A stretch of DNA of 64,000 nucleotides from Candidatus Cacconaster merdequi (GTDB lineage: Bacteria; Bacteroidota; Bacteroidia; Bacteroidales; UBA932). The notes below the pieces were generated by a model that was not told where the DNA came from, searched no databases, and saw only the letters and a list, made by a program, of their open reading frames with translations. The stretch covers positions 52,540 through 116,539 of the forward strand of contig JAGHVK010000066.1 of the NCBI GenBank assembly GCA_018064345.1, read 5' to 3'. Made by a program: the position numbers and the translations under genes. This document shows positions 1-64,000 of the stretch, piece after piece (the first letter of the stretch is position 1; each line of letters begins with the position of its first letter).

Positions 1-171
1 AAGACCTGGTCACGTGCCAGCATGATTTCCCCTGACTTCGTGGGACACACAATCGCTGTTCATAATGGCAACAAGTTTGTTCCGGTTTATGTAACAGAGA
101 ATATGGTTGGTCACAAGTTGGGCGAATTCGCTCCTACACGTACCTTCAAGGGTCACTCTGGTAATCGTTAA
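1..171 (+). CDS. rpsS: 30S ribosomal protein S19, 3' part (5' end outside window)
   Basis: Frame 1 reads [56 protein letters not shown], typical S19 C-terminus; followed by rplV. Confidence 0.97.
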
Positions 172-191
172 TATTAAAAAGGGAGATTACA

Positions 192-629
192 ATGGGATCT
201 AGAAAACACGAAATGGCCGAGAGGCTGAAAGAAATAAAGAGCCATACAGCTATCGCCAAGCTGAATGACGTTCCTACCTCACCTCAGAAGATGCGCCTTG
301 TGGCTGACATAGTAAGGGGTGTAGAAGTCAACAAAGCTTTGGATATCCTTCATTATTCAAAGAAAGAGGCTTCTGTCCGTTTGGAGAAACTTCTCCGCAG
401 CGCTATCGCCAACTGGGAAGCGAAGAATGAAGATTCACGCAAGGAGTTGGAGAACGGCAACGTATATGTACAGACAATTATGGTTGACGGTGGCCGCCAG
501 CTGAAGCGTATCCGCACTGCCCCTCAGGGCCGCGCAGCACGCATCCGCAAGCGTTCAAACCACGTAACCATCATCGTTGGTACGAAGAAAGAAGAGAAAC
601 CTGTTGAACCACAGTCAAAGGAGGCATAA
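192..629 (+). CDS. rplV: 50S ribosomal protein L22
   Basis: ORF with L22 motifs ([46 protein letters not shown]); position between rpsS and rpsC. Confidence 0.97.
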
Positions 630-632
630 ATT

Positions 633-1400
633 ATGGGACAGAAAACTAATCCTATCAGCAACCGTGTAGGTATCATCCGTGGCTGGGATTCAAACTGGTA
701 TGGTGAATATCCTGCAAGAATCCTCGAGGATGCAAAGATTCGCGAGTATCTTACTGCCCGCCTTGCAAAGGCTTCGCTCTCTAAGATAGTCATCGAGCGT
801 ACCCTCAAACTCATCACAGTTACCATCAATACTGCCCGTCCGGGTGTGATTATCGGAAAGGGTGGCCAGGAAGTGGACAAACTGAAAGAAGAGTTGAAGA
901 AGATTTGCAACAAGGATGTCCAGATCAACATCTTCGAAGTAAAGCGTCCTGAAGTTGACGCCAATATCGTAGCAAATAACATTGCCCGTCAGGTGGAAGG
1001 TCGTGTATCTTACCGTCGTGCAATCAAGATGGCTGTTGCTTCTACTATGCGTATGGGCGCCGAAGGAATCAAGGTTCAGATCAGCGGCCGCGTAGGTGGA
1101 GCTGAAATGGCAAGAAGCGAGATGTTCAAGGAAGGACGTACTCCTCTCCATACCATCCGTGCTGACATCGACTATGCACTCGCTGAGGCTCACACCAAAG
1201 TAGGTGTTCTCGGTATCAAGGTATGGGTATGCAACGGAGAAGTTTACGGCAAACGTGAACTCACTCCTAATGCAGGTGTCGCAGCAAACGCCGCTCAGGG
1301 TGGAGCAGGTAGCGAGCGCCGCGAACATGGTGACCGTCGTCGTGGCAACCGTAATGGTGGCCGTCGCTCGGGTGACCGTCGTCCACGCAAGGAGGAATAA
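633..1400 (+). CDS. rpsC: 30S ribosomal protein S3 with Arg/Gly-rich C-terminal tail
   Basis: [26 protein letters not shown]-domain [24 protein letters not shown]-like YGKRELTPN. Confidence 0.97.
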
Positions 1401-1421
1401 TACCTGATAAATAATCTGAAG

Positions 1422-1456
1422 AGAGGTTGGTCACATTGACCAGCCTCTTTTTTTTG
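1422..1456 (+). terminator. Rho-independent terminator after rpsC
   Basis: AGAGGTTGGTCA-cat-TGACCAGCCTCT (12 bp, one G-T) followed by TTTTTTTT. Confidence 0.9.
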
Positions 1457-1537
1457 TTGAATCAGTGCGATATATGGGAGATTTTGTGTAAGTTTGTAAG
1501 ACTAAGCTACCATAATCAACAAAATAGGAAACTGAAC

Positions 1538-2764
1538 ATGAAAAAACTTCTTGCATTTTTTGCAGTTGCAGCCGTAATGGCTTCCTGCACTCCTCAACCG
1601 GGCACTCTCAAACACGCTACCCCGGAGTCAATGGGAATGAATTCTGAAAAGCTCGCACAGATAGACCGTGAGGCACAAAGTGCGGTGGATGCTGACAACA
1701 TCCCCGGTTGTGTGGTTGCAGTTGTCCGTGAGGACAAAATAGTCTTCCTGAAGGCATACGGCAACAAACAGGTGTATCCGGACACTATTCCGATGACCAC
1801 GGAGACCGTCTTTGACCTTGCTTCCTGCAGCAAGTGTGTCGGTACGACTCTCTCATTCATGCAGCTCATCGAAAACGGTTATGTCCGTCTTCAGGATGAA
1901 GTGAGCGAATATATTCCAGGTTTCAAGCCTTGGGTCGATCCTGAAACCGGCCGTGAAGTTCCGATTACAGTTCAGGATCTTCTTACTCATACTTCCGGTC
2001 TTGCTTCTTACATAAATGTTGCAAGTTTCGTGGAAAGATTCGGGGAGGCACAGCCTGACTCACTCATCAACTTCATAGCAACCGAAGTTACCCGCAATTT
2101 CCGTCCGAAGACTAACTATCTTTACAGCTGCCTCAATTTCGTGACCCTCCAGAACATTCTCCAGAATATCACCGGCGAGCGTCTTGCCGACTATGCACAG
2201 AAGAACGTGTTCGACCGCCTCGGCCTCAAGCACACCTGCTATCTTCCAAAGGAACATCCGGATATTCTTCCTCTCGTGGCTCCTACCGAACTGCAGGCTG
2301 ACGGTTCCGTTCTCCTCGGTGACGTTCACGACCCTATCGCTTTCCGTTGCAACTGTGGCAATTCGGGCAATGCAGGAGTGTTCTCAAACTGCGAGGACCT
2401 TGCTGTAATTTGCGCTGCAATAATGAATCACGGTGAGATCAACGGTCGCAGGATTCTCAGCCCTATGACCGTAGAGGCTATGATAGACGTTCCTGACTAC
2501 GGCCCTAAGGCAATCGCGCCACACGTGGGAAGAGCTCTTGGCTGGGACAACCACAGCGGAGCATCGACTCTCAAGGGTGATATGTTCAGCCGTACAAGAA
2601 CCATCTGCCATACCGGTTATACAGGTACCTCAATCGTAATGGATATGGATGCCAGGACTGCTGTCATCGTTCTTTCCAACCGCGTTCATCCGTACGACGA
2701 CGGTATGATCAGTGAGACAAGGGCACGCATTGCAAACATCGTTGCCGGAAGTATTGAGAAATAA
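1538..2764 (+). CDS. Serine hydrolase, beta-lactamase/class C-like family lipoprotein
   Basis: Start at MKKLLAFFAVAAVMASC (lipobox) rather than 1427, which lies in the terminator; SxxK motif (SCSKCVG), YSCLN, HTGYTGTS. Confidence 0.85.
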   Translation: MKKLLAFFAVAAVMASCTPQPGTLKHATPESMGMNSEKLAQIDREAQSAVDADNIPGCVVAVVREDKIVFLKAYGNKQVYPDTIPMTTETVFDLASCSKCVGTTLSFMQLIENGYVRLQDEVSEYIPGFKPWVDPETGREVPITVQDLLTHTSGLASYINVASFVERFGEAQPDSLINFIATEVTRNFRPKTNYLYSCLNFVTLQNILQNITGERLADYAQKNVFDRLGLKHTCYLPKEHPDILPLVAPTELQADGSVLLGDVHDPIAFRCNCGNSGNAGVFSNCEDLAVICAAIMNHGEINGRRILSPMTVEAMIDVPDYGPKAIAPHVGRALGWDNHSGASTLKGDMFSRTRTICHTGYTGTSIVMDMDARTAVIVLSNRVHPYDDGMISETRARIANIVAGSIEK

Positions 2765-3704
2765 CATAATATACAATAGACCTGTCATCAATGGCAGCCG
2801 CACGGTGGCTGTCATTGATGACTGTTTTATGGGCAACCCTCCACAATGGCCTGACTGCCCCCGGATTTTCATTCATGCGAGCGAGAAGGACAAGACTCTC
2901 GCAACTGTTGAAAAAGTAATCGGGAGGCTGTTGGAACTGGAAGCGGACAGGGATACTTTTCTGGTGGGGATAGGAGGTGGAATAACTACCGACATCACAG
3001 GATTCGTAGCTTCGACATTCAAACGAGGGTTGAGGTTCGGCCTGGTCCCGACAACTTTGCTCGCCCAGGTGGATGCTGCAATAGGAGGAAAGAACGGAGT
3101 GAATTTCTCCGGCTTCAAGAATATGATGGGAACGTTCAACGAAGCGGACTGGGTTTATGTTTCATCTTCTTTCCTCAAGACACTTGACCACAGACAGCTT
3201 ATGTGCGGTGCTGCTGAGATGCTCAAGACTTTTTTGATTGCAGATGAAAGGGCATATCACGAAGCAGTGGAGTTGTTTGCAGCTCAGGAAATTGATTTTG
3301 AGGCGATTCAACCTCTGGTACATCGTGCGGCGGAGATAAAGTTCTCAATTGTGGAGAAAGACCCGCAGGACAGAGGCATCCGACATCTCCTCAATTTCGG
3401 GCATACTTATGCCCACGCAATAGAAAAGAACGATACCGGTATGCTTCACGGTGAGGCAGTGGCTGTCGGGATGGTGATGGAGTCCCGTATAGCTGTGAAA
3501 AACGGTATCTTGGGAGAAGATGTTCTCTTTGAAATAGAATCCGATTTCAAGAGGATAGGCCTTCCGACCGATACTTCCCTCAAGGAAGAGGAACTGGAGG
3601 CTGCGCTCCTTCAGGACAAGAAACGCTCGGGAAATGTCATCAGAATGGCACTGCCGGCAAAAATAGGAGAAGCGGTGATATGGGAGAAATCTGTTACAGT
3701 CTGA
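2754..3704 (+). CDS. aroB: 3-dehydroquinate synthase
   Basis: GGGITTDITGFVASTFKRGLRFGLVPTTLLAQVDAAIGGKNGVN, LNFGHTYAHAIE, LHGEAVAVGM; start uncertain (TTG 2754 or GTG 2712). Confidence 0.93.
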   Translation: MRNNIIYNRPVINGSRTVAVIDDCFMGNPPQWPDCPRIFIHASEKDKTLATVEKVIGRLLELEADRDTFLVGIGGGITTDITGFVASTFKRGLRFGLVPTTLLAQVDAAIGGKNGVNFSGFKNMMGTFNEADWVYVSSSFLKTLDHRQLMCGAAEMLKTFLIADERAYHEAVELFAAQEIDFEAIQPLVHRAAEIKFSIVEKDPQDRGIRHLLNFGHTYAHAIEKNDTGMLHGEAVAVGMVMESRIAVKNGILGEDVLFEIESDFKRIGLPTDTSLKEEELEAALLQDKKRSGNVIRMALPAKIGEAVIWEKSVTV

Positions 3705-5596
3705 AAGGGGTATCGAACGCCTACTGCAATTTCATGGTCCAGACAAGGATGAAGGCGGTCGTCGAGATACGTTTGGACGATTGCATGCTGGATGAAGACC
3801 AGCTCAAGCAACTCTTCTCCAGTGAACGTTCAGCCAGGACCATCGCCACTTACCATATTGAAGACAGCAGTCAGCTTGAAGAGGCCTCAAGGCTTCTTTC
3901 CCTTGCCATCCTTTCCGGGTCAGATTATGTGGACATACCTTTGGACTGGCCCGAAAACAGGCGGCAATGGCTTGTTTCCCTCGCATTGAACAAAGGGTGC
4001 AGAATCATAATCTCATATCACGATTACAACGGGACCGGCCCGCTCATCTCTCTCGTAGAAAAAGCCCGCACTGCTTTTTCATACGGAGCCGACATTGCCA
4101 AAATAGTTACCACTGCTCATTGTGAAGAGGATTGGAAACGGGTGATGGGACTTTATGACTTGTTCCCGTCAGAAAAACTCGTTGCCTTTGCAATGGGAAA
4201 AGAGGGCTATGATTCCCGCCTCGTATCTTTTTCAAAGGGAGCTCCGCTGTTCTATCTTTCACCGTCCCGAAAGAGAATGACCGCGCCCGGACAGCCGGTC
4301 TATTTCGATTTTCTGGAAGAGGACCAGATTGTGCTGTGCGGTGAAAGTGATCTCCCCGCATCAAAGAGTTTCGCTCAGAGGGCGATAGTTCTCTCTGCGC
4401 TTGCCGAAGGTACCACGAGGCTGTATGGAATGACCCTGTGTGACGATATATGTGCAGCCATAGGTGTCGCAGAAAGTTTTGGTGCCGAGGTCTCGTTGGA
4501 GGGGACGACACTGACGGTTACAGGACATCAGGATATTTTGGGCAAAGGCTTGACAGTGAAGGACAACACATTGTTCGTAGGAGAGTCCGCCCTGCTGGCG
4601 AGGTTGTGCATCCCTCTTGCGGGCCTTTCCGATGAAGACATAACCATCGTAGGTGAAAAGAGTCTGCTCGGCCGCAGAATCGATGACCATAGAAGTGCAT
4701 TGAAGAAACTCGGCCTGGCCATCGACTATACCGACAAGTGCTATCTTCCAGCCGTAGTGAAAGGGAGACTCAAAGGAGGAGTCGTTTCTCTTAACGGAAA
4801 GAAGGGCTCCCAGATGATATCAGGCCTCCTGCTTGCCCTGAGTCAGTGCCGGAGCAGCAGCGCAATAGCCGTGGAGCAGGTCACGAGCTCTCCATATATC
4901 AATCTTACGACCTACATTGCCTCGTTTTTCGGCCTTTGTGGGTATGAAGTTCCGACAACGGACGATGATGAGATATACTATGTCAGTCCCAATCAGAAGA
5001 TAGAACCCGTGATAGGTTTTGAAATGGAAAAGGACTGGAGCAGCGCAGCTATGCTGATGGCGGCCGGAGCCATTATGGGAGACATATCCCTGCGCGGACT
5101 TGATACTTGTTCCAATCAGGCGGATTCGGTCATTTTCCTTATGATGGAGGACTGCAACATTGACATTGAAGAGAAAAACAACGTGATAAATGTCCGCAAG
5201 TCGATGATCACTCCTTTCTATTTCGACATAACCGACTGCCCGGATCTCTTCGCTCCATTGTTCCTGCTCGCTTCACAGGCGGAAGGAGAGAGTATCATTG
5301 CCGGTGTCGGCAGGCTGAAGAACAAAGAGAGCAACAGGGCCAGGACTTTCTCATCCGAATTTTCCAAATTGGGAATCAAGAGCAGAATCGTGGGTGACGA
5401 AATATTTATCCGCGGGCACGAAAACTTCGTCTATGACAGCGCCGTTTGCTCTTCACACGGTGACCACAGGCTCGCTATGGCACTTTATGTCGCCTCTTTG
5501 GTCGCAAAAGGGCCGGTAGAGATAGAAGGAATGGAATCAATTGCGAAATCTTTTCCTAACTTTGTAGAAACCATTGGCAGGTTGAAGAAAAAATAG
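3680..5596 (+). CDS. aroD-aroA: Fused type I 3-dehydroquinate dehydratase (N-terminal) and EPSP synthase (C-terminal)
   Basis: N-terminal VEIRLDD, IISYHDYNGTG, DIAKIVTTA, FAMGKEGYDSRLVS as in type I AroD; C-terminal PASKSFAQRAIVLSALAEGTT, KGSQMISGLLLAL, SSHGDHRLAMA as in AroA; one uninterrupted ORF. Confidence 0.88.
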   Translation: MGEICYSLKGVSNAYCNFMVQTRMKAVVEIRLDDCMLDEDQLKQLFSSERSARTIATYHIEDSSQLEEASRLLSLAILSGSDYVDIPLDWPENRRQWLVSLALNKGCRIIISYHDYNGTGPLISLVEKARTAFSYGADIAKIVTTAHCEEDWKRVMGLYDLFPSEKLVAFAMGKEGYDSRLVSFSKGAPLFYLSPSRKRMTAPGQPVYFDFLEEDQIVLCGESDLPASKSFAQRAIVLSALAEGTTRLYGMTLCDDICAAIGVAESFGAEVSLEGTTLTVTGHQDILGKGLTVKDNTLFVGESALLARLCIPLAGLSDEDITIVGEKSLLGRRIDDHRSALKKLGLAIDYTDKCYLPAVVKGRLKGGVVSLNGKKGSQMISGLLLALSQCRSSSAIAVEQVTSSPYINLTTYIASFFGLCGYEVPTTDDDEIYYVSPNQKIEPVIGFEMEKDWSSAAMLMAAGAIMGDISLRGLDTCSNQADSVIFLMMEDCNIDIEEKNNVINVRKSMITPFYFDITDCPDLFAPLFLLASQAEGESIIAGVGRLKNKESNRARTFSSEFSKLGIKSRIVGDEIFIRGHENFVYDSAVCSSHGDHRLAMALYVASLVAKGPVEIEGMESIAKSFPNFVETIGRLKKK

Positions 5597-5602
5597 ATTC
5601 TT

Positions 5603-6643
5603 ATGAATACTTTCGGCGACAAGTTTCAGATTCAGATTTTCGGAGCATCGCACGCTCCCGTCATAGGTGTGACGATAACCGGGCTTCCAACAGGAATACC
5701 GATAAATGATTCGGATTTCGAGCAGGACATATTGCGCAGAAAAAGCGGCTCCAAAGGAACCACTTCACGAATCGAGGATGATATTCCGGTAATAGAGAGC
5801 GGTCTGTCAAAAGATGGGACGGGTGAGATGGTGACGAATGGGAAAGCACTTACCATAACTTTCGAAAACAACAATATCCATCCGGAAGACTACACTCCTT
5901 TCAGGAATGTGCCGCGTCCAGGCCACGCTGACTTCACGGCGTACATAAAGTACTCTTCCCGCAAGCGGGACTTCGAGAACACCGATTTCATGGGTGGGGG
6001 ATTCTTTTCCGGACGTATGACGCTGCCTCTTGTCGGAGCCGGAGTCATTGCCAAGAAGATATTGGACCCTATCAAGGTTGAGGCGAAACTTGTCGAGGTG
6101 GGAGGTATTCCGACTGATGACTGGTCAAAAGTAGAGGAACTGCTCGATCAGACAATCAAGGAAGGAGATTCAATAGGGGGCATCATCGAATGTGTATGCA
6201 GGAATGTGACTCCGGGACTTGGAGAGCCTTTCTTCGATTCCCTGGAATCGATGATTTCACACGCCATATTCTCCATCCCGGGAATCCGTGGCATCGAGTT
6301 CGGTGACGGTTTCGCAGCCTCAAGGATGAAAGGCTCCCAGCATAACGATCCTTTTATCGACGACAAGGGACACACTTCCAAGAACGGAGCTGGTGGAATC
6401 AACGGTGGAATATCAAACGGTAATGACATAGTGTTCCGTGTGGCGGTCAAGCCGACTTCCAGCATTATAAAGAAGCAGCAGACCTTCGATTTCATCAACA
6501 AGAGAATGACGGACATATCCGTCCCGGGACGTCACGACACCTGTTTCGCCCTCCGCGTGCCTCCGGTAGTCGAGGCGATGACTGCCATAACTCTCGTGGA
6601 CCTTCTTATGAAGGACCTCGTCAAAAGGCCAAGATCAATCTAA
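5603..6643 (+). CDS. aroC: Chorismate synthase (variant sequence type)
   Basis: FGASH, RRKSGSKG, PRPGHADFTAYIKY, GGGFFSGRMTLPLVGAGVIAK, HDTCFALRVPPVVEAM. Confidence 0.9.
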   Translation: MNTFGDKFQIQIFGASHAPVIGVTITGLPTGIPINDSDFEQDILRRKSGSKGTTSRIEDDIPVIESGLSKDGTGEMVTNGKALTITFENNNIHPEDYTPFRNVPRPGHADFTAYIKYSSRKRDFENTDFMGGGFFSGRMTLPLVGAGVIAKKILDPIKVEAKLVEVGGIPTDDWSKVEELLDQTIKEGDSIGGIIECVCRNVTPGLGEPFFDSLESMISHAIFSIPGIRGIEFGDGFAASRMKGSQHNDPFIDDKGHTSKNGAGGINGGISNGNDIVFRVAVKPTSSIIKKQQTFDFINKRMTDISVPGRHDTCFALRVPPVVEAMTAITLVDLLMKDLVKRPRSI

Positions 6644-6654
6644 ATCAAAATAGT

Positions 6655-7443
6655 ATGAAAAAGTTCATCTTCGCCGCTCTCCTTGCAGCGGCAATTCTTC
6701 CAGGATGCAGGACATCCGGTGCAGACCCTGTCGTAAAGCGTTATCTCAAGGATTCCCTTGAGGTGTTCTCTGCCCGCTGCCAGCAGACTCTGGATGCTGC
6801 CTATATGGTTGATTCCCTGATAGAAATCAAGGAAGATATTCCCGGGTGGGAAGGATTCCCCGTGAAACTTTACCAGTATTATACCGGTGAGGACATCTAT
6901 CTCAAGGCTCCGAAGAGAGCTCTTGTATATCTTCTCAACCCTTCAGCCGAAAAGCTTGCAACCTGGATTGTAAATGCCGTGTTCGATGCAACTGGAGCCC
7001 TAGAATATGAAAATCTTGAAAAGGTACGTCAGTTCATAACCTGGCAGTCCGGTGCTCAGTTCCCGGTCAAAGGTGTGGTTTTCGAGGATATGTACACAAA
7101 AGGATTCCACGAACCGTATGTATTCAAGGATGGTGTTACGGTCTATATCGCGGATTCAACTTATCTTTCTCCTACAAAGACTCCTACGGACGAGATGCTT
7201 GACTACTACATCAACCTCGCCGAGGACAATTCACAGTTGAAGCCGAATACCGGCCGATATGCCCGTATCTGCTCTACCACCCGCGAGATGTACTACAATG
7301 CAGGTGGAACGGCTGATGTAGGATACAGTGATGACGGACAACGCTCGCAGGCCTGGCTTTCAGAGGTTGCCCGCTTGTATAAAGAGGCTTGGAATTCCGA
7401 CAAGAACTTCCTCATATACGCTTGGGCGAAGTCAAATCTTTGA
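6655..7443 (+). CDS. Hypothetical lipoprotein
   Basis: MKKFIFAALLAAAILPGC signal/lipobox; no recognised domain. Confidence 0.65.
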   Translation: MKKFIFAALLAAAILPGCRTSGADPVVKRYLKDSLEVFSARCQQTLDAAYMVDSLIEIKEDIPGWEGFPVKLYQYYTGEDIYLKAPKRALVYLLNPSAEKLATWIVNAVFDATGALEYENLEKVRQFITWQSGAQFPVKGVVFEDMYTKGFHEPYVFKDGVTVYIADSTYLSPTKTPTDEMLDYYINLAEDNSQLKPNTGRYARICSTTREMYYNAGGTADVGYSDDGQRSQAWLSEVARLYKEAWNSDKNFLIYAWAKSNL

Positions 7444-8099
7444 TGAATAGACTGTTTGCTTTTTCCGGAAGAATACTCCTTGCGGTGGTTTTTACCTTTG
7501 CCGCAGGGAGTTTTGTTTCAGTCAGTGCGCAGACTCTGACATACGATGTCCGATGTGGGGACAAGTCTTTCAGTACAAGTTTCAATGCAGTCAATGACGG
7601 TTCCGGGACAGTGCTTACTACTGTTTACGGCTCTCAGTCCACAAGACAGGTAATCGGCTCCGACTTGCGCACAATGGAGTGGAGCCTGAAGGACAGAAGC
7701 AGCTCGACCGATGTGGCCGTCATACTTGAAAACGGTTTTTTCCTGATAAAAGGCACGTTCAAGGGGAAGTCTGTGGACAAGAAAGTGAAGAGTGACGGTA
7801 CTCCGTGGGTTCAGAACATAGGCTTTGTGAGCGGGCGGTTGCTTGAAAAGGGTAAGAAGTTCAGATACACCTCTGTCAGGCCCACCGACTTGAAAGTCTT
7901 CACCTTCGATGCCGAAATCAAAGGAAACGGAGAAGGGGAGTACAAGGATTACGTCAGGGTGAAGGTAACCCCTACAGGTACATTTTCAAAATTGTGGCAC
8001 GCGAATCACTATTTCGACGGCAGGACACTTGAATATACAGGATACCACGCCGTGGAAAAAGCCGGCGGCCCTGAAACATTCTGGCTGTTGAGAAGATAG
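7443..8099 (+). CDS. Hypothetical secreted protein, DUF3108-like
   Basis: Start at MNRLFAFSGRILLAVVF overlapping previous stop (ATGA); signal peptide; family call tentative. Confidence 0.6.
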   Translation: MNRLFAFSGRILLAVVFTFAAGSFVSVSAQTLTYDVRCGDKSFSTSFNAVNDGSGTVLTTVYGSQSTRQVIGSDLRTMEWSLKDRSSSTDVAVILENGFFLIKGTFKGKSVDKKVKSDGTPWVQNIGFVSGRLLEKGKKFRYTSVRPTDLKVFTFDAEIKGNGEGEYKDYVRVKVTPTGTFSKLWHANHYFDGRTLEYTGYHAVEKAGGPETFWLLRR

Positions 8100-8102
8100 C
8101 CT

Positions 8103-9113
8103 CTAAATCAGGATTCCTGCTGATTCACACTGCCGTATCATCTCTTCCGGCCAGATGCTTGACTGGATCTCGCCTATGTGGGCTTTCCTCAGAAGGAACA
8201 TGCAGAGACGGCTTTGGCCGATACCTCCTCCTATGGTCAGCGGCAGTCTGCCTTCAAGCAGCAGACGGTGGTACATAAGCTCTTTCTTCCACTCCTGACC
8301 GCTTGCCTTCAATTGATATTCAAGAGACGCCTCGTCCACTCTGATTCCCATGGAGGAGAGCTCGAACGCACTCTCCAGAACAGGGTTCCATACTATGAGG
8401 TCACCGTTGAGGCTCCAGTCGTCATAGTCGGCGGCACGGCTGTCGTGAGGCTGCCCGTCGGAAAGTCTCTCGCCGATTCCGATGATGAAGACAGCCCGCT
8501 TCTCCTCCGCTATGCGGTTTTCTCTTTCTTTGGGCGTTAAACCGGGATATTTCCGCAGAAGTTCCTCGCTGGTGATAAAGTATATGTCTTCGGGAAGAAT
8601 CGGCTTTATTTGGGGGTATTCTACGAAAATAAGGTTTTCCGTCACCTTGATGGCTTCGAAGATTCTGCGGACAGTGCTCCTGAGGAATCCGAGATTCCTG
8701 TCTCCCTGTTCGATGACCTTCTCCCAGTCCCACTGGTCCACGTATATCGAGTGGATATTGTCGAGCTCTTCATCAGGCCTCAAGGCGTTCATATCGGTGT
8801 AGATTCCTCTTCCCGCTGCCGTGCCCATCCTGCCAAGCTTGACTCTTTTCCATTTTGCGAGAGAATGGACGACCTCTGCCTTCGCTTCACCCATATCCTT
8901 GATAGGAAATGACACAGGCCTCTCGACTCCGCTCAGGTCATCGTTCAAACCTGTCCCATTGAGCACTACCATCGGAGCCGTCACCCTAAGCAGTGAAAGT
9001 TGTGCCGCCAGATTCTTCTGGAACATATCCTTCACCATCTTTATCGCCTTTTCTGTGACTTCCCTTCCCCCGAGTATGTCAGAGTAGCCTGCAGGTATTT
9101 TCAATACACTCAT
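8103..9113 (-). CDS. asnA: Aspartate-ammonia ligase
   Basis: MSVLKIPAGYSDILGGREVTEKAIKMVKDMFQKNLAAQLSLLRVTAPMVV...GGGIGQSRLCMFLLRKAHIGEIQSSIWP. Confidence 0.95.
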   Translation of the reverse strand: MSVLKIPAGYSDILGGREVTEKAIKMVKDMFQKNLAAQLSLLRVTAPMVVLNGTGLNDDLSGVERPVSFPIKDMGEAKAEVVHSLAKWKRVKLGRMGTAAGRGIYTDMNALRPDEELDNIHSIYVDQWDWEKVIEQGDRNLGFLRSTVRRIFEAIKVTENLIFVEYPQIKPILPEDIYFITSEELLRKYPGLTPKERENRIAEEKRAVFIIGIGERLSDGQPHDSRAADYDDWSLNGDLIVWNPVLESAFELSSMGIRVDEASLEYQLKASGQEWKKELMYHRLLLEGRLPLTIGGGIGQSRLCMFLLRKAHIGEIQSSIWPEEMIRQCESAGILI

Positions 9114-9147
9114 ATCCTGTATATTATAAATAATTATAACAAAAATA

Positions 9148-11238
9148 TTATTTGCACCATCTGTCAAGCCATTCGAAGAATTCCCTGTTCCAATGGATAG
9201 AATTCTGCGGTTTGAGTATCCAGTGGTTCTCTTCCGGGAAAAGTATCATCTTCGAAGGACATCCCATCATCTGTGCGGCATTGAAAGCTGACATCCCCTG
9301 CTCGACCGGAACACGGTAGTCTTTCTCGCCGTGGGTGATGAGTATAGGAGTGTTCCAGTTCCTGATAAGTTTGTGAGGGGAGTTTGCGTAATGGCGCACT
9401 GCGTATGGATTGTCGCTCCAAGGAGAGCCGGCCATATATGTTCCCGGCATCTTGCAGCCTCCGTTGTCCCAGTCAGGGAACCACATCTCTTCGGTGGACA
9501 TATACATTGATTCCTGATTGAAGATTCCCGCGTGGGCGATGAATGCAGAGAATCTGTTCTGGTGGATTCCGGCAAGATAATATACCGAATAACCGCCGTA
9601 ACTTGCACCCACGGCAGCCATCTTGCCGACATAAGGCTCTGCCTTCATTGCATCTGCAGCCGAAAGATAGTCAAGCATATTCTGACCGCAGTAGTCTCCG
9701 GAAATCTGTTCACACCACTCTTGTCCGAAAGCGGTTGTTCCCCTGCGGTTAGGCAACACCACGATATAACCCTGTGATGCCATCAGACGGTAGTTCCATC
9801 TTGTGGACCATCCCTGTGAGATTGTCCCCTGAGGGCCGCCGAGACACAGTTCGATTGCAGGATAAACCTTTGAAGCATCAAAATCAGGAGGATAAACCAC
9901 CCAGGTGAGCATCTTCTTCCCGTCAGTTGTAGGAATCCAACGCTCTTCGACAGTGCAACCGGCCAACTGTGAAAGTATATCGTCGTTTTCGTGGCTGATC
10001 TGCTTCCAGCTGCCGTCTTCCAGAGATATTGAAACTATCTCGGACGGGCGGAGGAGCGATGCGTTGGTTGTTATCAGCTTGTCGCCGGCAATGGCCGGTG
10101 TGTCAAAGTCATACCATTCATGCTGCGGGGTTATGCGTGACAGGTTCCCTTCAAGGTCAACCTTCCATATTTCACGTACGCCTTCCACTTCGGAGCAGAA
10201 ATAGAGGGCATCCGATTCAGGTGTCCAGACCGGAGAACTTGCATTGTACTTGAAAGAAGAGGTAAGTTCTTTCCGCTCGCCTGAAACAATCTCACCCACG
10301 AAGATACGTACCTTGTCAGCCTCATATCCGTTGCGTTCCATACTCAGCCAGGCAACTTTCGTGTCGTCAGGGGAGAAGACAGGGTCCGTGTCGTATCCCA
10401 TCATACCCTCAGACATGTTGAATTCGCATCCGTTCTCCATATTGTAGATGTAAATATCTGAATTTGTGGAGAAAGCGTAATCTCTTCCAGTAAGTTTGCG
10501 GCAAGAGTAGGCTATCTGGTGCGACTGAGGTGCAAAGGAGAGCTGCTCCAGGCCGCTGAAAGGTTCTGCAGGAAGTTCGAAAGGTTCACCGGCGAGAATG
10601 TCGGTAGCTTCACCGAGAACATTTCCGTCAAACGGGGCGAACCAGGTGTGAGGAACACTCTCAACAAAGTGGTCCCAGTGGCGGTACATAAGCCCTTCTA
10701 TCGTGCGTGCATCTGATTTGTCGAGATCGGGGTAAATGTCAACCGGTTTTTTCGCCACTTTGAAATCCGAACTGAACATCACATATTCCTCATCAGGAGA
10801 GAACTTGAATTCCATTATGCCGCCTTCAACGTTGCTTATCTTCCTTGGGGTCCCGCCGTTTGAAGGACATACCCATATCTGGCCATCTTCAAGGTAGGCT
10901 ATGCCTTTGCCCCCGCCGATCCACCTTCCGTTGGACTGGCTCTTGTCGCCATCTGTAACTTTCCTGTTCGAAGAGCCGTCCGCATTCATGATGTAAAGAT
11001 GGCGCAGGCTCCTGTTCTGCTCAATAGAAGTGTAACTTATGCCGTACAGTATCTCTTTCCCGTCCGGAGAGACCTGTATGTCTGAAATCTTGCCCATCTG
11101 ATGCATTATTTCAGGAGTGAAATGTCCGTTCTCGACGGTGATCGAAGGCTTGTCTGATATGGGTGTCTTTTCCGTGCAGTCTGTGCACAAAGAGGCTGTT
11201 GCTGCCATTACTGCTATTGAAAATAATAATCGTTTCAT
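9148..11238 (-). CDS. S9 family peptidase (secreted prolyl-oligopeptidase-like)
   Basis: N-terminal signal, TolB-like repeats, GASYGGY nucleophile motif, HGEKDYRVPVEQG, C-terminal EENHWI. Confidence 0.9.
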   Translation of the reverse strand: MKRLLFSIAVMAATASLCTDCTEKTPISDKPSITVENGHFTPEIMHQMGKISDIQVSPDGKEILYGISYTSIEQNRSLRHLYIMNADGSSNRKVTDGDKSQSNGRWIGGGKGIAYLEDGQIWVCPSNGGTPRKISNVEGGIMEFKFSPDEEYVMFSSDFKVAKKPVDIYPDLDKSDARTIEGLMYRHWDHFVESVPHTWFAPFDGNVLGEATDILAGEPFELPAEPFSGLEQLSFAPQSHQIAYSCRKLTGRDYAFSTNSDIYIYNMENGCEFNMSEGMMGYDTDPVFSPDDTKVAWLSMERNGYEADKVRIFVGEIVSGERKELTSSFKYNASSPVWTPESDALYFCSEVEGVREIWKVDLEGNLSRITPQHEWYDFDTPAIAGDKLITTNASLLRPSEIVSISLEDGSWKQISHENDDILSQLAGCTVEERWIPTTDGKKMLTWVVYPPDFDASKVYPAIELCLGGPQGTISQGWSTRWNYRLMASQGYIVVLPNRRGTTAFGQEWCEQISGDYCGQNMLDYLSAADAMKAEPYVGKMAAVGASYGGYSVYYLAGIHQNRFSAFIAHAGIFNQESMYMSTEEMWFPDWDNGGCKMPGTYMAGSPWSDNPYAVRHYANSPHKLIRNWNTPILITHGEKDYRVPVEQGMSAFNAAQMMGCPSKMILFPEENHWILKPQNSIHWNREFFEWLDRWCK

Positions 11239-11241
11239 ATT

Positions 11242-14010
11242 CTATTCGGTTGTGTTTTCATCTTTTTCAAACCCGTAGTCTATACCCTTGAGGGTGGCCG
11301 GAACTCCGCTCGACATCCATACAGGCATCGGCTCACCTTTAAGGAAATGGCCGAAGAACTGCTCCAGACGTATGCTGAGGTCCTTGCGGTTGCGCCGCTC
11401 CTTCAAGTTATGGGCTTCATCGTTGTACTGGAGCATCCAGGCTTGTTTTCCGCAACGGCGCAGACCGTTGAAGAATTCGATGCCCTGCCACCAAGGAACG
11501 GCTCCGTCCTGGTCGTTGTGCATAATGAGGACAGGGGTTGTCACGTCAGGGACGTGGAAAAGAGGAGAGTTCTCCACGTAAAGGTCGAACCCCTCCCAGA
11601 GGTCCTTGCCGATACGGCTTTGTCCTCTCTCATACTGCATAGTGCGTGCCCGGCCGCTCTCCCATCGGATTCCACCGTAGGCACTTGTCATATTGCTTAC
11701 TGGTGCGCCTGCCCCGGCAGCCTTGAAACGGTTTGTCTGAGTGATGACGTATGCCACCTGATATCCTCCCCAGCTCTGTCCCTGGATAGCCATATTGTCA
11801 CCGTCAATCCACGGGTAGCTGCACAACATGTCGCAGGCAGGCATCAGGTAGTTCATACAGCTCTTGCCGGGATGTCCGTCGGTGTAGCGTATGTCAGGAA
11901 TGAAACAGATATATCCGTTGCTGACGAAATATGGTATGTTCACCGTCGAAGCGCTTGGAGCAGGGTTGCGAGGCTGGTACAAGTCATCTGAATAGCGCTC
12001 GTAGAAATATATTATGACAGGATACTTCTTCGAAGCATCGAAGTCTTCAGGCTTGAAGAGCAGACCTTCAGCGAAAGTCCCGTCAGCAGCGTTCCAGTTC
12101 ACCAGTTCTACCGTTCCCCAGTTGTAGTCGCGCTGTTGAGGGTTTATGTCAGTCAACTGTTTCTGGCTCTTGAACATATCCTTTGTCATCCAAAGGTTGT
12201 TTCCACTTTCGAAATTGCCTTTGTTGAAGAGTGCCACAGGATTCTTGCCTGCGGTCATGACAGGGGCTCCGTAACAGCAAGGACCTTCAGCGAGCTGCTG
12301 GACGTGAGTACCTTTTCTGGTGATATCCTTTCTGGCAATACCGTACTCCTTGCTGGTGTGGTTGAAAGTGATGAAATAGACAGGTTCATCCTTCTTTATG
12401 AGAAGATGCTCCGCAGCAGTTTCTCCTCTTGTTGAAACCGGATGGATGAGAGTGTAGGTAACGTTGGCGCTGCGGCCTTTCCCTTCAGTGAAAACAGCAG
12501 GAGCAGCGGCCCCTGAAGGGTCGAACTGCCAGTAGTCGTAACGGTCGCGGATCAGGAAATATCTGGAATCCTTGGCCCATACCACCGTCCCGTTGGCGCC
12601 AGGCCACATAGGATGGTCATCCTCTTCATCATAGAAAGCGACTCCAAGATTGGCGGTCAGATTTGTGAATCGGTCATTATCAAGTGAATACAGATACCAA
12701 TTGCTTTCCTTTGCATTGAAGGCGACGTACCATTTCCCGTCAGGAGACTGGCTGTACCGCTCAAAATGGGCTCCTTCCATAAGGAGCCGGCGGCTGCCAT
12801 CCTTCAGAGATATCTTGTAAAGGTCTTCCGTGGTATTGCTCTCCCACTGAGTGCTTATACGGTATGGCTTGTCGCAGGTTTCCAATACATAATCCTGATG
12901 ATAATCCTCAGGAATAGAGACATCAGGGAAAAGTTCGTCCCCGAGCTGTGCGAATCCGCTTCCATCGTAGCCTATCCTGGCAAGATAAGTACGCTCCTTG
13001 TCGCGTGCAAGGTTGTTTTTCTGAACAGGCTGGATATAATCCTCGTTCCACGTCCAGATATCAAGTTTTGCCTGCTCGAAATCAACGAGAGAAGTATCCT
13101 TTTCGCGTGGCACGGGCATCGTACCGAAGGTGAGGTAGTGGTCCTGGAAGCCAATTTTCCTCTTCTCACCGATTTTCCAACCTTTCGGCAGGACGGGAGC
13201 GTCGTGTTTGAGAAGGACTTTCGCCGCTTCTCCTTCGTAGAGATACATATCCTGCCTCTTTGCAGCGTCCTTCACAGTGTCCGGATTTGCGAAGAATACG
13301 AGTTTGTCACCTTCCTTGCTGAAATTCAGGTTTGAGAAAACAGATTTTTTCTCTCCCGTCATCACTTCTGTACTTTTACGGGCAGCGGGGTCATAGAGGA
13401 ACACTCCCCGGATGGTCGTGCTGTCCTTCTCACCGACTTTTGTGACGTAGGCAATCTTCTCGCATTTTTCCGGTATGGAGAAAGATTCCACGGAAGCTAT
13501 CGAATCGACTCGGAAAGTTTTGATATCAAGCACATAAAGAGTGTCATTCCCTTTGTATGCTTTCTGAAAGGCAACGAATGAGTCAGGGACAGAAGCCGTC
13601 TTCATCGACTTGAGACCTTCGTATCTTTCAATTTTTCCGGTAGCAAGGTCCATAACCCCGAGAGAGTCCTTCGGTGCCTCGTCACCGGTTTTCTTGTCAA
13701 TCTTGGCTTGACGCGTCTGCTGGAACGAAGGAGAAATACGGAAAATCGCTTTTGTGGCATCTTTGGTGATGGTCACCTGAGAGGCCCGCTCCACCAGATA
13801 CTCTTTCCCATTGCGGACATTGTAGACGTGAAGTACGGCATCACCCTCTTGCGGAGACACAGTGAAGGTGGCCCAGTTGCCACCGTCCTGGATTCTGAGC
13901 CCGCCTATCGATTTCCAGCTGTCATAGACCGAGTGGTCGATTGCAGGTTTCTGGGCGAAAGATGTCAGTGATAATAGGACAACCGCCACTGTTGTAAGAA
14001 GATGTTTCAT
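11242..14010 (-). CDS. S9 family peptidase (secreted prolyl-oligopeptidase-like)
   Basis: MKHLLTTVAVVLLSLTSFAQ signal; GQSWGGYQVAYV; LIMHNDQDGAVPWWQG; YNDEAHNL. Confidence 0.9.
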   Translation of the reverse strand: MKHLLTTVAVVLLSLTSFAQKPAIDHSVYDSWKSIGGLRIQDGGNWATFTVSPQEGDAVLHVYNVRNGKEYLVERASQVTITKDATKAIFRISPSFQQTRQAKIDKKTGDEAPKDSLGVMDLATGKIERYEGLKSMKTASVPDSFVAFQKAYKGNDTLYVLDIKTFRVDSIASVESFSIPEKCEKIAYVTKVGEKDSTTIRGVFLYDPAARKSTEVMTGEKKSVFSNLNFSKEGDKLVFFANPDTVKDAAKRQDMYLYEGEAAKVLLKHDAPVLPKGWKIGEKRKIGFQDHYLTFGTMPVPREKDTSLVDFEQAKLDIWTWNEDYIQPVQKNNLARDKERTYLARIGYDGSGFAQLGDELFPDVSIPEDYHQDYVLETCDKPYRISTQWESNTTEDLYKISLKDGSRRLLMEGAHFERYSQSPDGKWYVAFNAKESNWYLYSLDNDRFTNLTANLGVAFYDEEDDHPMWPGANGTVVWAKDSRYFLIRDRYDYWQFDPSGAAAPAVFTEGKGRSANVTYTLIHPVSTRGETAAEHLLIKKDEPVYFITFNHTSKEYGIARKDITRKGTHVQQLAEGPCCYGAPVMTAGKNPVALFNKGNFESGNNLWMTKDMFKSQKQLTDINPQQRDYNWGTVELVNWNAADGTFAEGLLFKPEDFDASKKYPVIIYFYERYSDDLYQPRNPAPSASTVNIPYFVSNGYICFIPDIRYTDGHPGKSCMNYLMPACDMLCSYPWIDGDNMAIQGQSWGGYQVAYVITQTNRFKAAGAGAPVSNMTSAYGGIRWESGRARTMQYERGQSRIGKDLWEGFDLYVENSPLFHVPDVTTPVLIMHNDQDGAVPWWQGIEFFNGLRRCGKQAWMLQYNDEAHNLKERRNRKDLSIRLEQFFGHFLKGEPMPVWMSSGVPATLKGIDYGFEKDENTTE

Positions 14011-14163
14011 TTTTTCAAGATTTTTCAGACGAAAGGGACCTGTTTTCTAATGTTTTCCAATCAGTAACCTACAAAGATACGATTTTCATATGATAAGCTG
14101 CGCACGTGGACGAAATATCGAAGATTTTCACGTTCGGTTTCTTGTACTCTTTCAGATTTTTCA

Positions 14164-14171
14164 TACCTTTG
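14164..14171 (+). promoter_or_regulatory. Bacteroidota-type -7 element of tRNA-Leu promoter
   Basis: TTCATACCTTTGC upstream of tRNA; matches TAnnTTTG. Confidence 0.7.
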
Positions 14172-14182
14172 CATCCGCACTG

Positions 14183-14266
14183 GCCCGGATGGCGGAATCG
14201 GTAGACGCGCTGGTCTCAAACACCAGTGGCCGCGAGGCTGTGCCGGTTCGACCCCGGCTCCGGGTA
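14183..14266 (+). tRNA. tRNA-Leu (anticodon CAA)
   Basis: GCCCGGA...TCCGGGT acceptor, anticodon arm CTGGT-CTCAAAC-ACCAG, variable arm, GGTTCGACC T-loop; CCA not encoded. Confidence 0.93.
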
Positions 14267-14273
14267 CCGAATG

Positions 14274-14313
14274 AATCTGCAAGTAATTGATTTTCAATGC
14301 TTGCAGATTTTTT
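14274..14313 (+). terminator. Rho-independent terminator after tRNA-Leu(CAA)
   Basis: AATCTGCAAG...CTTGCAGATT perfect 10-bp stem plus T-run. Confidence 0.85.
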
Positions 14314-14373
14314 ACAACCTGTTTTGAAATCAAGAAAAACTGAGTAAATTTGTTCCGTACAATAATCGTCTTT

Positions 14374-14883
14374 ATGAAAGCTATTCTGCCATTCCTTGCC
14401 GCAGCAACATTACTTGTCTCCTGTGCTCAATCACCAAAATCCACAAATCACTCAGAATACCAATCATCAAACATAGAAGCCATGCAAAAGACCTTCGATT
14501 TTATCAAGCAGAACTGCCACAGTACTTATTTTATAGCAACGACAGACGGCGATCAGCCACGTGTACGTCCTTTTGGAACCATTCATATCTTCGAAGGTAA
14601 GCTTTACATCCAGACCGGCCACAAGAAAGACGTGGCAAAGCAGATTGCTGCCAACCCCAAGGTAGAACTATGCTGCTTCGACGGTCAGGGGAACTGGCTG
14701 CGTTTGAGCGGAACTCTTGTCGAAGATGAGAGAATCGAGGCAAAGAAGGCAATGCTTGATGCTTACCCGGAACTTCGCGGTATGTACGATGAAAACGACG
14801 GAAATACAGCGGTGTACTATTTCAAGGATGCTACTGCACGTTTCGATTCATTCGTAAAGGAACAGGAAATAGAGCAGTTCTGA
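14374..14883 (+). CDS. Pyridoxamine 5'-phosphate oxidase-like flavin-binding split-barrel protein with lipoprotein signal
   Basis: MKAILPFLAAATLLVSC then TYFIATTDGDQPRVRPFGTIHIFEGKLYIQTGHKKDVAKQIAANPKVELCCFD. Confidence 0.75.
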   Translation: MKAILPFLAAATLLVSCAQSPKSTNHSEYQSSNIEAMQKTFDFIKQNCHSTYFIATTDGDQPRVRPFGTIHIFEGKLYIQTGHKKDVAKQIAANPKVELCCFDGQGNWLRLSGTLVEDERIEAKKAMLDAYPELRGMYDENDGNTAVYYFKDATARFDSFVKEQEIEQF

Positions 14884-14884
14884 G

Positions 14885-15139
14885 ATGACGATACAGGAAG
14901 CAATACAAGCGCGCCACTCTGTACGACAGTACATGGACAAGCCGCTGCCGCAAGATGTTGTAGCAGCACTTGAGGCAAAGATTGATGAAGTAAATGCCGT
15001 TGCAGGCCTTCACGTTCAGCTGATACTGAACGAGCCGAAATCTTTTCAGTGCGCTATGGCAAAATACGGCCGTTTCAGCGGAGTGTCCAACTATCTGGTG
15101 ATGGCCGGAAAGAAAACTTCGAATGGAAGGAACAGGTGA
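14885..15139 (+). pseudogene. Truncated, frameshifted nitroreductase-family remnant
   Basis: MTIQEAIQARHSVRQYMDKPLP is a nitroreductase N-terminus but the ORF is only 84 aa; after VMAGKK another frame reads NFEWKEQVR*. Confidence 0.72.
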
Positions 15140-15202
15140 GATAAAAATTCGCACAATAGGTTAGGAGGACTGCTCAAAAAGAATGGGACCCGAGTGACCT
15201 TT

Positions 15203-15796
15203 TTATTCTTTCCCGAATATCTCCCTTATCAGAGGGACGACAACTTTGGTCAGGACCGACTCGTTGAGGCGGTGTTCGCCGTCGAAGCGGCGGGCATCGG
15301 GGTAATGTTTGCGGAATAGGTCGTAGGTATTCACCTGTGTGTCGTGAATGCCGAAGAGGCCGTATGTGTTCTTGCGGTCAAAATCGGTGATACCAGCGAA
15401 CTGCTGCCTTTCCATCATATTGAAATGCTGTATCAGTTCGCGTGTAACGGTGTATTCCTTCTGGTTGTCCTTGCGGCGGTTGAAGTACTTGTGCGTGCCC
15501 GTCCTGAGCACTTTGGAGGCGTGGGACATGTTGAAAGCCGGATTTACGCATATCTTCCGGTAACCGAACATCTGCTGAGCGTACATACCGCCCATTGATG
15601 TCCCTATTATCAGGTCGGGATTGTTCTCTTCGCAATACTGTCGCAGGAAGGGCAGAGCGTCCACGGGGTCGAGAGGGATGTCCGGGGCGATAATCTCACA
15701 TTCCGGCAACAGTTTTCTCAAAGAGGCCACCGTACCGGAGGCTCCTGAAGACCCGAACCCGTGGAAATAGGCTATTGTCCGTTTTTCGGCTTCCAT
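15203..15796 (-). CDS. YqiA/YcfP-like alpha/beta-fold esterase
   Basis: YFHGFGSSGASGTVASL, IIGTSMGGMYAQQ, CVNPAFN, GEHRLNES. Confidence 0.85.
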   Translation of the reverse strand: MEAEKRTIAYFHGFGSSGASGTVASLRKLLPECEIIAPDIPLDPVDALPFLRQYCEENNPDLIIGTSMGGMYAQQMFGYRKICVNPAFNMSHASKVLRTGTHKYFNRRKDNQKEYTVTRELIQHFNMMERQQFAGITDFDRKNTYGLFGIHDTQVNTYDLFRKHYPDARRFDGEHRLNESVLTKVVVPLIREIFGKE

Positions 15797-15829
15797 ATTG
15801 GGGCAAATCAGATAGCTCCAGGGCTTGTG

Positions 15830-17206
15830 TCAGAACATATAGTCCCAGGCTGGGAGCTTGACTGGCTTGCTCTTGAGGGCCTTGACAGCCTTTTCGCTGA
15901 GATACTGTCTCTCAATGACTATGCGGAAGAGGTACTCGTTGAACCACTCATCGGTGAAGGTGAGATATCCGTGGTGGCCGGAGGCAGCTCCCCAGCTGTT
16001 CTCGAACTCCCATTTCACAGGTACGTCGTTCTCGTCAGTGTCGCAGCCTATCAGGGTCATCGCGTGAGAAGAGCCGCTCTGACGGGTGAGAATCCTCGCC
16101 TTCTTGTCCATATCGAGCTTGATCCCGAAGAGGGATTCATAGTCGTAGTTCTCCACGTCAAGTATGCCCTCCTGCCTGTTGAACTGCTTGCCTACGTCGC
16201 AGGAAACGTAAAGAGGAGTGTTGTTCTTGATGGATGCAAGGGCCGCGGGCTTGATCTCTTCGTTAGGGAGGTTGAGATATACCCAGTTCACGCCTTCATA
16301 CGTATTGCGGTAGTTCTCAATCTCATAGACTTTGTAGTACTCACGTGTTGGGTCGTTCATGATCATCACGTAGTTCTCCGGATTGTACTCAGCGCTTACT
16401 ATCCCTTTGTAAAATTCAAGAGGTGTGGTGGTTATGGCCTTTATATCTCCATTGGCATCCTTGTACCTCCAGGTAAATTCCGCAGGCGGCTCTCCCATAC
16501 AGAGAGCAAGTATGCGGTAGACTCCTTTGAGAATCTCTATCTTCTTTGTTTCCAAGAGTTTCTTGCCGTCGTTCGATGCGGCTGCCTCACGCAGTTTCCA
16601 TCCGCCGGTACGAAGATATTCATTGAGAAGAGCATCCATTTGGGAAGTGTTGTCGGAGTGTTCGGTTTCAGGCATTACGCTTTGAGGAACAACTCCATAT
16701 TTCTCGGCCACATCGTAGAAGAGATTCCATACTCCGCCGTCCGCAACAGGTGATTTGAAAAGATTCACCACGTCACGGTCGTTCATATCGCGGTCCGCTG
16801 TCTGAATCACATTCTCAAGAAAGAGGTTGGCCTTCTCGAACAGATCCCAGAAAAAACAGTAGTTGTGTGAGAAATCGAACTCGTTCAGATTATATTTCTT
16901 CATTACGGTCGGGCGCAGCACGTTCATAGAGGTGAACATCCAGCAGCGTCCGGAACTTTTCTGGTTGGTGATTCCCTTGACGTCCACACGGTACTTGAAG
17001 AAATGGTCCACCTTGCCCTGAACTTCGTGGTTTGTGGCAAGGGTTTTAAGGTCTTTGTTGGTCGTGATTATGTTCTGAAGGGCTGTAGTCTGCGGATCTT
17101 TGGTGAAGCTTCCACGAATTTCCTCCAGTTCGGCCTTTCCTATGTTCTGGGCCGTGGCAGTCAGGCACAGAGTGGCTGCGGCCAATGCAAGCAAGATGCG
17201 TCTCAT
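15830..17206 (-). CDS. pepC: C1B aminopeptidase C / bleomycin hydrolase-like, with signal peptide
   Basis: SGRCWMFTSMNVLRP (Cys), SSHAMTLIG (His), EFENSWG (Asn); MRRILLALAAATLCLTATAQ signal. Confidence 0.92.
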   Translation of the reverse strand: MRRILLALAAATLCLTATAQNIGKAELEEIRGSFTKDPQTTALQNIITTNKDLKTLATNHEVQGKVDHFFKYRVDVKGITNQKSSGRCWMFTSMNVLRPTVMKKYNLNEFDFSHNYCFFWDLFEKANLFLENVIQTADRDMNDRDVVNLFKSPVADGGVWNLFYDVAEKYGVVPQSVMPETEHSDNTSQMDALLNEYLRTGGWKLREAAASNDGKKLLETKKIEILKGVYRILALCMGEPPAEFTWRYKDANGDIKAITTTPLEFYKGIVSAEYNPENYVMIMNDPTREYYKVYEIENYRNTYEGVNWVYLNLPNEEIKPAALASIKNNTPLYVSCDVGKQFNRQEGILDVENYDYESLFGIKLDMDKKARILTRQSGSSHAMTLIGCDTDENDVPVKWEFENSWGAASGHHGYLTFTDEWFNEYLFRIVIERQYLSEKAVKALKSKPVKLPAWDYMF

Positions 17207-17226
17207 ATTTAGTTTCAAAACTGGTT

Positions 17227-18624
17227 TCAATCTCTTTGTGACATCTCTTCTTCAACCTCCTGAGCGGTAATCGGCAGACGCTTCGAGCCGAGGAGTCGAG
17301 CACCGCCGGAAGTGATGAGCAGGTCGTCCTCAAGACGTATTCCACCGAAATCGTAATAGCTCTCAAGGCGGTTGAAATCAATGAACTGAGCATTGTGGCC
17401 CTCTTTCTTCCACTGTTGGATAAGAGCCGGGATGAAGTAGATGCCCGGTTCGTCGGTGATTACGTGGCCTGCCTTCAGGGAGCGGGCCATACGCAGAGAA
17501 CCGAGCCCCAGTTGTGAAGAACGCTTCTGGTCAGGGTCGTAACCTACTGTATCTTCGCCGAGATTCTCCATATCGTGGACATCGAGTCCCATATTGTGTC
17601 CGAGTCCGTGAGGCATGAAGAGACCTTGTACGCCGGCGGCGACCATCTCCTCCACATCACCGTGAAGCAGGCCGAGGTTCTTGAGCCCCTGCACGATTAT
17701 TCTGCTGGCTCCAAGGTGTATATCCCTGTATGTCACACCCGGGCGGGCATTCTCAAGGGCATAGTTGTTGGCTGTGCAGACAATTGTATAGATATCTTTC
17801 TGCTGTTGGGTGAACTTGCCTGAGCAAGGCCAGGTGCGGGTGTTGTCGGAGCAGTAATGTGAGTTGATTTCAACTCCGGCATCAATCAGAAGCAGTTTTC
17901 CATCGGTGATAATGCCTTCGTGGGCGTGGTTGTGCATAGTCTCTCCGTGTTGGGAGAGGATGGTTGCGAAAGAACACATATAGCCCTCACTCTGACATAC
18001 ACCTTCCATCACTCCTACAAGTTCCTGCTCTTTCATACCGAGGCGCATCATCTTCATAGCGGTATAATGCATCGCATATCCAAGGTTGCAGGCCTTGTCA
18101 ATCTCCTCTATCTCACAAGGTTCCTTGATGAGCCTCATACCGGAGACTGCCTTTGTCAGATCTTCGCTCGCGGCCTCCTTCTCCTGACCGAAGCCGATGC
18201 CGAGCACCTGATGCAGGTAAATGGTGTTGTCGTGGCGGTACTGGGGAGTGAAATGTATCCTGCGACCTTTTGCCTGAGCCTCTTTCAGCACATTCTCAAG
18301 CTTGCAGAAAGGTGCTGTATCTAAAACGCCCACTTCAGCGGCTTGCTCGGATACAGACGGTTGAGGTCCCATCCAGATGATGTCGTCCATATCCACATCG
18401 TTTCCGAAGATGGTCTCCTTGCCGCTTTCAAGGTCTATGACTGCCGCGAATCCCGGTTTGTCAATGCCGAAATAGTAGAGGAAAGTACTGTCCTGACGGA
18501 AAAGATAGGTGTTGTCAGGATAGTTGCAAGGTGCTTCGTTGTTGCCGAGGAAAAGAAGGATGCCCTCATTGAGCATTCCTTTCAGGCGCTGACGCCTTGA
18601 TACATAAGTTTCTTTAGAGAACAT
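17227..18624 (-). CDS. pepP: M24B Xaa-Pro aminopeptidase
   Basis: Creatinase N-domain plus LLIDAGVEINSHYCSDNTRTWP, FMPHGLGHNMGLDVHD, HVITDEPGIYFIP, GGIRLEDDLLIT. Confidence 0.92.
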   Translation of the reverse strand: MFSKETYVSRRQRLKGMLNEGILLFLGNNEAPCNYPDNTYLFRQDSTFLYYFGIDKPGFAAVIDLESGKETIFGNDVDMDDIIWMGPQPSVSEQAAEVGVLDTAPFCKLENVLKEAQAKGRRIHFTPQYRHDNTIYLHQVLGIGFGQEKEAASEDLTKAVSGMRLIKEPCEIEEIDKACNLGYAMHYTAMKMMRLGMKEQELVGVMEGVCQSEGYMCSFATILSQHGETMHNHAHEGIITDGKLLLIDAGVEINSHYCSDNTRTWPCSGKFTQQQKDIYTIVCTANNYALENARPGVTYRDIHLGASRIIVQGLKNLGLLHGDVEEMVAAGVQGLFMPHGLGHNMGLDVHDMENLGEDTVGYDPDQKRSSQLGLGSLRMARSLKAGHVITDEPGIYFIPALIQQWKKEGHNAQFIDFNRLESYYDFGGIRLEDDLLITSGGARLLGSKRLPITAQEVEEEMSQRD

Positions 18625-18640
18625 TTTCCCTGTATTATTT

Positions 18641-20149
18641 TCAATGAGTATCTTTAAGTCCGTTGTCGTCGCGGTCGAAATGTTCTGACCAGAGGTTTAC
18701 GGATTCCATCAGGTCGCCCTTTGCAGCCTGACGTCCGTACTGGTCCACGTCACCGATGTTCTTGACGCCGTGGTTTATGCAGAGAGGTCCGTTGACGCAG
18801 CCGCCCACGCAGGCCATTCCTTCGAAGAAGTTGTACGGGCTCTTTCCTAACTTGAGCAGCATAAGGTTGTTGCGGCACTCTTCGATGCCGTTCATGGCGA
18901 CAGGCTTGATTCCCTCTATGCCGTTTTTCTGAGCTAAGTCCTGAAGTCCGGCCGAGATTCCTCCGCTTCTTGCGAAGATGCGTCCGAAGAAGGATGCGTT
19001 CTCAAGAGGAGTCCCTTCCAGAGTGGTGGTGTCAATCCTGCGGGCATCCACGAAGGCCTGCAACTCTTCGAAAGACATCACGCTGTCAACGGAACTCTCG
19101 GTGCGAGGGTGCTTGATCTCTCCTTTCTTCGCCACGCAAGGGCCTATGAACACTATCTTGCAGTTTGGATCCATCTTCCTGAGCAACAATGAAGTCTCAA
19201 CCATCGGAGAAGGTGAGTGGGAAATCATCGGACGAATCTCAGGGAAGTATTTCTCAACGTATGTCACGAATGCAGGGCAGCAGGAAGTCGTCATCGCTCC
19301 GCCCTTCTCCTTCCACTCCATCGCCTCGTGGTAGAGTGTGATGTCGGCTCCGAGCGCCGCCTCGAACACTGAATGGAATCCGAGCATCTTTATGGCTGTA
19401 ACAAGCTGCTCCACACTTGAATAGCGGCACTGACTCACTATGGAAGGAGCCACCACTGCATAGACCTTGTACTTCGTGTTGTTTTCAGAACCTTTGATAA
19501 GATTCACTATATCAACTACATAACTCTTGTCTACGAGGGCTCCGAAAGGGCACTGCGTGATGCACGCTCCGCAGGAGATGCATTTGTCGTTGTCAATCTT
19601 GGCCTTCTTCTCGGAATTCATCGAGATGGCCTTCACCTTGCAGCTGACAATGCAGGGACGGTGCTGTGCTATTATCGCCCCGTAAGGGCAGGCTTTGGCA
19701 CACTTGCCACATTCGATGCACTTCTCCTTGTCCACGGTTGCGTGGCGGTCAACTATGCTGATTGCTCCGCGCGGGCAGTTCTCGGCACAGGCGTGCGAGA
19801 TGCACCCACGGCAGGCAGGTGAGACATATATCCCTCCGATAGGACACTCGTCACAGGCTATGTCAATCACTTCCACTACGTTGGGATTGCTTTTGTCGCC
19901 TCCCATAGCCATCTTCACGTTTTCCTGTACGATGGCTCTTTCCTTGTAGATGCAGCACCGCAGTTCGGATTTGGGGCCAGGACTCACCACTTTCGGAATA
20001 TCAAGGTATGCGTTGTCGAGGTTCCCGTCGTAGGCGCGGCGGATTACCTCTTTGAGTACCTTGTATTTGAACAATTGGACGTCTGTATCGAAAACTCTTT
20101 GGCTTTGAAGCATCTGTTTGGAGATTTTTTGAGATAATACGGACTGCAA
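18641..20149 (-). CDS. Monomeric [FeFe] hydrogenase with multiple 4Fe-4S motifs, group-B-like
   Basis: Ferredoxin motifs CIECGKCAKACPYGAI and CISCGACITQCPFGAL; H-cluster motifs TSCCPAF, IGPCVAKKGE, EGMACVGGCVNGP. Confidence 0.88.
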   Translation of the reverse strand: MQSVLSQKISKQMLQSQRVFDTDVQLFKYKVLKEVIRRAYDGNLDNAYLDIPKVVSPGPKSELRCCIYKERAIVQENVKMAMGGDKSNPNVVEVIDIACDECPIGGIYVSPACRGCISHACAENCPRGAISIVDRHATVDKEKCIECGKCAKACPYGAIIAQHRPCIVSCKVKAISMNSEKKAKIDNDKCISCGACITQCPFGALVDKSYVVDIVNLIKGSENNTKYKVYAVVAPSIVSQCRYSSVEQLVTAIKMLGFHSVFEAALGADITLYHEAMEWKEKGGAMTTSCCPAFVTYVEKYFPEIRPMISHSPSPMVETSLLLRKMDPNCKIVFIGPCVAKKGEIKHPRTESSVDSVMSFEELQAFVDARRIDTTTLEGTPLENASFFGRIFARSGGISAGLQDLAQKNGIEGIKPVAMNGIEECRNNLMLLKLGKSPYNFFEGMACVGGCVNGPLCINHGVKNIGDVDQYGRQAAKGDLMESVNLWSEHFDRDDNGLKDTH

Positions 20150-20186
20150 AGATAGGAAAACTTGCTAACTTTGCAGAAAAAACGGA

Positions 20187-20819
20187 ATGCCTTGCATTAT
20201 TTTCGATTTTGATGGAACTCTCGCTGATACCGAGAAAGGAATAACTGAAACTTTTCAAAGGACCCTGGAAAATATGGGCCGGGAAAGAGTGGATGTGGCC
20301 AGGATTAAGGGCGTGATAGGGCTTCCCCTGAAGCAGAACTTCACGGACGGGGCGGATATGGCGGATGAGGATGCTGATCGGGCCGTGGTGATATACCGTG
20401 AGCTCTTTATGGATATAGCCTTGCAGACAGTTACTCTCTTCCCAGGTGTGAAGGAGGCTCTGAAAGCACTGTCGGACAGGAAAATACCTATGGCAATAGC
20501 CTCTTCCAGGGGAGAAGGGTCGCTAAGGGAACTCTCACATTTCCTCGGCATTTCTGAATATATCCCTGACAACCATATATTCGGAGTGGAGTCAGTCGCA
20601 CGTCCGAAACCGGCTCCGGATATGGTCTATGCCATCCTTGCGAGACTAGGTGCAAAGCCGGAGGAGACACTCGTGATAGGGGACACTACATTTGACATTG
20701 AGATGGGTCGTGCCGCAGGTGCTCATACCTGCGGTGTCACATATGGCAACCAGCCGGCCTCCAGACTGAAGACGGCTCTTCCTGACTACCTTGTGGATGA
20801 CCTTCGCAGACTGATATAG
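20187..20819 (+). CDS. HAD hydrolase, phosphoglycolate phosphatase-like
   Basis: IIFDFDGTLADTEKGI, AIASSRGEG, KPAPDMV, VIGDTTFDIEMGRAAGA. Confidence 0.9.
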   Translation: MPCIIFDFDGTLADTEKGITETFQRTLENMGRERVDVARIKGVIGLPLKQNFTDGADMADEDADRAVVIYRELFMDIALQTVTLFPGVKEALKALSDRKIPMAIASSRGEGSLRELSHFLGISEYIPDNHIFGVESVARPKPAPDMVYAILARLGAKPEETLVIGDTTFDIEMGRAAGAHTCGVTYGNQPASRLKTALPDYLVDDLRRLI

Positions 20820-20867
20820 CAGGCTCTTTACTGTGCCCGATTGCCAAGAACCGTTGCAGGACAGGTT

Positions 20868-21746
20868 CTATAATTCAAACCTTGATTTTTCCGGAAACAG
20901 TTTGTCGAAACAGTGGAGCAGTGTGCCTCGGAAAGCTTCGAACTTTTCGGTGGACATTTCTACATCGTTGATACAGACAATCTTCCTGTCAGGAGCATTC
21001 AGGAATCTTTCAATCTTTTCGGGAGTTGCCACAGAAAGGGAAAAATGTTTCCTGCTGATTCTCCTTGATATGGCGTGCCCGCAATGGAAACTGTAGTTCA
21101 GGAACAGGTGCTGATTCAGATTGCAAGGCCTGCGGAGAGGTGAAATGCTTGCATCTATTTCGTTTGCAGCTATTTCAGATAATTTGTAACAATCTTGTTT
21201 CAGCATCGGGGTGCAGATATGCTGCGGTCTGATAAAGAATATGGAAGGTTTCAGCCCGGCTGCCTTGCGGGCAATCCTGTCGGATTGCCGCACCTGCTTT
21301 TTGAAAAGACTCCCCGCAATGATATGGCGGGAGAATCCAGTGGTCAATCTGCCGTCAGAATAAAAGTCATCTTCCGAACAAGGCATCACAGGAAAGATGT
21401 CATCGTTAAAATAGACATATCTGTCATCGAGCCCCGGAATCCTGTGCAGGAACATCTCTATTGCGGCACTGTTGAATACCGGAAGATACTTTTGAGGTAT
21501 GATATCCTGATGGAGAACCACTTTCAGATGGTTGCGGTCGGCCCATTGCGGAACCTGGCTTTCTCGGGCAACGACAAGATATACGTTCCGGACGAAAGGC
21601 ATATTCTTCTCTATCCCGCGCAGCAGGTATTTCAAGGTTCCCCAGTCACGGAACCGTTTCGCAAGAATCGGCTTCCCGGTTGTATTATGGTAATCTTGTT
21701 GCCACAGAGGGTCTTGCCCATCTACAAATGTAATTACAGCATCCAT
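20868..21746 (-). CDS. Stealth-family hexose-1-phosphate transferase-like protein
   Basis: MDAVITFVDGQDPLW (CR1-like), RDWGTLKYLLRGIEKNMPFVRNVYLVV...VVLHQDIIP, YVYFNDDIF. Confidence 0.82.
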   Translation of the reverse strand: MDAVITFVDGQDPLWQQDYHNTTGKPILAKRFRDWGTLKYLLRGIEKNMPFVRNVYLVVARESQVPQWADRNHLKVVLHQDIIPQKYLPVFNSAAIEMFLHRIPGLDDRYVYFNDDIFPVMPCSEDDFYSDGRLTTGFSRHIIAGSLFKKQVRQSDRIARKAAGLKPSIFFIRPQHICTPMLKQDCYKLSEIAANEIDASISPLRRPCNLNQHLFLNYSFHCGHAISRRISRKHFSLSVATPEKIERFLNAPDRKIVCINDVEMSTEKFEAFRGTLLHCFDKLFPEKSRFEL

Positions 21747-21768
21747 AATGACAGAGTCTGAGAGAAAA

Positions 21769-22374
21769 TCATTTCAAGACAGGTTCCAGACCGCTCCTTT
21801 TCATAATGTACCTCGCTGCTCTTCCGAAGACATATCCTGCTGCCAGCCCTATGACCAGTCCGGTCATAACGTCACCGAAGAAGTGCTTGCCTACGAAAAC
21901 GCGGCTCATACCTACCGATACGGCCCACAGGATTATGAGGGCTCCGTAGATTCTGTACCGGCGTCTCCTGTCGCTTCTGAATGCTACCGATGAGCATATT
22001 GCGAAACCGAGGGCATTGGCGGCGTGTGCGGAAAAGAAGCCGTAACGACCTCCTTTGCCTTCAAGTATCACAAGCCCCTTTGAGACCATATCCTTGTCCC
22101 AGCAAGGGCGAAGCCTTTCGAAATAATCTTTTGTAAAGTTTGAAAACTGGTCACATACCAGTATTGTGAGGCCGATTGCGGCAATTGAAATCAGGGCTCT
22201 CTTCCATCCGAGGTTGCGGAAGAGGAACAGGGCGACTATGACGTACAGTACTGCCCAGGTGGCCTCGTGGGAAAGAGCCTGCCATACGAAGTCGCTCATA
22301 TTGCAGTGAGCCGAGTTTATGGCAAGAGTTATATCCTTGTCAATCTGATGGAGCTGTTGGAGGATATCATTCAT
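21769..22374 (-). CDS. PAP2-family phosphatase
   Basis: KDYFERLRPCWDKD, YGFFSAHAANALGFA, GMSRVFVGKHFFGDVMTG. Confidence 0.9.
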   Translation of the reverse strand: MNDILQQLHQIDKDITLAINSAHCNMSDFVWQALSHEATWAVLYVIVALFLFRNLGWKRALISIAAIGLTILVCDQFSNFTKDYFERLRPCWDKDMVSKGLVILEGKGGRYGFFSAHAANALGFAICSSVAFRSDRRRRYRIYGALIILWAVSVGMSRVFVGKHFFGDVMTGLVIGLAAGYVFGRAARYIMKRSGLEPVLK

Positions 22375-22388
22375 AGGACACTGTTATT

Positions 22389-23375
22389 TCAAAGCTGGTT
22401 CTTTTTCCTGAGAGACAGGCGGAAGTATGAAATGACACCGAGGATTATTATCAGTATGGCGTGCAGTTCGTGGCTCAGGGTCGCAAAGAGGATACCTGAG
22501 TCCCACTGTGCCCCATAAAGGCTTGAAAGTGTCAGTGCGACAAGGTAATGATAAGCTCCGATGCCTCCTGGGACAGGTATCACGGATGCAAGGTTTCCGA
22601 CTGCTGAAATGAACAAGGCATCGATGAAAGAGGATTCGCTGAAAACGGGTATCGCTTTCAGTATGAAGAAGGTCATCAAGATGTACATCAGCCAGATGGC
22701 GCAGGTGTAAAGAGCGAAGAGCAGTTTGTTGTCAATCTTCCTGAAACTTGCCAGTCCTTTGCCGAGCCCGGATGTGAATCCGGCGATTTTTCCGAAGAAC
22801 CTGTTCCTTTCCCTGAAATGGAATACTGCCCAGATGAAAATTACAATGAGTGTGATGCCTGCGAGCACGATCCATAGAAGGGAAGTGTCGGCGTCCGATA
22901 CCAACGGATTCCAGATGTTATCCATAAAGAATCCTCCGAAACGGCTCCAGTTCAGGAACAGCACGCTGACAATCAGCACAGCGATTGCAAGGATATCCCA
23001 GATTCTCTCCATCAGGACCGTTCCGAAAATCTTCTCAAAACTTGCGCGTGGGGAAGATACATAACCGCACCGCACGATTTCTCCGGAACCGGGAAGGACT
23101 ACGTTGGTAAGGTTTCCGACATTGTTCGCGTCCCATACTTCAAGCAGGCGGCAGCCACTGTCCAGTGGCTTGATGAGCGCCTTCCAACGGAACATCCTGA
23201 AAACCAAGGCTCCGATTGAAGCGAGGATATACAGCGCCACATATCCCCATCTCGTTTCAAGGAATCCGTTCCAGAAAGAGTCCCATTCGACGCTGCGGAA
23301 AGCGAAATAGACCAGAACTCCGGCCAGGATGAAGGACAAGGAGTATTTTATTATGCTGTTGGCTGATATCTTCAT
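22389..23375 (-). CDS. Lysylphosphatidylglycerol synthase TM-region / flippase-like (UPF0104) protein
   Basis: Polytopic membrane protein; NVVLPGSGEIVRCGYVSS, VIPVPGGIGAYHYL. Confidence 0.85.
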   Translation of the reverse strand: MKISANSIIKYSLSFILAGVLVYFAFRSVEWDSFWNGFLETRWGYVALYILASIGALVFRMFRWKALIKPLDSGCRLLEVWDANNVGNLTNVVLPGSGEIVRCGYVSSPRASFEKIFGTVLMERIWDILAIAVLIVSVLFLNWSRFGGFFMDNIWNPLVSDADTSLLWIVLAGITLIVIFIWAVFHFRERNRFFGKIAGFTSGLGKGLASFRKIDNKLLFALYTCAIWLMYILMTFFILKAIPVFSESSFIDALFISAVGNLASVIPVPGGIGAYHYLVALTLSSLYGAQWDSGILFATLSHELHAILIIILGVISYFRLSLRKKNQL

Positions 23376-23390
23376 TTCAAGGCAGGTTCC

Positions 23391-24767
23391 TTATCCGTTC
23401 CTTTTCAGTTTTTCGGTGTAGATGTCAATGCGTCGCATCTGTGAAGGTATGGCGATATGCTGAGGACAGGACGATATGCACTGTCCGCATCCTATGCAGT
23501 GATTGGCCTGTCTGATGGTCTCTACGTTGCGGTCAAGGCTTATGAGATAGGCCCTGCGTGCCTTGCGGTATTGTTCGGACTGTGTATCTTCATTGATGAA
23601 GCCTTCGTTGAGGCATTTGTTGTAGTGGGCGAACACTGCCGGGATGTTGATTCCGTAAGGGCAAGGCATACAGTACTGGCAGGCCGTGCAAGGTATCAGC
23701 GGATATTTGACATATTCCTGCGCTATGTCCTCAAGGATTGCAAGTTCCTCTTCATTGAGAGGTTTGAGAGGGGAATATGTCGATACATTGTCCACCAGAT
23801 TCTCCATATAGGTCATTCCGCTCAGGACACACATCACTCCCGGGTGGGTTCCGCAGAAACGGAAAGCCCACGAAGCGATGCTCTTCTGAGGTTCCCTGGT
23901 GAGGAGCTGTTCTGCGAAGTGGTCGTTGATATGTGCGAGGGCTCCACCGAGAAGAGGTTCCATTATCACCACAGGAATGCCTCTCTTTGCCAGTTCGTTG
24001 TACATATATTCGGCATTGACCTCCTCTTCGTCGCGGGTATGGGCGTTCTTCCAGTCGATGTAGTTCATCTGTATCTGCACGAAGTCCCAGATGTATTTTC
24101 CCTGATCGTGAAGGCTGAGCATATAGTCGAACACTCTCACGTCACCGTGGAACGACCATCCGAGATTGCGGATGTGGCCCGCCTTGCGCTCCTCCACGAG
24201 GAAGTCGAGCACTCCGTTGTCGAAGAATCTCTCTTTCAGCTTGGCCATAGGGTCATCACCGCCGCCGATTGAGTGAAGCAGGTAATAATCGATATAGTCC
24301 ACCTGAAGATTCTCGAAAGATGCATAATACATTTTCAGGGACCTTTCCCTGGTCGGTTCGCCTCTCTGGGTTGAAAGCTTGGTGGCAATGGTGAAAGATT
24401 CACGAGGATGGCGTTTGAGGGCTAAACCTGTAGCCGCCTCGGACTTGCCCTGAAGATATATCGGGGCTGTGTCGAAGTAGGTGACGCCGTGTTCGATGGC
24501 ATAGTCCACCATTGCGTTCACGGCTTCCTGGTCTATCTCCTTCTGGCCGTTTTCGTCAGGAGGGAAGGTCGGCCATCGCATACATCCGTATCCGAGAATC
24601 GCAATGTCCTCACCTTTGTTGTTCTTGCGGAGGGTCATCTCTCCAAGTCCGTCCGTCTGGCTTGAACCGGCCTTGCCTTTGGATGTGCAGGCGGCTACCG
24701 TTGCCGCAGCAGCGGCGATACCGGCTGTCTTCAGAAAATCGCGTCGGGTGATATTGTTGTCTTTCAT
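23391..24767 (-). CDS. Tat-signal aldo/keto reductase with C-terminal 4Fe-4S motifs
   Basis: ITRRDFLKTAGIAAAAATVAAC; AKR barrel GYGCMRWP, YFDTAPIY, YIDYYLLHS; CTACQYCMPCPYGINIP and CIGCGQCISSCPQHI. Confidence 0.92.
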   Translation of the reverse strand: MKDNNITRRDFLKTAGIAAAAATVAACTSKGKAGSSQTDGLGEMTLRKNNKGEDIAILGYGCMRWPTFPPDENGQKEIDQEAVNAMVDYAIEHGVTYFDTAPIYLQGKSEAATGLALKRHPRESFTIATKLSTQRGEPTRERSLKMYYASFENLQVDYIDYYLLHSIGGGDDPMAKLKERFFDNGVLDFLVEERKAGHIRNLGWSFHGDVRVFDYMLSLHDQGKYIWDFVQIQMNYIDWKNAHTRDEEEVNAEYMYNELAKRGIPVVIMEPLLGGALAHINDHFAEQLLTREPQKSIASWAFRFCGTHPGVMCVLSGMTYMENLVDNVSTYSPLKPLNEEELAILEDIAQEYVKYPLIPCTACQYCMPCPYGINIPAVFAHYNKCLNEGFINEDTQSEQYRKARRAYLISLDRNVETIRQANHCIGCGQCISSCPQHIAIPSQMRRIDIYTEKLKRNG

Positions 24768-24778
24768 TGATACTCCTC

Positions 24779-26272
24779 CTATTTTTCTTTGTGGACAAGA
24801 TGTCCTTCAACATATATGGCACTGAAAGGACGGGCAGGACACAGGTTTTCGCAAGCTCCGCATCCTATGCATCTCTCAGCTCTTACGGCAGGCACCTTGA
24901 GGCGGCTGCCTTCAGATACCGGAACCATCTTTATGGCTCCGACAGGGCAGTGGCGGGCACAGTTTCCGCATGCGACACCGTCACGGTTCACTATGCAGTT
25001 GTCCGGAATCACGACTGCGTGTCCAATCTGTATCGATGATTTCTCCTCTCTTGACACTCTCTTTATGGCTCCGGCAGGGCAGACTTCAGAGCATCTCGTA
25101 CATTCCGGACGGCAATAGCCTCTTTCGTACGACATCTCCGGCTGCATGAAGGTCTCCAGCTTTGTGGATGGACGCAGAACCTTGTTCGGGCACTCTGCCA
25201 CACACAGCTGGCAGGCGGTGCAGTGTTGCGAGAAATTTCTCAGACTCTGACTTCCGGCAGGCTTGAGAGGAGTTTCCCTGTCCGGGACTTTCTTGTCCTC
25301 AATCACAGCGAGACCTCCGTCAACGTGTTCTTCCTGAGCCTTCAGCGTAGCTGCCGTGAGTGCCGCTGCGCCGGCGAGGATGAAGTTGCGACGGCCTTTG
25401 TCCGTTCCGGAGCTCTCTGCCGATGACTGTTTTTTCTCTTTGCAGCTCTTGCAGCGCAATTTATATTTTATCGCTCCTGATTTACAGTTTTCGATGCAGT
25501 CCATACATACCACGCAACGGCTGTAGTCTATCTTGTGGTTTGCTGTGTCGATGCAGGATGCCTTGCATCTCTTTCCGCATACTCCGCAGTTCACGCATTT
25601 GTCCGTGTCAATTACAGGTGCGAATATCGAGCAGCGGCTTAGCGTACCAAGCACTGTTCCGACCGGGCAGATGTTGTTGCACCAGGATCTGCCTCCTTTC
25701 CAGGCGAAGATGACAATCACCACGAATGTGACTGCCGCCACTATGAAGGCAGGGATGCTCTTGATATACACGTCAGTAGAGTAGAAGCTGTAGCTGTCGA
25801 GCCTTTCGGCTATGAAGACGAGAAGATTGTTTCCCCATCCGTACAGGGGTGCGAAAAGGTTGGAGGCTATCCTTCCGTATGCGCTGTATGGGGCTATGAG
25901 TATAGCTATGGAGTTGAGTCCGAAAACGAGGAGTGCCACGAAGATGACAAGCACACCGTAACGGAGCCATTTTCTCTCTTTGGTGAAAGAGAAACGGTTT
26001 TTCTTTCCTTTCCTCCGGCTGCTTATCCGGTTGACGATGTCCTGGAAGATTCCAAGAGGACAGATAACCGAACAATAGACCCTTCCGAAGACAACTGTTA
26101 TGATGGCGAGGATTGCCACCACGGCAAAGTTAAGTGCCAGTACGGCAGGGAGTGCCTGGATTTTTGCCATCCATCCGAACCAGATGTGGAGCGTGCCGGT
26201 GAAATCGAGGAAAAGCAGAGTAGTCAGAGCAAAGAAAATTGCCGAGAGAACAATACGAATTTTACGAAGCAT
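24779..26272 (-). CDS. NapH/NosR-like membrane polyferredoxin (4Fe-4S protein)
   Basis: N-terminal TM helices, VYCSVICPLGIFQDI, CVNCGVCGKRCKASC, many CxxCxxCxxxC motifs. Confidence 0.9.
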   Translation of the reverse strand: MLRKIRIVLSAIFFALTTLLFLDFTGTLHIWFGWMAKIQALPAVLALNFAVVAILAIITVVFGRVYCSVICPLGIFQDIVNRISSRRKGKKNRFSFTKERKWLRYGVLVIFVALLVFGLNSIAILIAPYSAYGRIASNLFAPLYGWGNNLLVFIAERLDSYSFYSTDVYIKSIPAFIVAAVTFVVIVIFAWKGGRSWCNNICPVGTVLGTLSRCSIFAPVIDTDKCVNCGVCGKRCKASCIDTANHKIDYSRCVVCMDCIENCKSGAIKYKLRCKSCKEKKQSSAESSGTDKGRRNFILAGAAALTAATLKAQEEHVDGGLAVIEDKKVPDRETPLKPAGSQSLRNFSQHCTACQLCVAECPNKVLRPSTKLETFMQPEMSYERGYCRPECTRCSEVCPAGAIKRVSREEKSSIQIGHAVVIPDNCIVNRDGVACGNCARHCPVGAIKMVPVSEGSRLKVPAVRAERCIGCGACENLCPARPFSAIYVEGHLVHKEK

Positions 26273-26316
26273 TGTCGAAACTAATTAACAAGCGCAAAAA
26301 TAATAAGAAAATGCCG

Positions 26317-27237
26317 TTATTTCAATATTGGAAAATCCACTGAAAGCCCGGCTCTCAATCTTGTAAAAGGATAATCCTGCAGGCCATATTGAGCGGCCAC
26401 AAAAGGGCTGAATCTTCCGAAATGAAGGTCGAGCCGGCACTTGAGGACCTTGGGACAGTCTCCGGCTTCCGGCTTCCGGGCATTATCCAACCGTCCCCAA
26501 CCGCAGTATCTGCCATATTCTGCTGAGAATGTCAGCAACCCGAGGGAGTATGACATTTTTGCAGCCAGCATCCAGGCGTCATTCTGCCGTCCCCGGTCGA
26601 TCTGCCAGCATACGAAACCGAAAGCTCCGCTGACCCTGATGTTACCGGCAGTGCCGAGGGCAAATGTCTTGCCTGCAGATATGTCGAAAAAATAGCCGGG
26701 TGCATCATAATGCCTTGCCTTTTCATAATCATCTCCGGTCGCAGTCAGCAGCGCAGCGCGCAATGCAACGGAAGGCCTGCGTCCGGTTTCGGTCAGTATC
26801 AGCAAGTCCGTGCTTATGTAGATGCTTCCCGAATCGTTGTCCTTGAGAGGATATTCCGGTGAGACCCTGCGTGCTGCACGAGCCTCCGGGGAGTCATTGT
26901 AGAATTCGTGCATCTCTCCCCAGATGGACAGATTGGCCCTCGGGGTCCACAGGGGAAAATTCACCTTGAAAGTCGGAGCAACCGTGAAATCCTTCGCATC
27001 TTTCCCGCCGATAGTGCCGATTGCATCATCGACTCCTGCTTCAACGCGGAGCTTGTCGCTCACTTCCCCTCCCAGAATGTCAGGGACGGGGAATGCAAAC
27101 GGGCCGAAATATGCAGGCGATATCATCGTCACAGCGTATGATGACGGTTCTACCGGTACTTGAGCCCTGCAGAGGCCCGGCGAAAACATCAAGACAAGAA
27201 AAAGGGAAATAAAGGAAACAGATCTGCTTGTTGCCAT
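26317..27237 (-). CDS. Hypothetical secreted/outer-membrane protein
   Basis: Signal peptide; aromatic/Gly beta-barrel-like pattern. Confidence 0.6.
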   Translation of the reverse strand: MATSRSVSFISLFLVLMFSPGLCRAQVPVEPSSYAVTMISPAYFGPFAFPVPDILGGEVSDKLRVEAGVDDAIGTIGGKDAKDFTVAPTFKVNFPLWTPRANLSIWGEMHEFYNDSPEARAARRVSPEYPLKDNDSGSIYISTDLLILTETGRRPSVALRAALLTATGDDYEKARHYDAPGYFFDISAGKTFALGTAGNIRVSGAFGFVCWQIDRGRQNDAWMLAAKMSYSLGLLTFSAEYGRYCGWGRLDNARKPEAGDCPKVLKCRLDLHFGRFSPFVAAQYGLQDYPFTRLRAGLSVDFPILK

Positions 27238-27355
27238 ACCGTCTGACGGACCGGATAATTACTGGACATCTTCCAATCCGTGGCAAAAATACTGAAATTA
27301 ATCATTCCATAAACAGATTCTCATCCGAAACATTTCAAAACAGGCAAATTATTCA

Positions 27356-27363
27356 TACCTTTG
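27356..27363 (+). promoter_or_regulatory. Bacteroidota-type -7 element of second tRNA-Leu promoter
   Basis: TTCATACCTTTGC, the same 13 nt as upstream of the first tRNA-Leu. Confidence 0.7.
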
Positions 27364-27371
27364 CGCAGACC

Positions 27372-27457
27372 GCTCAGGTGGTGGAATAGGTAGACACGCG
27401 GGACTTAAAATCCCGTGGGCCGAAAGGTCCGTACGGGTTCGATTCCCGTCCCGAGCA
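27372..27457 (+). tRNA. tRNA-Leu (anticodon TAA)
   Basis: Anticodon arm CGGGA-CTTAAAA-TCCCG, T arm ACGGG-TTCGATT-CCCGT, acceptor GCTCAGG/CCCGAGC with an A-C mismatch at pair 5. Confidence 0.92.
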
Positions 27458-27494
27458 CAAATCAAGCCTTGCAGGTCGCTGCTGGCAGACGTGT

Positions 27495-27518
27495 ACGGGA
27501 GGCCTGGTGGACTCCCGT
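27495..27518 (+). terminator. Hairpin downstream of tRNA-Leu(TAA), possible terminator
   Basis: ACGGGAG...CTCCCGT perfect 7-bp stem, short T-run only. Confidence 0.45.
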
Positions 27519-27545
27519 TTCTCACAAATGAAAAGAGTATTCGAT

Positions 27546-28388
27546 ATGGAAGCTATCAAAATCAATCTTGACGATTACGAGTATGCCGGTGAAGGTGCTA
27601 ACGGACAGAGTTTCAATAACAAGAAAGATCCGAAGATATTGCTGAAACTTCTGACTGACCAAAGTGGCAGACAGGCGGCTCTCTATGAATTGGAATGTTC
27701 AAGGAAGGTTTATGAATTAGGCATTCCTACACCGAAGCCAGGGGATTATGTGACGGATGGCAACGGACGTTTCGGTATGCGTGTGGAACGTGTTCCTGAC
27801 AAGGTATCTTTCTCAAGGGCGGTAGGGGACAACCCTTCCGAGGTTGAGGGATATGCCCGCAGGTTTGCCAGGATGTGCCGCAAACTTCACTCTACTGTAG
27901 TGCCTGACGGACTGTTCCCGGAAATAAAGCAATATTACCGTGACATACTTGCCGGCCTTGATGTCTATACTCAAAGTGAGAGAGAATATCTGCTGTCTGT
28001 CATAGAGAATGCTCCTGACGGAAACACTGCCATCCACGGCGACCTTCAGTTCGGGAATGTCATTATGTCCGGTGACAAGGATTATTTCATAGATCTGGGC
28101 GATTTCTGCTACGGGTCTCCTCTTTTCGATTTGGGAATGGTGCTTTTCACCTGCCAATATGATAATCCTGTGTTCCTTAAGGAAGTCTTTCATATGGATC
28201 AACCGACGGCTTCATCTTTCTGGATCTATTTCGTGAAAGAGTATTTCGGAGAAGACGCCGATCCAGCCGAAGTGGAACGTCAGATACGTCCATATGCGGC
28301 CGCCAAACTCATCATAATGGAGAAATATGCCGGTATATTGCCTGAATATCACTGGCTTCTGAAACCCGATAAGGACTCTTCAAGGTAA
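27546..28388 (+). CDS. Kinase-fold phosphotransferase (APH-like/TIGR02172-like)
   Basis: AIHGDLQFGNVIMS catalytic loop and YFIDLGDFCYGSPLFDLGM DFG-like region. Confidence 0.78.
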   Translation: MEAIKINLDDYEYAGEGANGQSFNNKKDPKILLKLLTDQSGRQAALYELECSRKVYELGIPTPKPGDYVTDGNGRFGMRVERVPDKVSFSRAVGDNPSEVEGYARRFARMCRKLHSTVVPDGLFPEIKQYYRDILAGLDVYTQSEREYLLSVIENAPDGNTAIHGDLQFGNVIMSGDKDYFIDLGDFCYGSPLFDLGMVLFTCQYDNPVFLKEVFHMDQPTASSFWIYFVKEYFGEDADPAEVERQIRPYAAAKLIIMEKYAGILPEYHWLLKPDKDSSR

Positions 28389-28512
28389 GAACCATTTCAA
28401 GACAGATTCCTTCCGTAACAACCCGTCAAGTGGAGCGTGCTGCGGATTATTGCCGATGAAATGCAGATAATATGTATTTCGTCGGTGGAGGGTATGGATT
28501 TTGCAGTAATAG

Positions 28513-28540
28513 TAAACCCCCGTTTTCGTTCAGGGGTTTA
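28513..28540. promoter_or_regulatory. Inverted repeat upstream of RND operon
   Basis: TAAACCCC-12nt-GGGGTTTA perfect 8-bp arms, 15 nt before the tolC-like ATG. Confidence 0.5.
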
Positions 28541-28554
28541 TAAAAGTAAGGTAG

Positions 28555-29841
28555 ATGAAAAGGATTTTAACAGTTTTCGTTGCCACGGTGGGAACATTGG
28601 TGGCAAGCGCTCAGGAATCGCCGCAGACACTCAGTCTGTCGCTCTTTGAAGCGCAGGAGTTCGCCGTGGAGCATAACCGTACTCTGGCCAATGCTTCCAT
28701 CGATGTGCAGAAGGCTCAGGCTGCCAAGTGGCAGGCGGCTGCTTCAATGCTGCCGCAGGTGAAGGTCAGCGGCGATTATTCGAACTATTTCGGCTACAAG
28801 ATGAATATCGGAGGAATGTCAATCTCGATGCCTCCTTATTCGACCCTCGGGGTCACTTCGTCAATAGCTTTCAGCGGAGCGATGGTGACAGGCTTGCAGA
28901 TGGCGGAAATTTCGAAGAAGATGTCGGACATCAATGTCCGCAAAAGTGAACGGGACATCCGCAATCAGGTAGAGACCCTCTATTATTCAATCCTTGTCAC
29001 GGAAGAATCGTTGTCCCTTCTGCGGGAGAATCTCAAAAGTATGGAGTCCCTGGCTGAAATATCCCAGAACTCGGTGAACATAGGTGTAGCTGAACAGACC
29101 GACGCTGACCAGCTCAAAGTGCAGGTGGCGTCGATGAAGGCCTCCATCAACTCCGTCGAAAGGTCCCTTGAGATGGCCTACAACTTCCTGAGGTTGCAGC
29201 TCACTGTGGAAGAAGACGTTGAGATACAGCTTACTCAGAAGATAGAGGATATCCTCAACATAGCCTATGCCGCCGCCCTTATGGACGAGCAGTTCGACAT
29301 AGACCGCAATTATGATTTCCAGCTGCTCCGCAAAAGCACTGACCTTGCGAAGAAGCAGATTGCCTCGACTTTCTGGAGCAACGGACCTGTACTGAGCATT
29401 TACCACCAGTACAGTTACAAGCATTATTTCAGCGATGAGATGACAATGAACATGACACCTCCGAATATGATGGGCATCCAGCTGTCGATTCCTATCTTCA
29501 CTTCCGGAAAGACGGCTTCCGCCATCAAGGACGCAAAACTTTCGTACAGGAAGCAGATGAATACGATGAAGGACACCGAACTGGCCTTGAACGTACAGCA
29601 CAGGCAGCTTGTCTATAATCTTCGCTCGTCCCTTGAAAAGTACAGTACGCAGAAGCAGAGCGTGGACGTGGCCAGGCGTGTGTTCGACAACATCGCCAGA
29701 AAGTATGAATACGGCGTAGCCTCCAGCTTGGACGTGACCAATGCGGGCACAAGCTTGCTGAACGCTCAGAACAGTTACGTACAGTCCCTGCTTGAGATAG
29801 TCGAGGGCAAGATATCACTTGAAGAACTTTTGAACAAATAA
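28555..29841 (+). CDS. TolC-family outer membrane efflux protein
   Basis: Signal peptide, paired coiled-coil pattern, operon with adaptor and RND pump. Confidence 0.92.
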   Translation: MKRILTVFVATVGTLVASAQESPQTLSLSLFEAQEFAVEHNRTLANASIDVQKAQAAKWQAAASMLPQVKVSGDYSNYFGYKMNIGGMSISMPPYSTLGVTSSIAFSGAMVTGLQMAEISKKMSDINVRKSERDIRNQVETLYYSILVTEESLSLLRENLKSMESLAEISQNSVNIGVAEQTDADQLKVQVASMKASINSVERSLEMAYNFLRLQLTVEEDVEIQLTQKIEDILNIAYAAALMDEQFDIDRNYDFQLLRKSTDLAKKQIASTFWSNGPVLSIYHQYSYKHYFSDEMTMNMTPPNMMGIQLSIPIFTSGKTASAIKDAKLSYRKQMNTMKDTELALNVQHRQLVYNLRSSLEKYSTQKQSVDVARRVFDNIARKYEYGVASSLDVTNAGTSLLNAQNSYVQSLLEIVEGKISLEELLNK

Positions 29842-29852
29842 ACGATATAGAT

Positions 29853-30869
29853 ATGAAAGCAGTAAAACAGATATTGATTGGATCAGCGCTTCTGGCAGTT
29901 GCGGCTTGCGGACCGGCACAGAGTGAGGTACAGGATGAAGCCAGGGTGGAACAGGTCGAGACCACCGTATTGAAGAAAGAGACTATCTCCAGAGTCCTGG
30001 AATTTTCCACTACCCTCCAAGGGTATCAGACAGTGAACGTGGCCCCTTCGGTCACAGGAAGGATAGAACACATTTATGTGGAAGTCGGTAAGAATGTCAA
30101 GAAGGGCGATATGCTCGTGCGGATGGACCAGAACCAGTATAATACCACAAAGCTCACATATACAAATCTCGGAATAGAGATGCAGCGTATGGAGTCCCTC
30201 AGGGAGAGCGGGGCCGTTTCACAGCAGACATACGACCAGACCAAACTCAGTTATGACCAGATATCGGAGAATTTCGAGTTTCTTGAGAAGAACACCTTCG
30301 TGAAGGCTCAGTTCCCGGGAGTCATTTCCGCCAAGAATTATGAGGACGGAGAACTTTATGGCGGCCAGCCGATTCTGGTCCTTACCCAGATAAGCACATT
30401 GAAGGCTCTCATAAACGTTCCTGAAACATACTTTCCTGTCGTGAAGGCGGGAATGAAACTGGATGTCACAACAGACATCTATCCAAAGGAGAAATTTCCT
30501 GCCACAGTTGAGATTGTCTACCCTACAATTGACGCTGCAAGCCATACTTTCCAGGTCAAGGTGAAGATATCCAACCCTTCTCTCAAGCTCCGTCCGGGAA
30601 TGTATGTGAAGACCTCCATGCAGATGGGCCAGGCCGATACCTTCGTGATTCCTTACCAGACCGTGCTGAGGCTAACGGGATCCAACGAAAGATACGTGTA
30701 TGTCAATGAAAACGGTGTGGCAAAGCGTCTTTTCGTCACCCTCGGGCAGCGTTTCGACGAAAACATTGAAATCATAAGCGACTCTCTTGCCGAGGGCGTT
30801 CAAGTCGTGACCAAAGGCGAGGCGAAGCTTGTCGACGGAGTCAGGATTAACGTAGTCAAGGAGAACTAG
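29853..30869 (+). CDS. RND efflux periplasmic adaptor (lipoprotein)
   Basis: VAPSVTGRIEHIYVEVGKNVKKGDMLVRMDQNQY; LKLRPGMYVKTSM. Confidence 0.93.
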   Translation: MKAVKQILIGSALLAVAACGPAQSEVQDEARVEQVETTVLKKETISRVLEFSTTLQGYQTVNVAPSVTGRIEHIYVEVGKNVKKGDMLVRMDQNQYNTTKLTYTNLGIEMQRMESLRESGAVSQQTYDQTKLSYDQISENFEFLEKNTFVKAQFPGVISAKNYEDGELYGGQPILVLTQISTLKALINVPETYFPVVKAGMKLDVTTDIYPKEKFPATVEIVYPTIDAASHTFQVKVKISNPSLKLRPGMYVKTSMQMGQADTFVIPYQTVLRLTGSNERYVYVNENGVAKRLFVTLGQRFDENIEIISDSLAEGVQVVTKGEAKLVDGVRINVVKEN

Positions 30870-30871
30870 GA

Positions 30872-33800
30872 ATGAGCATATACAAGACCGCGATACAGAA
30901 ACCTGTCACGACAGCGCTTATCTTCGTGGCAGTCGTGGTGATAGGCCTCTTCGCATTTTCGAGGCTGCCTATCGACCAGTTCCCGGAGATGGACCCTCCT
31001 TTTGTGACGGTTATGACCACCTATCCGGGAGCGAATGCAAGTGAAGTCGAGACCAACGTCACCAAACTGGTCGAAAACGCGCTGAACTCAGCCGATGGCT
31101 TGAAGGAACTGACTTCCAACTCAAAGGATAACGTATCCGTGGTGACTCTCGAAATGGAGTGGGGAACGAACCTTGATGAGGCCACGAACGATGTGAGAAG
31201 TTACATCGATATGATGAAGGACAATCTTCCTGAAGGTTGTTCCACTCCGATGATCTTCAAGCTCAACACCAGCATGATGCCTGTAATGCAGTATTATGTG
31301 ACTGCAAAGGAGAGCTATCCCGGACTTGACAAGATTCTCAACGATGAGGTGGTGACCCAGCTTAACCGTGTGGATGGTATCGGTACCATATCTCTTTCCG
31401 GAGCACCTGACCGTTATGTCTATGTGGATATCGATCAGTCGAAGCTTGACACTTACGGAATCTCCCTTGAAATGGTGGGGAGCGCCATCAGCGGCAGCAA
31501 CCTCAATCTTTCCAGCGGTACTGTCAAGATGGAGAAGGAACAGTATCAGCTCCAGGTCCGCAGCGAATTTGAAGAAAGTTCTGAGATAGAGGACCTTGTA
31601 GTGACGACCACTCCTACGGGCAAGATATTCATCCGTGACATAGCAACGGTCCGCGATACCATAAAGGACCTTACCCTCGACGAGAAGGTGAATGGCAAGG
31701 AGGCTGTCCGAATGATGATTTCAAAGAAATCGGGAGCCAATACCGTCCAGGTCTGCGACGATGTCCGCAAAGAACTCGCGAAGATAGAGAAGACTCTTCC
31801 TTCCGACATAGAGATAGGGCTGATCTACGACTCTTCCGACGACATCAAGGGTGCAATCAACTCTTTGGAGGAATCAATCCTCTATGCCCTTGTGTTCGTG
31901 GTGCTCGTGGTATTGCTCTTCCTCGGAAAGTGGAGGGCGACCTTCATCATCGGCATCACTATCCCTATATCGCTCATCGTGGCGTTCATCTATCTGCTGT
32001 TTGTGGACAGTTCCCTCAACATCATATCCCTGTCGTCATTGACTGTGGCAATCGGTATGGTTGTGGATGATGCGATTGTGGTGCTGGAAAATATCACAAC
32101 CCACATAGAAAGAGGTTCCAATCCACGGGAGGCGGCCATCTACGCCACAAATGAGGTATGGACATCCGTCATAGCGACAACCCTTGTGATTGTAGCGGTT
32201 TTCGTCCCTCTCACAATGCTCACGGGCCTTGCCGGAATCCTCTTCAAGGAACTCGGATGGATTGTCACCATAGTGGTATGCACATCCACTACCGTCGCCA
32301 TCACCCTTACCCCTATGCTCTGCTCGCAGATGCTCAAGGCCAGAAAAGTATCAATCGATGAGAAAGGCCACCTTGTACAGCACGAGGCACACAAAGGATG
32401 GTATCAGAAATATGTTGTAGGTACTTTGGACAAGATTGATTCAGCATACGGAAGGTTGCTGGGCTGGTGTCTGTCGCATAAGAGAGCTACAGTTGCCATA
32501 GCTGTCGCCTTCTTCATCGCAAGTATCCTTCCGATGGCTATGGGAAAGATAGGTACTGACTTCATGCAGAGCGGTGACAACGGACGAGTCAATATATCCA
32601 TCGAACTCCAGCGTGGTACGAGGATTGACGAAACACTGAAGACGGCGCGCAGCCTTGAATCACGCATATATGAGCTTGTTCCGGAGGTTAAGACAATATC
32701 CACTTCGGCAGGTTCGAATGATGATGCCGGAATATCCGCCCTCTTCTCATCAACCTCAAACAACAAGATTTCAATGACGGTGGTCTGCGGCAAGAAGAAC
32801 ACCCGCAAGCGTTCGATAGACGAAATAGCGGAAGTTATCCGAAAGGAACTTGCAACATATCCTGAAATTATAGAATACCAGTGCCAATCGTCTGCCGGAA
32901 TGGGTATGGGAGGCGCTTCAACTGTTGATATCGAAGTGTACGGATATGATTTCGACCAGACCAACATCTATGCGGAAGAACTGACGAATGCAATAAAGAA
33001 GGAAGTTCCAGGTGCGCGTGACATTCACATCAGTCGTGACAAGGACCGCCCTGAACTGAAAATAGTGCTGGACAAGGAGAAACTTTCTGCACACGGGCTG
33101 AATTCATCGACCGTTTCGATGTATCTGCGCAACCGTGTGAACGGAATGGCTGCAGGGTATCTCAAGGAGGACGGTGATGAGTACGACATTCTCGTGCGCC
33201 TGATGGAGAAAGACCGTAATTCCATTACGAAGGTTGAAAACCTCACAATACCGACTGCAACCGGCAAGAATGTGAAACTCAGTGAAGTCGCTTCAATCGA
33301 GGAGTATTGGGCACCTCCTACTATCGAGAGGAAGAGCCGCCAGCGTTACCTCAGGATATCCGTCCTTCCATACCAGGTATCACTTGGAGAGATGGCACAG
33401 CAGGTACAGAGAGTCATCAACAAGAATGCTGCTCCGACAGGAATAGTTGTCAGGATTGCAGGTGACTACGAGGACCAGCAGGAAACCTTCGGCAATATGA
33501 TTATCCTCCTGCTTCTCATCGTGATGCTTGTATATGTGGTGATGGCGTCCCAGTTCGAATCACTGAGCAAGCCTGGAATCATAATGATGTCGGTTCCTTT
33601 CGCCATCTCCGGCGTTGTCCTTGCTCTTTGGGTTACAGGTACTTCCCTTGATATGATCGGAGCTTTGGGATTCATAATGCTGGTGGGTATCGTAGTCAAG
33701 AACGGTATCGTGCTCGTGGATTACATCAATTTGATGCGTGACCGTGGTTATGAATTGAAAGAGGCAATCGTCCTTTCCGGTGAGTCCCGTATCCGCCCTG

Positions 33801-34051
33801 TGCTTATGACCGCCTTCACTACGCTGCTCGGTATGCTCCCTATGGCATTGAGCAACGGTGACGGTTCAGAAATGTGGCGTCCTATGGGTATCGTGGTTAT
33901 CGGTGGTCTTCTGGTATCAACATTCGTGACACTGATAATCGTACCTGTCGTTTATGCTATAATGTCCCGTCAGGGCGAAAGAGACAAGGAGGAAAAGCAC
34001 CGCAAGGAGTATATCTTCATGCAGCTTTCACCGGATGAAGATAACCAGTAA
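30872..34051 (+). CDS. RND efflux pump permease (HAE1/AcrB-like)
   Basis: 1059 aa; RLPIDQFPEMDPPFVTVMTTYPGA, GMVVDDAIVVLENI, VGIVVKNGIVLVDY. Confidence 0.95.
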   Translation: MSIYKTAIQKPVTTALIFVAVVVIGLFAFSRLPIDQFPEMDPPFVTVMTTYPGANASEVETNVTKLVENALNSADGLKELTSNSKDNVSVVTLEMEWGTNLDEATNDVRSYIDMMKDNLPEGCSTPMIFKLNTSMMPVMQYYVTAKESYPGLDKILNDEVVTQLNRVDGIGTISLSGAPDRYVYVDIDQSKLDTYGISLEMVGSAISGSNLNLSSGTVKMEKEQYQLQVRSEFEESSEIEDLVVTTTPTGKIFIRDIATVRDTIKDLTLDEKVNGKEAVRMMISKKSGANTVQVCDDVRKELAKIEKTLPSDIEIGLIYDSSDDIKGAINSLEESILYALVFVVLVVLLFLGKWRATFIIGITIPISLIVAFIYLLFVDSSLNIISLSSLTVAIGMVVDDAIVVLENITTHIERGSNPREAAIYATNEVWTSVIATTLVIVAVFVPLTMLTGLAGILFKELGWIVTIVVCTSTTVAITLTPMLCSQMLKARKVSIDEKGHLVQHEAHKGWYQKYVVGTLDKIDSAYGRLLGWCLSHKRATVAIAVAFFIASILPMAMGKIGTDFMQSGDNGRVNISIELQRGTRIDETLKTARSLESRIYELVPEVKTISTSAGSNDDAGISALFSSTSNNKISMTVVCGKKNTRKRSIDEIAEVIRKELATYPEIIEYQCQSSAGMGMGGASTVDIEVYGYDFDQTNIYAEELTNAIKKEVPGARDIHISRDKDRPELKIVLDKEKLSAHGLNSSTVSMYLRNRVNGMAAGYLKEDGDEYDILVRLMEKDRNSITKVENLTIPTATGKNVKLSEVASIEEYWAPPTIERKSRQRYLRISVLPYQVSLGEMAQQVQRVINKNAAPTGIVVRIAGDYEDQQETFGNMIILLLLIVMLVYVVMASQFESLSKPGIIMMSVPFAISGVVLALWVTGTSLDMIGALGFIMLVGIVVKNGIVLVDYINLMRDRGYELKEAIVLSGESRIRPVLMTAFTTLLGMLPMALSNGDGSEMWRPMGIVVIGGLLVSTFVTLIIVPVVYAIMSRQGERDKEEKHRKEYIFMQLSPDEDNQ

Positions 34052-34065
34052 CAGGAGGAAAGAGA

Positions 34066-34359
34066 ATGAAAAGTGTAATGATAGTATTCAATCAGGCTTT
34101 CACTTCACGAGTGGAGTTCATGCTTGATGAACTTGGAATCCGTGGATTCTCGTTTTTCGAGCAGGTCCAGGGCCGTGGCTCGAAGGATGGGGACCCTCAC
34201 CGTGGGACGCACACCTGGCCTGAGATGAATTCAGCTGTGATGACTGTCGTGGATGATGATAAAGTAGACGAATTGTTGCTGACAGTCAAGAAGTTGGACA
34301 GTCGCAACAAGGCTATCGGCGTCCGCGCTTTCGTCTGGAATGTCGAGCGCACTGTTTGA
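34066..34359 (+). CDS. Small PII-like protein associated with RND efflux
   Basis: 97 aa; F-EQVQGRGSKDGDPHRGTHTWPEMNSAVMTVVDDDKVDELLLTVKKL resembles the PII T-loop/core layout. Confidence 0.65.
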   Translation: MKSVMIVFNQAFTSRVEFMLDELGIRGFSFFEQVQGRGSKDGDPHRGTHTWPEMNSAVMTVVDDDKVDELLLTVKKLDSRNKAIGVRAFVWNVERTV

Positions 34360-34385
34360 TATCAAAAAATATTGAGTAACTTTAG

Positions 34386-34419
34386 GACCTGTTTTGAAAT
34401 GGCCGTTTCGGAACAGGTC
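34386..34419 (+). promoter_or_regulatory. Leader hairpin upstream of trxA, containing two inverted copies of the dispersed motif
   Basis: GACCTGTTTTGAAA-tggccg-TTTCGGAACAGGTC pairs over 14 positions (2 G-U). Confidence 0.7.
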
Positions 34420-34440
34420 ATGAGACAACAATTCAACTAA
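34399..34440 (+). other. Candidate 13-codon upstream ORF (MAVSEQVMRQQFN*)
   Basis: ATG inside the hairpin to TAA, 13 nt before the trxA ATG. Confidence 0.4.
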
Positions 34441-34453
34441 AAAAACGATAATT

Positions 34454-34771
34454 ATGGCACAGGCTGTAACAGATTCAAATTTCGATCAGATTGTAACGGG
34501 GTCAGACAAACTCGTGGTAATTGATTTCTGGGCTCCGTGGTGTGGTCCCTGCCGTATGATTTCACCGATTGTGGATGCTCTTGCTGAAAAGTACGCGGGG
34601 AAGGCGGACATCGTCAAATGCAATGTGGATGAGAGCGAGGAGCTCCCTATCAAGTTCGGAATAAGGAACATTCCGGCTATTCTCTTTATCAGGGATGGCA
34701 AGATGATAGACAGAATAGCAGGTGCTGTATCACAGGCAGAGCTTGAAAACAAAATAAATTCTTTGATTTGA
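34454..34771 (+). CDS. trxA: Thioredoxin
   Basis: VVIDFWAPWCGPCRMISPIVDALAEKY. Confidence 0.97.
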   Translation: MAQAVTDSNFDQIVTGSDKLVVIDFWAPWCGPCRMISPIVDALAEKYAGKADIVKCNVDESEELPIKFGIRNIPAILFIRDGKMIDRIAGAVSQAELENKINSLI

Positions 34772-34781
34772 AACTGATATT

Positions 34782-35423
34782 ATGAAGAAACTTCTGATTG
34801 CTTTTGCTGCGCTCGCTTTCTTGTTGAGCGCGGAGACGGTTTCTGCGGAAGGCGTCTTTATCAAGGGAGGTCTTACCTATTCCAACTCTTCTTCTGCGGG
34901 GTTGAAGGAAGCCTATTCCATGCTCAGGGATTTGAATTTCAAGTCGTATACAGGTTGGCATGCCGGTATCGGGTATCAGACTGGCAGCATTATGGGATTC
35001 TCTTTCCAACCGGAACTCCTGTATAATGTGAAAGGTTCCTCTCTTTCCGACAATATGAAATGGAAGATGTCCTACATCGAAGTGCCGGTAAACATCCAGT
35101 ATGGAATTGACCTTCTTGTAGCCAGGCCTTTCATATTCATTTCACCGTATGTGGGTCTCAATCTGTCGAACAAGGTATCCGTCAGCAGTTCAAATTCAAC
35201 GACAACGCTCAAGCCTATCGATGATTTCATCAATGACACTGTCAATAAGCTTGAATATGGTTTCGGGTTGGGCGCCGGTATCGATATAGCAAGGTTCCAG
35301 GTAACCGCCAAATATTCGTGGAATTTTGGCAATGTATTGGATTTCAGTGAGTATAAGCAGAATATCACCCATCTCAAAAGTGCAACAGGTGGGTTGGAGC
35401 TGTCCATTGCCTTGAAATTCTAA
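34782..35423 (+). CDS. PorT-like outer membrane beta-barrel protein
   Basis: Signal peptide; KGGLTYSNSS, GWHAGIGYQTG, alternating barrel pattern. Confidence 0.78.
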   Translation: MKKLLIAFAALAFLLSAETVSAEGVFIKGGLTYSNSSSAGLKEAYSMLRDLNFKSYTGWHAGIGYQTGSIMGFSFQPELLYNVKGSSLSDNMKWKMSYIEVPVNIQYGIDLLVARPFIFISPYVGLNLSNKVSVSSSNSTTTLKPIDDFINDTVNKLEYGFGLGAGIDIARFQVTAKYSWNFGNVLDFSEYKQNITHLKSATGGLELSIALKF

Positions 35424-35432
35424 TTCATAGCC

Positions 35433-36416
35433 GTGTATTCAGACATACAGAAATATCTCGGGCAATCCTGGAAATTGTACCGGAAGATGTTTTCTGACAG
35501 GCTTTCGACAGATATCCGTATCCTTGACAAGGTGAACGGATATCTGTCTGAGCGTACCGGAAAACAGTTGCGTCCTATATTTACTTTACTGACAGCAAGG
35601 GCGCTCCGTGGTTTCTGCAATGAAAATGTCATAAGGTGCGCTGCCGCTGTTGAGATGTTGCATACCGCCACTCTCCTTCACGATGACGTGGCGGACGATA
35701 GTTCAATCAGACGTGGCTCTCCGACTATCCGCGCACTGTATTCGCCCACAACATCTGTACTTGTCGGGGATTTCTGGCTCTCAAGGGCCATAGAGACGAT
35801 TGTCGGATATTGTGACCAGCGGGTCATACTGAGTTTTTCATCTTCACTCGAAATGTTGGCTGAGGGTGAGATGATTCAGTTGGAGAAGGCTGAAAAGCTC
35901 GATACTACAGAAGAAGACTATTTCAAGATAATATACTGCAAGACTGCGTCCCTGTTCGAAACCGCAATCCTGAGTCCGGCATATTGCGTCAATGCGAATG
36001 ACGGTGAGATTGAGGCTATGAGGGAATATGCCCGTCACATAGGTACAGCTTTCCAGATTATGGACGACATTATGGATTATTCCCCACAGTTGAACATAGG
36101 AAAGCCTTCAGGCCAGGACATACTTGAGAAAAAAGTGACGCTTCCTCTGTTCGGATATCTGCGTAACACTTCGCAGAAGGAGGCAGGCAAGCTACTTGCG
36201 AGAATCAGAAGAATCGGTGAGAATCCGGATGATGACAAAGGATTCTGCAGGGAAGCAGTGGATCTGGTAAACCGGTACGGTGGAGTGGAATATGCCAGAA
36301 AGCGTCTTGAGACAGAGATAAGTGCCGGAATTGAATCGATAGATATACTCTCTGAGTCAAAGGCTAAGTCATATCTTGTCGAGCTCGCTGGCCACATGGC
36401 TGTCAGAACGCGTTAA
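35433..36416 (+). CDS. Polyprenyl (trans-isoprenyl) diphosphate synthase
   Basis: LLHDDVADDSSIRRGSPT and FQIMDDIMDY; GTG start likely. Confidence 0.92.
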   Translation: MYSDIQKYLGQSWKLYRKMFSDRLSTDIRILDKVNGYLSERTGKQLRPIFTLLTARALRGFCNENVIRCAAAVEMLHTATLLHDDVADDSSIRRGSPTIRALYSPTTSVLVGDFWLSRAIETIVGYCDQRVILSFSSSLEMLAEGEMIQLEKAEKLDTTEEDYFKIIYCKTASLFETAILSPAYCVNANDGEIEAMREYARHIGTAFQIMDDIMDYSPQLNIGKPSGQDILEKKVTLPLFGYLRNTSQKEAGKLLARIRRIGENPDDDKGFCREAVDLVNRYGGVEYARKRLETEISAGIESIDILSESKAKSYLVELAGHMAVRTR

Positions 36417-37139
36417 AGTCCTGTATTGCTGCTCGTACGGCTCCTGATTCCACTCTGGCTCAAAGAGTGGTTTTTTGTTGTCTATACGGAATGCCATATA
36501 AGTGATCGGTATTCCCTGGGCAAGGAAGTTGGCCTCGTAGAAGGTCTTGATGGAGAGCAGCTCGTCAGCGCGGCCGCTGCCATATATGTCTTCGTTGTGC
36601 TCAATTACGCTGAGTCCGTTCTGAAGGGCTGTCTCGAGTGTGAAATGGTGAAGAAGACGGCTGTCCGTCTTAAGGTGGACAACTCCGTTTCCTTCAAGGA
36701 TGTTACGGTACCTGTTGAGGAACAACGGGTGAGTGAGGCGTTTCTTGGGCTTCTTTTCCTGAGGGTCGGCAAAAGTTATCCATATTTCGGAAATTTCATT
36801 GCAGGCGAAAAGCGATTCGATGAATTCCACCCGTGTCCTGAGAAAAGCAACGTTTCCCATATTGTGGACAGTAGCATACTTTGCACCTTTCCAAAGTCTC
36901 GCGCCCTTGATGTCTATGCCTATGAAATTCTTCTCCGGGAACCGTTCTGCCAGAGCAACGGTGTATTCCCCCTTGCCGCAGCCCAGTTCGAGAACGATTG
37001 GATTGCCGTTGTGAAACATTTCCTCCTTCCAGTGCCCCTTCAGCCTGTGGTCGCATCCGAGGACCTCGTCAGTACGCGGCTGGACAAGGCAGGAGAAGGT
37101 TTCGTTCTCCTTGAATTTGCGAAGTTTATCTTTCCCCAT
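36369..37139 (-). CDS. trmB: tRNA (guanine-N7-)-methyltransferase
   Basis: Start at MGKDKLRKFKE; LELGCGKGEYTVALAERFPEKNFIGIDIKGARLWKGAK, WITFADPQEKKPKKRLTHPLFL. Confidence 0.93.
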   Translation of the reverse strand: MGKDKLRKFKENETFSCLVQPRTDEVLGCDHRLKGHWKEEMFHNGNPIVLELGCGKGEYTVALAERFPEKNFIGIDIKGARLWKGAKYATVHNMGNVAFLRTRVEFIESLFACNEISEIWITFADPQEKKPKKRLTHPLFLNRYRNILEGNGVVHLKTDSRLLHHFTLETALQNGLSVIEHNEDIYGSGRADELLSIKTFYEANFLAQGIPITYMAFRIDNKKPLFEPEWNQEPYEQQYRTLTRSDSHVASELDKI

Positions 37140-37611
37140 CTGATTCTTTATAATGAAATCCCATTCCCAAAGTAGCTTTTCCTGCGGCTTTGCCGACAGG
37201 TTGTATCTGGACGGTCCACTCTCCTGTTTCGCTGCCGCAAATGCGGATATTGTCGCGATATGGCCACAGGGCATCAACCACTGACCCTCCTCTTCTGTAG
37301 ATGCTGATGTTGTCCGCTTTTTCAAGAGGAAATGTGACAAGCTCCTTGCTGATGTCGCCCCTTGGCGATTTGACTGTAATTTCGTAAATCACTGATTTGT
37401 TGTTCTTCAGCTCGCTGTTACAGTCAATTCTTGCTGCTATGCCGGTGCTGTAGACTTTTGTGGTGTCGGTAAGATGGACAGGGAAGGTGTAGATTCTGTC
37501 CGTGGCATCTTCGGACATGACCAGACTGAAACTCTCCGCCGGTTTAGTGCAGGAAGAGAGACTCAACATAAGAAGTGCTGCAAGAAAGATATGGCTATTG
37601 CGGCCTTTCAT
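37126..37611 (-). CDS. gldH: GldH-like gliding motility lipoprotein
   Basis: MKGRNSHIFLAALLMLSLSSC lipobox; small lipoprotein next to ricT/holB, consistent with Bacteroidota synteny. Confidence 0.75.
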   Translation of the reverse strand: MKGRNSHIFLAALLMLSLSSCTKPAESFSLVMSEDATDRIYTFPVHLTDTTKVYSTGIAARIDCNSELKNNKSVIYEITVKSPRGDISKELVTFPLEKADNISIYRRGGSVVDALWPYRDNIRICGSETGEWTVQIQPVGKAAGKATLGMGFHYKESDGER

Positions 37612-38803
37612 TCTTCTTGTCGCCGCCTTTTTCAGACTTTTTTCCACCGCTGCGGTTCGCCCGGCGGTCGCCTTTGCCGCTATGTTTGTGATGGTTGCCG
37701 TTTTTCTTTCCTCTGCTGTCGAAGCGCGAGATGCTCTCGTCCCCTACGGCGCTGACAAAGCCGGTTTCGGCATCCTTGTCGTTGTTGCCGCCCTGTATTG
37801 ACTCAGGCTTAACCCCTTTGCGGTTGGCTGCGATGATATCCTTGACTTGCTGTGCGGTAAGGATGTGAAGTTTTGCCATACTTCCCTGTTCGTAGGAGAA
37901 GTACATCAGGCCGCGCAAAGTGTCGGTCTTCATCAGATATGCCGGTCCGTCTGCGAGTTCGATAGGCCCGCGAAGGTCAGGAATCGACTTTGCTGCATCG
38001 AGATATACGGAAGCTTCATAGTTGATGCAGCATTTGAGCTTGCTGCACTGACCTGCAAGTTTCTGAGGGTTGAGGGACAAATCCTGGCATCTTGCCGCCT
38101 GTGTTGTGATTGACTGGAAATCAGTCATATACCTTGAACAGCACAAAGTCCTTCCACACACGCCTATTCCTCCTATGAGCCCTGCTTCCTGCCTTGCACC
38201 GATTTGTTTCATTTCAATTCGGATGTGGAACTCTTCGGCAAAATCCTTGATGAGCTGTCTGAAATCGACTCTTTCATCTGCTATGTAGTAGAAGATGGCT
38301 TTTGTGCCGTCGCCCTGGAACTCTACATCGCCAATCTTCATGTTCAGACCGAGGCGGGCTGCCAGCTGCCGTGCGCGGATCATAGTCTGATGCTCACGGG
38401 CGATAGCTTCCTGCCAGCGCTCTATGTCAAGAATCTTGGCCTTGCGGTAGATTTTTCTGAATTCGTAGGTTTTAGGGTCTATGTGCTTGTGCACCATCTG
38501 CCGCATAACCACCGGCCCTTCCAGTGTGATGATTCCGATATCGTGTCCGTTAGCCGCCTCCACCACGACAATATCACCCTTCTTCAGGAGTTGCCCCGAT
38601 TCGTTGCGGTATATGCCTTTGTGAGTGTTCTTGAAGCGCACTTCGAACATATCCTTGTACTGCTCCTGCGAGATTCCTTCCATCCAGTCGAAGGAATGCA
38701 GCTTGCAGCAGCCGCTCTTGTAGCTTATCTTGAGTTCCCCGTTCGGGAAGCGGTCCACTTCACAACCGCGGGAACAATCGTATTTTTTATCAATCGTATC
38801 CAT
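37595..38803 (-). CDS. ricT: PSP1-domain protein (RicT-like) with basic tail
   Basis: YFYEQGSMAK region plus CGRTLCCSRYMTDF, LSLNPQKLAGQCSKLKCCINYE. Confidence 0.9.
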   Translation of the reverse strand: MDTIDKKYDCSRGCEVDRFPNGELKISYKSGCCKLHSFDWMEGISQEQYKDMFEVRFKNTHKGIYRNESGQLLKKGDIVVVEAANGHDIGIITLEGPVVMRQMVHKHIDPKTYEFRKIYRKAKILDIERWQEAIAREHQTMIRARQLAARLGLNMKIGDVEFQGDGTKAIFYYIADERVDFRQLIKDFAEEFHIRIEMKQIGARQEAGLIGGIGVCGRTLCCSRYMTDFQSITTQAARCQDLSLNPQKLAGQCSKLKCCINYEASVYLDAAKSIPDLRGPIELADGPAYLMKTDTLRGLMYFSYEQGSMAKLHILTAQQVKDIIAANRKGVKPESIQGGNNDKDAETGFVSAVGDESISRFDSRGKKNGNHHKHSGKGDRRANRSGGKKSEKGGDKKNERPQ

Positions 38804-38810
38804 AACCAGG

Positions 38811-39854
38811 CTACAAAGTTAATAATAAGTAATTACATAAATCGCAGAAGACCAGTTTCGAATTAACGTTGCTGCCTATGTCCGAAAGAACCTTGTCAAA
38901 GGCCTTCAGGACCATCTCGTAGGAATCTTTCCTGATCCGTCCTGCAAATTCATTGATGAGGGCTCTCTCCTCTTCCACAGGCTCTGCAAGTGTTTCCATT
39001 CCGCAGGAGGCGAGGAATATCTTCCTGAGGAATGATTCTGCATACAGGCAGAACTCCTTCTGCTGTTCCCTGCCGGCTTCGGCGAGGTCCTCCCAAAGAG
39101 GGAAGATGTCTGCAATCGACCTTCTCAGGCTCGCGTCCAGAATGGCGGTGATTTTCTCCCTCATAAGAGGATTATCCTGAACCGCTCCTGCCGAAATACG
39201 CTCCTGTGTGGAGAGAGGCTTCAAATCGATTCTCTGGCATCTTGAACGGATAGTCTTGAGAATCCGCTCCGGGTTGTGCGATATGAGCAGGAAGAGTGTC
39301 CGGACAGGAGGCTCCTCGATTATCTTCAGCAGCTTGTTGGCAGCATCAGCGTTCATCTTCTCAGGCAGGAAGATGATCATCACTTTGTAAGTTCCTTCCG
39401 CTGCCCTGAGTGAAAGCTTGTCGAATATGCGTTTTGACTCGTTTACGCTGATGTTGCTGTTCTTCGCTTCTATTCCGATGGCCTCGTAGAGGTCCTGTTC
39501 CGTGAAATAGGGATTTGAGACTGCAAGCTCTCTGAACTGCCTGAGGAAGTAGTCGGATATCGGGGCCTTTTTCTCACTGTCCGACAAATCCTTGCCGGTG
39601 CTCACCGGAAATGCGAAATGAAGGTCCGGATGAATGAGCTTGCCATATTTGTGGCAGGAAGAGCAGACGCCGCAGGAGTCTGTCTCTTTCCGGTCGCGGC
39701 AGTTTACATATTGCGCCAATGCACTCGCAAGTGCGAACGCCCCTCCTCCGTTCTCTTCGCAGAAAAGAATGGCATGACTCAGACGGTTGCTTTGAACCAT
39801 CTGAATCAGAGACTTTTTCAAGACATCGTTCCCTATCGTTTCACTAAACAGCAT
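38811..39854 (-). CDS. holB: DNA polymerase III subunit delta'
   Basis: SHAILFCEENGGGAFALASALAQYVNC, zinc motif CGVCSSCHK, KVMIIFLPEKMNADAANKLLKIIEEP. Confidence 0.92.
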   Translation of the reverse strand: MLFSETIGNDVLKKSLIQMVQSNRLSHAILFCEENGGGAFALASALAQYVNCRDRKETDSCGVCSSCHKYGKLIHPDLHFAFPVSTGKDLSDSEKKAPISDYFLRQFRELAVSNPYFTEQDLYEAIGIEAKNSNISVNESKRIFDKLSLRAAEGTYKVMIIFLPEKMNADAANKLLKIIEEPPVRTLFLLISHNPERILKTIRSRCQRIDLKPLSTQERISAGAVQDNPLMREKITAILDASLRRSIADIFPLWEDLAEAGREQQKEFCLYAESFLRKIFLASCGMETLAEPVEEERALINEFAGRIRKDSYEMVLKAFDKVLSDIGSNVNSKLVFCDLCNYLLLTL

Positions 39855-39857
39855 CTG

Positions 39858-41573
39858 CTACAAAGTTACGGTCATTTCACATTTTTTGCAATCGAAGTGA
39901 AGCACTAATTTCCTGTTGTTGTTGAGCAGGTACAAATCTGCCGCCCTGCCGCACTTTCCCTGTTTCGGGCAGAGGCCCAGTTCCCAGCGAACACAATACT
40001 TTGTCCTCATCAGCTCTCCTTCAAGAGGAGGAACATTTCCCGGGATGTGAGCCTTGTCAACAGCCCATTTACTCCCTTCAGGCTTTCTTATGCTCTCTTT
40101 CTTCAGAATGTCAGCGAGTTCCCTCCTCCAGGCATTGATTTGTGAAACAGTATGGAAATATACTGTGTCGCAATCGACTTTTGTAACGGTGAACGAATAC
40201 TCGCCTGCTCTCTTCCCAAGTTGGGAGAGCAAGGTTGCAGTAGCAAGTTCAGGCTTTTGGGCTGGTGGAGCATCCTCTGTAAAAGATATCCTGGCTTCCG
40301 CTCCCGTAGCGGCCCTGGCTTCAATGGTTGTCCTGCCATTCCGGCTGACGCAGGATACTTCAGCGGGAATGACCCTTTGGGGCATATTCTTCTCGAGTTC
40401 GTGTTCAAACCTGATGTTGAGGCTGCGGAACAGTTCCGTCCCTTTTTCAAGGCCGGAGGAATCCTTTACGGAAAGAATGTTCCCGTCAGCCACCTCCACC
40501 CTCATTCCTTCCACCTGGTCTCCATTCGACACGAAAGAGAGTCCGTCACCGTTTGCAATCTCCACACCTTCAGCCATATCCGTGCGGATTTTCCCACCCT
40601 TTGCCGATATGACTCTTCCTACATATTCACCGAGGGCTTTCGCTGCCTCTCCGCTGTTCCACCTGCCTCGTTCCCCGTCTATCCAACAACTCGTGTAACC
40701 TCTGTTGAATGTAGCGTCAGGATTCGGTACGAACCCTCCCTCAACCGTTCCGAAAGAGGCTTTGCGGTATAGAGGGTTTGCTTCGATGAAACGGTCTATG
40801 ACGTTCCGGTAGTGGCGTACGACATTCTTGACGTATGAGGCGTTCTTCAGACGGCCCTCTATCTTGAAGGAAGATACACCGCACTCCACCAGCTCTTTTA
40901 TGCGGTTGTCAAGGCGGTAATCCTTCAGAGAGAGAACAGGCTTGTCCTTGAGCAGGACATTGCCTTCGCCATCGAGCAGGTCGTACTTCGAGCGGCAAGG
41001 CTGTGCGCAGCATCCCCGGTTGGCACTTCTACCGGTAATCTGCTCACTCAGATAGCATTGACCGCTGTAGCATACGCAAAGGGCTCCGTGTACGAAGAAT
41101 TCAATTTCGCAACTGGTTGCCTGCCGTATTTCCCTTATCCTGTCAAGGGAGAGCTGCCTTTCAAGAATAATCCTCTTGAATCCGCAGCGTTCCAGTTCGA
41201 CGGCCCTTTCCGGTGTTCTGATGACACATTGGGTCGAAGCGTGCAGCTCGATTGGTGGAAGGTTCAGGGAGAGCAGCCTCATATCCTGTACGATGACTGC
41301 ATCCACCCCGGCTTCGTAATACTCCCATACGAGCTTTTCCGCCTCTGCCATCTCCTCTTCTTCCAACAGGGTGTTGAGGGTGGCATATACTCTTGCTCCA
41401 TAAAGATGGGCGTGCCGGCACAGAATCTCTATGTCGCTGACAGGATTGGCTGCAGCAACGCGGGCGCCGAACGAGGGTCCGGCTATATATACAGCATCGG
41501 CACCGCAATCAATAGCCGCGGTGCCGACGGTAAGGTCTCTTGCAGGAGCAAGCAGCTCTAATGCTAATTGCAT
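39858..41573 (-). CDS. Peptidase U32 family protein
   Basis: Start MQLALELLAPARD; EFFVHGALCVCYSGQCYLSEQITGRSANRGCCAQPCRSKY. Confidence 0.94.
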   Translation of the reverse strand: MQLALELLAPARDLTVGTAAIDCGADAVYIAGPSFGARVAAANPVSDIEILCRHAHLYGARVYATLNTLLEEEEMAEAEKLVWEYYEAGVDAVIVQDMRLLSLNLPPIELHASTQCVIRTPERAVELERCGFKRIILERQLSLDRIREIRQATSCEIEFFVHGALCVCYSGQCYLSEQITGRSANRGCCAQPCRSKYDLLDGEGNVLLKDKPVLSLKDYRLDNRIKELVECGVSSFKIEGRLKNASYVKNVVRHYRNVIDRFIEANPLYRKASFGTVEGGFVPNPDATFNRGYTSCWIDGERGRWNSGEAAKALGEYVGRVISAKGGKIRTDMAEGVEIANGDGLSFVSNGDQVEGMRVEVADGNILSVKDSSGLEKGTELFRSLNIRFEHELEKNMPQRVIPAEVSCVSRNGRTTIEARAATGAEARISFTEDAPPAQKPELATATLLSQLGKRAGEYSFTVTKVDCDTVYFHTVSQINAWRRELADILKKESIRKPEGSKWAVDKAHIPGNVPPLEGELMRTKYCVRWELGLCPKQGKCGRAADLYLLNNNRKLVLHFDCKKCEMTVTL

Positions 41574-42502
41574 TTGAGGGTTGTGATTTGATAGCGGGCG
41601 GCTTCTCCCCATTTTGCATCCTGTGCAATCTGCTTGAAGTAACCGCAAGCCTTTGCATTGTCACCGGCCTTGATGAGAGCATCACCGAGCTGGTAGATGA
41701 TCTGGGCCTTGTCCTTTGCGTTAGGGCTCAAGGCAAGGTAAGCCTCGAAGCCTTCAACGGCAGTCTTGTACTGCTTAAGGCCTGATGCGCTGATACCGAT
41801 AACCTTCTGTGCTGTTGCGTTGTCAAGGAATTCGACAGACTTCTGAGCATTTTCAAGCGCGCCTTTGAGATCCTTTGCCTTCTGGCAGGCAGCGGCTTTC
41901 TTGAGGTAGAGGGTGGAAAGCTGCTTTGAGGCTGCTTCTTTCTCCCCGTTTTCAATAGCTGTCAGATAAGAAGCGGTTGCATCATTGATTTTGCCGGCAG
42001 CGGCCTGTGCCATACCCATACGCAGATATGCAGTTCCGTTTGCAGGGTCGATTGCAATGAGTTTCTTGCAGGCTTCGATTGCTCCTTCGAAATTCTTTTC
42101 GTTCAGAAGAGATCCCACATTTGACAGCATGACCTGAGGGATGAGGGCTTTTGCTTCTTCTGCAACTTCTGTATTGCCGAATTTTCCGGCAAGATCAGCT
42201 GCTTTGCTGAAACTCTTTACTGCTTCGTCTATGTTCTTGTCGTTCACAAGTTCCTTGCCCAAAGAAATGAGAATGTCAGGGAGGATGCTCTTGCACTGGT
42301 CTGCGATATCTTTTCCTTCTTCACCGAGAGCTTCGGCAGCATTGAGAGCCTGCTCGAATGCATTTGCGGCCTCAGACTTGTTCCCCGAGTTGAGAAGAGT
42401 CGCGGCATTGTTGAACATTTCGGTTGTCTTTTCAAGATCCTGTGCGGAGCAGATGCCAAGAGAGCATACTGCAACGGTGAGCGCTAAGAAAAATTTTTTC
42501 AT
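41564..42502 (-). CDS. Secreted TPR-repeat protein
   Basis: Signal MKKFFLALTVAVCSLGICSAQ; repeated TPR-like A..G....A helices. Confidence 0.85.
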   Translation of the reverse strand: MKKFFLALTVAVCSLGICSAQDLEKTTEMFNNAATLLNSGNKSEAANAFEQALNAAEALGEEGKDIADQCKSILPDILISLGKELVNDKNIDEAVKSFSKAADLAGKFGNTEVAEEAKALIPQVMLSNVGSLLNEKNFEGAIEACKKLIAIDPANGTAYLRMGMAQAAAGKINDATASYLTAIENGEKEAASKQLSTLYLKKAAACQKAKDLKGALENAQKSVEFLDNATAQKVIGISASGLKQYKTAVEGFEAYLALSPNAKDKAQIIYQLGDALIKAGDNAKACGYFKQIAQDAKWGEAARYQITTLKCN

Positions 42503-42617
42503 TTCGTATAAATTTGTTGTTGTTTCTGTTTTGCAGGATAGTTTTTCAAACATCCTGCCAAATTTATGAACTTATGTTTAAATTTGCAAAAAACTGAGAA
42601 CGAATTGGCCCGAGGAC

Positions 42618-43211
42618 GTGAAAATGAATATCTCTCCCATTATTCAGATAGGGGACATACTGGTCTCCTCTGAAATCATAACGGAATGTTTTTCCTGCAA
42701 CTATGAAGAGTGCAAAGGCGCCTGCTGCATAATCGGCGAAAGCGGGGCTCCGATGACGGAAGAGGAGTCAGAGCAGATTGAAGCGGCCTACCCCGAGATA
42801 AGCCGGTGGATGAGTTCCCAGGGACAGTCGAAGATATCTGAAACAGGCTTCTTCGAGATTGACTCAGATGGTGACATTGTCACCCCTCTACTGGGCAACA
42901 GTGAAGAATGTGCCTACACACGCTTTGAAAACGGGAGCTGCTTCTGTGCCATAGAACGTTGCCACTGTGCGGGCGGATGCAGGTTCATCAAGCCATTGTC
43001 GTGCCGTCTCTATCCAATCAGGGCTTCAGTTCTGTCGAATGGCCTGACTGCATTGAACCTTCACAGATGGGATATCTGCCGTGGGGCTTTTGAAAAGGGA
43101 CGCCGTGAAGGCGTGCGGGTATATCAGTTCCTTGAGAAACCTCTTGTAGATGCCTTCGGAGAAGATTTCTACCGGGAGCTGTCAATTGCGGCCGATATGT
43201 TCAAAGAGTAG
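42618..43211 (+). CDS. DUF3109-family Cys-rich protein
   Basis: CFSCNYEECKGACCIIGESGAPMTEEE; CHCAGGCRFIKPLSCRLYPIR. Confidence 0.85.
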   Translation: MKMNISPIIQIGDILVSSEIITECFSCNYEECKGACCIIGESGAPMTEEESEQIEAAYPEISRWMSSQGQSKISETGFFEIDSDGDIVTPLLGNSEECAYTRFENGSCFCAIERCHCAGGCRFIKPLSCRLYPIRASVLSNGLTALNLHRWDICRGAFEKGRREGVRVYQFLEKPLVDAFGEDFYRELSIAADMFKE

Positions 43212-43345
43212 GAATCTGTTTAGAAAAGAGCAAAAAATCAGACAGTTTCAATGCAGGTTCTTTATTTTTCTTTTGGTAGTTGGTGAATAATTTACTTAAC
43301 TTTGTCAGAGAGAAAGTCCATTATATCACAACATTATAAACTACT

Positions 43346-43675
43346 ATGGGAAAATTTGAAGTATCAGTTCGCAAGAACGGCGAGTTCCAGTTCAATCTGA
43401 AAGCCACCAACGGACAGGTAATCCTCAGCAGCGAGGGTTACACAACCAAGGCCGCCTGCCTCAACGGTGTGGAATCTGTTAAGAAAAATGCAATTGAAGA
43501 GAAGCGTTTCGAAAAGAAGACCGCTGCCAACGGCAAGTCCTATTTCGTGCTCAAGGCTACCAACGGTCAGGTAATCGGCCAGAGCCAGATGTACGCTTCT
43601 GAAAAAACCCGCGACAACGGTATTGCATCAGTGGCAAAGAACGCTCCTGACGCTCCGGTAGTGGAAATCATATAA
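43346..43675 (+). CDS. YegP-like (DUF1508) protein with two repeats
   Basis: Duplicated LKATNGQVILSSEGYTTKAACLNGVESVKKNA / LKATNGQVIGQSQMYASEKTRDNGIASVAKNA. Confidence 0.93.
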   Translation: MGKFEVSVRKNGEFQFNLKATNGQVILSSEGYTTKAACLNGVESVKKNAIEEKRFEKKTAANGKSYFVLKATNGQVIGQSQMYASEKTRDNGIASVAKNAPDAPVVEII

Positions 43676-43696
43676 TCCGCTGCCTTTCCGACAGAT

Positions 43697-43726
43697 AAAA
43701 GATGGCCCGCAAGCCATCTTTTTTTG
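43697..43726 (+). terminator. Rho-independent terminator after yegP-like gene
   Basis: AAAAGATGGC-ccgcaa-GCCATCTTTTTTT. Confidence 0.85.
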
Positions 43727-43738
43727 TTCCGGGCCGGA

Positions 43739-44920
43739 CTATCTCAACTTGTTCCTTTCGAAATGGGACCTCGTCTGGAGGAAATAATGGGCTACTCCCG
43801 CAGCGTTTATTGCGAATGCCACCCAGAAAGCGCAATGGTAGCCTACTCGTTCTGCCGCCAGTCCTCCGGCAAGGATTCCGAGACCTACCCCGGCATCCCA
43901 CGCAGTGAGGGTGGAGGAGTTGGCCGTGCCTCTCTTGTTGTGCTCTGCAAGATTGATGAACATCGTCTGCAGTGCCGGGTACATGTGCCCGTTGCCCAGT
44001 CCGATGACAAACGGAGCAAGATAGTATCCTATGGGATTATGGAGCGCTGCGAACAGGCAATATCCGCACAGCGATATGCAGATGCCGACCGAGGCGTTGT
44101 GAGAGACGCGGTTGTGCTTCAGACCTTTTGCTCCGGTAAGGCGGGAGAGTATCAGGCCGATTGCAAGGAATGTGAAGAACAGTCCGGTACCTTCCTCCAT
44201 TCCGAGCTCCTCTTTCCCGTAAATTGCGACATAAGTGGAAATCACTCCGTAAGAGAAGGCAAAACAGGCCATCGATATTGCTTCCGGCCAGCCTTTCAGA
44301 AGAAAGAATCTGTCGAGGGACAGTACCTTCTTCTCAGGCACGAAGTCTCTCCTTGGAAGTTTGATGGTGCTGTCCACCACGAGGCCGATGAAGGAAATGA
44401 CAAGCGACAGCCACAGCAGGGCCTTGAAATTGCCGTCAAACGCCTGAAGGACATATATTGCCGCCACAGGTCCAAGCACATTCGCAAGGTTGTTGCTCAG
44501 GCCGTAATATCCGATGCCTTCGGCTCTGCACCCAGGAGAGAGGACATCTATAGCCACTGTGTTGGCCGCTACGGTAGTAGCTCCGAAAGGCGCTCCGTGG
44601 AGCGTGCGGAATATGGTGAACATAGTCAGGGAGCCGGCTATCAGATATCCTCCGAAGAGTGCTGCGAAGAGGAAGTAGCAGACCATAAGAACGGCCTTCC
44701 TTGGATAGCTGTCCACGAGATAGCCGCTGAAAGGTCTGATGGCGAGCGCCATCACGGTATAGCCGGCGAGCGCGAAGCCTATGGTTTCCTTGTCTGCTCC
44801 GAAAGTTTCGTTCAGATACAACGGAAGAAGAGGTACGATGAGCATGAATGAAAAATAGATCAGGAAATTCCCGATCCATATTTTCAGATAGTTGCCGGTC
44901 CAGACCCTGTCCTGCGTCAT
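43739..44920 (-). CDS. MFS transporter
   Basis: 12-TM pattern; GYTVMALAIRPFSGYLVDSYPRKAVLMVCY. Confidence 0.9.
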   Translation of the reverse strand: MTQDRVWTGNYLKIWIGNFLIYFSFMLIVPLLPLYLNETFGADKETIGFALAGYTVMALAIRPFSGYLVDSYPRKAVLMVCYFLFAALFGGYLIAGSLTMFTIFRTLHGAPFGATTVAANTVAIDVLSPGCRAEGIGYYGLSNNLANVLGPVAAIYVLQAFDGNFKALLWLSLVISFIGLVVDSTIKLPRRDFVPEKKVLSLDRFFLLKGWPEAISMACFAFSYGVISTYVAIYGKEELGMEEGTGLFFTFLAIGLILSRLTGAKGLKHNRVSHNASVGICISLCGYCLFAALHNPIGYYLAPFVIGLGNGHMYPALQTMFINLAEHNKRGTANSSTLTAWDAGVGLGILAGGLAAERVGYHCAFWVAFAINAAGVAHYFLQTRSHFERNKLR

Positions 44921-45411
44921 TATTCCTGATCCTCCTGAGGACCGTCCGCTTTTTGAATCTTGAAAGAGAGGATGCTCTGCACGCGCATCACATCTTTCCT
45001 GTAGCCTTCGATGACGATAGGATTTCCGGATATGTCCATTGTTATGCGGTCTTCAAAGAAGAGACGGAGGAGGCGCTGGACCATTTTTTCCTGACGGAAG
45101 GTGACAACACCCTCCTCGGCTTTTTCTACCTTGTAGCCCAAGTCGCTCATAGCCTCTTCAATAAGAGTGCGGTACTCGGCATAATCCTTGTTGATGTATA
45201 TCTTGCGCTTGAAGAAAGACACAGCCGGATAGACTGCACCGAACACAGCGAAGAAGCAGAGAAGTTTAGGGAAAGAGCCTTCCTCGAACATGTCCGTAAA
45301 GGAGAGCCCTGCTTTCTTCTGGCTTGAGAAGATGAACAGCACTGAAACGATGAGGGTGAATATTACTGCAAAATAGAGAATTGATTTGAGAGCGCGGATA
45401 AAGTATTTCAT
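44920..45411 (-). CDS. Hypothetical membrane protein
   Basis: Start MKYFIRALKSILYFAVIF; two TM segments. Confidence 0.65.
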   Translation of the reverse strand: MKYFIRALKSILYFAVIFTLIVSVLFIFSSQKKAGLSFTDMFEEGSFPKLLCFFAVFGAVYPAVSFFKRKIYINKDYAEYRTLIEEAMSDLGYKVEKAEEGVVTFRQEKMVQRLLRLFFEDRITMDISGNPIVIEGYRKDVMRVQSILSFKIQKADGPQEDQE

Positions 45412-45523
45412 TGTTGAACCTCTTTTTAATATCGCAAATTTATGCTTATTTTTGCAAATATGAACAGGTTTCAAGAAAGACTTGAGAGTGACTGATAAAG
45501 GGATTTCATAAAAAGAACAGAAT

Positions 45524-46474
45524 ATGTACGAATTTGATGACGAAATGCTGGAGTTCGAGAAGGAACATCCGGCCAAAGGGAATAACAGGAATTACGGTAA
45601 CTCAGGAAACAATGGCGGCGGAGGAATGAAAGCTGCCACCATTGTGCTTGGAGTGATAGCAGCCCTGCTGATAGGCGTGCTGGCATACGTATGGCTCACG
45701 AAGAACGCACTTGTCAGGGAGCTCAACATTGAAAAGGAAAATCTTACCGAGGAACTGGTTGCCCTGCAGAGCGATTACGAGAGCCTGAGCACGGAGAACT
45801 CCGAACTCAATGACTCCCTCACTGTGGAGAAAGAGAAAGTGGGGCAGCTCATAGAACGCCTTCAGAAGACTGAGGCAACCAACAGGGCCAAGATCCGTCA
45901 GTATGAGAAGGAGCTCGGAACACTCCGCTCTATAATGAAGAGCTACATCCATCAGCTCGACTCACTGAATACGCTCAATACCGAACTGCGTGCAGAGGCT
46001 TCCGAAGCCCGCAAGGCGGCACAGGAGAGCCGTCAGCAATACGAGAACCTCCGCACACACACCGACGAACTTTCGAAGCGTGCGAGTGCTGGCGCCGTCG
46101 TCAAGGGACGCGGGGCAGTCCTTTCTGCCATCAACTCTTCAAACAAGGCCACCGACCGCAGCAGCCGTGTGCAGAAGTTGAAGGCTTGTATAAGCCTTAT
46201 CGAAAATTCAATTGCCGAGAAGGGCTTCCGTACGGTTTATATCCGTGTCAAGGGCCCTGACGGAATACTTCTCGCCACCGACAGTCAGAACATCTTCACC
46301 TGCGAGGGCGAACAGATGATTTATTCAGCCTCCCGTGAGGTCGATTACCAGGGCGACGAGGTTGAAATATGCATCTATTTCGCAAACCCTCAGGGTTTTG
46401 TAAAGGGCGTTTATTCAGTGGATATCTACACTGACGAGGCAAAACTCGGCTCAGCTGACCTTCTGCTCAAATAA
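45524..46474 (+). CDS. Hypothetical single-TM protein with long coiled coil and C-terminal globular domain
   Basis: ATIVLGVIAALLIGVLAYVWL TM, then heptad-rich LNIEKENLTEELVALQSDYESLSTENSELNDSL. Confidence 0.75.
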   Translation: MYEFDDEMLEFEKEHPAKGNNRNYGNSGNNGGGGMKAATIVLGVIAALLIGVLAYVWLTKNALVRELNIEKENLTEELVALQSDYESLSTENSELNDSLTVEKEKVGQLIERLQKTEATNRAKIRQYEKELGTLRSIMKSYIHQLDSLNTLNTELRAEASEARKAAQESRQQYENLRTHTDELSKRASAGAVVKGRGAVLSAINSSNKATDRSSRVQKLKACISLIENSIAEKGFRTVYIRVKGPDGILLATDSQNIFTCEGEQMIYSASREVDYQGDEVEICIYFANPQGFVKGVYSVDIYTDEAKLGSADLLLK

Positions 46475-46482
46475 CAGCCCTG

Positions 46483-47547
46483 ATGGCCGGCATATACGTC
46501 CATTTCCCTTTTTGCAGCGCGAGGTGCATCTACTGTGATTTCTACTCCCGCGTAAGGAAGGACAAGACCGGATATACAGAAGCATTGGTTGCGGAAATAT
46601 CCGCAAACAGAGATTTTTTCAGAAGCGTCTCTCCCTCCACACTCTATTTCGGGGGAGGGACGCCTTCTCTGTTCCCGGTCGAGGACCTCGAACTTGTAGC
46701 ACAGTCAGCCCGTGAGACATTCTCGGTCGGAAGGTTCGATGAATTTACGATAGAGGTGAATCCTGATGACGTGACTGCCGGGAAGACAGCCCGCTGGCTG
46801 TCAATGGGGGTGAACCGTATCAGCATGGGAGTTCAGTCATTCGATGACCGTCATCTGAAATGGATGAAGCGCAGGCATACCGCCCGGCAGGCGGAGGAAG
46901 CCTTCAGGACGTTGCGTGCAGAAGCCCCCGGAGCAGCCCTTTCCATTGATCTGATTTTCGGTTTTGATGGTTTGTCGGATGAAGATTGGAAAGCAACGAT
47001 CAACCGTGCAATGGCCCTCAGACCTGACCATATCTCCTGCTACCAGATGACGGGCCGCTATGCTTCATCTTCGGAAGAGGCCTGCTTCAGGCAGTACGGC
47101 ATCCTTCAGGCTATCCTGACGGCAGAAGGCTACGAGCAGTATGAAATATCCAACTATGCTCTTGAAGGCTGCCGTTCTCTTCATAACAGCGGATACTGGA
47201 AGAGGACACCATATCTTGGCGTGGGGGCTGCGGCACACTCTTTCGACGGCTTGAGAACCCGGCGCTGGAACGTCTCGGACATTGACCGTTACATTGCGGG
47301 AGAGAAGCCCGGTTTTGAATTGCTTACCGACGAAGAGATTCTGGAGGAGACGGTTATGCTTTCTCTGAGAACTGCCGAAGGACTGGACCTGTCCCTCGTT
47401 CCGGAACGATATCTCACAGAAATGAGACCGGCCCTGGAGCGTCTCTCCAAGGCCGGTGATATAGTCCTTTGCGGCAATCTCCTGAAAATCCCTCCAGAAA
47501 GGCTGTTCGTCTCTGACTGGATTGTCAGCCGTTTGCTTGCGTATTAG
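46483..47547 (+). CDS. hemW: Radical SAM heme chaperone-like protein
   Basis: GIYVHFPFCSARCIYCDFYS, YFGGGTPSLF, NRISMGVQSF, ISCYQMT. Confidence 0.93.
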   Translation: MAGIYVHFPFCSARCIYCDFYSRVRKDKTGYTEALVAEISANRDFFRSVSPSTLYFGGGTPSLFPVEDLELVAQSARETFSVGRFDEFTIEVNPDDVTAGKTARWLSMGVNRISMGVQSFDDRHLKWMKRRHTARQAEEAFRTLRAEAPGAALSIDLIFGFDGLSDEDWKATINRAMALRPDHISCYQMTGRYASSSEEACFRQYGILQAILTAEGYEQYEISNYALEGCRSLHNSGYWKRTPYLGVGAAAHSFDGLRTRRWNVSDIDRYIAGEKPGFELLTDEEILEETVMLSLRTAEGLDLSLVPERYLTEMRPALERLSKAGDIVLCGNLLKIPPERLFVSDWIVSRLLAY

Positions 47548-48221
47548 CAACAGCAGCAGTAACCTGCAACGCGGCAGTGTGCTACGATGGCTGTGACAGC
47601 GAAGCCGAACATAATGATTGTCACGAAGATATTTGCAATCCATTTCCAGCGGTTGAACCACTTTTCATTGTTCCATCCGATGGTTTGGAATGCGCTCCAG
47701 AAACCGTGGGTGAGGTGGAACCAAAGTGCAGCGAACCATACTACGTAGAGGATGGTAACGTAAAGGCTTCCGAATGTGGCGGCCATCAGGTCGTTAGGAT
47801 TTGCCACTTCCCCTCCTGCCCAGTCGGCGAGCTGCATCTTTGCCCAGAAATCAGTGAGGTGAAGAGCGATTCCCAAAAGCACTATCAGGCCAAGGATGAA
47901 CATGTTGCGTGCTGACCAGCTGTCAGTGGCAGCCTTGTTCGGAACTGCGTATCTCTGTGTTCCGCGTGCCTTCTTGTTGCTGATGGTGAGGATGAAAGCA
48001 TAGATGATGTGAATCACGAAGCCGGCTGCGAGGATTGGAACCATTATTCCCACGATAGGGAGAGCCATGAAGTCGCAGACTGCCTGGAAAGTTTCACCGC
48101 TGGCATCGAACACGGATGTCAGGTTCAAACTCATGTGCAGGATCAGGAACAGGATTAGGAACAAACCGGTAATGCTCATTATCAGTTTCTTTCCGATGGA
48201 AGATGTGAATATGTTTGCCAT
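47544..48221 (-). CDS. sdhC: Succinate dehydrogenase/fumarate reductase cytochrome b subunit
   Basis: FTSSIGKKLIMSITGLFLILFLILHMSLNL, WFHLTHGFWSAFQTIGWNN; five-TM Bacteroidota-type SdhC. Confidence 0.93.
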   Translation of the reverse strand: MANIFTSSIGKKLIMSITGLFLILFLILHMSLNLTSVFDASGETFQAVCDFMALPIVGIMVPILAAGFVIHIIYAFILTISNKKARGTQRYAVPNKAATDSWSARNMFILGLIVLLGIALHLTDFWAKMQLADWAGGEVANPNDLMAATFGSLYVTILYVVWFAALWFHLTHGFWSAFQTIGWNNEKWFNRWKWIANIFVTIIMFGFAVTAIVAHCRVAGYCCCC

Positions 48222-48366
48222 AGTTTTGATTGTTTGTATTTCAATGACGTAAAATTGTCTGCAAATATAAGAAACTGTTTTGAATTAGGCACTGTTTCCG
48301 GGTGTGATGTTGTGAAAATCATAATAAATGGTTACTTTTGTTTGATAATCAAAATTCGCAGATACA

Positions 48367-49077
48367 ATGGAATACAAAAGAATATTGTTGAAACTCAGCG
48401 GAGAGGCGATGGGCGGAGCTGACGGTACAGGGCTTGACGAGAAGGTGATGGACTGTTTTGCGGCTCAGATTGCCGCAGTGGCCAGGAAAGGTGTGCAGAT
48501 AGCGATGGTCATCGGAGGAGGCAACATCTTCAGGGGTCTGAGCGGTGCTTCAAAAGGCTTCGACCGTGTCCGCGGAGATCAGATGGGAATGCTTGCAACC
48601 ACCATCAACAGTATCGGGATGTCGCTGTGCCTCAAGGGGCACGGAGTGAAGGCGGAGGTCTTCACGTCCACTCCTATGCGCCCGATGGCCAAGTATTATA
48701 TGCGTGACGAGGTTCTCGAATATATGGAGAACGGAGGCATCGCCCTCCTTTCCGGAGGGACGGGCAATCCTTTCTTCACTACCGATTCCGGTGCTGCACT
48801 CAGGGCCTGTGAACTTCGCTGTGACGCACTGCTCAAGGGCACCAAGGTGGATGGAGTGTACGACTGCGACCCTGCAAAGAATCCTTCGGCCAAAAAGTAT
48901 GAGACACTGACGTTTGACAAGGCCCTTCAGGATGAACTGCACGTGATGGATATGACTGCGTTCACTCTTTGCAAGGAAAACGATATGCCTGTTATCGTAT
49001 TCAATATCAATGAGGAAGGGTCCCTTGAAAAGCTCGTGGACGGAATCCCGACAGGCACAGTAGTCAGCAACAGATAA
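48367..49077 (+). CDS. pyrH: UMP kinase
   Basis: YKRILLKLSGEAMGG, VIGGGNIFRG, RVRGDQMGMLATTINS. Confidence 0.97.
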   Translation: MEYKRILLKLSGEAMGGADGTGLDEKVMDCFAAQIAAVARKGVQIAMVIGGGNIFRGLSGASKGFDRVRGDQMGMLATTINSIGMSLCLKGHGVKAEVFTSTPMRPMAKYYMRDEVLEYMENGGIALLSGGTGNPFFTTDSGAALRACELRCDALLKGTKVDGVYDCDPAKNPSAKKYETLTFDKALQDELHVMDMTAFTLCKENDMPVIVFNINEEGSLEKLVDGIPTGTVVSNR

Positions 49078-49088
49078 AATAATAAGAT

Positions 49089-49652
49089 ATGTTAGAGAAA
49101 GCAAAAGCCACCGTCGATGCTGCAAAGGAGAAGATGCAGAACGCTGTTACCCACCTTGAAGAGGAACTGAAGACTTACCGTGCAGGAAAGGCCAATCCTT
49201 CAGTTTTCAATGGTGTGATGGTAGATTATTATGGCAATCCTACTCCGCTGCCACAGGTATCAAGCATCACCACTCCTGATGCAAAGACAATGCTGATCCA
49301 GCCTTGGGAGAAGAATCTCATCCCGAAGATTGAAAAGGCGATTATGGATGCCAATCTGGGCTTCACGCCTCAGAACAACGGCGAAACCATCCGCATTAAC
49401 GTGCCTGCCCTTACCGAGGAGCGCCGCAAGGAACTCGTGAAGAAGGCCCGTACAGCTGGCGAGACCGCCAAGGTGAGTGTACGCAATGCCCGCCGTGATG
49501 CAATCGAAGCTCTCAAGAAACTTCAGAAGGAAGGTCTTCCTGAGGATTCTGAAAAAGACAGCGAAGATTCAGTACAGAAACACACTGACTCTTTCTCAAA
49601 GAAGGTCGATGAGGTGCTCGCGGCCAAGGAGAAAGAGATAATGACCGTCTGA
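49089..49652 (+). CDS. frr: Ribosome recycling factor
   Basis: [52 protein letters not shown]. Confidence 0.97.
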
Positions 49653-49654
49653 CC

Positions 49655-50677
49655 TTGATAGAAGTCATTTCCGGCCCTTGTAGTGCAGAGAGCGAAGAGC
49701 AGGTTTTTGCCACCGCCTCTGCACTTCGTGTTGCAATCCTGCCGAAGAATATGTGCATCAGCGCATTCCGTGCAGGGTTATGGAAGCCGCGCACCCGCCC
49801 CGGCAACTTTGAGGGAGTAGGGGAAAAGGGTCTGCCGTGGCTGAAAAGGGTACAGGATGAACTTGGTCTGAAGGTTATGGTTGAGGTGGGGAGCCCTCTT
49901 CACGTTGAAGCGGCCCTCAAAGCAGGGGTGGATATGCTCTGGATAGGAGCGAGGACCACGGCTGACCCTTTTGCGATGCAGGCCCTGGCAGATGCCCTTG
50001 GAGGAACGGATATCCCCGTCTTCGTGAAGAATCCTACGAATCCCGATGCCGAGCTCTGGATAGGGGCTGTCGAGAGGCTTGCCTCCGCCGGGGTGAAAGA
50101 TGTCCGGGCAATCCACAGGGGTTTTTCTTTCTACGAGAAGAGCAAATACCGCAATTATCCCAAGTGGCAGGTCCCTCTTGACGTGCAGCAGCGTCTGCCC
50201 GGCTTGAAGATGTATTGCGACCCGAGTCATATTGCAGGTAACGGGGCATATATTCAGGAACTGTCGCAAAGGGCTTTGGATTTGGGCTTTGCAGGGCTCT
50301 TCATAGAAAGCCACATATCTCCTCAAAGCGCCTTGAGCGATGCTTCCCAGCAGGTTACGCCTCAGGAACTCTCCGGAATCCTTTCCAGACTGGTTGTCAA
50401 AGATGCTTCAGACTCGGTTTCAGAAGAGATATCCCGCCTGCGTGAGACAATCAATATGATTGATGACAATCTTCTTGACCTGCTTGCACAGCGGATGGAT
50501 GTTTCAAGGAAGATAGGACAGTGCAAGAAGGCGGGCAATATGACCGTTTATCAGCAGAGACGTTGGGAAGAGGTCGTCAAGCGGATTTCCGAAGGCGCAG
50601 TGAGCCGCGGCCTTGACGGGAAAGCGGTACAGGAATTGTACAAGATAATCCATCAGGCTTCGATAGAGTGCCAGTAA
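49655..50677 (+). CDS. Bifunctional DAHP synthase / chorismate mutase
   Basis: SGPCSAESEEQ, WKPRTRPGNFEGVG, CDPSHIAG; C-terminal chorismate mutase EISRLRETINMIDDNLLDLLAQRMDVSRKIGQCK. Confidence 0.94.
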   Translation: MIEVISGPCSAESEEQVFATASALRVAILPKNMCISAFRAGLWKPRTRPGNFEGVGEKGLPWLKRVQDELGLKVMVEVGSPLHVEAALKAGVDMLWIGARTTADPFAMQALADALGGTDIPVFVKNPTNPDAELWIGAVERLASAGVKDVRAIHRGFSFYEKSKYRNYPKWQVPLDVQQRLPGLKMYCDPSHIAGNGAYIQELSQRALDLGFAGLFIESHISPQSALSDASQQVTPQELSGILSRLVVKDASDSVSEEISRLRETINMIDDNLLDLLAQRMDVSRKIGQCKKAGNMTVYQQRRWEEVVKRISEGAVSRGLDGKAVQELYKIIHQASIECQ

Positions 50678-50689
50678 GTGATGTGAATT

Positions 50690-51148
50690 ATGAAAGATAC
50701 GAAAAAGCCACATATCGAGATAAAGAACAAGAAAGCGGGATTCGAGTATGAATTTCTCGAACATTTCACTGCAGGAATTGTTCTTACGGGGACTGAGATA
50801 AAATCCATAAGGGAAGGGAAAGCTTCGCTTGTGGATGCCTACTGCTATTTCGTGGGCGGTGAACTGTTCGTCAAGAATATGAATGTGGCTGAGTACTGGT
50901 GGGGTTCGGCTTTCAGCCGCCAGGACCCCAAACGTGACCGGAAACTTCTGCTTACCAAGCGTGAACTTCGAAAATTGCAGCGCTCTGTCAAGGAGAAGGG
51001 GCTTACGATTGTGGCCACGAAGATATTCATTTCAGAAAACGGATACGCAAAACTCAATATCGCTCTTGCGCGAGGCAAACGCGAATTTGACAAACGCGAG
51101 TCCATCAAGGAGAAAGATATGCGTCGCGATGCTTCCCGCGACTATTGA
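50690..51148 (+). CDS. smpB: SsrA-binding protein
   Basis: [43 protein letters not shown]. Confidence 0.97.
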
Positions 51149-51159
51149 AAATCAGTCTG

Positions 51160-52569
51160 TTATCTTTCCAGGAGGCGAAGCAGCGGCAGAATCTTCCTGT
51201 CTTTATATGGATGCTCACGAAGAGAAAGATTCATCCGTGTGCTTCCTTTCAGAACGGTTGATGCGTGTGTGAATTCCCGGAATCCCCATACTCCGTGATA
51301 TGCTCCCATTCCGGAATGGCCTACGCCTCCGAAAGGCACGCCCTTGACCATCAGGTGCACGCAGACTTCGTTGATGCAGCCACCGCCGTACTGAAGTGAA
51401 CTCATCACTTTTTCGGCCCATCTTATATTTTTGGTGAACAGGTAAAGAGCGAGAGGATGTTCCCGGTCTTCGATGATGTCCAGTATTTCATCGATATCCT
51501 TGTCCTTGAACGGGACCACCGGGAGCAAAGGGCAGAACAGCTCTTTCCGGACAATATCCTCATTGGCACCGACGGGATAGATGACGGTTGGCGCATAGCG
51601 TAATGCGGAAGCGTTCCCCTCGCCTCCGAAGACTATACGACTGCGATATTCATCGGCCATAGAAGCGCATTTCTCATACGCCTGAGCCGTAATGAGTTTC
51701 GGATATTCTGGGTTATCCTGCGCATTTTTGCCGATCTGTCTGACGAATTCTTCTTTGAGAGCTTCAATGAAGTCATCTGCTATCTCCTGTGCGACTGCGA
51801 CTTGATTGATGTTGATACATATCTGGCCGGCGTTGCATAGTTTGAAAAATGCAATCTTTCGTGCTGCATCCTTGATATCGGCATCTTTGCGGACGATGCA
51901 CCAGTTCCCCGTCTCGCCTCCGAGTTCCAGTGTGACAGGCGTCAGGTTCTCAGCTGCCTTTGACAGGACGTGCCTGCCCACCTTTGGCGAACCGGTATAG
52001 AAAATCTTGTCCCAACGTTGTTCGAGACACATATCGGCAACGTCGTGTCCGCCATCTATCAAGGTTACATATTGCGGAGGAAAAATCTCTGCGACGAATT
52101 TCTTCATAACCTCCGTGCATCTGCTCGATTTGGCGCTGGCTTTTATCACAACGGTATTGCCTCCACAGATGCTTGCCGCAACCACTCCCAATGTCAGCAA
52201 TATCGGGAAATTGAAAGGGCTGATTACAAGAGTGACCCCGTATGGCATTTTGTAGACTTTGGTTATCAGGCTGGGAAAACACATCAGGCCGCTGAAATGC
52301 TTTTCCGGGCGGGCCCATCGACGAAGGCCCCGAAGCATCTCGTTGATTTCCACGATGACCGGGCCTATGTCGCAAAGATAGCCTTCAATGGCGCTCCGTC
52401 CCAAATCCCTGTGCAGGGCCTCTTCGAACTCATTTTCGTGGGCGATGACGGCATCGCGGAGTCTGCGCAACTGATTCAAACGCCATTTTACATCGAGGGT
52501 TGCTCCCGTGCGGAAGAACTTCCTCTGCCCGTCAACTATGGCTTTTATGTCGGAAACTGTGTATGACAT
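51160..52569 (-). CDS. Aldehyde dehydrogenase (class 3-like)
   Basis: TLVISPFNFPI, VTLELGGETGNW, NAGQICIN, GVGHSGMGAYHG. Confidence 0.92.
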   Translation of the reverse strand: MSYTVSDIKAIVDGQRKFFRTGATLDVKWRLNQLRRLRDAVIAHENEFEEALHRDLGRSAIEGYLCDIGPVIVEINEMLRGLRRWARPEKHFSGLMCFPSLITKVYKMPYGVTLVISPFNFPILLTLGVVAASICGGNTVVIKASAKSSRCTEVMKKFVAEIFPPQYVTLIDGGHDVADMCLEQRWDKIFYTGSPKVGRHVLSKAAENLTPVTLELGGETGNWCIVRKDADIKDAARKIAFFKLCNAGQICININQVAVAQEIADDFIEALKEEFVRQIGKNAQDNPEYPKLITAQAYEKCASMADEYRSRIVFGGEGNASALRYAPTVIYPVGANEDIVRKELFCPLLPVVPFKDKDIDEILDIIEDREHPLALYLFTKNIRWAEKVMSSLQYGGGCINEVCVHLMVKGVPFGGVGHSGMGAYHGVWGFREFTHASTVLKGSTRMNLSLREHPYKDRKILPLLRLLER

Positions 52570-52721
52570 ATATTAACACTTGACAAGATGGTATACATAC
52601 CACCGTTCTGTAAAGATAGGATTCTCTTTCTGAATATCAAAAGAATTGAAATCAATCAAAGTAATTCAAGGCGATTTTTCCCTTTTGTGCAGACGGATGG
52701 ATCTGTGAAAGGGCTTTCCAA

Positions 52722-52995
52722 GCGGAAGTGCGTTTGAGGGGCTTCTGCGTGAGGTGAGTTTGGAAGGTCCCCTTCTGCAACCGGAGACCTTCCAAGCCAG
52801 TATTCGCTGTAGGTGCTTCCAGAGGGTTGTACTTTGGAAACTCATTTTACCACTTGAGTATGTATTGAAAATGCAAGATGATCAGTAACGGCTTTGGTGT
52901 CCTCCTTATGACAGACGTGAAATAATATCTGAACCCTTTCAAACCGACATAACCGCAAACCACGCAGTTCCGATGCAAAGGGGCTGCGTGGTTTT
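52722..52995. other. Intergenic region with several hairpins; possible ncRNA or terminators
   Basis: Stems 52722-52748, 52760-52795 (TTGGAAGGTC/GACCTTCCAA) and 52957-52994 (AAACCACGCAG/CTGCGTGGTTT); no plausible ORF. Confidence 0.35.
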
Positions 52996-53107
52996 GTCAT
53001 AATGTGGGACCGTAGTACTGCGTTCAAATCAGGTTCTGAAGGCAGGAGGAAAATTATTGCTGCAATAGTTGCGTGGAGAATGAGGATAATTGTAAAAAAC
53101 ATTATCT

Positions 53108-54016
53108 TTGCAAGTTATGATTATAGAGCATCCGTCCACCGAGTGGAAAGATTATGAACTGATTGATTCGGGCGACTTCTCCAAACTTGAGAGGTTCGGG
53201 CCTTACGTGATGATCAGGCCGGAGCCTAAGGCTTTGTGGCACAAGTCAATGGCTGATGAAGAGTGGCATCGTATGGCGCATACTGAATTCAAGCCGGGAG
53301 CCGGATTCGGGAAGGCGGGCAAGGAGGAGAGCGGTTCGTGGACGATGCTTCACAGGATGCAGGAACAGTGGACCGTCGCATATCCTTCAGCCGGGTTCCG
53401 TCTCCGTCTCGGGCTCACTTCATTCAAACACGTGGGAGTTTTCCCTGAGCAGGCACCGAACTGGGATTTCATCCGCAGTACTGTGCTTGACCTCAAATCT
53501 CAGGGTCAGCAGCCTAAGGTGCTGAATCTCTTTGCATATACAGGTGCGGCATCGCTCTCGGCACGCAAGGCCGGAGCCGAAGTCACTCACCTCGATTCCG
53601 TAAAGCAGGTTGTGACCTGGGCGAGAGGGAATATGGAACTCAGCGGTATGGACAACATACGATGGGTGATTGAGGATGCTATGAAGTTCGCAAGGCGCGA
53701 GGCGAAAAGAGGCAACCTGTATCAGGGAATCATCCTCGACCCTCCGGCATACGGCCACGGCCCTGACGGAGAGAAGTGGAAACTTGACGAATGCCTGTTC
53801 GAACTCCTGCAGCAGTGTGCGGCGATACTTGCTCCGGAAAAGAGTTTCCTTGTGCTCAACCTCTATTCCAACGGTTACTCCGCCCTTCTTGCCGACACTC
53901 TTGTCAGAAGCGCTTTCGGCGAAAGGTTCAAGAGCCTTGAATATGGAGAGCTGGCCCTCAGGGACCGTTTCGGCAAACAGCTGCCTCTGAGCGTTTTTTC
54001 AAGATTGAGAAGATAG
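53108..54016 (+). CDS. Class I SAM-dependent (RlmI-like) rRNA methyltransferase
   Basis: VLNLFAYTGAASLSARKAGAEVTHLDSVKQVVTWARGN, IILDPPAYGHG; start TTG 53108 or ATG 53117. Confidence 0.88.
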   Translation: MQVMIIEHPSTEWKDYELIDSGDFSKLERFGPYVMIRPEPKALWHKSMADEEWHRMAHTEFKPGAGFGKAGKEESGSWTMLHRMQEQWTVAYPSAGFRLRLGLTSFKHVGVFPEQAPNWDFIRSTVLDLKSQGQQPKVLNLFAYTGAASLSARKAGAEVTHLDSVKQVVTWARGNMELSGMDNIRWVIEDAMKFARREAKRGNLYQGIILDPPAYGHGPDGEKWKLDECLFELLQQCAAILAPEKSFLVLNLYSNGYSALLADTLVRSAFGERFKSLEYGELALRDRFGKQLPLSVFSRLRR

Positions 54017-54031
54017 TAAGATATAGACGAT

Positions 54032-54922
54032 ATGCTTGATTTCCTTTCAGTTGTATGGAATGTGGATCCTATAATCTGCAAGATAGGACCGGTAGCCCTG
54101 CGCTATTACTCCCTGCTCTTCATAGCCGGATTCCCTTTGGGATACTGGCTGTTCATAAAGTTCTACAAGCGTGCAGGTCTGGACGAGAAGCTCCTCGAAC
54201 CACTGCTCTACGCTTTGCTGATAGGCACGATAGTGGGAGCGAGGCTCGGCCACTGCCTATTTTATGAGTCTTCCTACTTCCTGACTGCAGAACACTGGAC
54301 TGAGATATTCCAACCGTGGAAAGGCGGCCTCGCCTCACACGGTGGCGCAATAGGAGTGCTGCTTGCGGTCTGGTGGTATACTGCCAAATACGGCAGGAAA
54401 TGGAATTTCGATATGCTCTGGCTGCTTGACAGGCTTGTGATAGCCGTTGCTTTCGCAGGATGCTTCATCCGCCTCGGCAACCTCTTCAACTCAGAGATAT
54501 ACGGTGACGTTACCGACCTTCCGTGGGGATTCATCTTTGCACTTCGCGGGGAGACTTTGCCGAAACACCCGACCCAGATATACGAAGCTCTCACTTATCT
54601 TGTCCTGGGTCTCATCCTGCTCTGGACGTATTTCAAGAGGATTGACAAGGTTCACAAGGGATGGTTCCTTGGTGTGTTCTTCATAGGGTGCTTCGGAATG
54701 AGGTTCCTCATCGAGTTCATAAAGGAGCCGCAGGAGGGTTTTGAAGAGAATATGGTCTTGAATATGGGACAGTTGCTGAGCATTCCGTTCATTGTTGCCG
54801 GAGTCTGGTTCATTGTCAGGAGCATTGTCAGGAAAGAACCGTCCGAACGCACTAAACCTGTCAGGACAAACTACTGCCCGCCACCTAAATCCGCACGCAA
54901 GAAAGAATCTGTTTCGAAATGA
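54032..54922 (+). CDS. lgt: Prolipoprotein diacylglyceryl transferase
   Basis: GTIVGARLGHCLFYE, GGLASHGGAIG, RLGNLFNSEIYG, HPTQIYEA. Confidence 0.96.
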   Translation: MLDFLSVVWNVDPIICKIGPVALRYYSLLFIAGFPLGYWLFIKFYKRAGLDEKLLEPLLYALLIGTIVGARLGHCLFYESSYFLTAEHWTEIFQPWKGGLASHGGAIGVLLAVWWYTAKYGRKWNFDMLWLLDRLVIAVAFAGCFIRLGNLFNSEIYGDVTDLPWGFIFALRGETLPKHPTQIYEALTYLVLGLILLWTYFKRIDKVHKGWFLGVFFIGCFGMRFLIEFIKEPQEGFEENMVLNMGQLLSIPFIVAGVWFIVRSIVRKEPSERTKPVRTNYCPPPKSARKKESVSK

Positions 54923-55974
54923 CGGCTCTTCTGATATTTCTTCTCGGAGCGATGTGCATATCGTTCGTGTGCTCCATACTGGAGTCCGTCCTTATGTCCA
55001 CGCCTCTGTCCTTCATAACGATGAAGGAGGATGAAGGATTCAAGTACGCAAAGACGTTCCGCCGTTACAAGGAGAATATCGAACGTCCGATAGCTGCCAT
55101 CCTGGCTCTCAATACCATAGCCAATACTGTGGGGGCTGCTGGAGTGGGAAGGCAGGCCAACGAGATTTTCGGAAACGAATGGTTTGCTCTCGTATCTGCA
55201 ATAACCACCGTACTGATACTGGTCTTCTCGGAGATAATCCCGAAAACCATCGGGACGTCTTACTGGAAATCGCTGATGGGATTCACCACCCGCACGATAA
55301 GTGTGCTGATAGTGATGATGTACCCGCTTGTGATAGTTATCGAGTGGCTCAGCAAGCATCTTTCCAGAAAAGATGATGACCTTCCGGAAGTGAGCCGTGA
55401 AGAGGTCTCCGCAATGGCCAACGTGGGTGAGGAAGAGGGCGTGATAGACGAAGACGAGAACAAGATCATACAGAACGTCATCAAACTTGACAATGTGAAG
55501 GCTTTTGACGTGATGACTCCGCGAGTGGTGGCGGCCGTTGCGTCAGAACGGATGACTCTCAAGGAGTTCTATAAAGACAGGTCGTTCGGGCATCATTCCC
55601 GTATCCCTGTTTACAGCGAATCCCCGGAATATATCACAGGCTACATACTGAGGAGCGATGCCCTCGGGGCTCTTGCCGACGACAAGTTCAGTATGGTGCT
55701 CTCCGATATAAAGCGTCCGATAACTTTCTTCAATGAAGAGAAATCCATCAGTGAGATATGGGACGAGCTTCTCGCCAAAAAGGAGCAGATAGGATTGGTC
55801 ATCGATGAATACGGAGCCTTCCAGGGGATAATCACTCTTGAGGATATAATTGAGACAATCTTCGGGCTCGAAATAATCGATGAAAGTGACGAAGCTGTTG
55901 ACATGCAGCAGCTTGCGCGAGAACGCTGGGAGCGCAGGCAGCGCAATTTCAAGGAGATAGAGATACCTGAATAA
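54919..55974 (+). CDS. CNNM/CorC-type (HlyC/CorC family) membrane protein with CBS domains
   Basis: DUF21-type TM region, VMTPRVVAAVASERMTLKEF, FQGIITLEDIIETIFGLEIIDESD. Confidence 0.92.
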   Translation: MTALLIFLLGAMCISFVCSILESVLMSTPLSFITMKEDEGFKYAKTFRRYKENIERPIAAILALNTIANTVGAAGVGRQANEIFGNEWFALVSAITTVLILVFSEIIPKTIGTSYWKSLMGFTTRTISVLIVMMYPLVIVIEWLSKHLSRKDDDLPEVSREEVSAMANVGEEEGVIDEDENKIIQNVIKLDNVKAFDVMTPRVVAAVASERMTLKEFYKDRSFGHHSRIPVYSESPEYITGYILRSDALGALADDKFSMVLSDIKRPITFFNEEKSISEIWDELLAKKEQIGLVIDEYGAFQGIITLEDIIETIFGLEIIDESDEAVDMQQLARERWERRQRNFKEIEIPE

Positions 55975-55982
55975 AGAAAGAT

Positions 55983-56534
55983 ATGGAAGACGAGAAATAT
56001 CTTGTTGAATTTTCAGAAAGGCTCGAAAAAGAGCTTTACAAACTCTGCAGATCTTTCGGGTTTGCAGGTGAAAGACTGCTCGAGAACGATGACATCGATA
56101 TGAAGTTCCCCGAGGATCTGGCGAAAGACTATTTCCCCGATGCCGTAAGGGAATTTCAGAACTATCCGGAAGTGTCGCTTGCCTGGGCAGGCTATATGGG
56201 GATGGGCGTGGCAAAGTTGTGGGACATAGATTTCAAGGCGTTCCAGGCCGTGCGATATTCCGACTTCAAGGGCAGGCGGGGTTTTGATGACCTTGACGAA
56301 AGAGTGATTGCCGAGATTCTCGGTTACGGGCTTCAGAGCGAACAGGCAAAGAAAATTTCCGAGTGTCTGGGCAGCTGTGCCATATCTGCACTTGGTTTCC
56401 TGCGTCACGAGAATATTGAGCCTCAGAGTCCCCGCGCATATTATGCTTTTGCAAGAGCTGTGCAGGTGCTTTACAGGATAGGAGCTTCGATGGAACTGCA
56501 TCTTCTCGGGTATCATTTTGAAAAGATAGGTTGA
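55983..56534 (+). CDS. Hypothetical protein
   Basis: 183-aa ORF in tight operon with flanking genes; no recognised motif. Confidence 0.7.
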   Translation: MEDEKYLVEFSERLEKELYKLCRSFGFAGERLLENDDIDMKFPEDLAKDYFPDAVREFQNYPEVSLAWAGYMGMGVAKLWDIDFKAFQAVRYSDFKGRRGFDDLDERVIAEILGYGLQSEQAKKISECLGSCAISALGFLRHENIEPQSPRAYYAFARAVQVLYRIGASMELHLLGYHFEKIG

Positions 56535-56540
56535 TGGACT

Positions 56541-57398
56541 ATGTACGATGACTGTCAGCTGATATGCATTCTCGGACCTACGGCCTGCGGGAAGACCCGC
56601 TATGCCGTAAGCCTTGCACGGGAGATTGGGGGTGAGATTCTCTCTGCGGATTCCCGTCAGGTATATCGAGGGATGGATATAGGTACAGGGAAGGACCTTT
56701 CCGATTACGGTGATGTGCCTTACCATCTGATAGACATAGTGGATGCAGGTACCAAATACAATATTTACCAGTATCAGAAAGATTTCGAGGAGGCTTTCCG
56801 GGATGTCACCGGTCGTGGAAAAAGAGCGATTCTCTGCGGAGGCTCGGGCCTTTACATTGAAGCCGCCACCTGCGGGTACTATCTTCCTGACGTTCCGGCC
56901 GACCAGGCTCTGAGGGAGAGCCTTTCTAAGTTGCCGACAGAAGAGCTCATATCCCGCTATGAGGCTATCCGCAAACCTCACAACAAGACCGACTACGATA
57001 CCCGTCAGCGTCTGATACGCGCACTGGAGATAGCCATATATGAAGAGAATCACCCGGTGCAGCGCACTTCGTATCTTCCCAAGAAGACAAAGTACTTGGG
57101 AATCAATGTTTCGAAGGAGGTACGCAATGCAAGGATCGATGCAAGGCTCTCATCAAGGCTCGAAGAGGGGATGATTGATGAGGTGCAGAGATTGCTCGAG
57201 TGTGGCATCAAGCCTGAGGATCTCATATATTACGGGCTTGAATACAAGTTCGTTACGCTCTATCTCACCGGAGAGATGGATTATGATACTATGGTTCAGC
57301 GGCTCAGGACTGCGATTCACCAGTTCGCCAAGCGCCAGATGACCTGGTTCCGGGGGATGGAACGCAAGGGGATTGAAATAGAATGGATTGACATATAA
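56541..57398 (+). CDS. miaA: tRNA dimethylallyltransferase
   Basis: CILGPTACGKTRYAVSLAREIGGEILSADSRQVYRGMDIGTGK; start may be internal to the ORF. Confidence 0.95.
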   Translation: MYDDCQLICILGPTACGKTRYAVSLAREIGGEILSADSRQVYRGMDIGTGKDLSDYGDVPYHLIDIVDAGTKYNIYQYQKDFEEAFRDVTGRGKRAILCGGSGLYIEAATCGYYLPDVPADQALRESLSKLPTEELISRYEAIRKPHNKTDYDTRQRLIRALEIAIYEENHPVQRTSYLPKKTKYLGINVSKEVRNARIDARLSSRLEEGMIDEVQRLLECGIKPEDLIYYGLEYKFVTLYLTGEMDYDTMVQRLRTAIHQFAKRQMTWFRGMERKGIEIEWIDI

Positions 57399-57418
57399 CA
57401 ATGTAATTTTAAGACGAT

Positions 57419-58492
57419 ATGAAAAAGACACTTACTCTTATCCTGGCCCTTCTGCCGCTCGTTACTTTCGCTCAGAAGGCTACTGAACTCAAGTATGTTG
57501 ATGCCAAGGAACTTATGGTCATCAACCAGGGGTTCGACAACACCGAAGATTTCTACACACGCCTGCCTGCCGACATGAAGGATGTGACCCGCAAGGAAGT
57601 CTGGGACCTCGGCCTGAACTCTGCCGGACTCGCTGTGCGCTTCTCGACTGACAGCAAATGCATCGGAGCGCAGTGGACTCTTCTCAACAACTTCGGAATG
57701 AACCATATGGCGAAGACTGGAGTCTGCGGTATCGACCTCTACATCCTTACTGAAGAGAATCAGTGGGTGTTCATAGGTACGGCTCAGCCTAACGGCAAGG
57801 AATCCCGCAATGTATTTCTCCGCAACATGGAGGGCAAGATGCACGACTATATGGCATATCTTCCTCTTTACGACGGAGTTACAAAAGTTGAGATTGGCGT
57901 GGATTCTTCAGCTGTCATTGAAAAGCCTCACAGCACGATTCTCAACAGAGGCTCCGAGAAACCTATAGTGTTCTACGGCACAAGCATCACGCAGGGCGGA
58001 TGCGCCACCCGTCCGGGAATGGTATATACCTCCATCATCAGCCGTGCAAGGAATCAGGAGTGCATCAACCTCGGTTTCAGCGGCAACGCCCGTATGGACA
58101 AGGCTCTCGCAGAGACCTTGTCACGTATCGATGCTGACCAGTATGTAATCGACTGCCTTCCAAACTGCACTACACAGATACTGAAGGACAGCGCCTATTT
58201 CTTCATGACCTATCTTGCCAAGGAGCATCCGGATGTCCCTATTTTCATGGTGGAGAATGTGGATTACAAATATGGCTTCGCTGACCTCAAGACAAAAGGC
58301 GATACAATCGAGAAGAACGCCTACTGGAAGGAACTTTACCGGAAACTCCGCAAGGAGGGATACAAGAACCTGATTTACATCCCTGAGAAAGATCTGTCAG
58401 GCGACAGTGAGTGCACCGTTGACGGAGCACACCGCACTGACCTCGGATTTATGGTGATGGCAAAGGGATTCATGAAGTATCTTAAAAAGTAG
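57419..58492 (+). CDS. Secreted SGNH/GDSL hydrolase with GxDLY-type N-terminal domain
   Basis: Signal peptide; CGIDLYIL (GxDLY); VFYGTSITQGGCATRPGM; DGAHRTDLG. Confidence 0.87.
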   Translation: MKKTLTLILALLPLVTFAQKATELKYVDAKELMVINQGFDNTEDFYTRLPADMKDVTRKEVWDLGLNSAGLAVRFSTDSKCIGAQWTLLNNFGMNHMAKTGVCGIDLYILTEENQWVFIGTAQPNGKESRNVFLRNMEGKMHDYMAYLPLYDGVTKVEIGVDSSAVIEKPHSTILNRGSEKPIVFYGTSITQGGCATRPGMVYTSIISRARNQECINLGFSGNARMDKALAETLSRIDADQYVIDCLPNCTTQILKDSAYFFMTYLAKEHPDVPIFMVENVDYKYGFADLKTKGDTIEKNAYWKELYRKLRKEGYKNLIYIPEKDLSGDSECTVDGAHRTDLGFMVMAKGFMKYLKK

Positions 58493-58525
58493 ATTGCCAT
58501 ATCTTGAGATATTCCGGCAAATTTG

Positions 58526-58533
58526 TATCTTTG
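58526..58533 (+). promoter_or_regulatory. Predicted -7 element upstream of susC-like gene
   Basis: TATCTTTG, matches TAnnTTTG, about 80 nt before the ATG. Confidence 0.5.
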
Positions 58534-58611
58534 TCCTTAATATACCCCTAAATAGAAGATTCGATATAAAGTCTTTTTAACCAAAATTCTAATTTATTAA
58601 ACCATTTTTCA

Positions 58612-61600
58612 ATGAGACAGAAAACAAACATCAAGAAGATGTCCGCGAAATTCGCAGGGCTCTTTATGGTTGTTGCAGCGCTCCTGCTCGCTACTCCGCA
58701 GCAGGCTGCCGCTCAGACAATCGATGTGAAAGGCACCGTCATCTCTTCAGCTGACGGTCTGCCTGTAATCGGTGCTTCTGTATTGGAGAAAGGGACTACC
58801 AACGGAACCGTAGCCGCTGCTGACGGATCTTTCAAGATTCGTGTAAAGCAAGGTGCGGTATTGGAAATCTCAGCCGTCGGCTATGCTACCCAGCAGGTCG
58901 AAGTAAAGGGTGAGACCGTTGATGTCATTCTCTCGGAAGACAGTGAATGGCTCGATGACGTTGTCGTTGTCGGTTACGGTGTACAGAAGAAGAAACTCGT
59001 CACCGGATCCACCGTTCAGGTCAAGGGAGAAGATATCTCCAAACTCAACACCACAAGTGTAATCGGAGCTCTCCAGGCTCAGTCTCCTGGTGTTCAGATT
59101 ACTCAGAACTCAGGTTATCTTGATGCAGGCTTCAAGGTAAATATCCGTGGTCTCGGTACTACCGGTGATGCTGAGCCTCTCTACGTCATCGACGGTGTCG
59201 CAAACGGTAGCCTCAGCGCACTCAACCCTTCAGACATCGAAAGCATCGACGTTCTCAAGGATGCCGCTTCTGCAGCAATCTACGGAGCCCGTGCAGCCAA
59301 CGGTGTAATCCTCGTCACCACCAAGAAGGGTAAGGAAGGACAGAGCTATGTTACTTACGACGGATACTATGGCTTCCAGAACCTTTACAAGATTCCTACA
59401 GTCCTCACCGCTCAGGAAATGATGTCAATTCAGGATGAGCAGCGTGCAATGGACGGTCTCGACCCTTGGAACTGGCCTCTTCTCCTCGGTGAAAAGGCTT
59501 ATAACAAGGTCAAGAGCGGATGGCAGGGAACCAACTGGATCAAGGAGATGCTCAACAAGAACGCCCCTATCCAGAGTCATTCCGTAACCGTTGCCGGTGG
59601 AACTGAACGCAACACCTACTCCCTCGGTTTCACATATATGTCACAGGACGCTACAATGGGTGTTCCTGATATGATTCCGGGAAGCAGGAAGATGAACTTC
59701 CGTGTAAACAACGAATATGTTGCCTTGAAGAAGAACGACCTCAAGGTCCTCACTATAGGTGAGACCCTCAACTACAGGTTCGGAAAATCACACGGATACT
59801 TCGGAACAGGAGACAAATACTCAAACAACATCCGTGACGGTATCCTTCACTCTCCTTTCCTTCCTGCATACAACGATGACGGCTCATTCTACAGCCTTCA
59901 GCAGCAGTATGAGGACAAGTATGACTGGGACGTTGCCAACGCAGACGATGTGAACCCTCTGGAAAAACTTGCATTGAGCAATGAGAACGAAAGCCAGAGC
60001 CACTACCTCCAGGCAAGTGCATACGTTGATTTCCAGCCTATCAAGAATCTCCATTTCAAGAGCCAGTTCGGTTATATGATGGGTGCAAGCGCAGGTCACT
60101 CTCATTCTCCTATCTATGAGATTGGTCGTATCACAAAGCACACCGTGAATACTGTTTCTCAGAGTGCAAGCATGTACAACCGCTTCACTTGGGATAACAC
60201 AGCCAGCTATGCATTCGATGTCAAGGAACACCATATCGAGGTACTCGGCGGTGCTTCAATCGAAAGCTGGGGTAACGGCACATCAATAAGCGGTACAAAG
60301 AACGATTTCATCTTCAACGATCTCGAGCACGCTTATCTGAGCAACTGTACATCTCTTACCACCAATGCCAATGACATCAAGGGTTCTCACAACACTGATG
60401 GAAGGCTCGCTTCATTCTTCGTAAGGGGCAACTGGAACTGGAAAGAGAAATATATGGCTTCCGTTACAGTACGTGCCGATGGTTCATCTAACTTCGCAGA
60501 AGGTCACAGATGGGGTATATTCCCTTCAGTATCTGCTGGTTGGGTAATATCAAACGAGCCTTGGATGGAATCTCTCAGAGGTAGCGTCGATTTCTTGAAG
60601 CTCCGCGCTTCCTGGGGTCAGAACGGTAACTGCAACGTAAATGCGTTCGAATACCTCAACCTTCTCAAGACCGGCAACCTCGACGGAAACGGTTATCCTT
60701 TCGGCAATATGGGTGCAAATGCAACAGGTACATACTCTTACAAGATCACCAATCCTGACCTTACCTGGGAGACATCTGAACAGATTGACCTCGGTATCGA
60801 TGCAAGGTTCCTCAGAAGCCGTCTCGCCTTTGAATTCGACTGGTATCGCAAGGCTACCAAGGACTGGCTTGTAACAGCACCTATCCTTGACCACTACGGT
60901 GCAGACGCTCCTGCAGTGAACGGTGGTGACGTTGTCAACTCCGGTCTCGAGCTTGCTCTCCGTTGGAACGACAATGTCGGTGACTTCAACTATGGTGTAA
61001 GCGTAAACGGTGCATTCAACAAGAACCGCATCACCCGTATCGCAAATGCTGATGGTATCATCCACGGACCGGGCGGAGGAGACGATGGTATTCTCTGGCA
61101 CGGATGCGACGAAATCTATCGCGCTGAAGTAGGTATGCCTATCGGTTATTTCTTCGGATATGAGACTGCCGGCGTATTCCAGACAGAAGAGGAAATCGCC
61201 AATTACAAGGGAGCAAAGCTCTTTGGCGAAAGCACACGCCCAGGTGACCTCATCTTCGTGGATAAGGACAAGAACGGAGTCATTGACGAAGGCGACCGTA
61301 CTATGATCGGTGACCCTCACCCTGACTTCACAATGGGTCTTTCACTCAATCTCGAATGGAAGGGCATCGACTTTGCTCTTACCGGCTACGGTGCATTCGG
61401 CCAGCAGATCTTCACCTGCTACCGCAGTGTCATCGACGGTGCTTCAGGAAACTTCTCAGACCAGATTCTTCAGAGATGGTGCGGTGCAGGTACATCCAAC
61501 AGATATCCTCGCCTTTCATTCTCAGGTAACAACTGGAACAAGGTTTCTGACATCTATCTTGAAAACGGCGACTACTTCAAGATCCAGAACATCACTCTCG

Positions 61601-61809
61601 GATATAATATCGCCAAGGCATTCAAGAACTTCCCTCTCCAGACCCTCAGAGTTTACGTAAGTGCGCAGAACCTCTACACATTTACCAAGTACTCAGGAAT
61701 GGATCCTGAAATCGGTTATGGTGCAAACGACAGTTGGGCACAGGGCATTGACCTTGGCTACTATCCAAGCACACGTAATATCCTCATTGGTCTCAGTATT
61801 AAATTTTAA
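58612..61809 (+). CDS. SusC/RagA-family TonB-linked outer membrane protein
   Basis: CarboxypepD-reg N-terminal domain, DDVVVVGYGVQKKKLVTGSTVQV, plug GALQAQSPGVQI, ARAANGVILVTTKKGK. Confidence 0.97.
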   Translation: MRQKTNIKKMSAKFAGLFMVVAALLLATPQQAAAQTIDVKGTVISSADGLPVIGASVLEKGTTNGTVAAADGSFKIRVKQGAVLEISAVGYATQQVEVKGETVDVILSEDSEWLDDVVVVGYGVQKKKLVTGSTVQVKGEDISKLNTTSVIGALQAQSPGVQITQNSGYLDAGFKVNIRGLGTTGDAEPLYVIDGVANGSLSALNPSDIESIDVLKDAASAAIYGARAANGVILVTTKKGKEGQSYVTYDGYYGFQNLYKIPTVLTAQEMMSIQDEQRAMDGLDPWNWPLLLGEKAYNKVKSGWQGTNWIKEMLNKNAPIQSHSVTVAGGTERNTYSLGFTYMSQDATMGVPDMIPGSRKMNFRVNNEYVALKKNDLKVLTIGETLNYRFGKSHGYFGTGDKYSNNIRDGILHSPFLPAYNDDGSFYSLQQQYEDKYDWDVANADDVNPLEKLALSNENESQSHYLQASAYVDFQPIKNLHFKSQFGYMMGASAGHSHSPIYEIGRITKHTVNTVSQSASMYNRFTWDNTASYAFDVKEHHIEVLGGASIESWGNGTSISGTKNDFIFNDLEHAYLSNCTSLTTNANDIKGSHNTDGRLASFFVRGNWNWKEKYMASVTVRADGSSNFAEGHRWGIFPSVSAGWVISNEPWMESLRGSVDFLKLRASWGQNGNCNVNAFEYLNLLKTGNLDGNGYPFGNMGANATGTYSYKITNPDLTWETSEQIDLGIDARFLRSRLAFEFDWYRKATKDWLVTAPILDHYGADAPAVNGGDVVNSGLELALRWNDNVGDFNYGVSVNGAFNKNRITRIANADGIIHGPGGGDDGILWHGCDEIYRAEVGMPIGYFFGYETAGVFQTEEEIANYKGAKLFGESTRPGDLIFVDKDKNGVIDEGDRTMIGDPHPDFTMGLSLNLEWKGIDFALTGYGAFGQQIFTCYRSVIDGASGNFSDQILQRWCGAGTSNRYPRLSFSGNNWNKVSDIYLENGDYFKIQNITLGYNIAKAFKNFPLQTLRVYVSAQNLYTFTKYSGMDPEIGYGANDSWAQGIDLGYYPSTRNILIGLSIKF

Positions 61810-61816
61810 TTGAGGA

Positions 61817-63682
61817 ATGGATATGAAAAAGATTCTTTATACAATAGTAGCAGTAGTTGCACTTTGCTCTGTCGCTTCTTGTGAGAAATTCCTCACCACT
61901 GAACCTCTTGACAGGCAGAGTTCTGCCGGTTTCCCAAGCAGTGAGGCGGAAGCCGAACAACTGGTGACTTCCATCTATGGAAGCATGCTCTACGTCTCTC
62001 CTGAGACCAGCACACAGCTGTACCTTGCACAGCTCGCATCTGACGAATGCCTCGGCGGCAACGTCCCTGCCAATGCGAACATCGCACACAGCCTTATGAA
62101 GTACAGCTCAAGTACCAATGATTTCCAGCCTATGTGGAGGCGCCTTTATACTATGATAAACAAGGCCAACGCCACTCTTGAAATCCTCAGTTCCTGGGAT
62201 GGTTTCAAGGATAAGGAACTCCAGAAGAGGCTGATTGCCGAGACCCACTTCCTTCGTGGATATGCATATTGGGAACTGGCTCTCTCATTCGGTGAAGTTC
62301 CTATTCACCTTACAAATGATGGTGTGAACGCAAAGCGCGCAAGCATCGATCGCGTATATGGTGTCATCGCCCACGAAATCAGAGAGGCTATCAATACTTT
62401 GCCAAACGCAATCTATCCTGCAGGACATCCTCTTGAGGGTCACGCAACCAAGGCTGCGGCTCAGGCTCTCCAGGCTCGTATCTTCCTGTTCTACACAGGC
62501 CGTTACGACAAGACCGAACTCCCTGCAATGACAGATGAGGAAGGCAAGACAGTTGAAGGTTCAGCTCCAGTCACAAAGTCTATGGTCATCACTGACATAG
62601 ATGATTGCATAGCGAACTCAGGCCACGCACTGATCAGTGACCAGCGCAATCTCTGGCCATATTCTGCTGAAATCCTTAACAAGAACAAAATCGGTGTCAC
62701 CTACAAGTATGCCGTAGAGAACGAACTCAAGTGGGCAGGAAACGGATGTATCGAAACTGTTTTCGCTGAAAAGCACAATCTTACCGCCATCAGCGGCGCA
62801 ACTGAGTGCTTCTCAAACACTCTCGCTGCATTCTTCACTCCTCCTAAGGGAAGCCGTACATACAGCGAAGCTACCGTCCAGTACTCTTATCCTTTCTCTG
62901 AAGGTTGGGGTCAGGGCCCTGTAGCTCCTAATATGGTTGAAGACTGGCTTGCCTGGGAATCTGCTCAAGGCAAGAAGGACCCTCGTCTCACCGGTTCAGT
63001 ATGGGCAACAGAAATCAGGCATCCGGATGGATTCCCTAATGGTGAAGTCCTTATCGACAAGAGAATGGATCCGAATGAGGCCGGCTATTCAGTTGCTTCA
63101 ATTTACTATGAGCAAACAGGTTACTACCAGAAGAAGCTCATCGTTGTAGGATGCTGGAATGATGAAGCAGGCAAGTGGAATCAGACATTCATGCCTGTAC
63201 TCTATCCTGGTCTCACAACAAGGGATCACTTCTGCTACACCAATGCCACCGACGTCATCCTTATCCGTTTCGCCGACGTTCTCCTCATGCAGTCAGAGCT
63301 TAAGCAGGATGTCACAGGTATCAACCTCGTGCGTGAACGTTCAGGCTTGGATCCAATCGCTTCTTACTCATTGGAAGCTCTCCAGAATGAGCGTCGTTAT
63401 GAGCTCTGCTTCGAAAGCCAGCGCTGGTACGACCTTCTCCGTTGGTCAGGTCCGTCACTTGAATATGCAGGTCAGATGTTGAACAAGAAGAACGGATTCA
63501 AGATTGTGAACGAGGCTAAGGTCGTTGATATGCCTTACTACGATTATGCTGCCCGTCTGAAGGAGACCCAGGGCTACTGGCCAATCCCTCAGGACGAAAT
63601 TGACAAGTCAGAAGGCCAGCTTACACAGAATCCAGGTTGGGATAGTCCTAACGCAGCTTTCAAGGGCTGGAACGCAATTTAA
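61817..63682 (+). CDS. SusD/RagB-family nutrient-binding lipoprotein
   Basis: Lipobox SVASC; AETHFLRGYAYWELALSFGEVPI; ERRYELCFESQRWYDLLRW; C-terminal LTQNPGW. Confidence 0.96.
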   Translation: MDMKKILYTIVAVVALCSVASCEKFLTTEPLDRQSSAGFPSSEAEAEQLVTSIYGSMLYVSPETSTQLYLAQLASDECLGGNVPANANIAHSLMKYSSSTNDFQPMWRRLYTMINKANATLEILSSWDGFKDKELQKRLIAETHFLRGYAYWELALSFGEVPIHLTNDGVNAKRASIDRVYGVIAHEIREAINTLPNAIYPAGHPLEGHATKAAAQALQARIFLFYTGRYDKTELPAMTDEEGKTVEGSAPVTKSMVITDIDDCIANSGHALISDQRNLWPYSAEILNKNKIGVTYKYAVENELKWAGNGCIETVFAEKHNLTAISGATECFSNTLAAFFTPPKGSRTYSEATVQYSYPFSEGWGQGPVAPNMVEDWLAWESAQGKKDPRLTGSVWATEIRHPDGFPNGEVLIDKRMDPNEAGYSVASIYYEQTGYYQKKLIVVGCWNDEAGKWNQTFMPVLYPGLTTRDHFCYTNATDVILIRFADVLLMQSELKQDVTGINLVRERSGLDPIASYSLEALQNERRYELCFESQRWYDLLRWSGPSLEYAGQMLNKKNGFKIVNEAKVVDMPYYDYAARLKETQGYWPIPQDEIDKSEGQLTQNPGWDSPNAAFKGWNAI

Positions 63683-63689
63683 TTAGCTA

Positions 63690-64000
63690 ATGATCATGAA
63701 AAATACAATCAAGACTATTGCATTTGTCGTTGCTTTGGGCGGAATGTTCGCTTGCTCTCCTATCGAGGACCAGAGCCTGCGTGACAAGTATGTCACCAAT
63801 GCAGGCAAGCCCCTCACATCAGAGGAGATTACAAAGCATCTGACTGTAAGTCAGCCAAAGGCTGCTGAATACGAAGACTTCTATGTTGAAGTCAAGAATG
63901 ATGACCCGAACACTGCGGGAGTATGGCATTTCACCACCAGTGGCGGCGATGCTATCCTCTTTGCGAAGAACGGTTCCTACACTTATACCGCCAATGGAGA
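63690..64000 (+). CDS. SusE-like surface lipoprotein, 5' part (truncated by window edge)
   Basis: MIMKNTIKTIAFVVALGGMFACSPIEDQSLRDKYVTNAG lipobox, directly downstream of SusD. Confidence 0.8.
   Translation, partial: MIMKNTIKTIAFVVALGGMFACSPIEDQSLRDKYVTNAGKPLTSEEITKHLTVSQPKAAEYEDFYVEVKNDDPNTAGVWHFTTSGGDAILFAKNGSYTYTANG

Follow-up and report, generated by a model that had tools for sequence, protein, structure and literature searches.

The hairpin in a Bacteroidales trxA leader is very probably the scar of a 162-bp IS5-type miniature element

The leader of the thioredoxin gene trxA in the window (the whole 64-kb stretch of DNA analysed here) contains a palindromic hairpin that overlaps a 13-codon upstream open reading frame (uORF). 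This raises the question whether the structure evolved to control thioredoxin, as a preliminary description had suggested, or reached the leader by another route.

The trxA leader and its congeners

The features of the locus, all on the plus strand, are as follows.
34066..34359, +: PII-like gene upstream of trxA (PG0541 family, NF045581; P-II, PF00543)
34355..34358, +: TTTG, candidate -33 element for trxA, 18 nt 5' of the -7 box
34377..34384, +: TAACTTTA, likely -7 box of the trxA promoter, TAnnTTTR-type, with a counterpart at the equivalent position of 25 congener leaders
34382..34384, +: TTA, putative left target-site duplication at the end of the -7 box, assigned from its position at the element end
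34385..34420, +: 36-bp putative MITE remnant, two 18-nt termini joined with 126 nt of interior missing
34386..34399, +: 5' hairpin arm, GACCTGTTTTGAAA
34399..34440, +: 13-codon uORF, MAVSEQVMRQQFN and stop, its ATG inside the stem-loop and derived from the MITE terminal repeat
34406..34419, +: 3' hairpin arm, TTTCGGAACAGGTC
34421..34423, +: TGA, putative right target-site duplication, assigned from the element boundary and ambiguous
34454..34771, +: trxA, thioredoxin (TIGR01068)

The inverted motif pair is real, with both arms present around TGGCCG. Folded as RNA, it gives a 15-bp stem that includes U.G wobbles and is capped by a GGCC loop (-20.9 kcal/mol; z -3.4; none of 200 shuffled sequences was equally stable). 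The uORF and the 13 nt that separate its end from the trxA ATG (34454) were likewise described correctly, and the -7 box exists as proposed, although it lies one base later than claimed, at 34377-34384. Bacteroides promoters follow the consensus TTTG / TAnnTTTG with the second box around -7 (PMC7366714), and the Bacteroidetes sigma-A box, in Flavobacterium, lies at about -12 to -5 (PMC9723704). With either spacing, the trxA transcript would be expected to start near 34386-34389. Since a TAnnTTTR-type box occupies the same place in most congeners, the sequence makes a promoter at TAACTTTA likely, and with it the earlier placement of the hairpin right at the 5' end of the trxA transcript.

The PII-like gene is present in 39 of the 40 genomes of the genus, and in 27 congeners it is followed by trxA; a 28th locus, L083, has lost this gene order and stands outside the 27. 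Both the hairpin and the uORF are absent from all 27 of these leaders. The distance from the box to the trxA ATG is 21-35 nt in the 25 congeners with a recognisable box, compared to 69 nt here; subtracting the 36-bp insert and a 3-bp duplication leaves 30 nt for the leader without the element. Covariation across relatives had been suggested as a check on the trxA hairpin, but the congener leaders have no homologous hairpin and thus no pairing to conserve. Two of them, L077 and L078 (genomes G003 and G004), have a hairpin of another kind, including a run of T (AAGTGTTATC...AATAACACTTTTTTT), which overlaps the trxA -7 box and is probably the terminator of the PII-like gene.

A leader dedicated to trxA, in which the hairpin and/or the uORF evolved for attenuation, redox sensing or uORF-coupled translation, would account for a stable hairpin at the predicted 5' end and a uORF ending 13 nt before the gene. 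We consider this very unlikely: the structure is missing from every congener, the ends of a mobile element supply both the hairpin and the uORF start, the uORF ATG is buried in the stem, and neither a U run nor an alternative antiterminator was seen. Insertion plus internal deletion explains the sequence, and we found no evidence for attenuation or redox-responsive control of trxA.

The 36-bp insert and its parent element

We searched the window, unfiltered, with a covariance model (R1) built from eight full copies of a 162-nt element, the trxA locus being left out. The best match in the 64 kb was 34385-34420 (23.9 bits, E 0.0013), which aligns to model positions 1-18 and 145-162 and lacks the 126 positions between. 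The congener leaders are without these 36 bp, and the trxA hairpin is an insertion relative to them. The ATG of the uORF comes from the terminal repeat of the element (GAAATGG). On the plus strand, the sense strand of trxA, the match scores 23.9 bits, compared to 16.3 bits on the minus strand, and the three differences between the hairpin arms all read as U.G pairs in the mRNA and as A.C in the complementary strand; these changes could reflect later selection on an RNA hairpin or just drift. The flanks, TTA on the left and TGA on the right, form an imperfect duplication with one mismatch, which counts against an insertion. Taken together, we regard the hairpin with high confidence as a species-specific scar of an IS5-type MITE that later lost its interior.

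The parent copies are 162 bp long, carry the motif ACCTGTTNNGAAA as terminal inverted repeat (TIR) with ends GAANCTGTTTTGAAATG, and occur in this genome, in congeners and in other horse-gut Bacteroidales assemblies. Full-length 162-nt copies include, among others:
L103, 631-792
L043, 2067-2228
L088, 2572-2733
L114, 1501-1662
L179, 1501-1662

Of 399 genomes from the family, 53 had a match to the model, spread over 7 of 26 genera, and almost all matches are 160-164 nt long. A second model, run on 393 genomes sampled from the order, matched in 29 (21 of 207 genera), where weak matches may be unrelated hairpins; order-wide matches above an E of about 1e-6, possibly unrelated long hairpins, were not relied on, and two truncated loci, L185 and L188, were not correctly placed. 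The element had no match in plasmids and none in viral contigs, and phages gave nothing beyond a chance-like 36-nt match in two Listeria phages.

Several marks of mobility accompany the full copies. Their TIRs measure 17-23 bp, and identical 3-bp flanks surround 19 of 39 (permutation mean 7.2, maximum 15, with 0 of 10,000 permutations as high), while TNA is found on either side in 29 of 39. TNA target duplications are typical of part of the IS5 family, and identical, mostly TNA, 3-bp flanks are the signature of a DDE transposon. At 162 bp the element lies below 500 bp, has no transposase of its own, reaches at least 7 copies per genome and sits outside long ORFs in 36 of 37 cases. On these sequence features (TIRs, a duplication of constant length, and small, multi-copy, intergenic units without a transposase) the family would be classed as an IS5-type MITE.

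The orientation of the copies bears on a further explanation, in which the motif is a transcription-factor operator or another protein-binding palindrome upstream of many genes. Its over-representation in intergenic DNA and its occasional position next to start codons (GAAATG) are what an operator might show. The target duplications, the multi-kilobase-independent placement, the insertion relative to relatives and the lack of orientation bias (upstream of genes, 16 copies point the same way as the downstream gene and 17 the opposite way) make this explanation barely credible. A sense-oriented 3'UTR element was considered and rejected, as there is no orientation bias to neighbouring genes.

A possible source of the transposition activity lies outside the window's genome. 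The copy-rich genome G040 encodes an IS5-family transposase (NF033580, 219 bits; DUF4096, DDE_Tnp_1) and carries this insertion sequence (IS):
L140, 1465-2365 (G040): IS5-family IS of 901 bp, ends GAAGCTGTTTAAATTT / GAAACTGTTTAAATTT, TAA flanks
G268 (L172) likewise has a transposase and an IS with ends like GARNCTGTTTAAATTT, partial copies occur in G349 and G351, and MITE family members in other genera bear ends of this kind (GAGACTGTTTAAATTT, GAAACTGTTTGAATTT). The IS of about 900 bp in G040 and G268 is a candidate helper of the family. An IS bearing the exact GAANCTGTTTTGAAATG / GAACCTGTTTTGAAATG end was not found, and searches with PF01609, PF13586 and P0003 detected no transposase in the window's own genome, G000 (84% complete). 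A transposase in the same genome is not required of a MITE remnant.

Pattern and model searches gave the copy numbers in this genome. The motif ACCTGTTNNGAAA occurs 51 times, compared to 3 for a reversed-pattern control; it stands in the context AGAACCTGTTTTGAAATGGTTCT, mostly in intergenic DNA and often abutting a stop codon, and forms close inverted pairs at two places only, the trxA leader and G000:C47:13180-13216. The exact 21-mer GAACCTGTTTTGAAATGGTTC is present 17 times here, once in one congener and not at all in the other 38. Six exact 21-bp solos carry direct TTA/TTA or TAA/TAA flanks; across 35 loose matches, which include full-length left ends and mutated copies, solo duplications do not exceed chance (6 identical, 3.7 expected, P 0.14). 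Element ends in this genome read ...GAAATGGTTCACG on the left and ...ACAGGTTC on the right, and if the DNA between the two GGTTC repeats were deleted, the predicted product would be precisely the 21-bp solo, its flanks unchanged.

Short intergenic palindromes such as these 17 exact copies, arranged singly, in tandem or inverted, recall REP/BIME-type repeats moved by a RAYT (Y1 HUH) transposase. We judge such an origin highly improbable: Y1_Tnp (PF01797) is absent from G000, the direct TTA/TTA or TAA/TAA flanks of several solos are expected of DDE and not of HUH elements, and full-length 162-bp parents exist.

Loss of the interior, as proposed for the MITE scar in front of trxA, is not confined to that locus. 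A second end-to-end scar in this genome (L108 2181-2217, equivalent to G000:C47:13180-13216; 31.1 bits) has perfect 15-bp arms, GAGCCTGTTTTGAAA, around a 7-nt loop, and another element copy is internally deleted to 54 bp with TAA/TAA flanks retained. The 54-bp copy and the second hairpin together indicate that interior loss recurs.

Additional repeats were observed in the window and in other loci. Window positions 43212-43260, just past a TAG, match the two element ends weakly (14.2 bits, E 0.23) around a 19-nt interior and are a possible third deleted copy, and a solo-like copy, GAATCTGTCTTGAAATGGTTC, followed by TTA, lies on the minus strand at 28389-28409. Half-copies of the terminal repeat ending in ...GAAATG, in which the ATG resembles a gene start codon and TAA often stands just before the repeat, were seen at the following places:
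L010, 1983
L034, 2001 and 4855
L036, 2039
L115, L117, L122 and L128
window, 23372 and 54907
At window positions 2776-2830 lies an inverted repeat of 24 nt interrupted by 7 nt, ATAGACCTGTCATCAATGGCAGCC / GGCTGTCATTGATGACTGTTTTAT, which is unrelated to the element.

Folding of the 162-nt element

Full copies are predicted to fold, on one strand, into a single hairpin of nearly constant length. Among the first eight sequences, 22 of 63 pairs showed compensatory change (shuffles, 7.0 ± 1.9); in 35 model-aligned rows, one of them an antisense match, 54 of 63 pairs did so (356 cells, compared to 113 ± 8). A structure-free MAFFT alignment of 27 copies gave 30 of 50 pairs and 188 cells, compared to 63 ± 6. 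At each of the 27 loci examined, the fold of the modelled strand is better than that of its complement, and G.U wobbles outnumber A.C mismatches by 160 to 34. The internal loops are also non-random. Of the two 2x2 loops near the tip, which lie two pairs apart, one is GA/GA in 30 of 34, and the other is GA/GA in 17 and GC/AA in 7; close to the base, a 3x3 loop reads GAA/GAA in 14 and is otherwise mostly G-A rich. Strand-specific compensation and non-random internal loops together point to selection on a folded single strand, either RNA or DNA.

The same hairpin tip also occurs with different ends, at L156, L170, L181 and L085 5928-6084. The L085 sequence, on the minus strand and 4 nt from the 54-bp deleted copy, is a divergent relative that keeps the tip GAAGGAGC...GTGACTGA, and suggests a conserved core with exchangeable terminal repeats. 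Rfam searches returned only tRNA and one chance hit for six loci with full copies (E up to 1), and only tRNAs for the window.

At slightly less than even odds, the family may be a mobile structured RNA borne by an IS5-type MITE, in which the RNA (or the folded single-stranded DNA) would have a job of its own, either in the host or in its own spread. If this is true, the hairpin in front of trxA would count among its dead remnants.

Consequences for trxA and comparison with known systems

The order of events that would best fit these observations begins with a 162-bp IS5-type MITE, its single strand folding end to end, inserting at the last three bases (TTA) of the trxA -7 box. The interior 126 bp would have been lost later, so that the two 18-nt ends abut as a 36-bp perfect-loop hairpin. 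With the insertion directly behind the -7 box, transcription would be expected to begin just inside the 5' arm, at one of its first few bases, and the trxA mRNA would now open on a hairpin (12 to 15 bp, about -17 to -21 kcal/mol). The leaders of relatives fold weakly by comparison, with -4 to -7 kcal/mol predicted for three congeners. A hairpin at the 5' terminus can slow 5'-end-dependent decay. Hairpin MITEs can alter mRNA stability or undergo RNase III cutting (PMC2229807, PMC10969869). The likeliest effect here, if any, would be on mRNA decay or processing, through a slowing of 5'-end-dependent decay or cleavage by a double-strand RNase, and would probably not be regulated attenuation. Such an effect on trxA mRNA decay would be plausible.

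The scar might have been exapted, with its 5'-terminal hairpin now stabilising trxA mRNA and being kept by selection. The predicted start in the 5' arm, the stability of the resulting terminal hairpin, the U.G nature of all arm differences on the mRNA strand and the higher plus-strand score would agree with this. The hairpin is found in one genome only, and three changes are too few, so we consider exaptation rather doubtful.

The reading of the thioredoxin hairpin as a conserved redox leader, tempting as it was, is removed by these results, which also account for a motif present in about 50 copies in this genome. Promoter-proximal insertion of the MITE offers a route by which a ready-made hairpin can be placed at the first base of a housekeeping mRNA. 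Stem-loops of the ompA type at the 5' terminus protect mRNA; the trxA stem-loop resembles them in being predicted at the first transcribed bases, but it is not a conserved structure, and any stabilisation by it is putative.

We found no description of such a hairpin-MITE family in the open literature searched, and the 162-nt element is apparently undescribed in these sources. Most known hairpin MITEs, ERIC and NEMIS among them, come from Proteobacteria. A family that spans the Bacteroidales and combines strand-specific compensation with conserved tandem-GA loops would be a case of a miniature transposon whose folded strand is under selection. It prompts the question whether RNA or a single-stranded DNA hairpin is the selected form.

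Among known elements, the MITEs of Porphyromonas gingivalis (BrickBuilt, MITE464) are similarly from Bacteroidales, intergenic and equipped with IS5-family-like ends, such as GAGACTGTTGCA of ISPg4/MITE464 (PMC4596501). They differ in a TIR that diverges beyond GAGACTGTT, in a tandem-repeat interior and in lacking a single long hairpin of fixed length. Correia/NEMIS elements of Neisseria are likewise MITEs with long TIRs that are co-transcribed, and RNase III cuts their transcripts at the TIRs (PMC2229807, PMC10969869). Unlike the 162-nt family they have a TA duplication, a 24-bp TIR, 107- and 155-bp forms and an IHF site, and there is no homology.

The family also resembles ERIC of enterobacteria (127 bp), which is non-autonomous and intergenic, has transcripts that form a hairpin over their whole length, is fairly fixed in length, duplicates its target and can alter the stability of mRNAs containing it (PMC2229807). 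ERIC differs in belonging to another phylum, in its TA ends and in having no IS5-type TNA duplication; similarity in sequence between the two would not be expected. Conserved tandem-GA loops are a feature of the 162-nt family that does not appear in the parts of the ERIC descriptions consulted. By predicted folding and covariation, the 162-nt family would share the whole-element stem-loop of ERIC and NEMIS. In summary, the scar in front of trxA is an ordinary event, and its parent element family is the interesting and new part.
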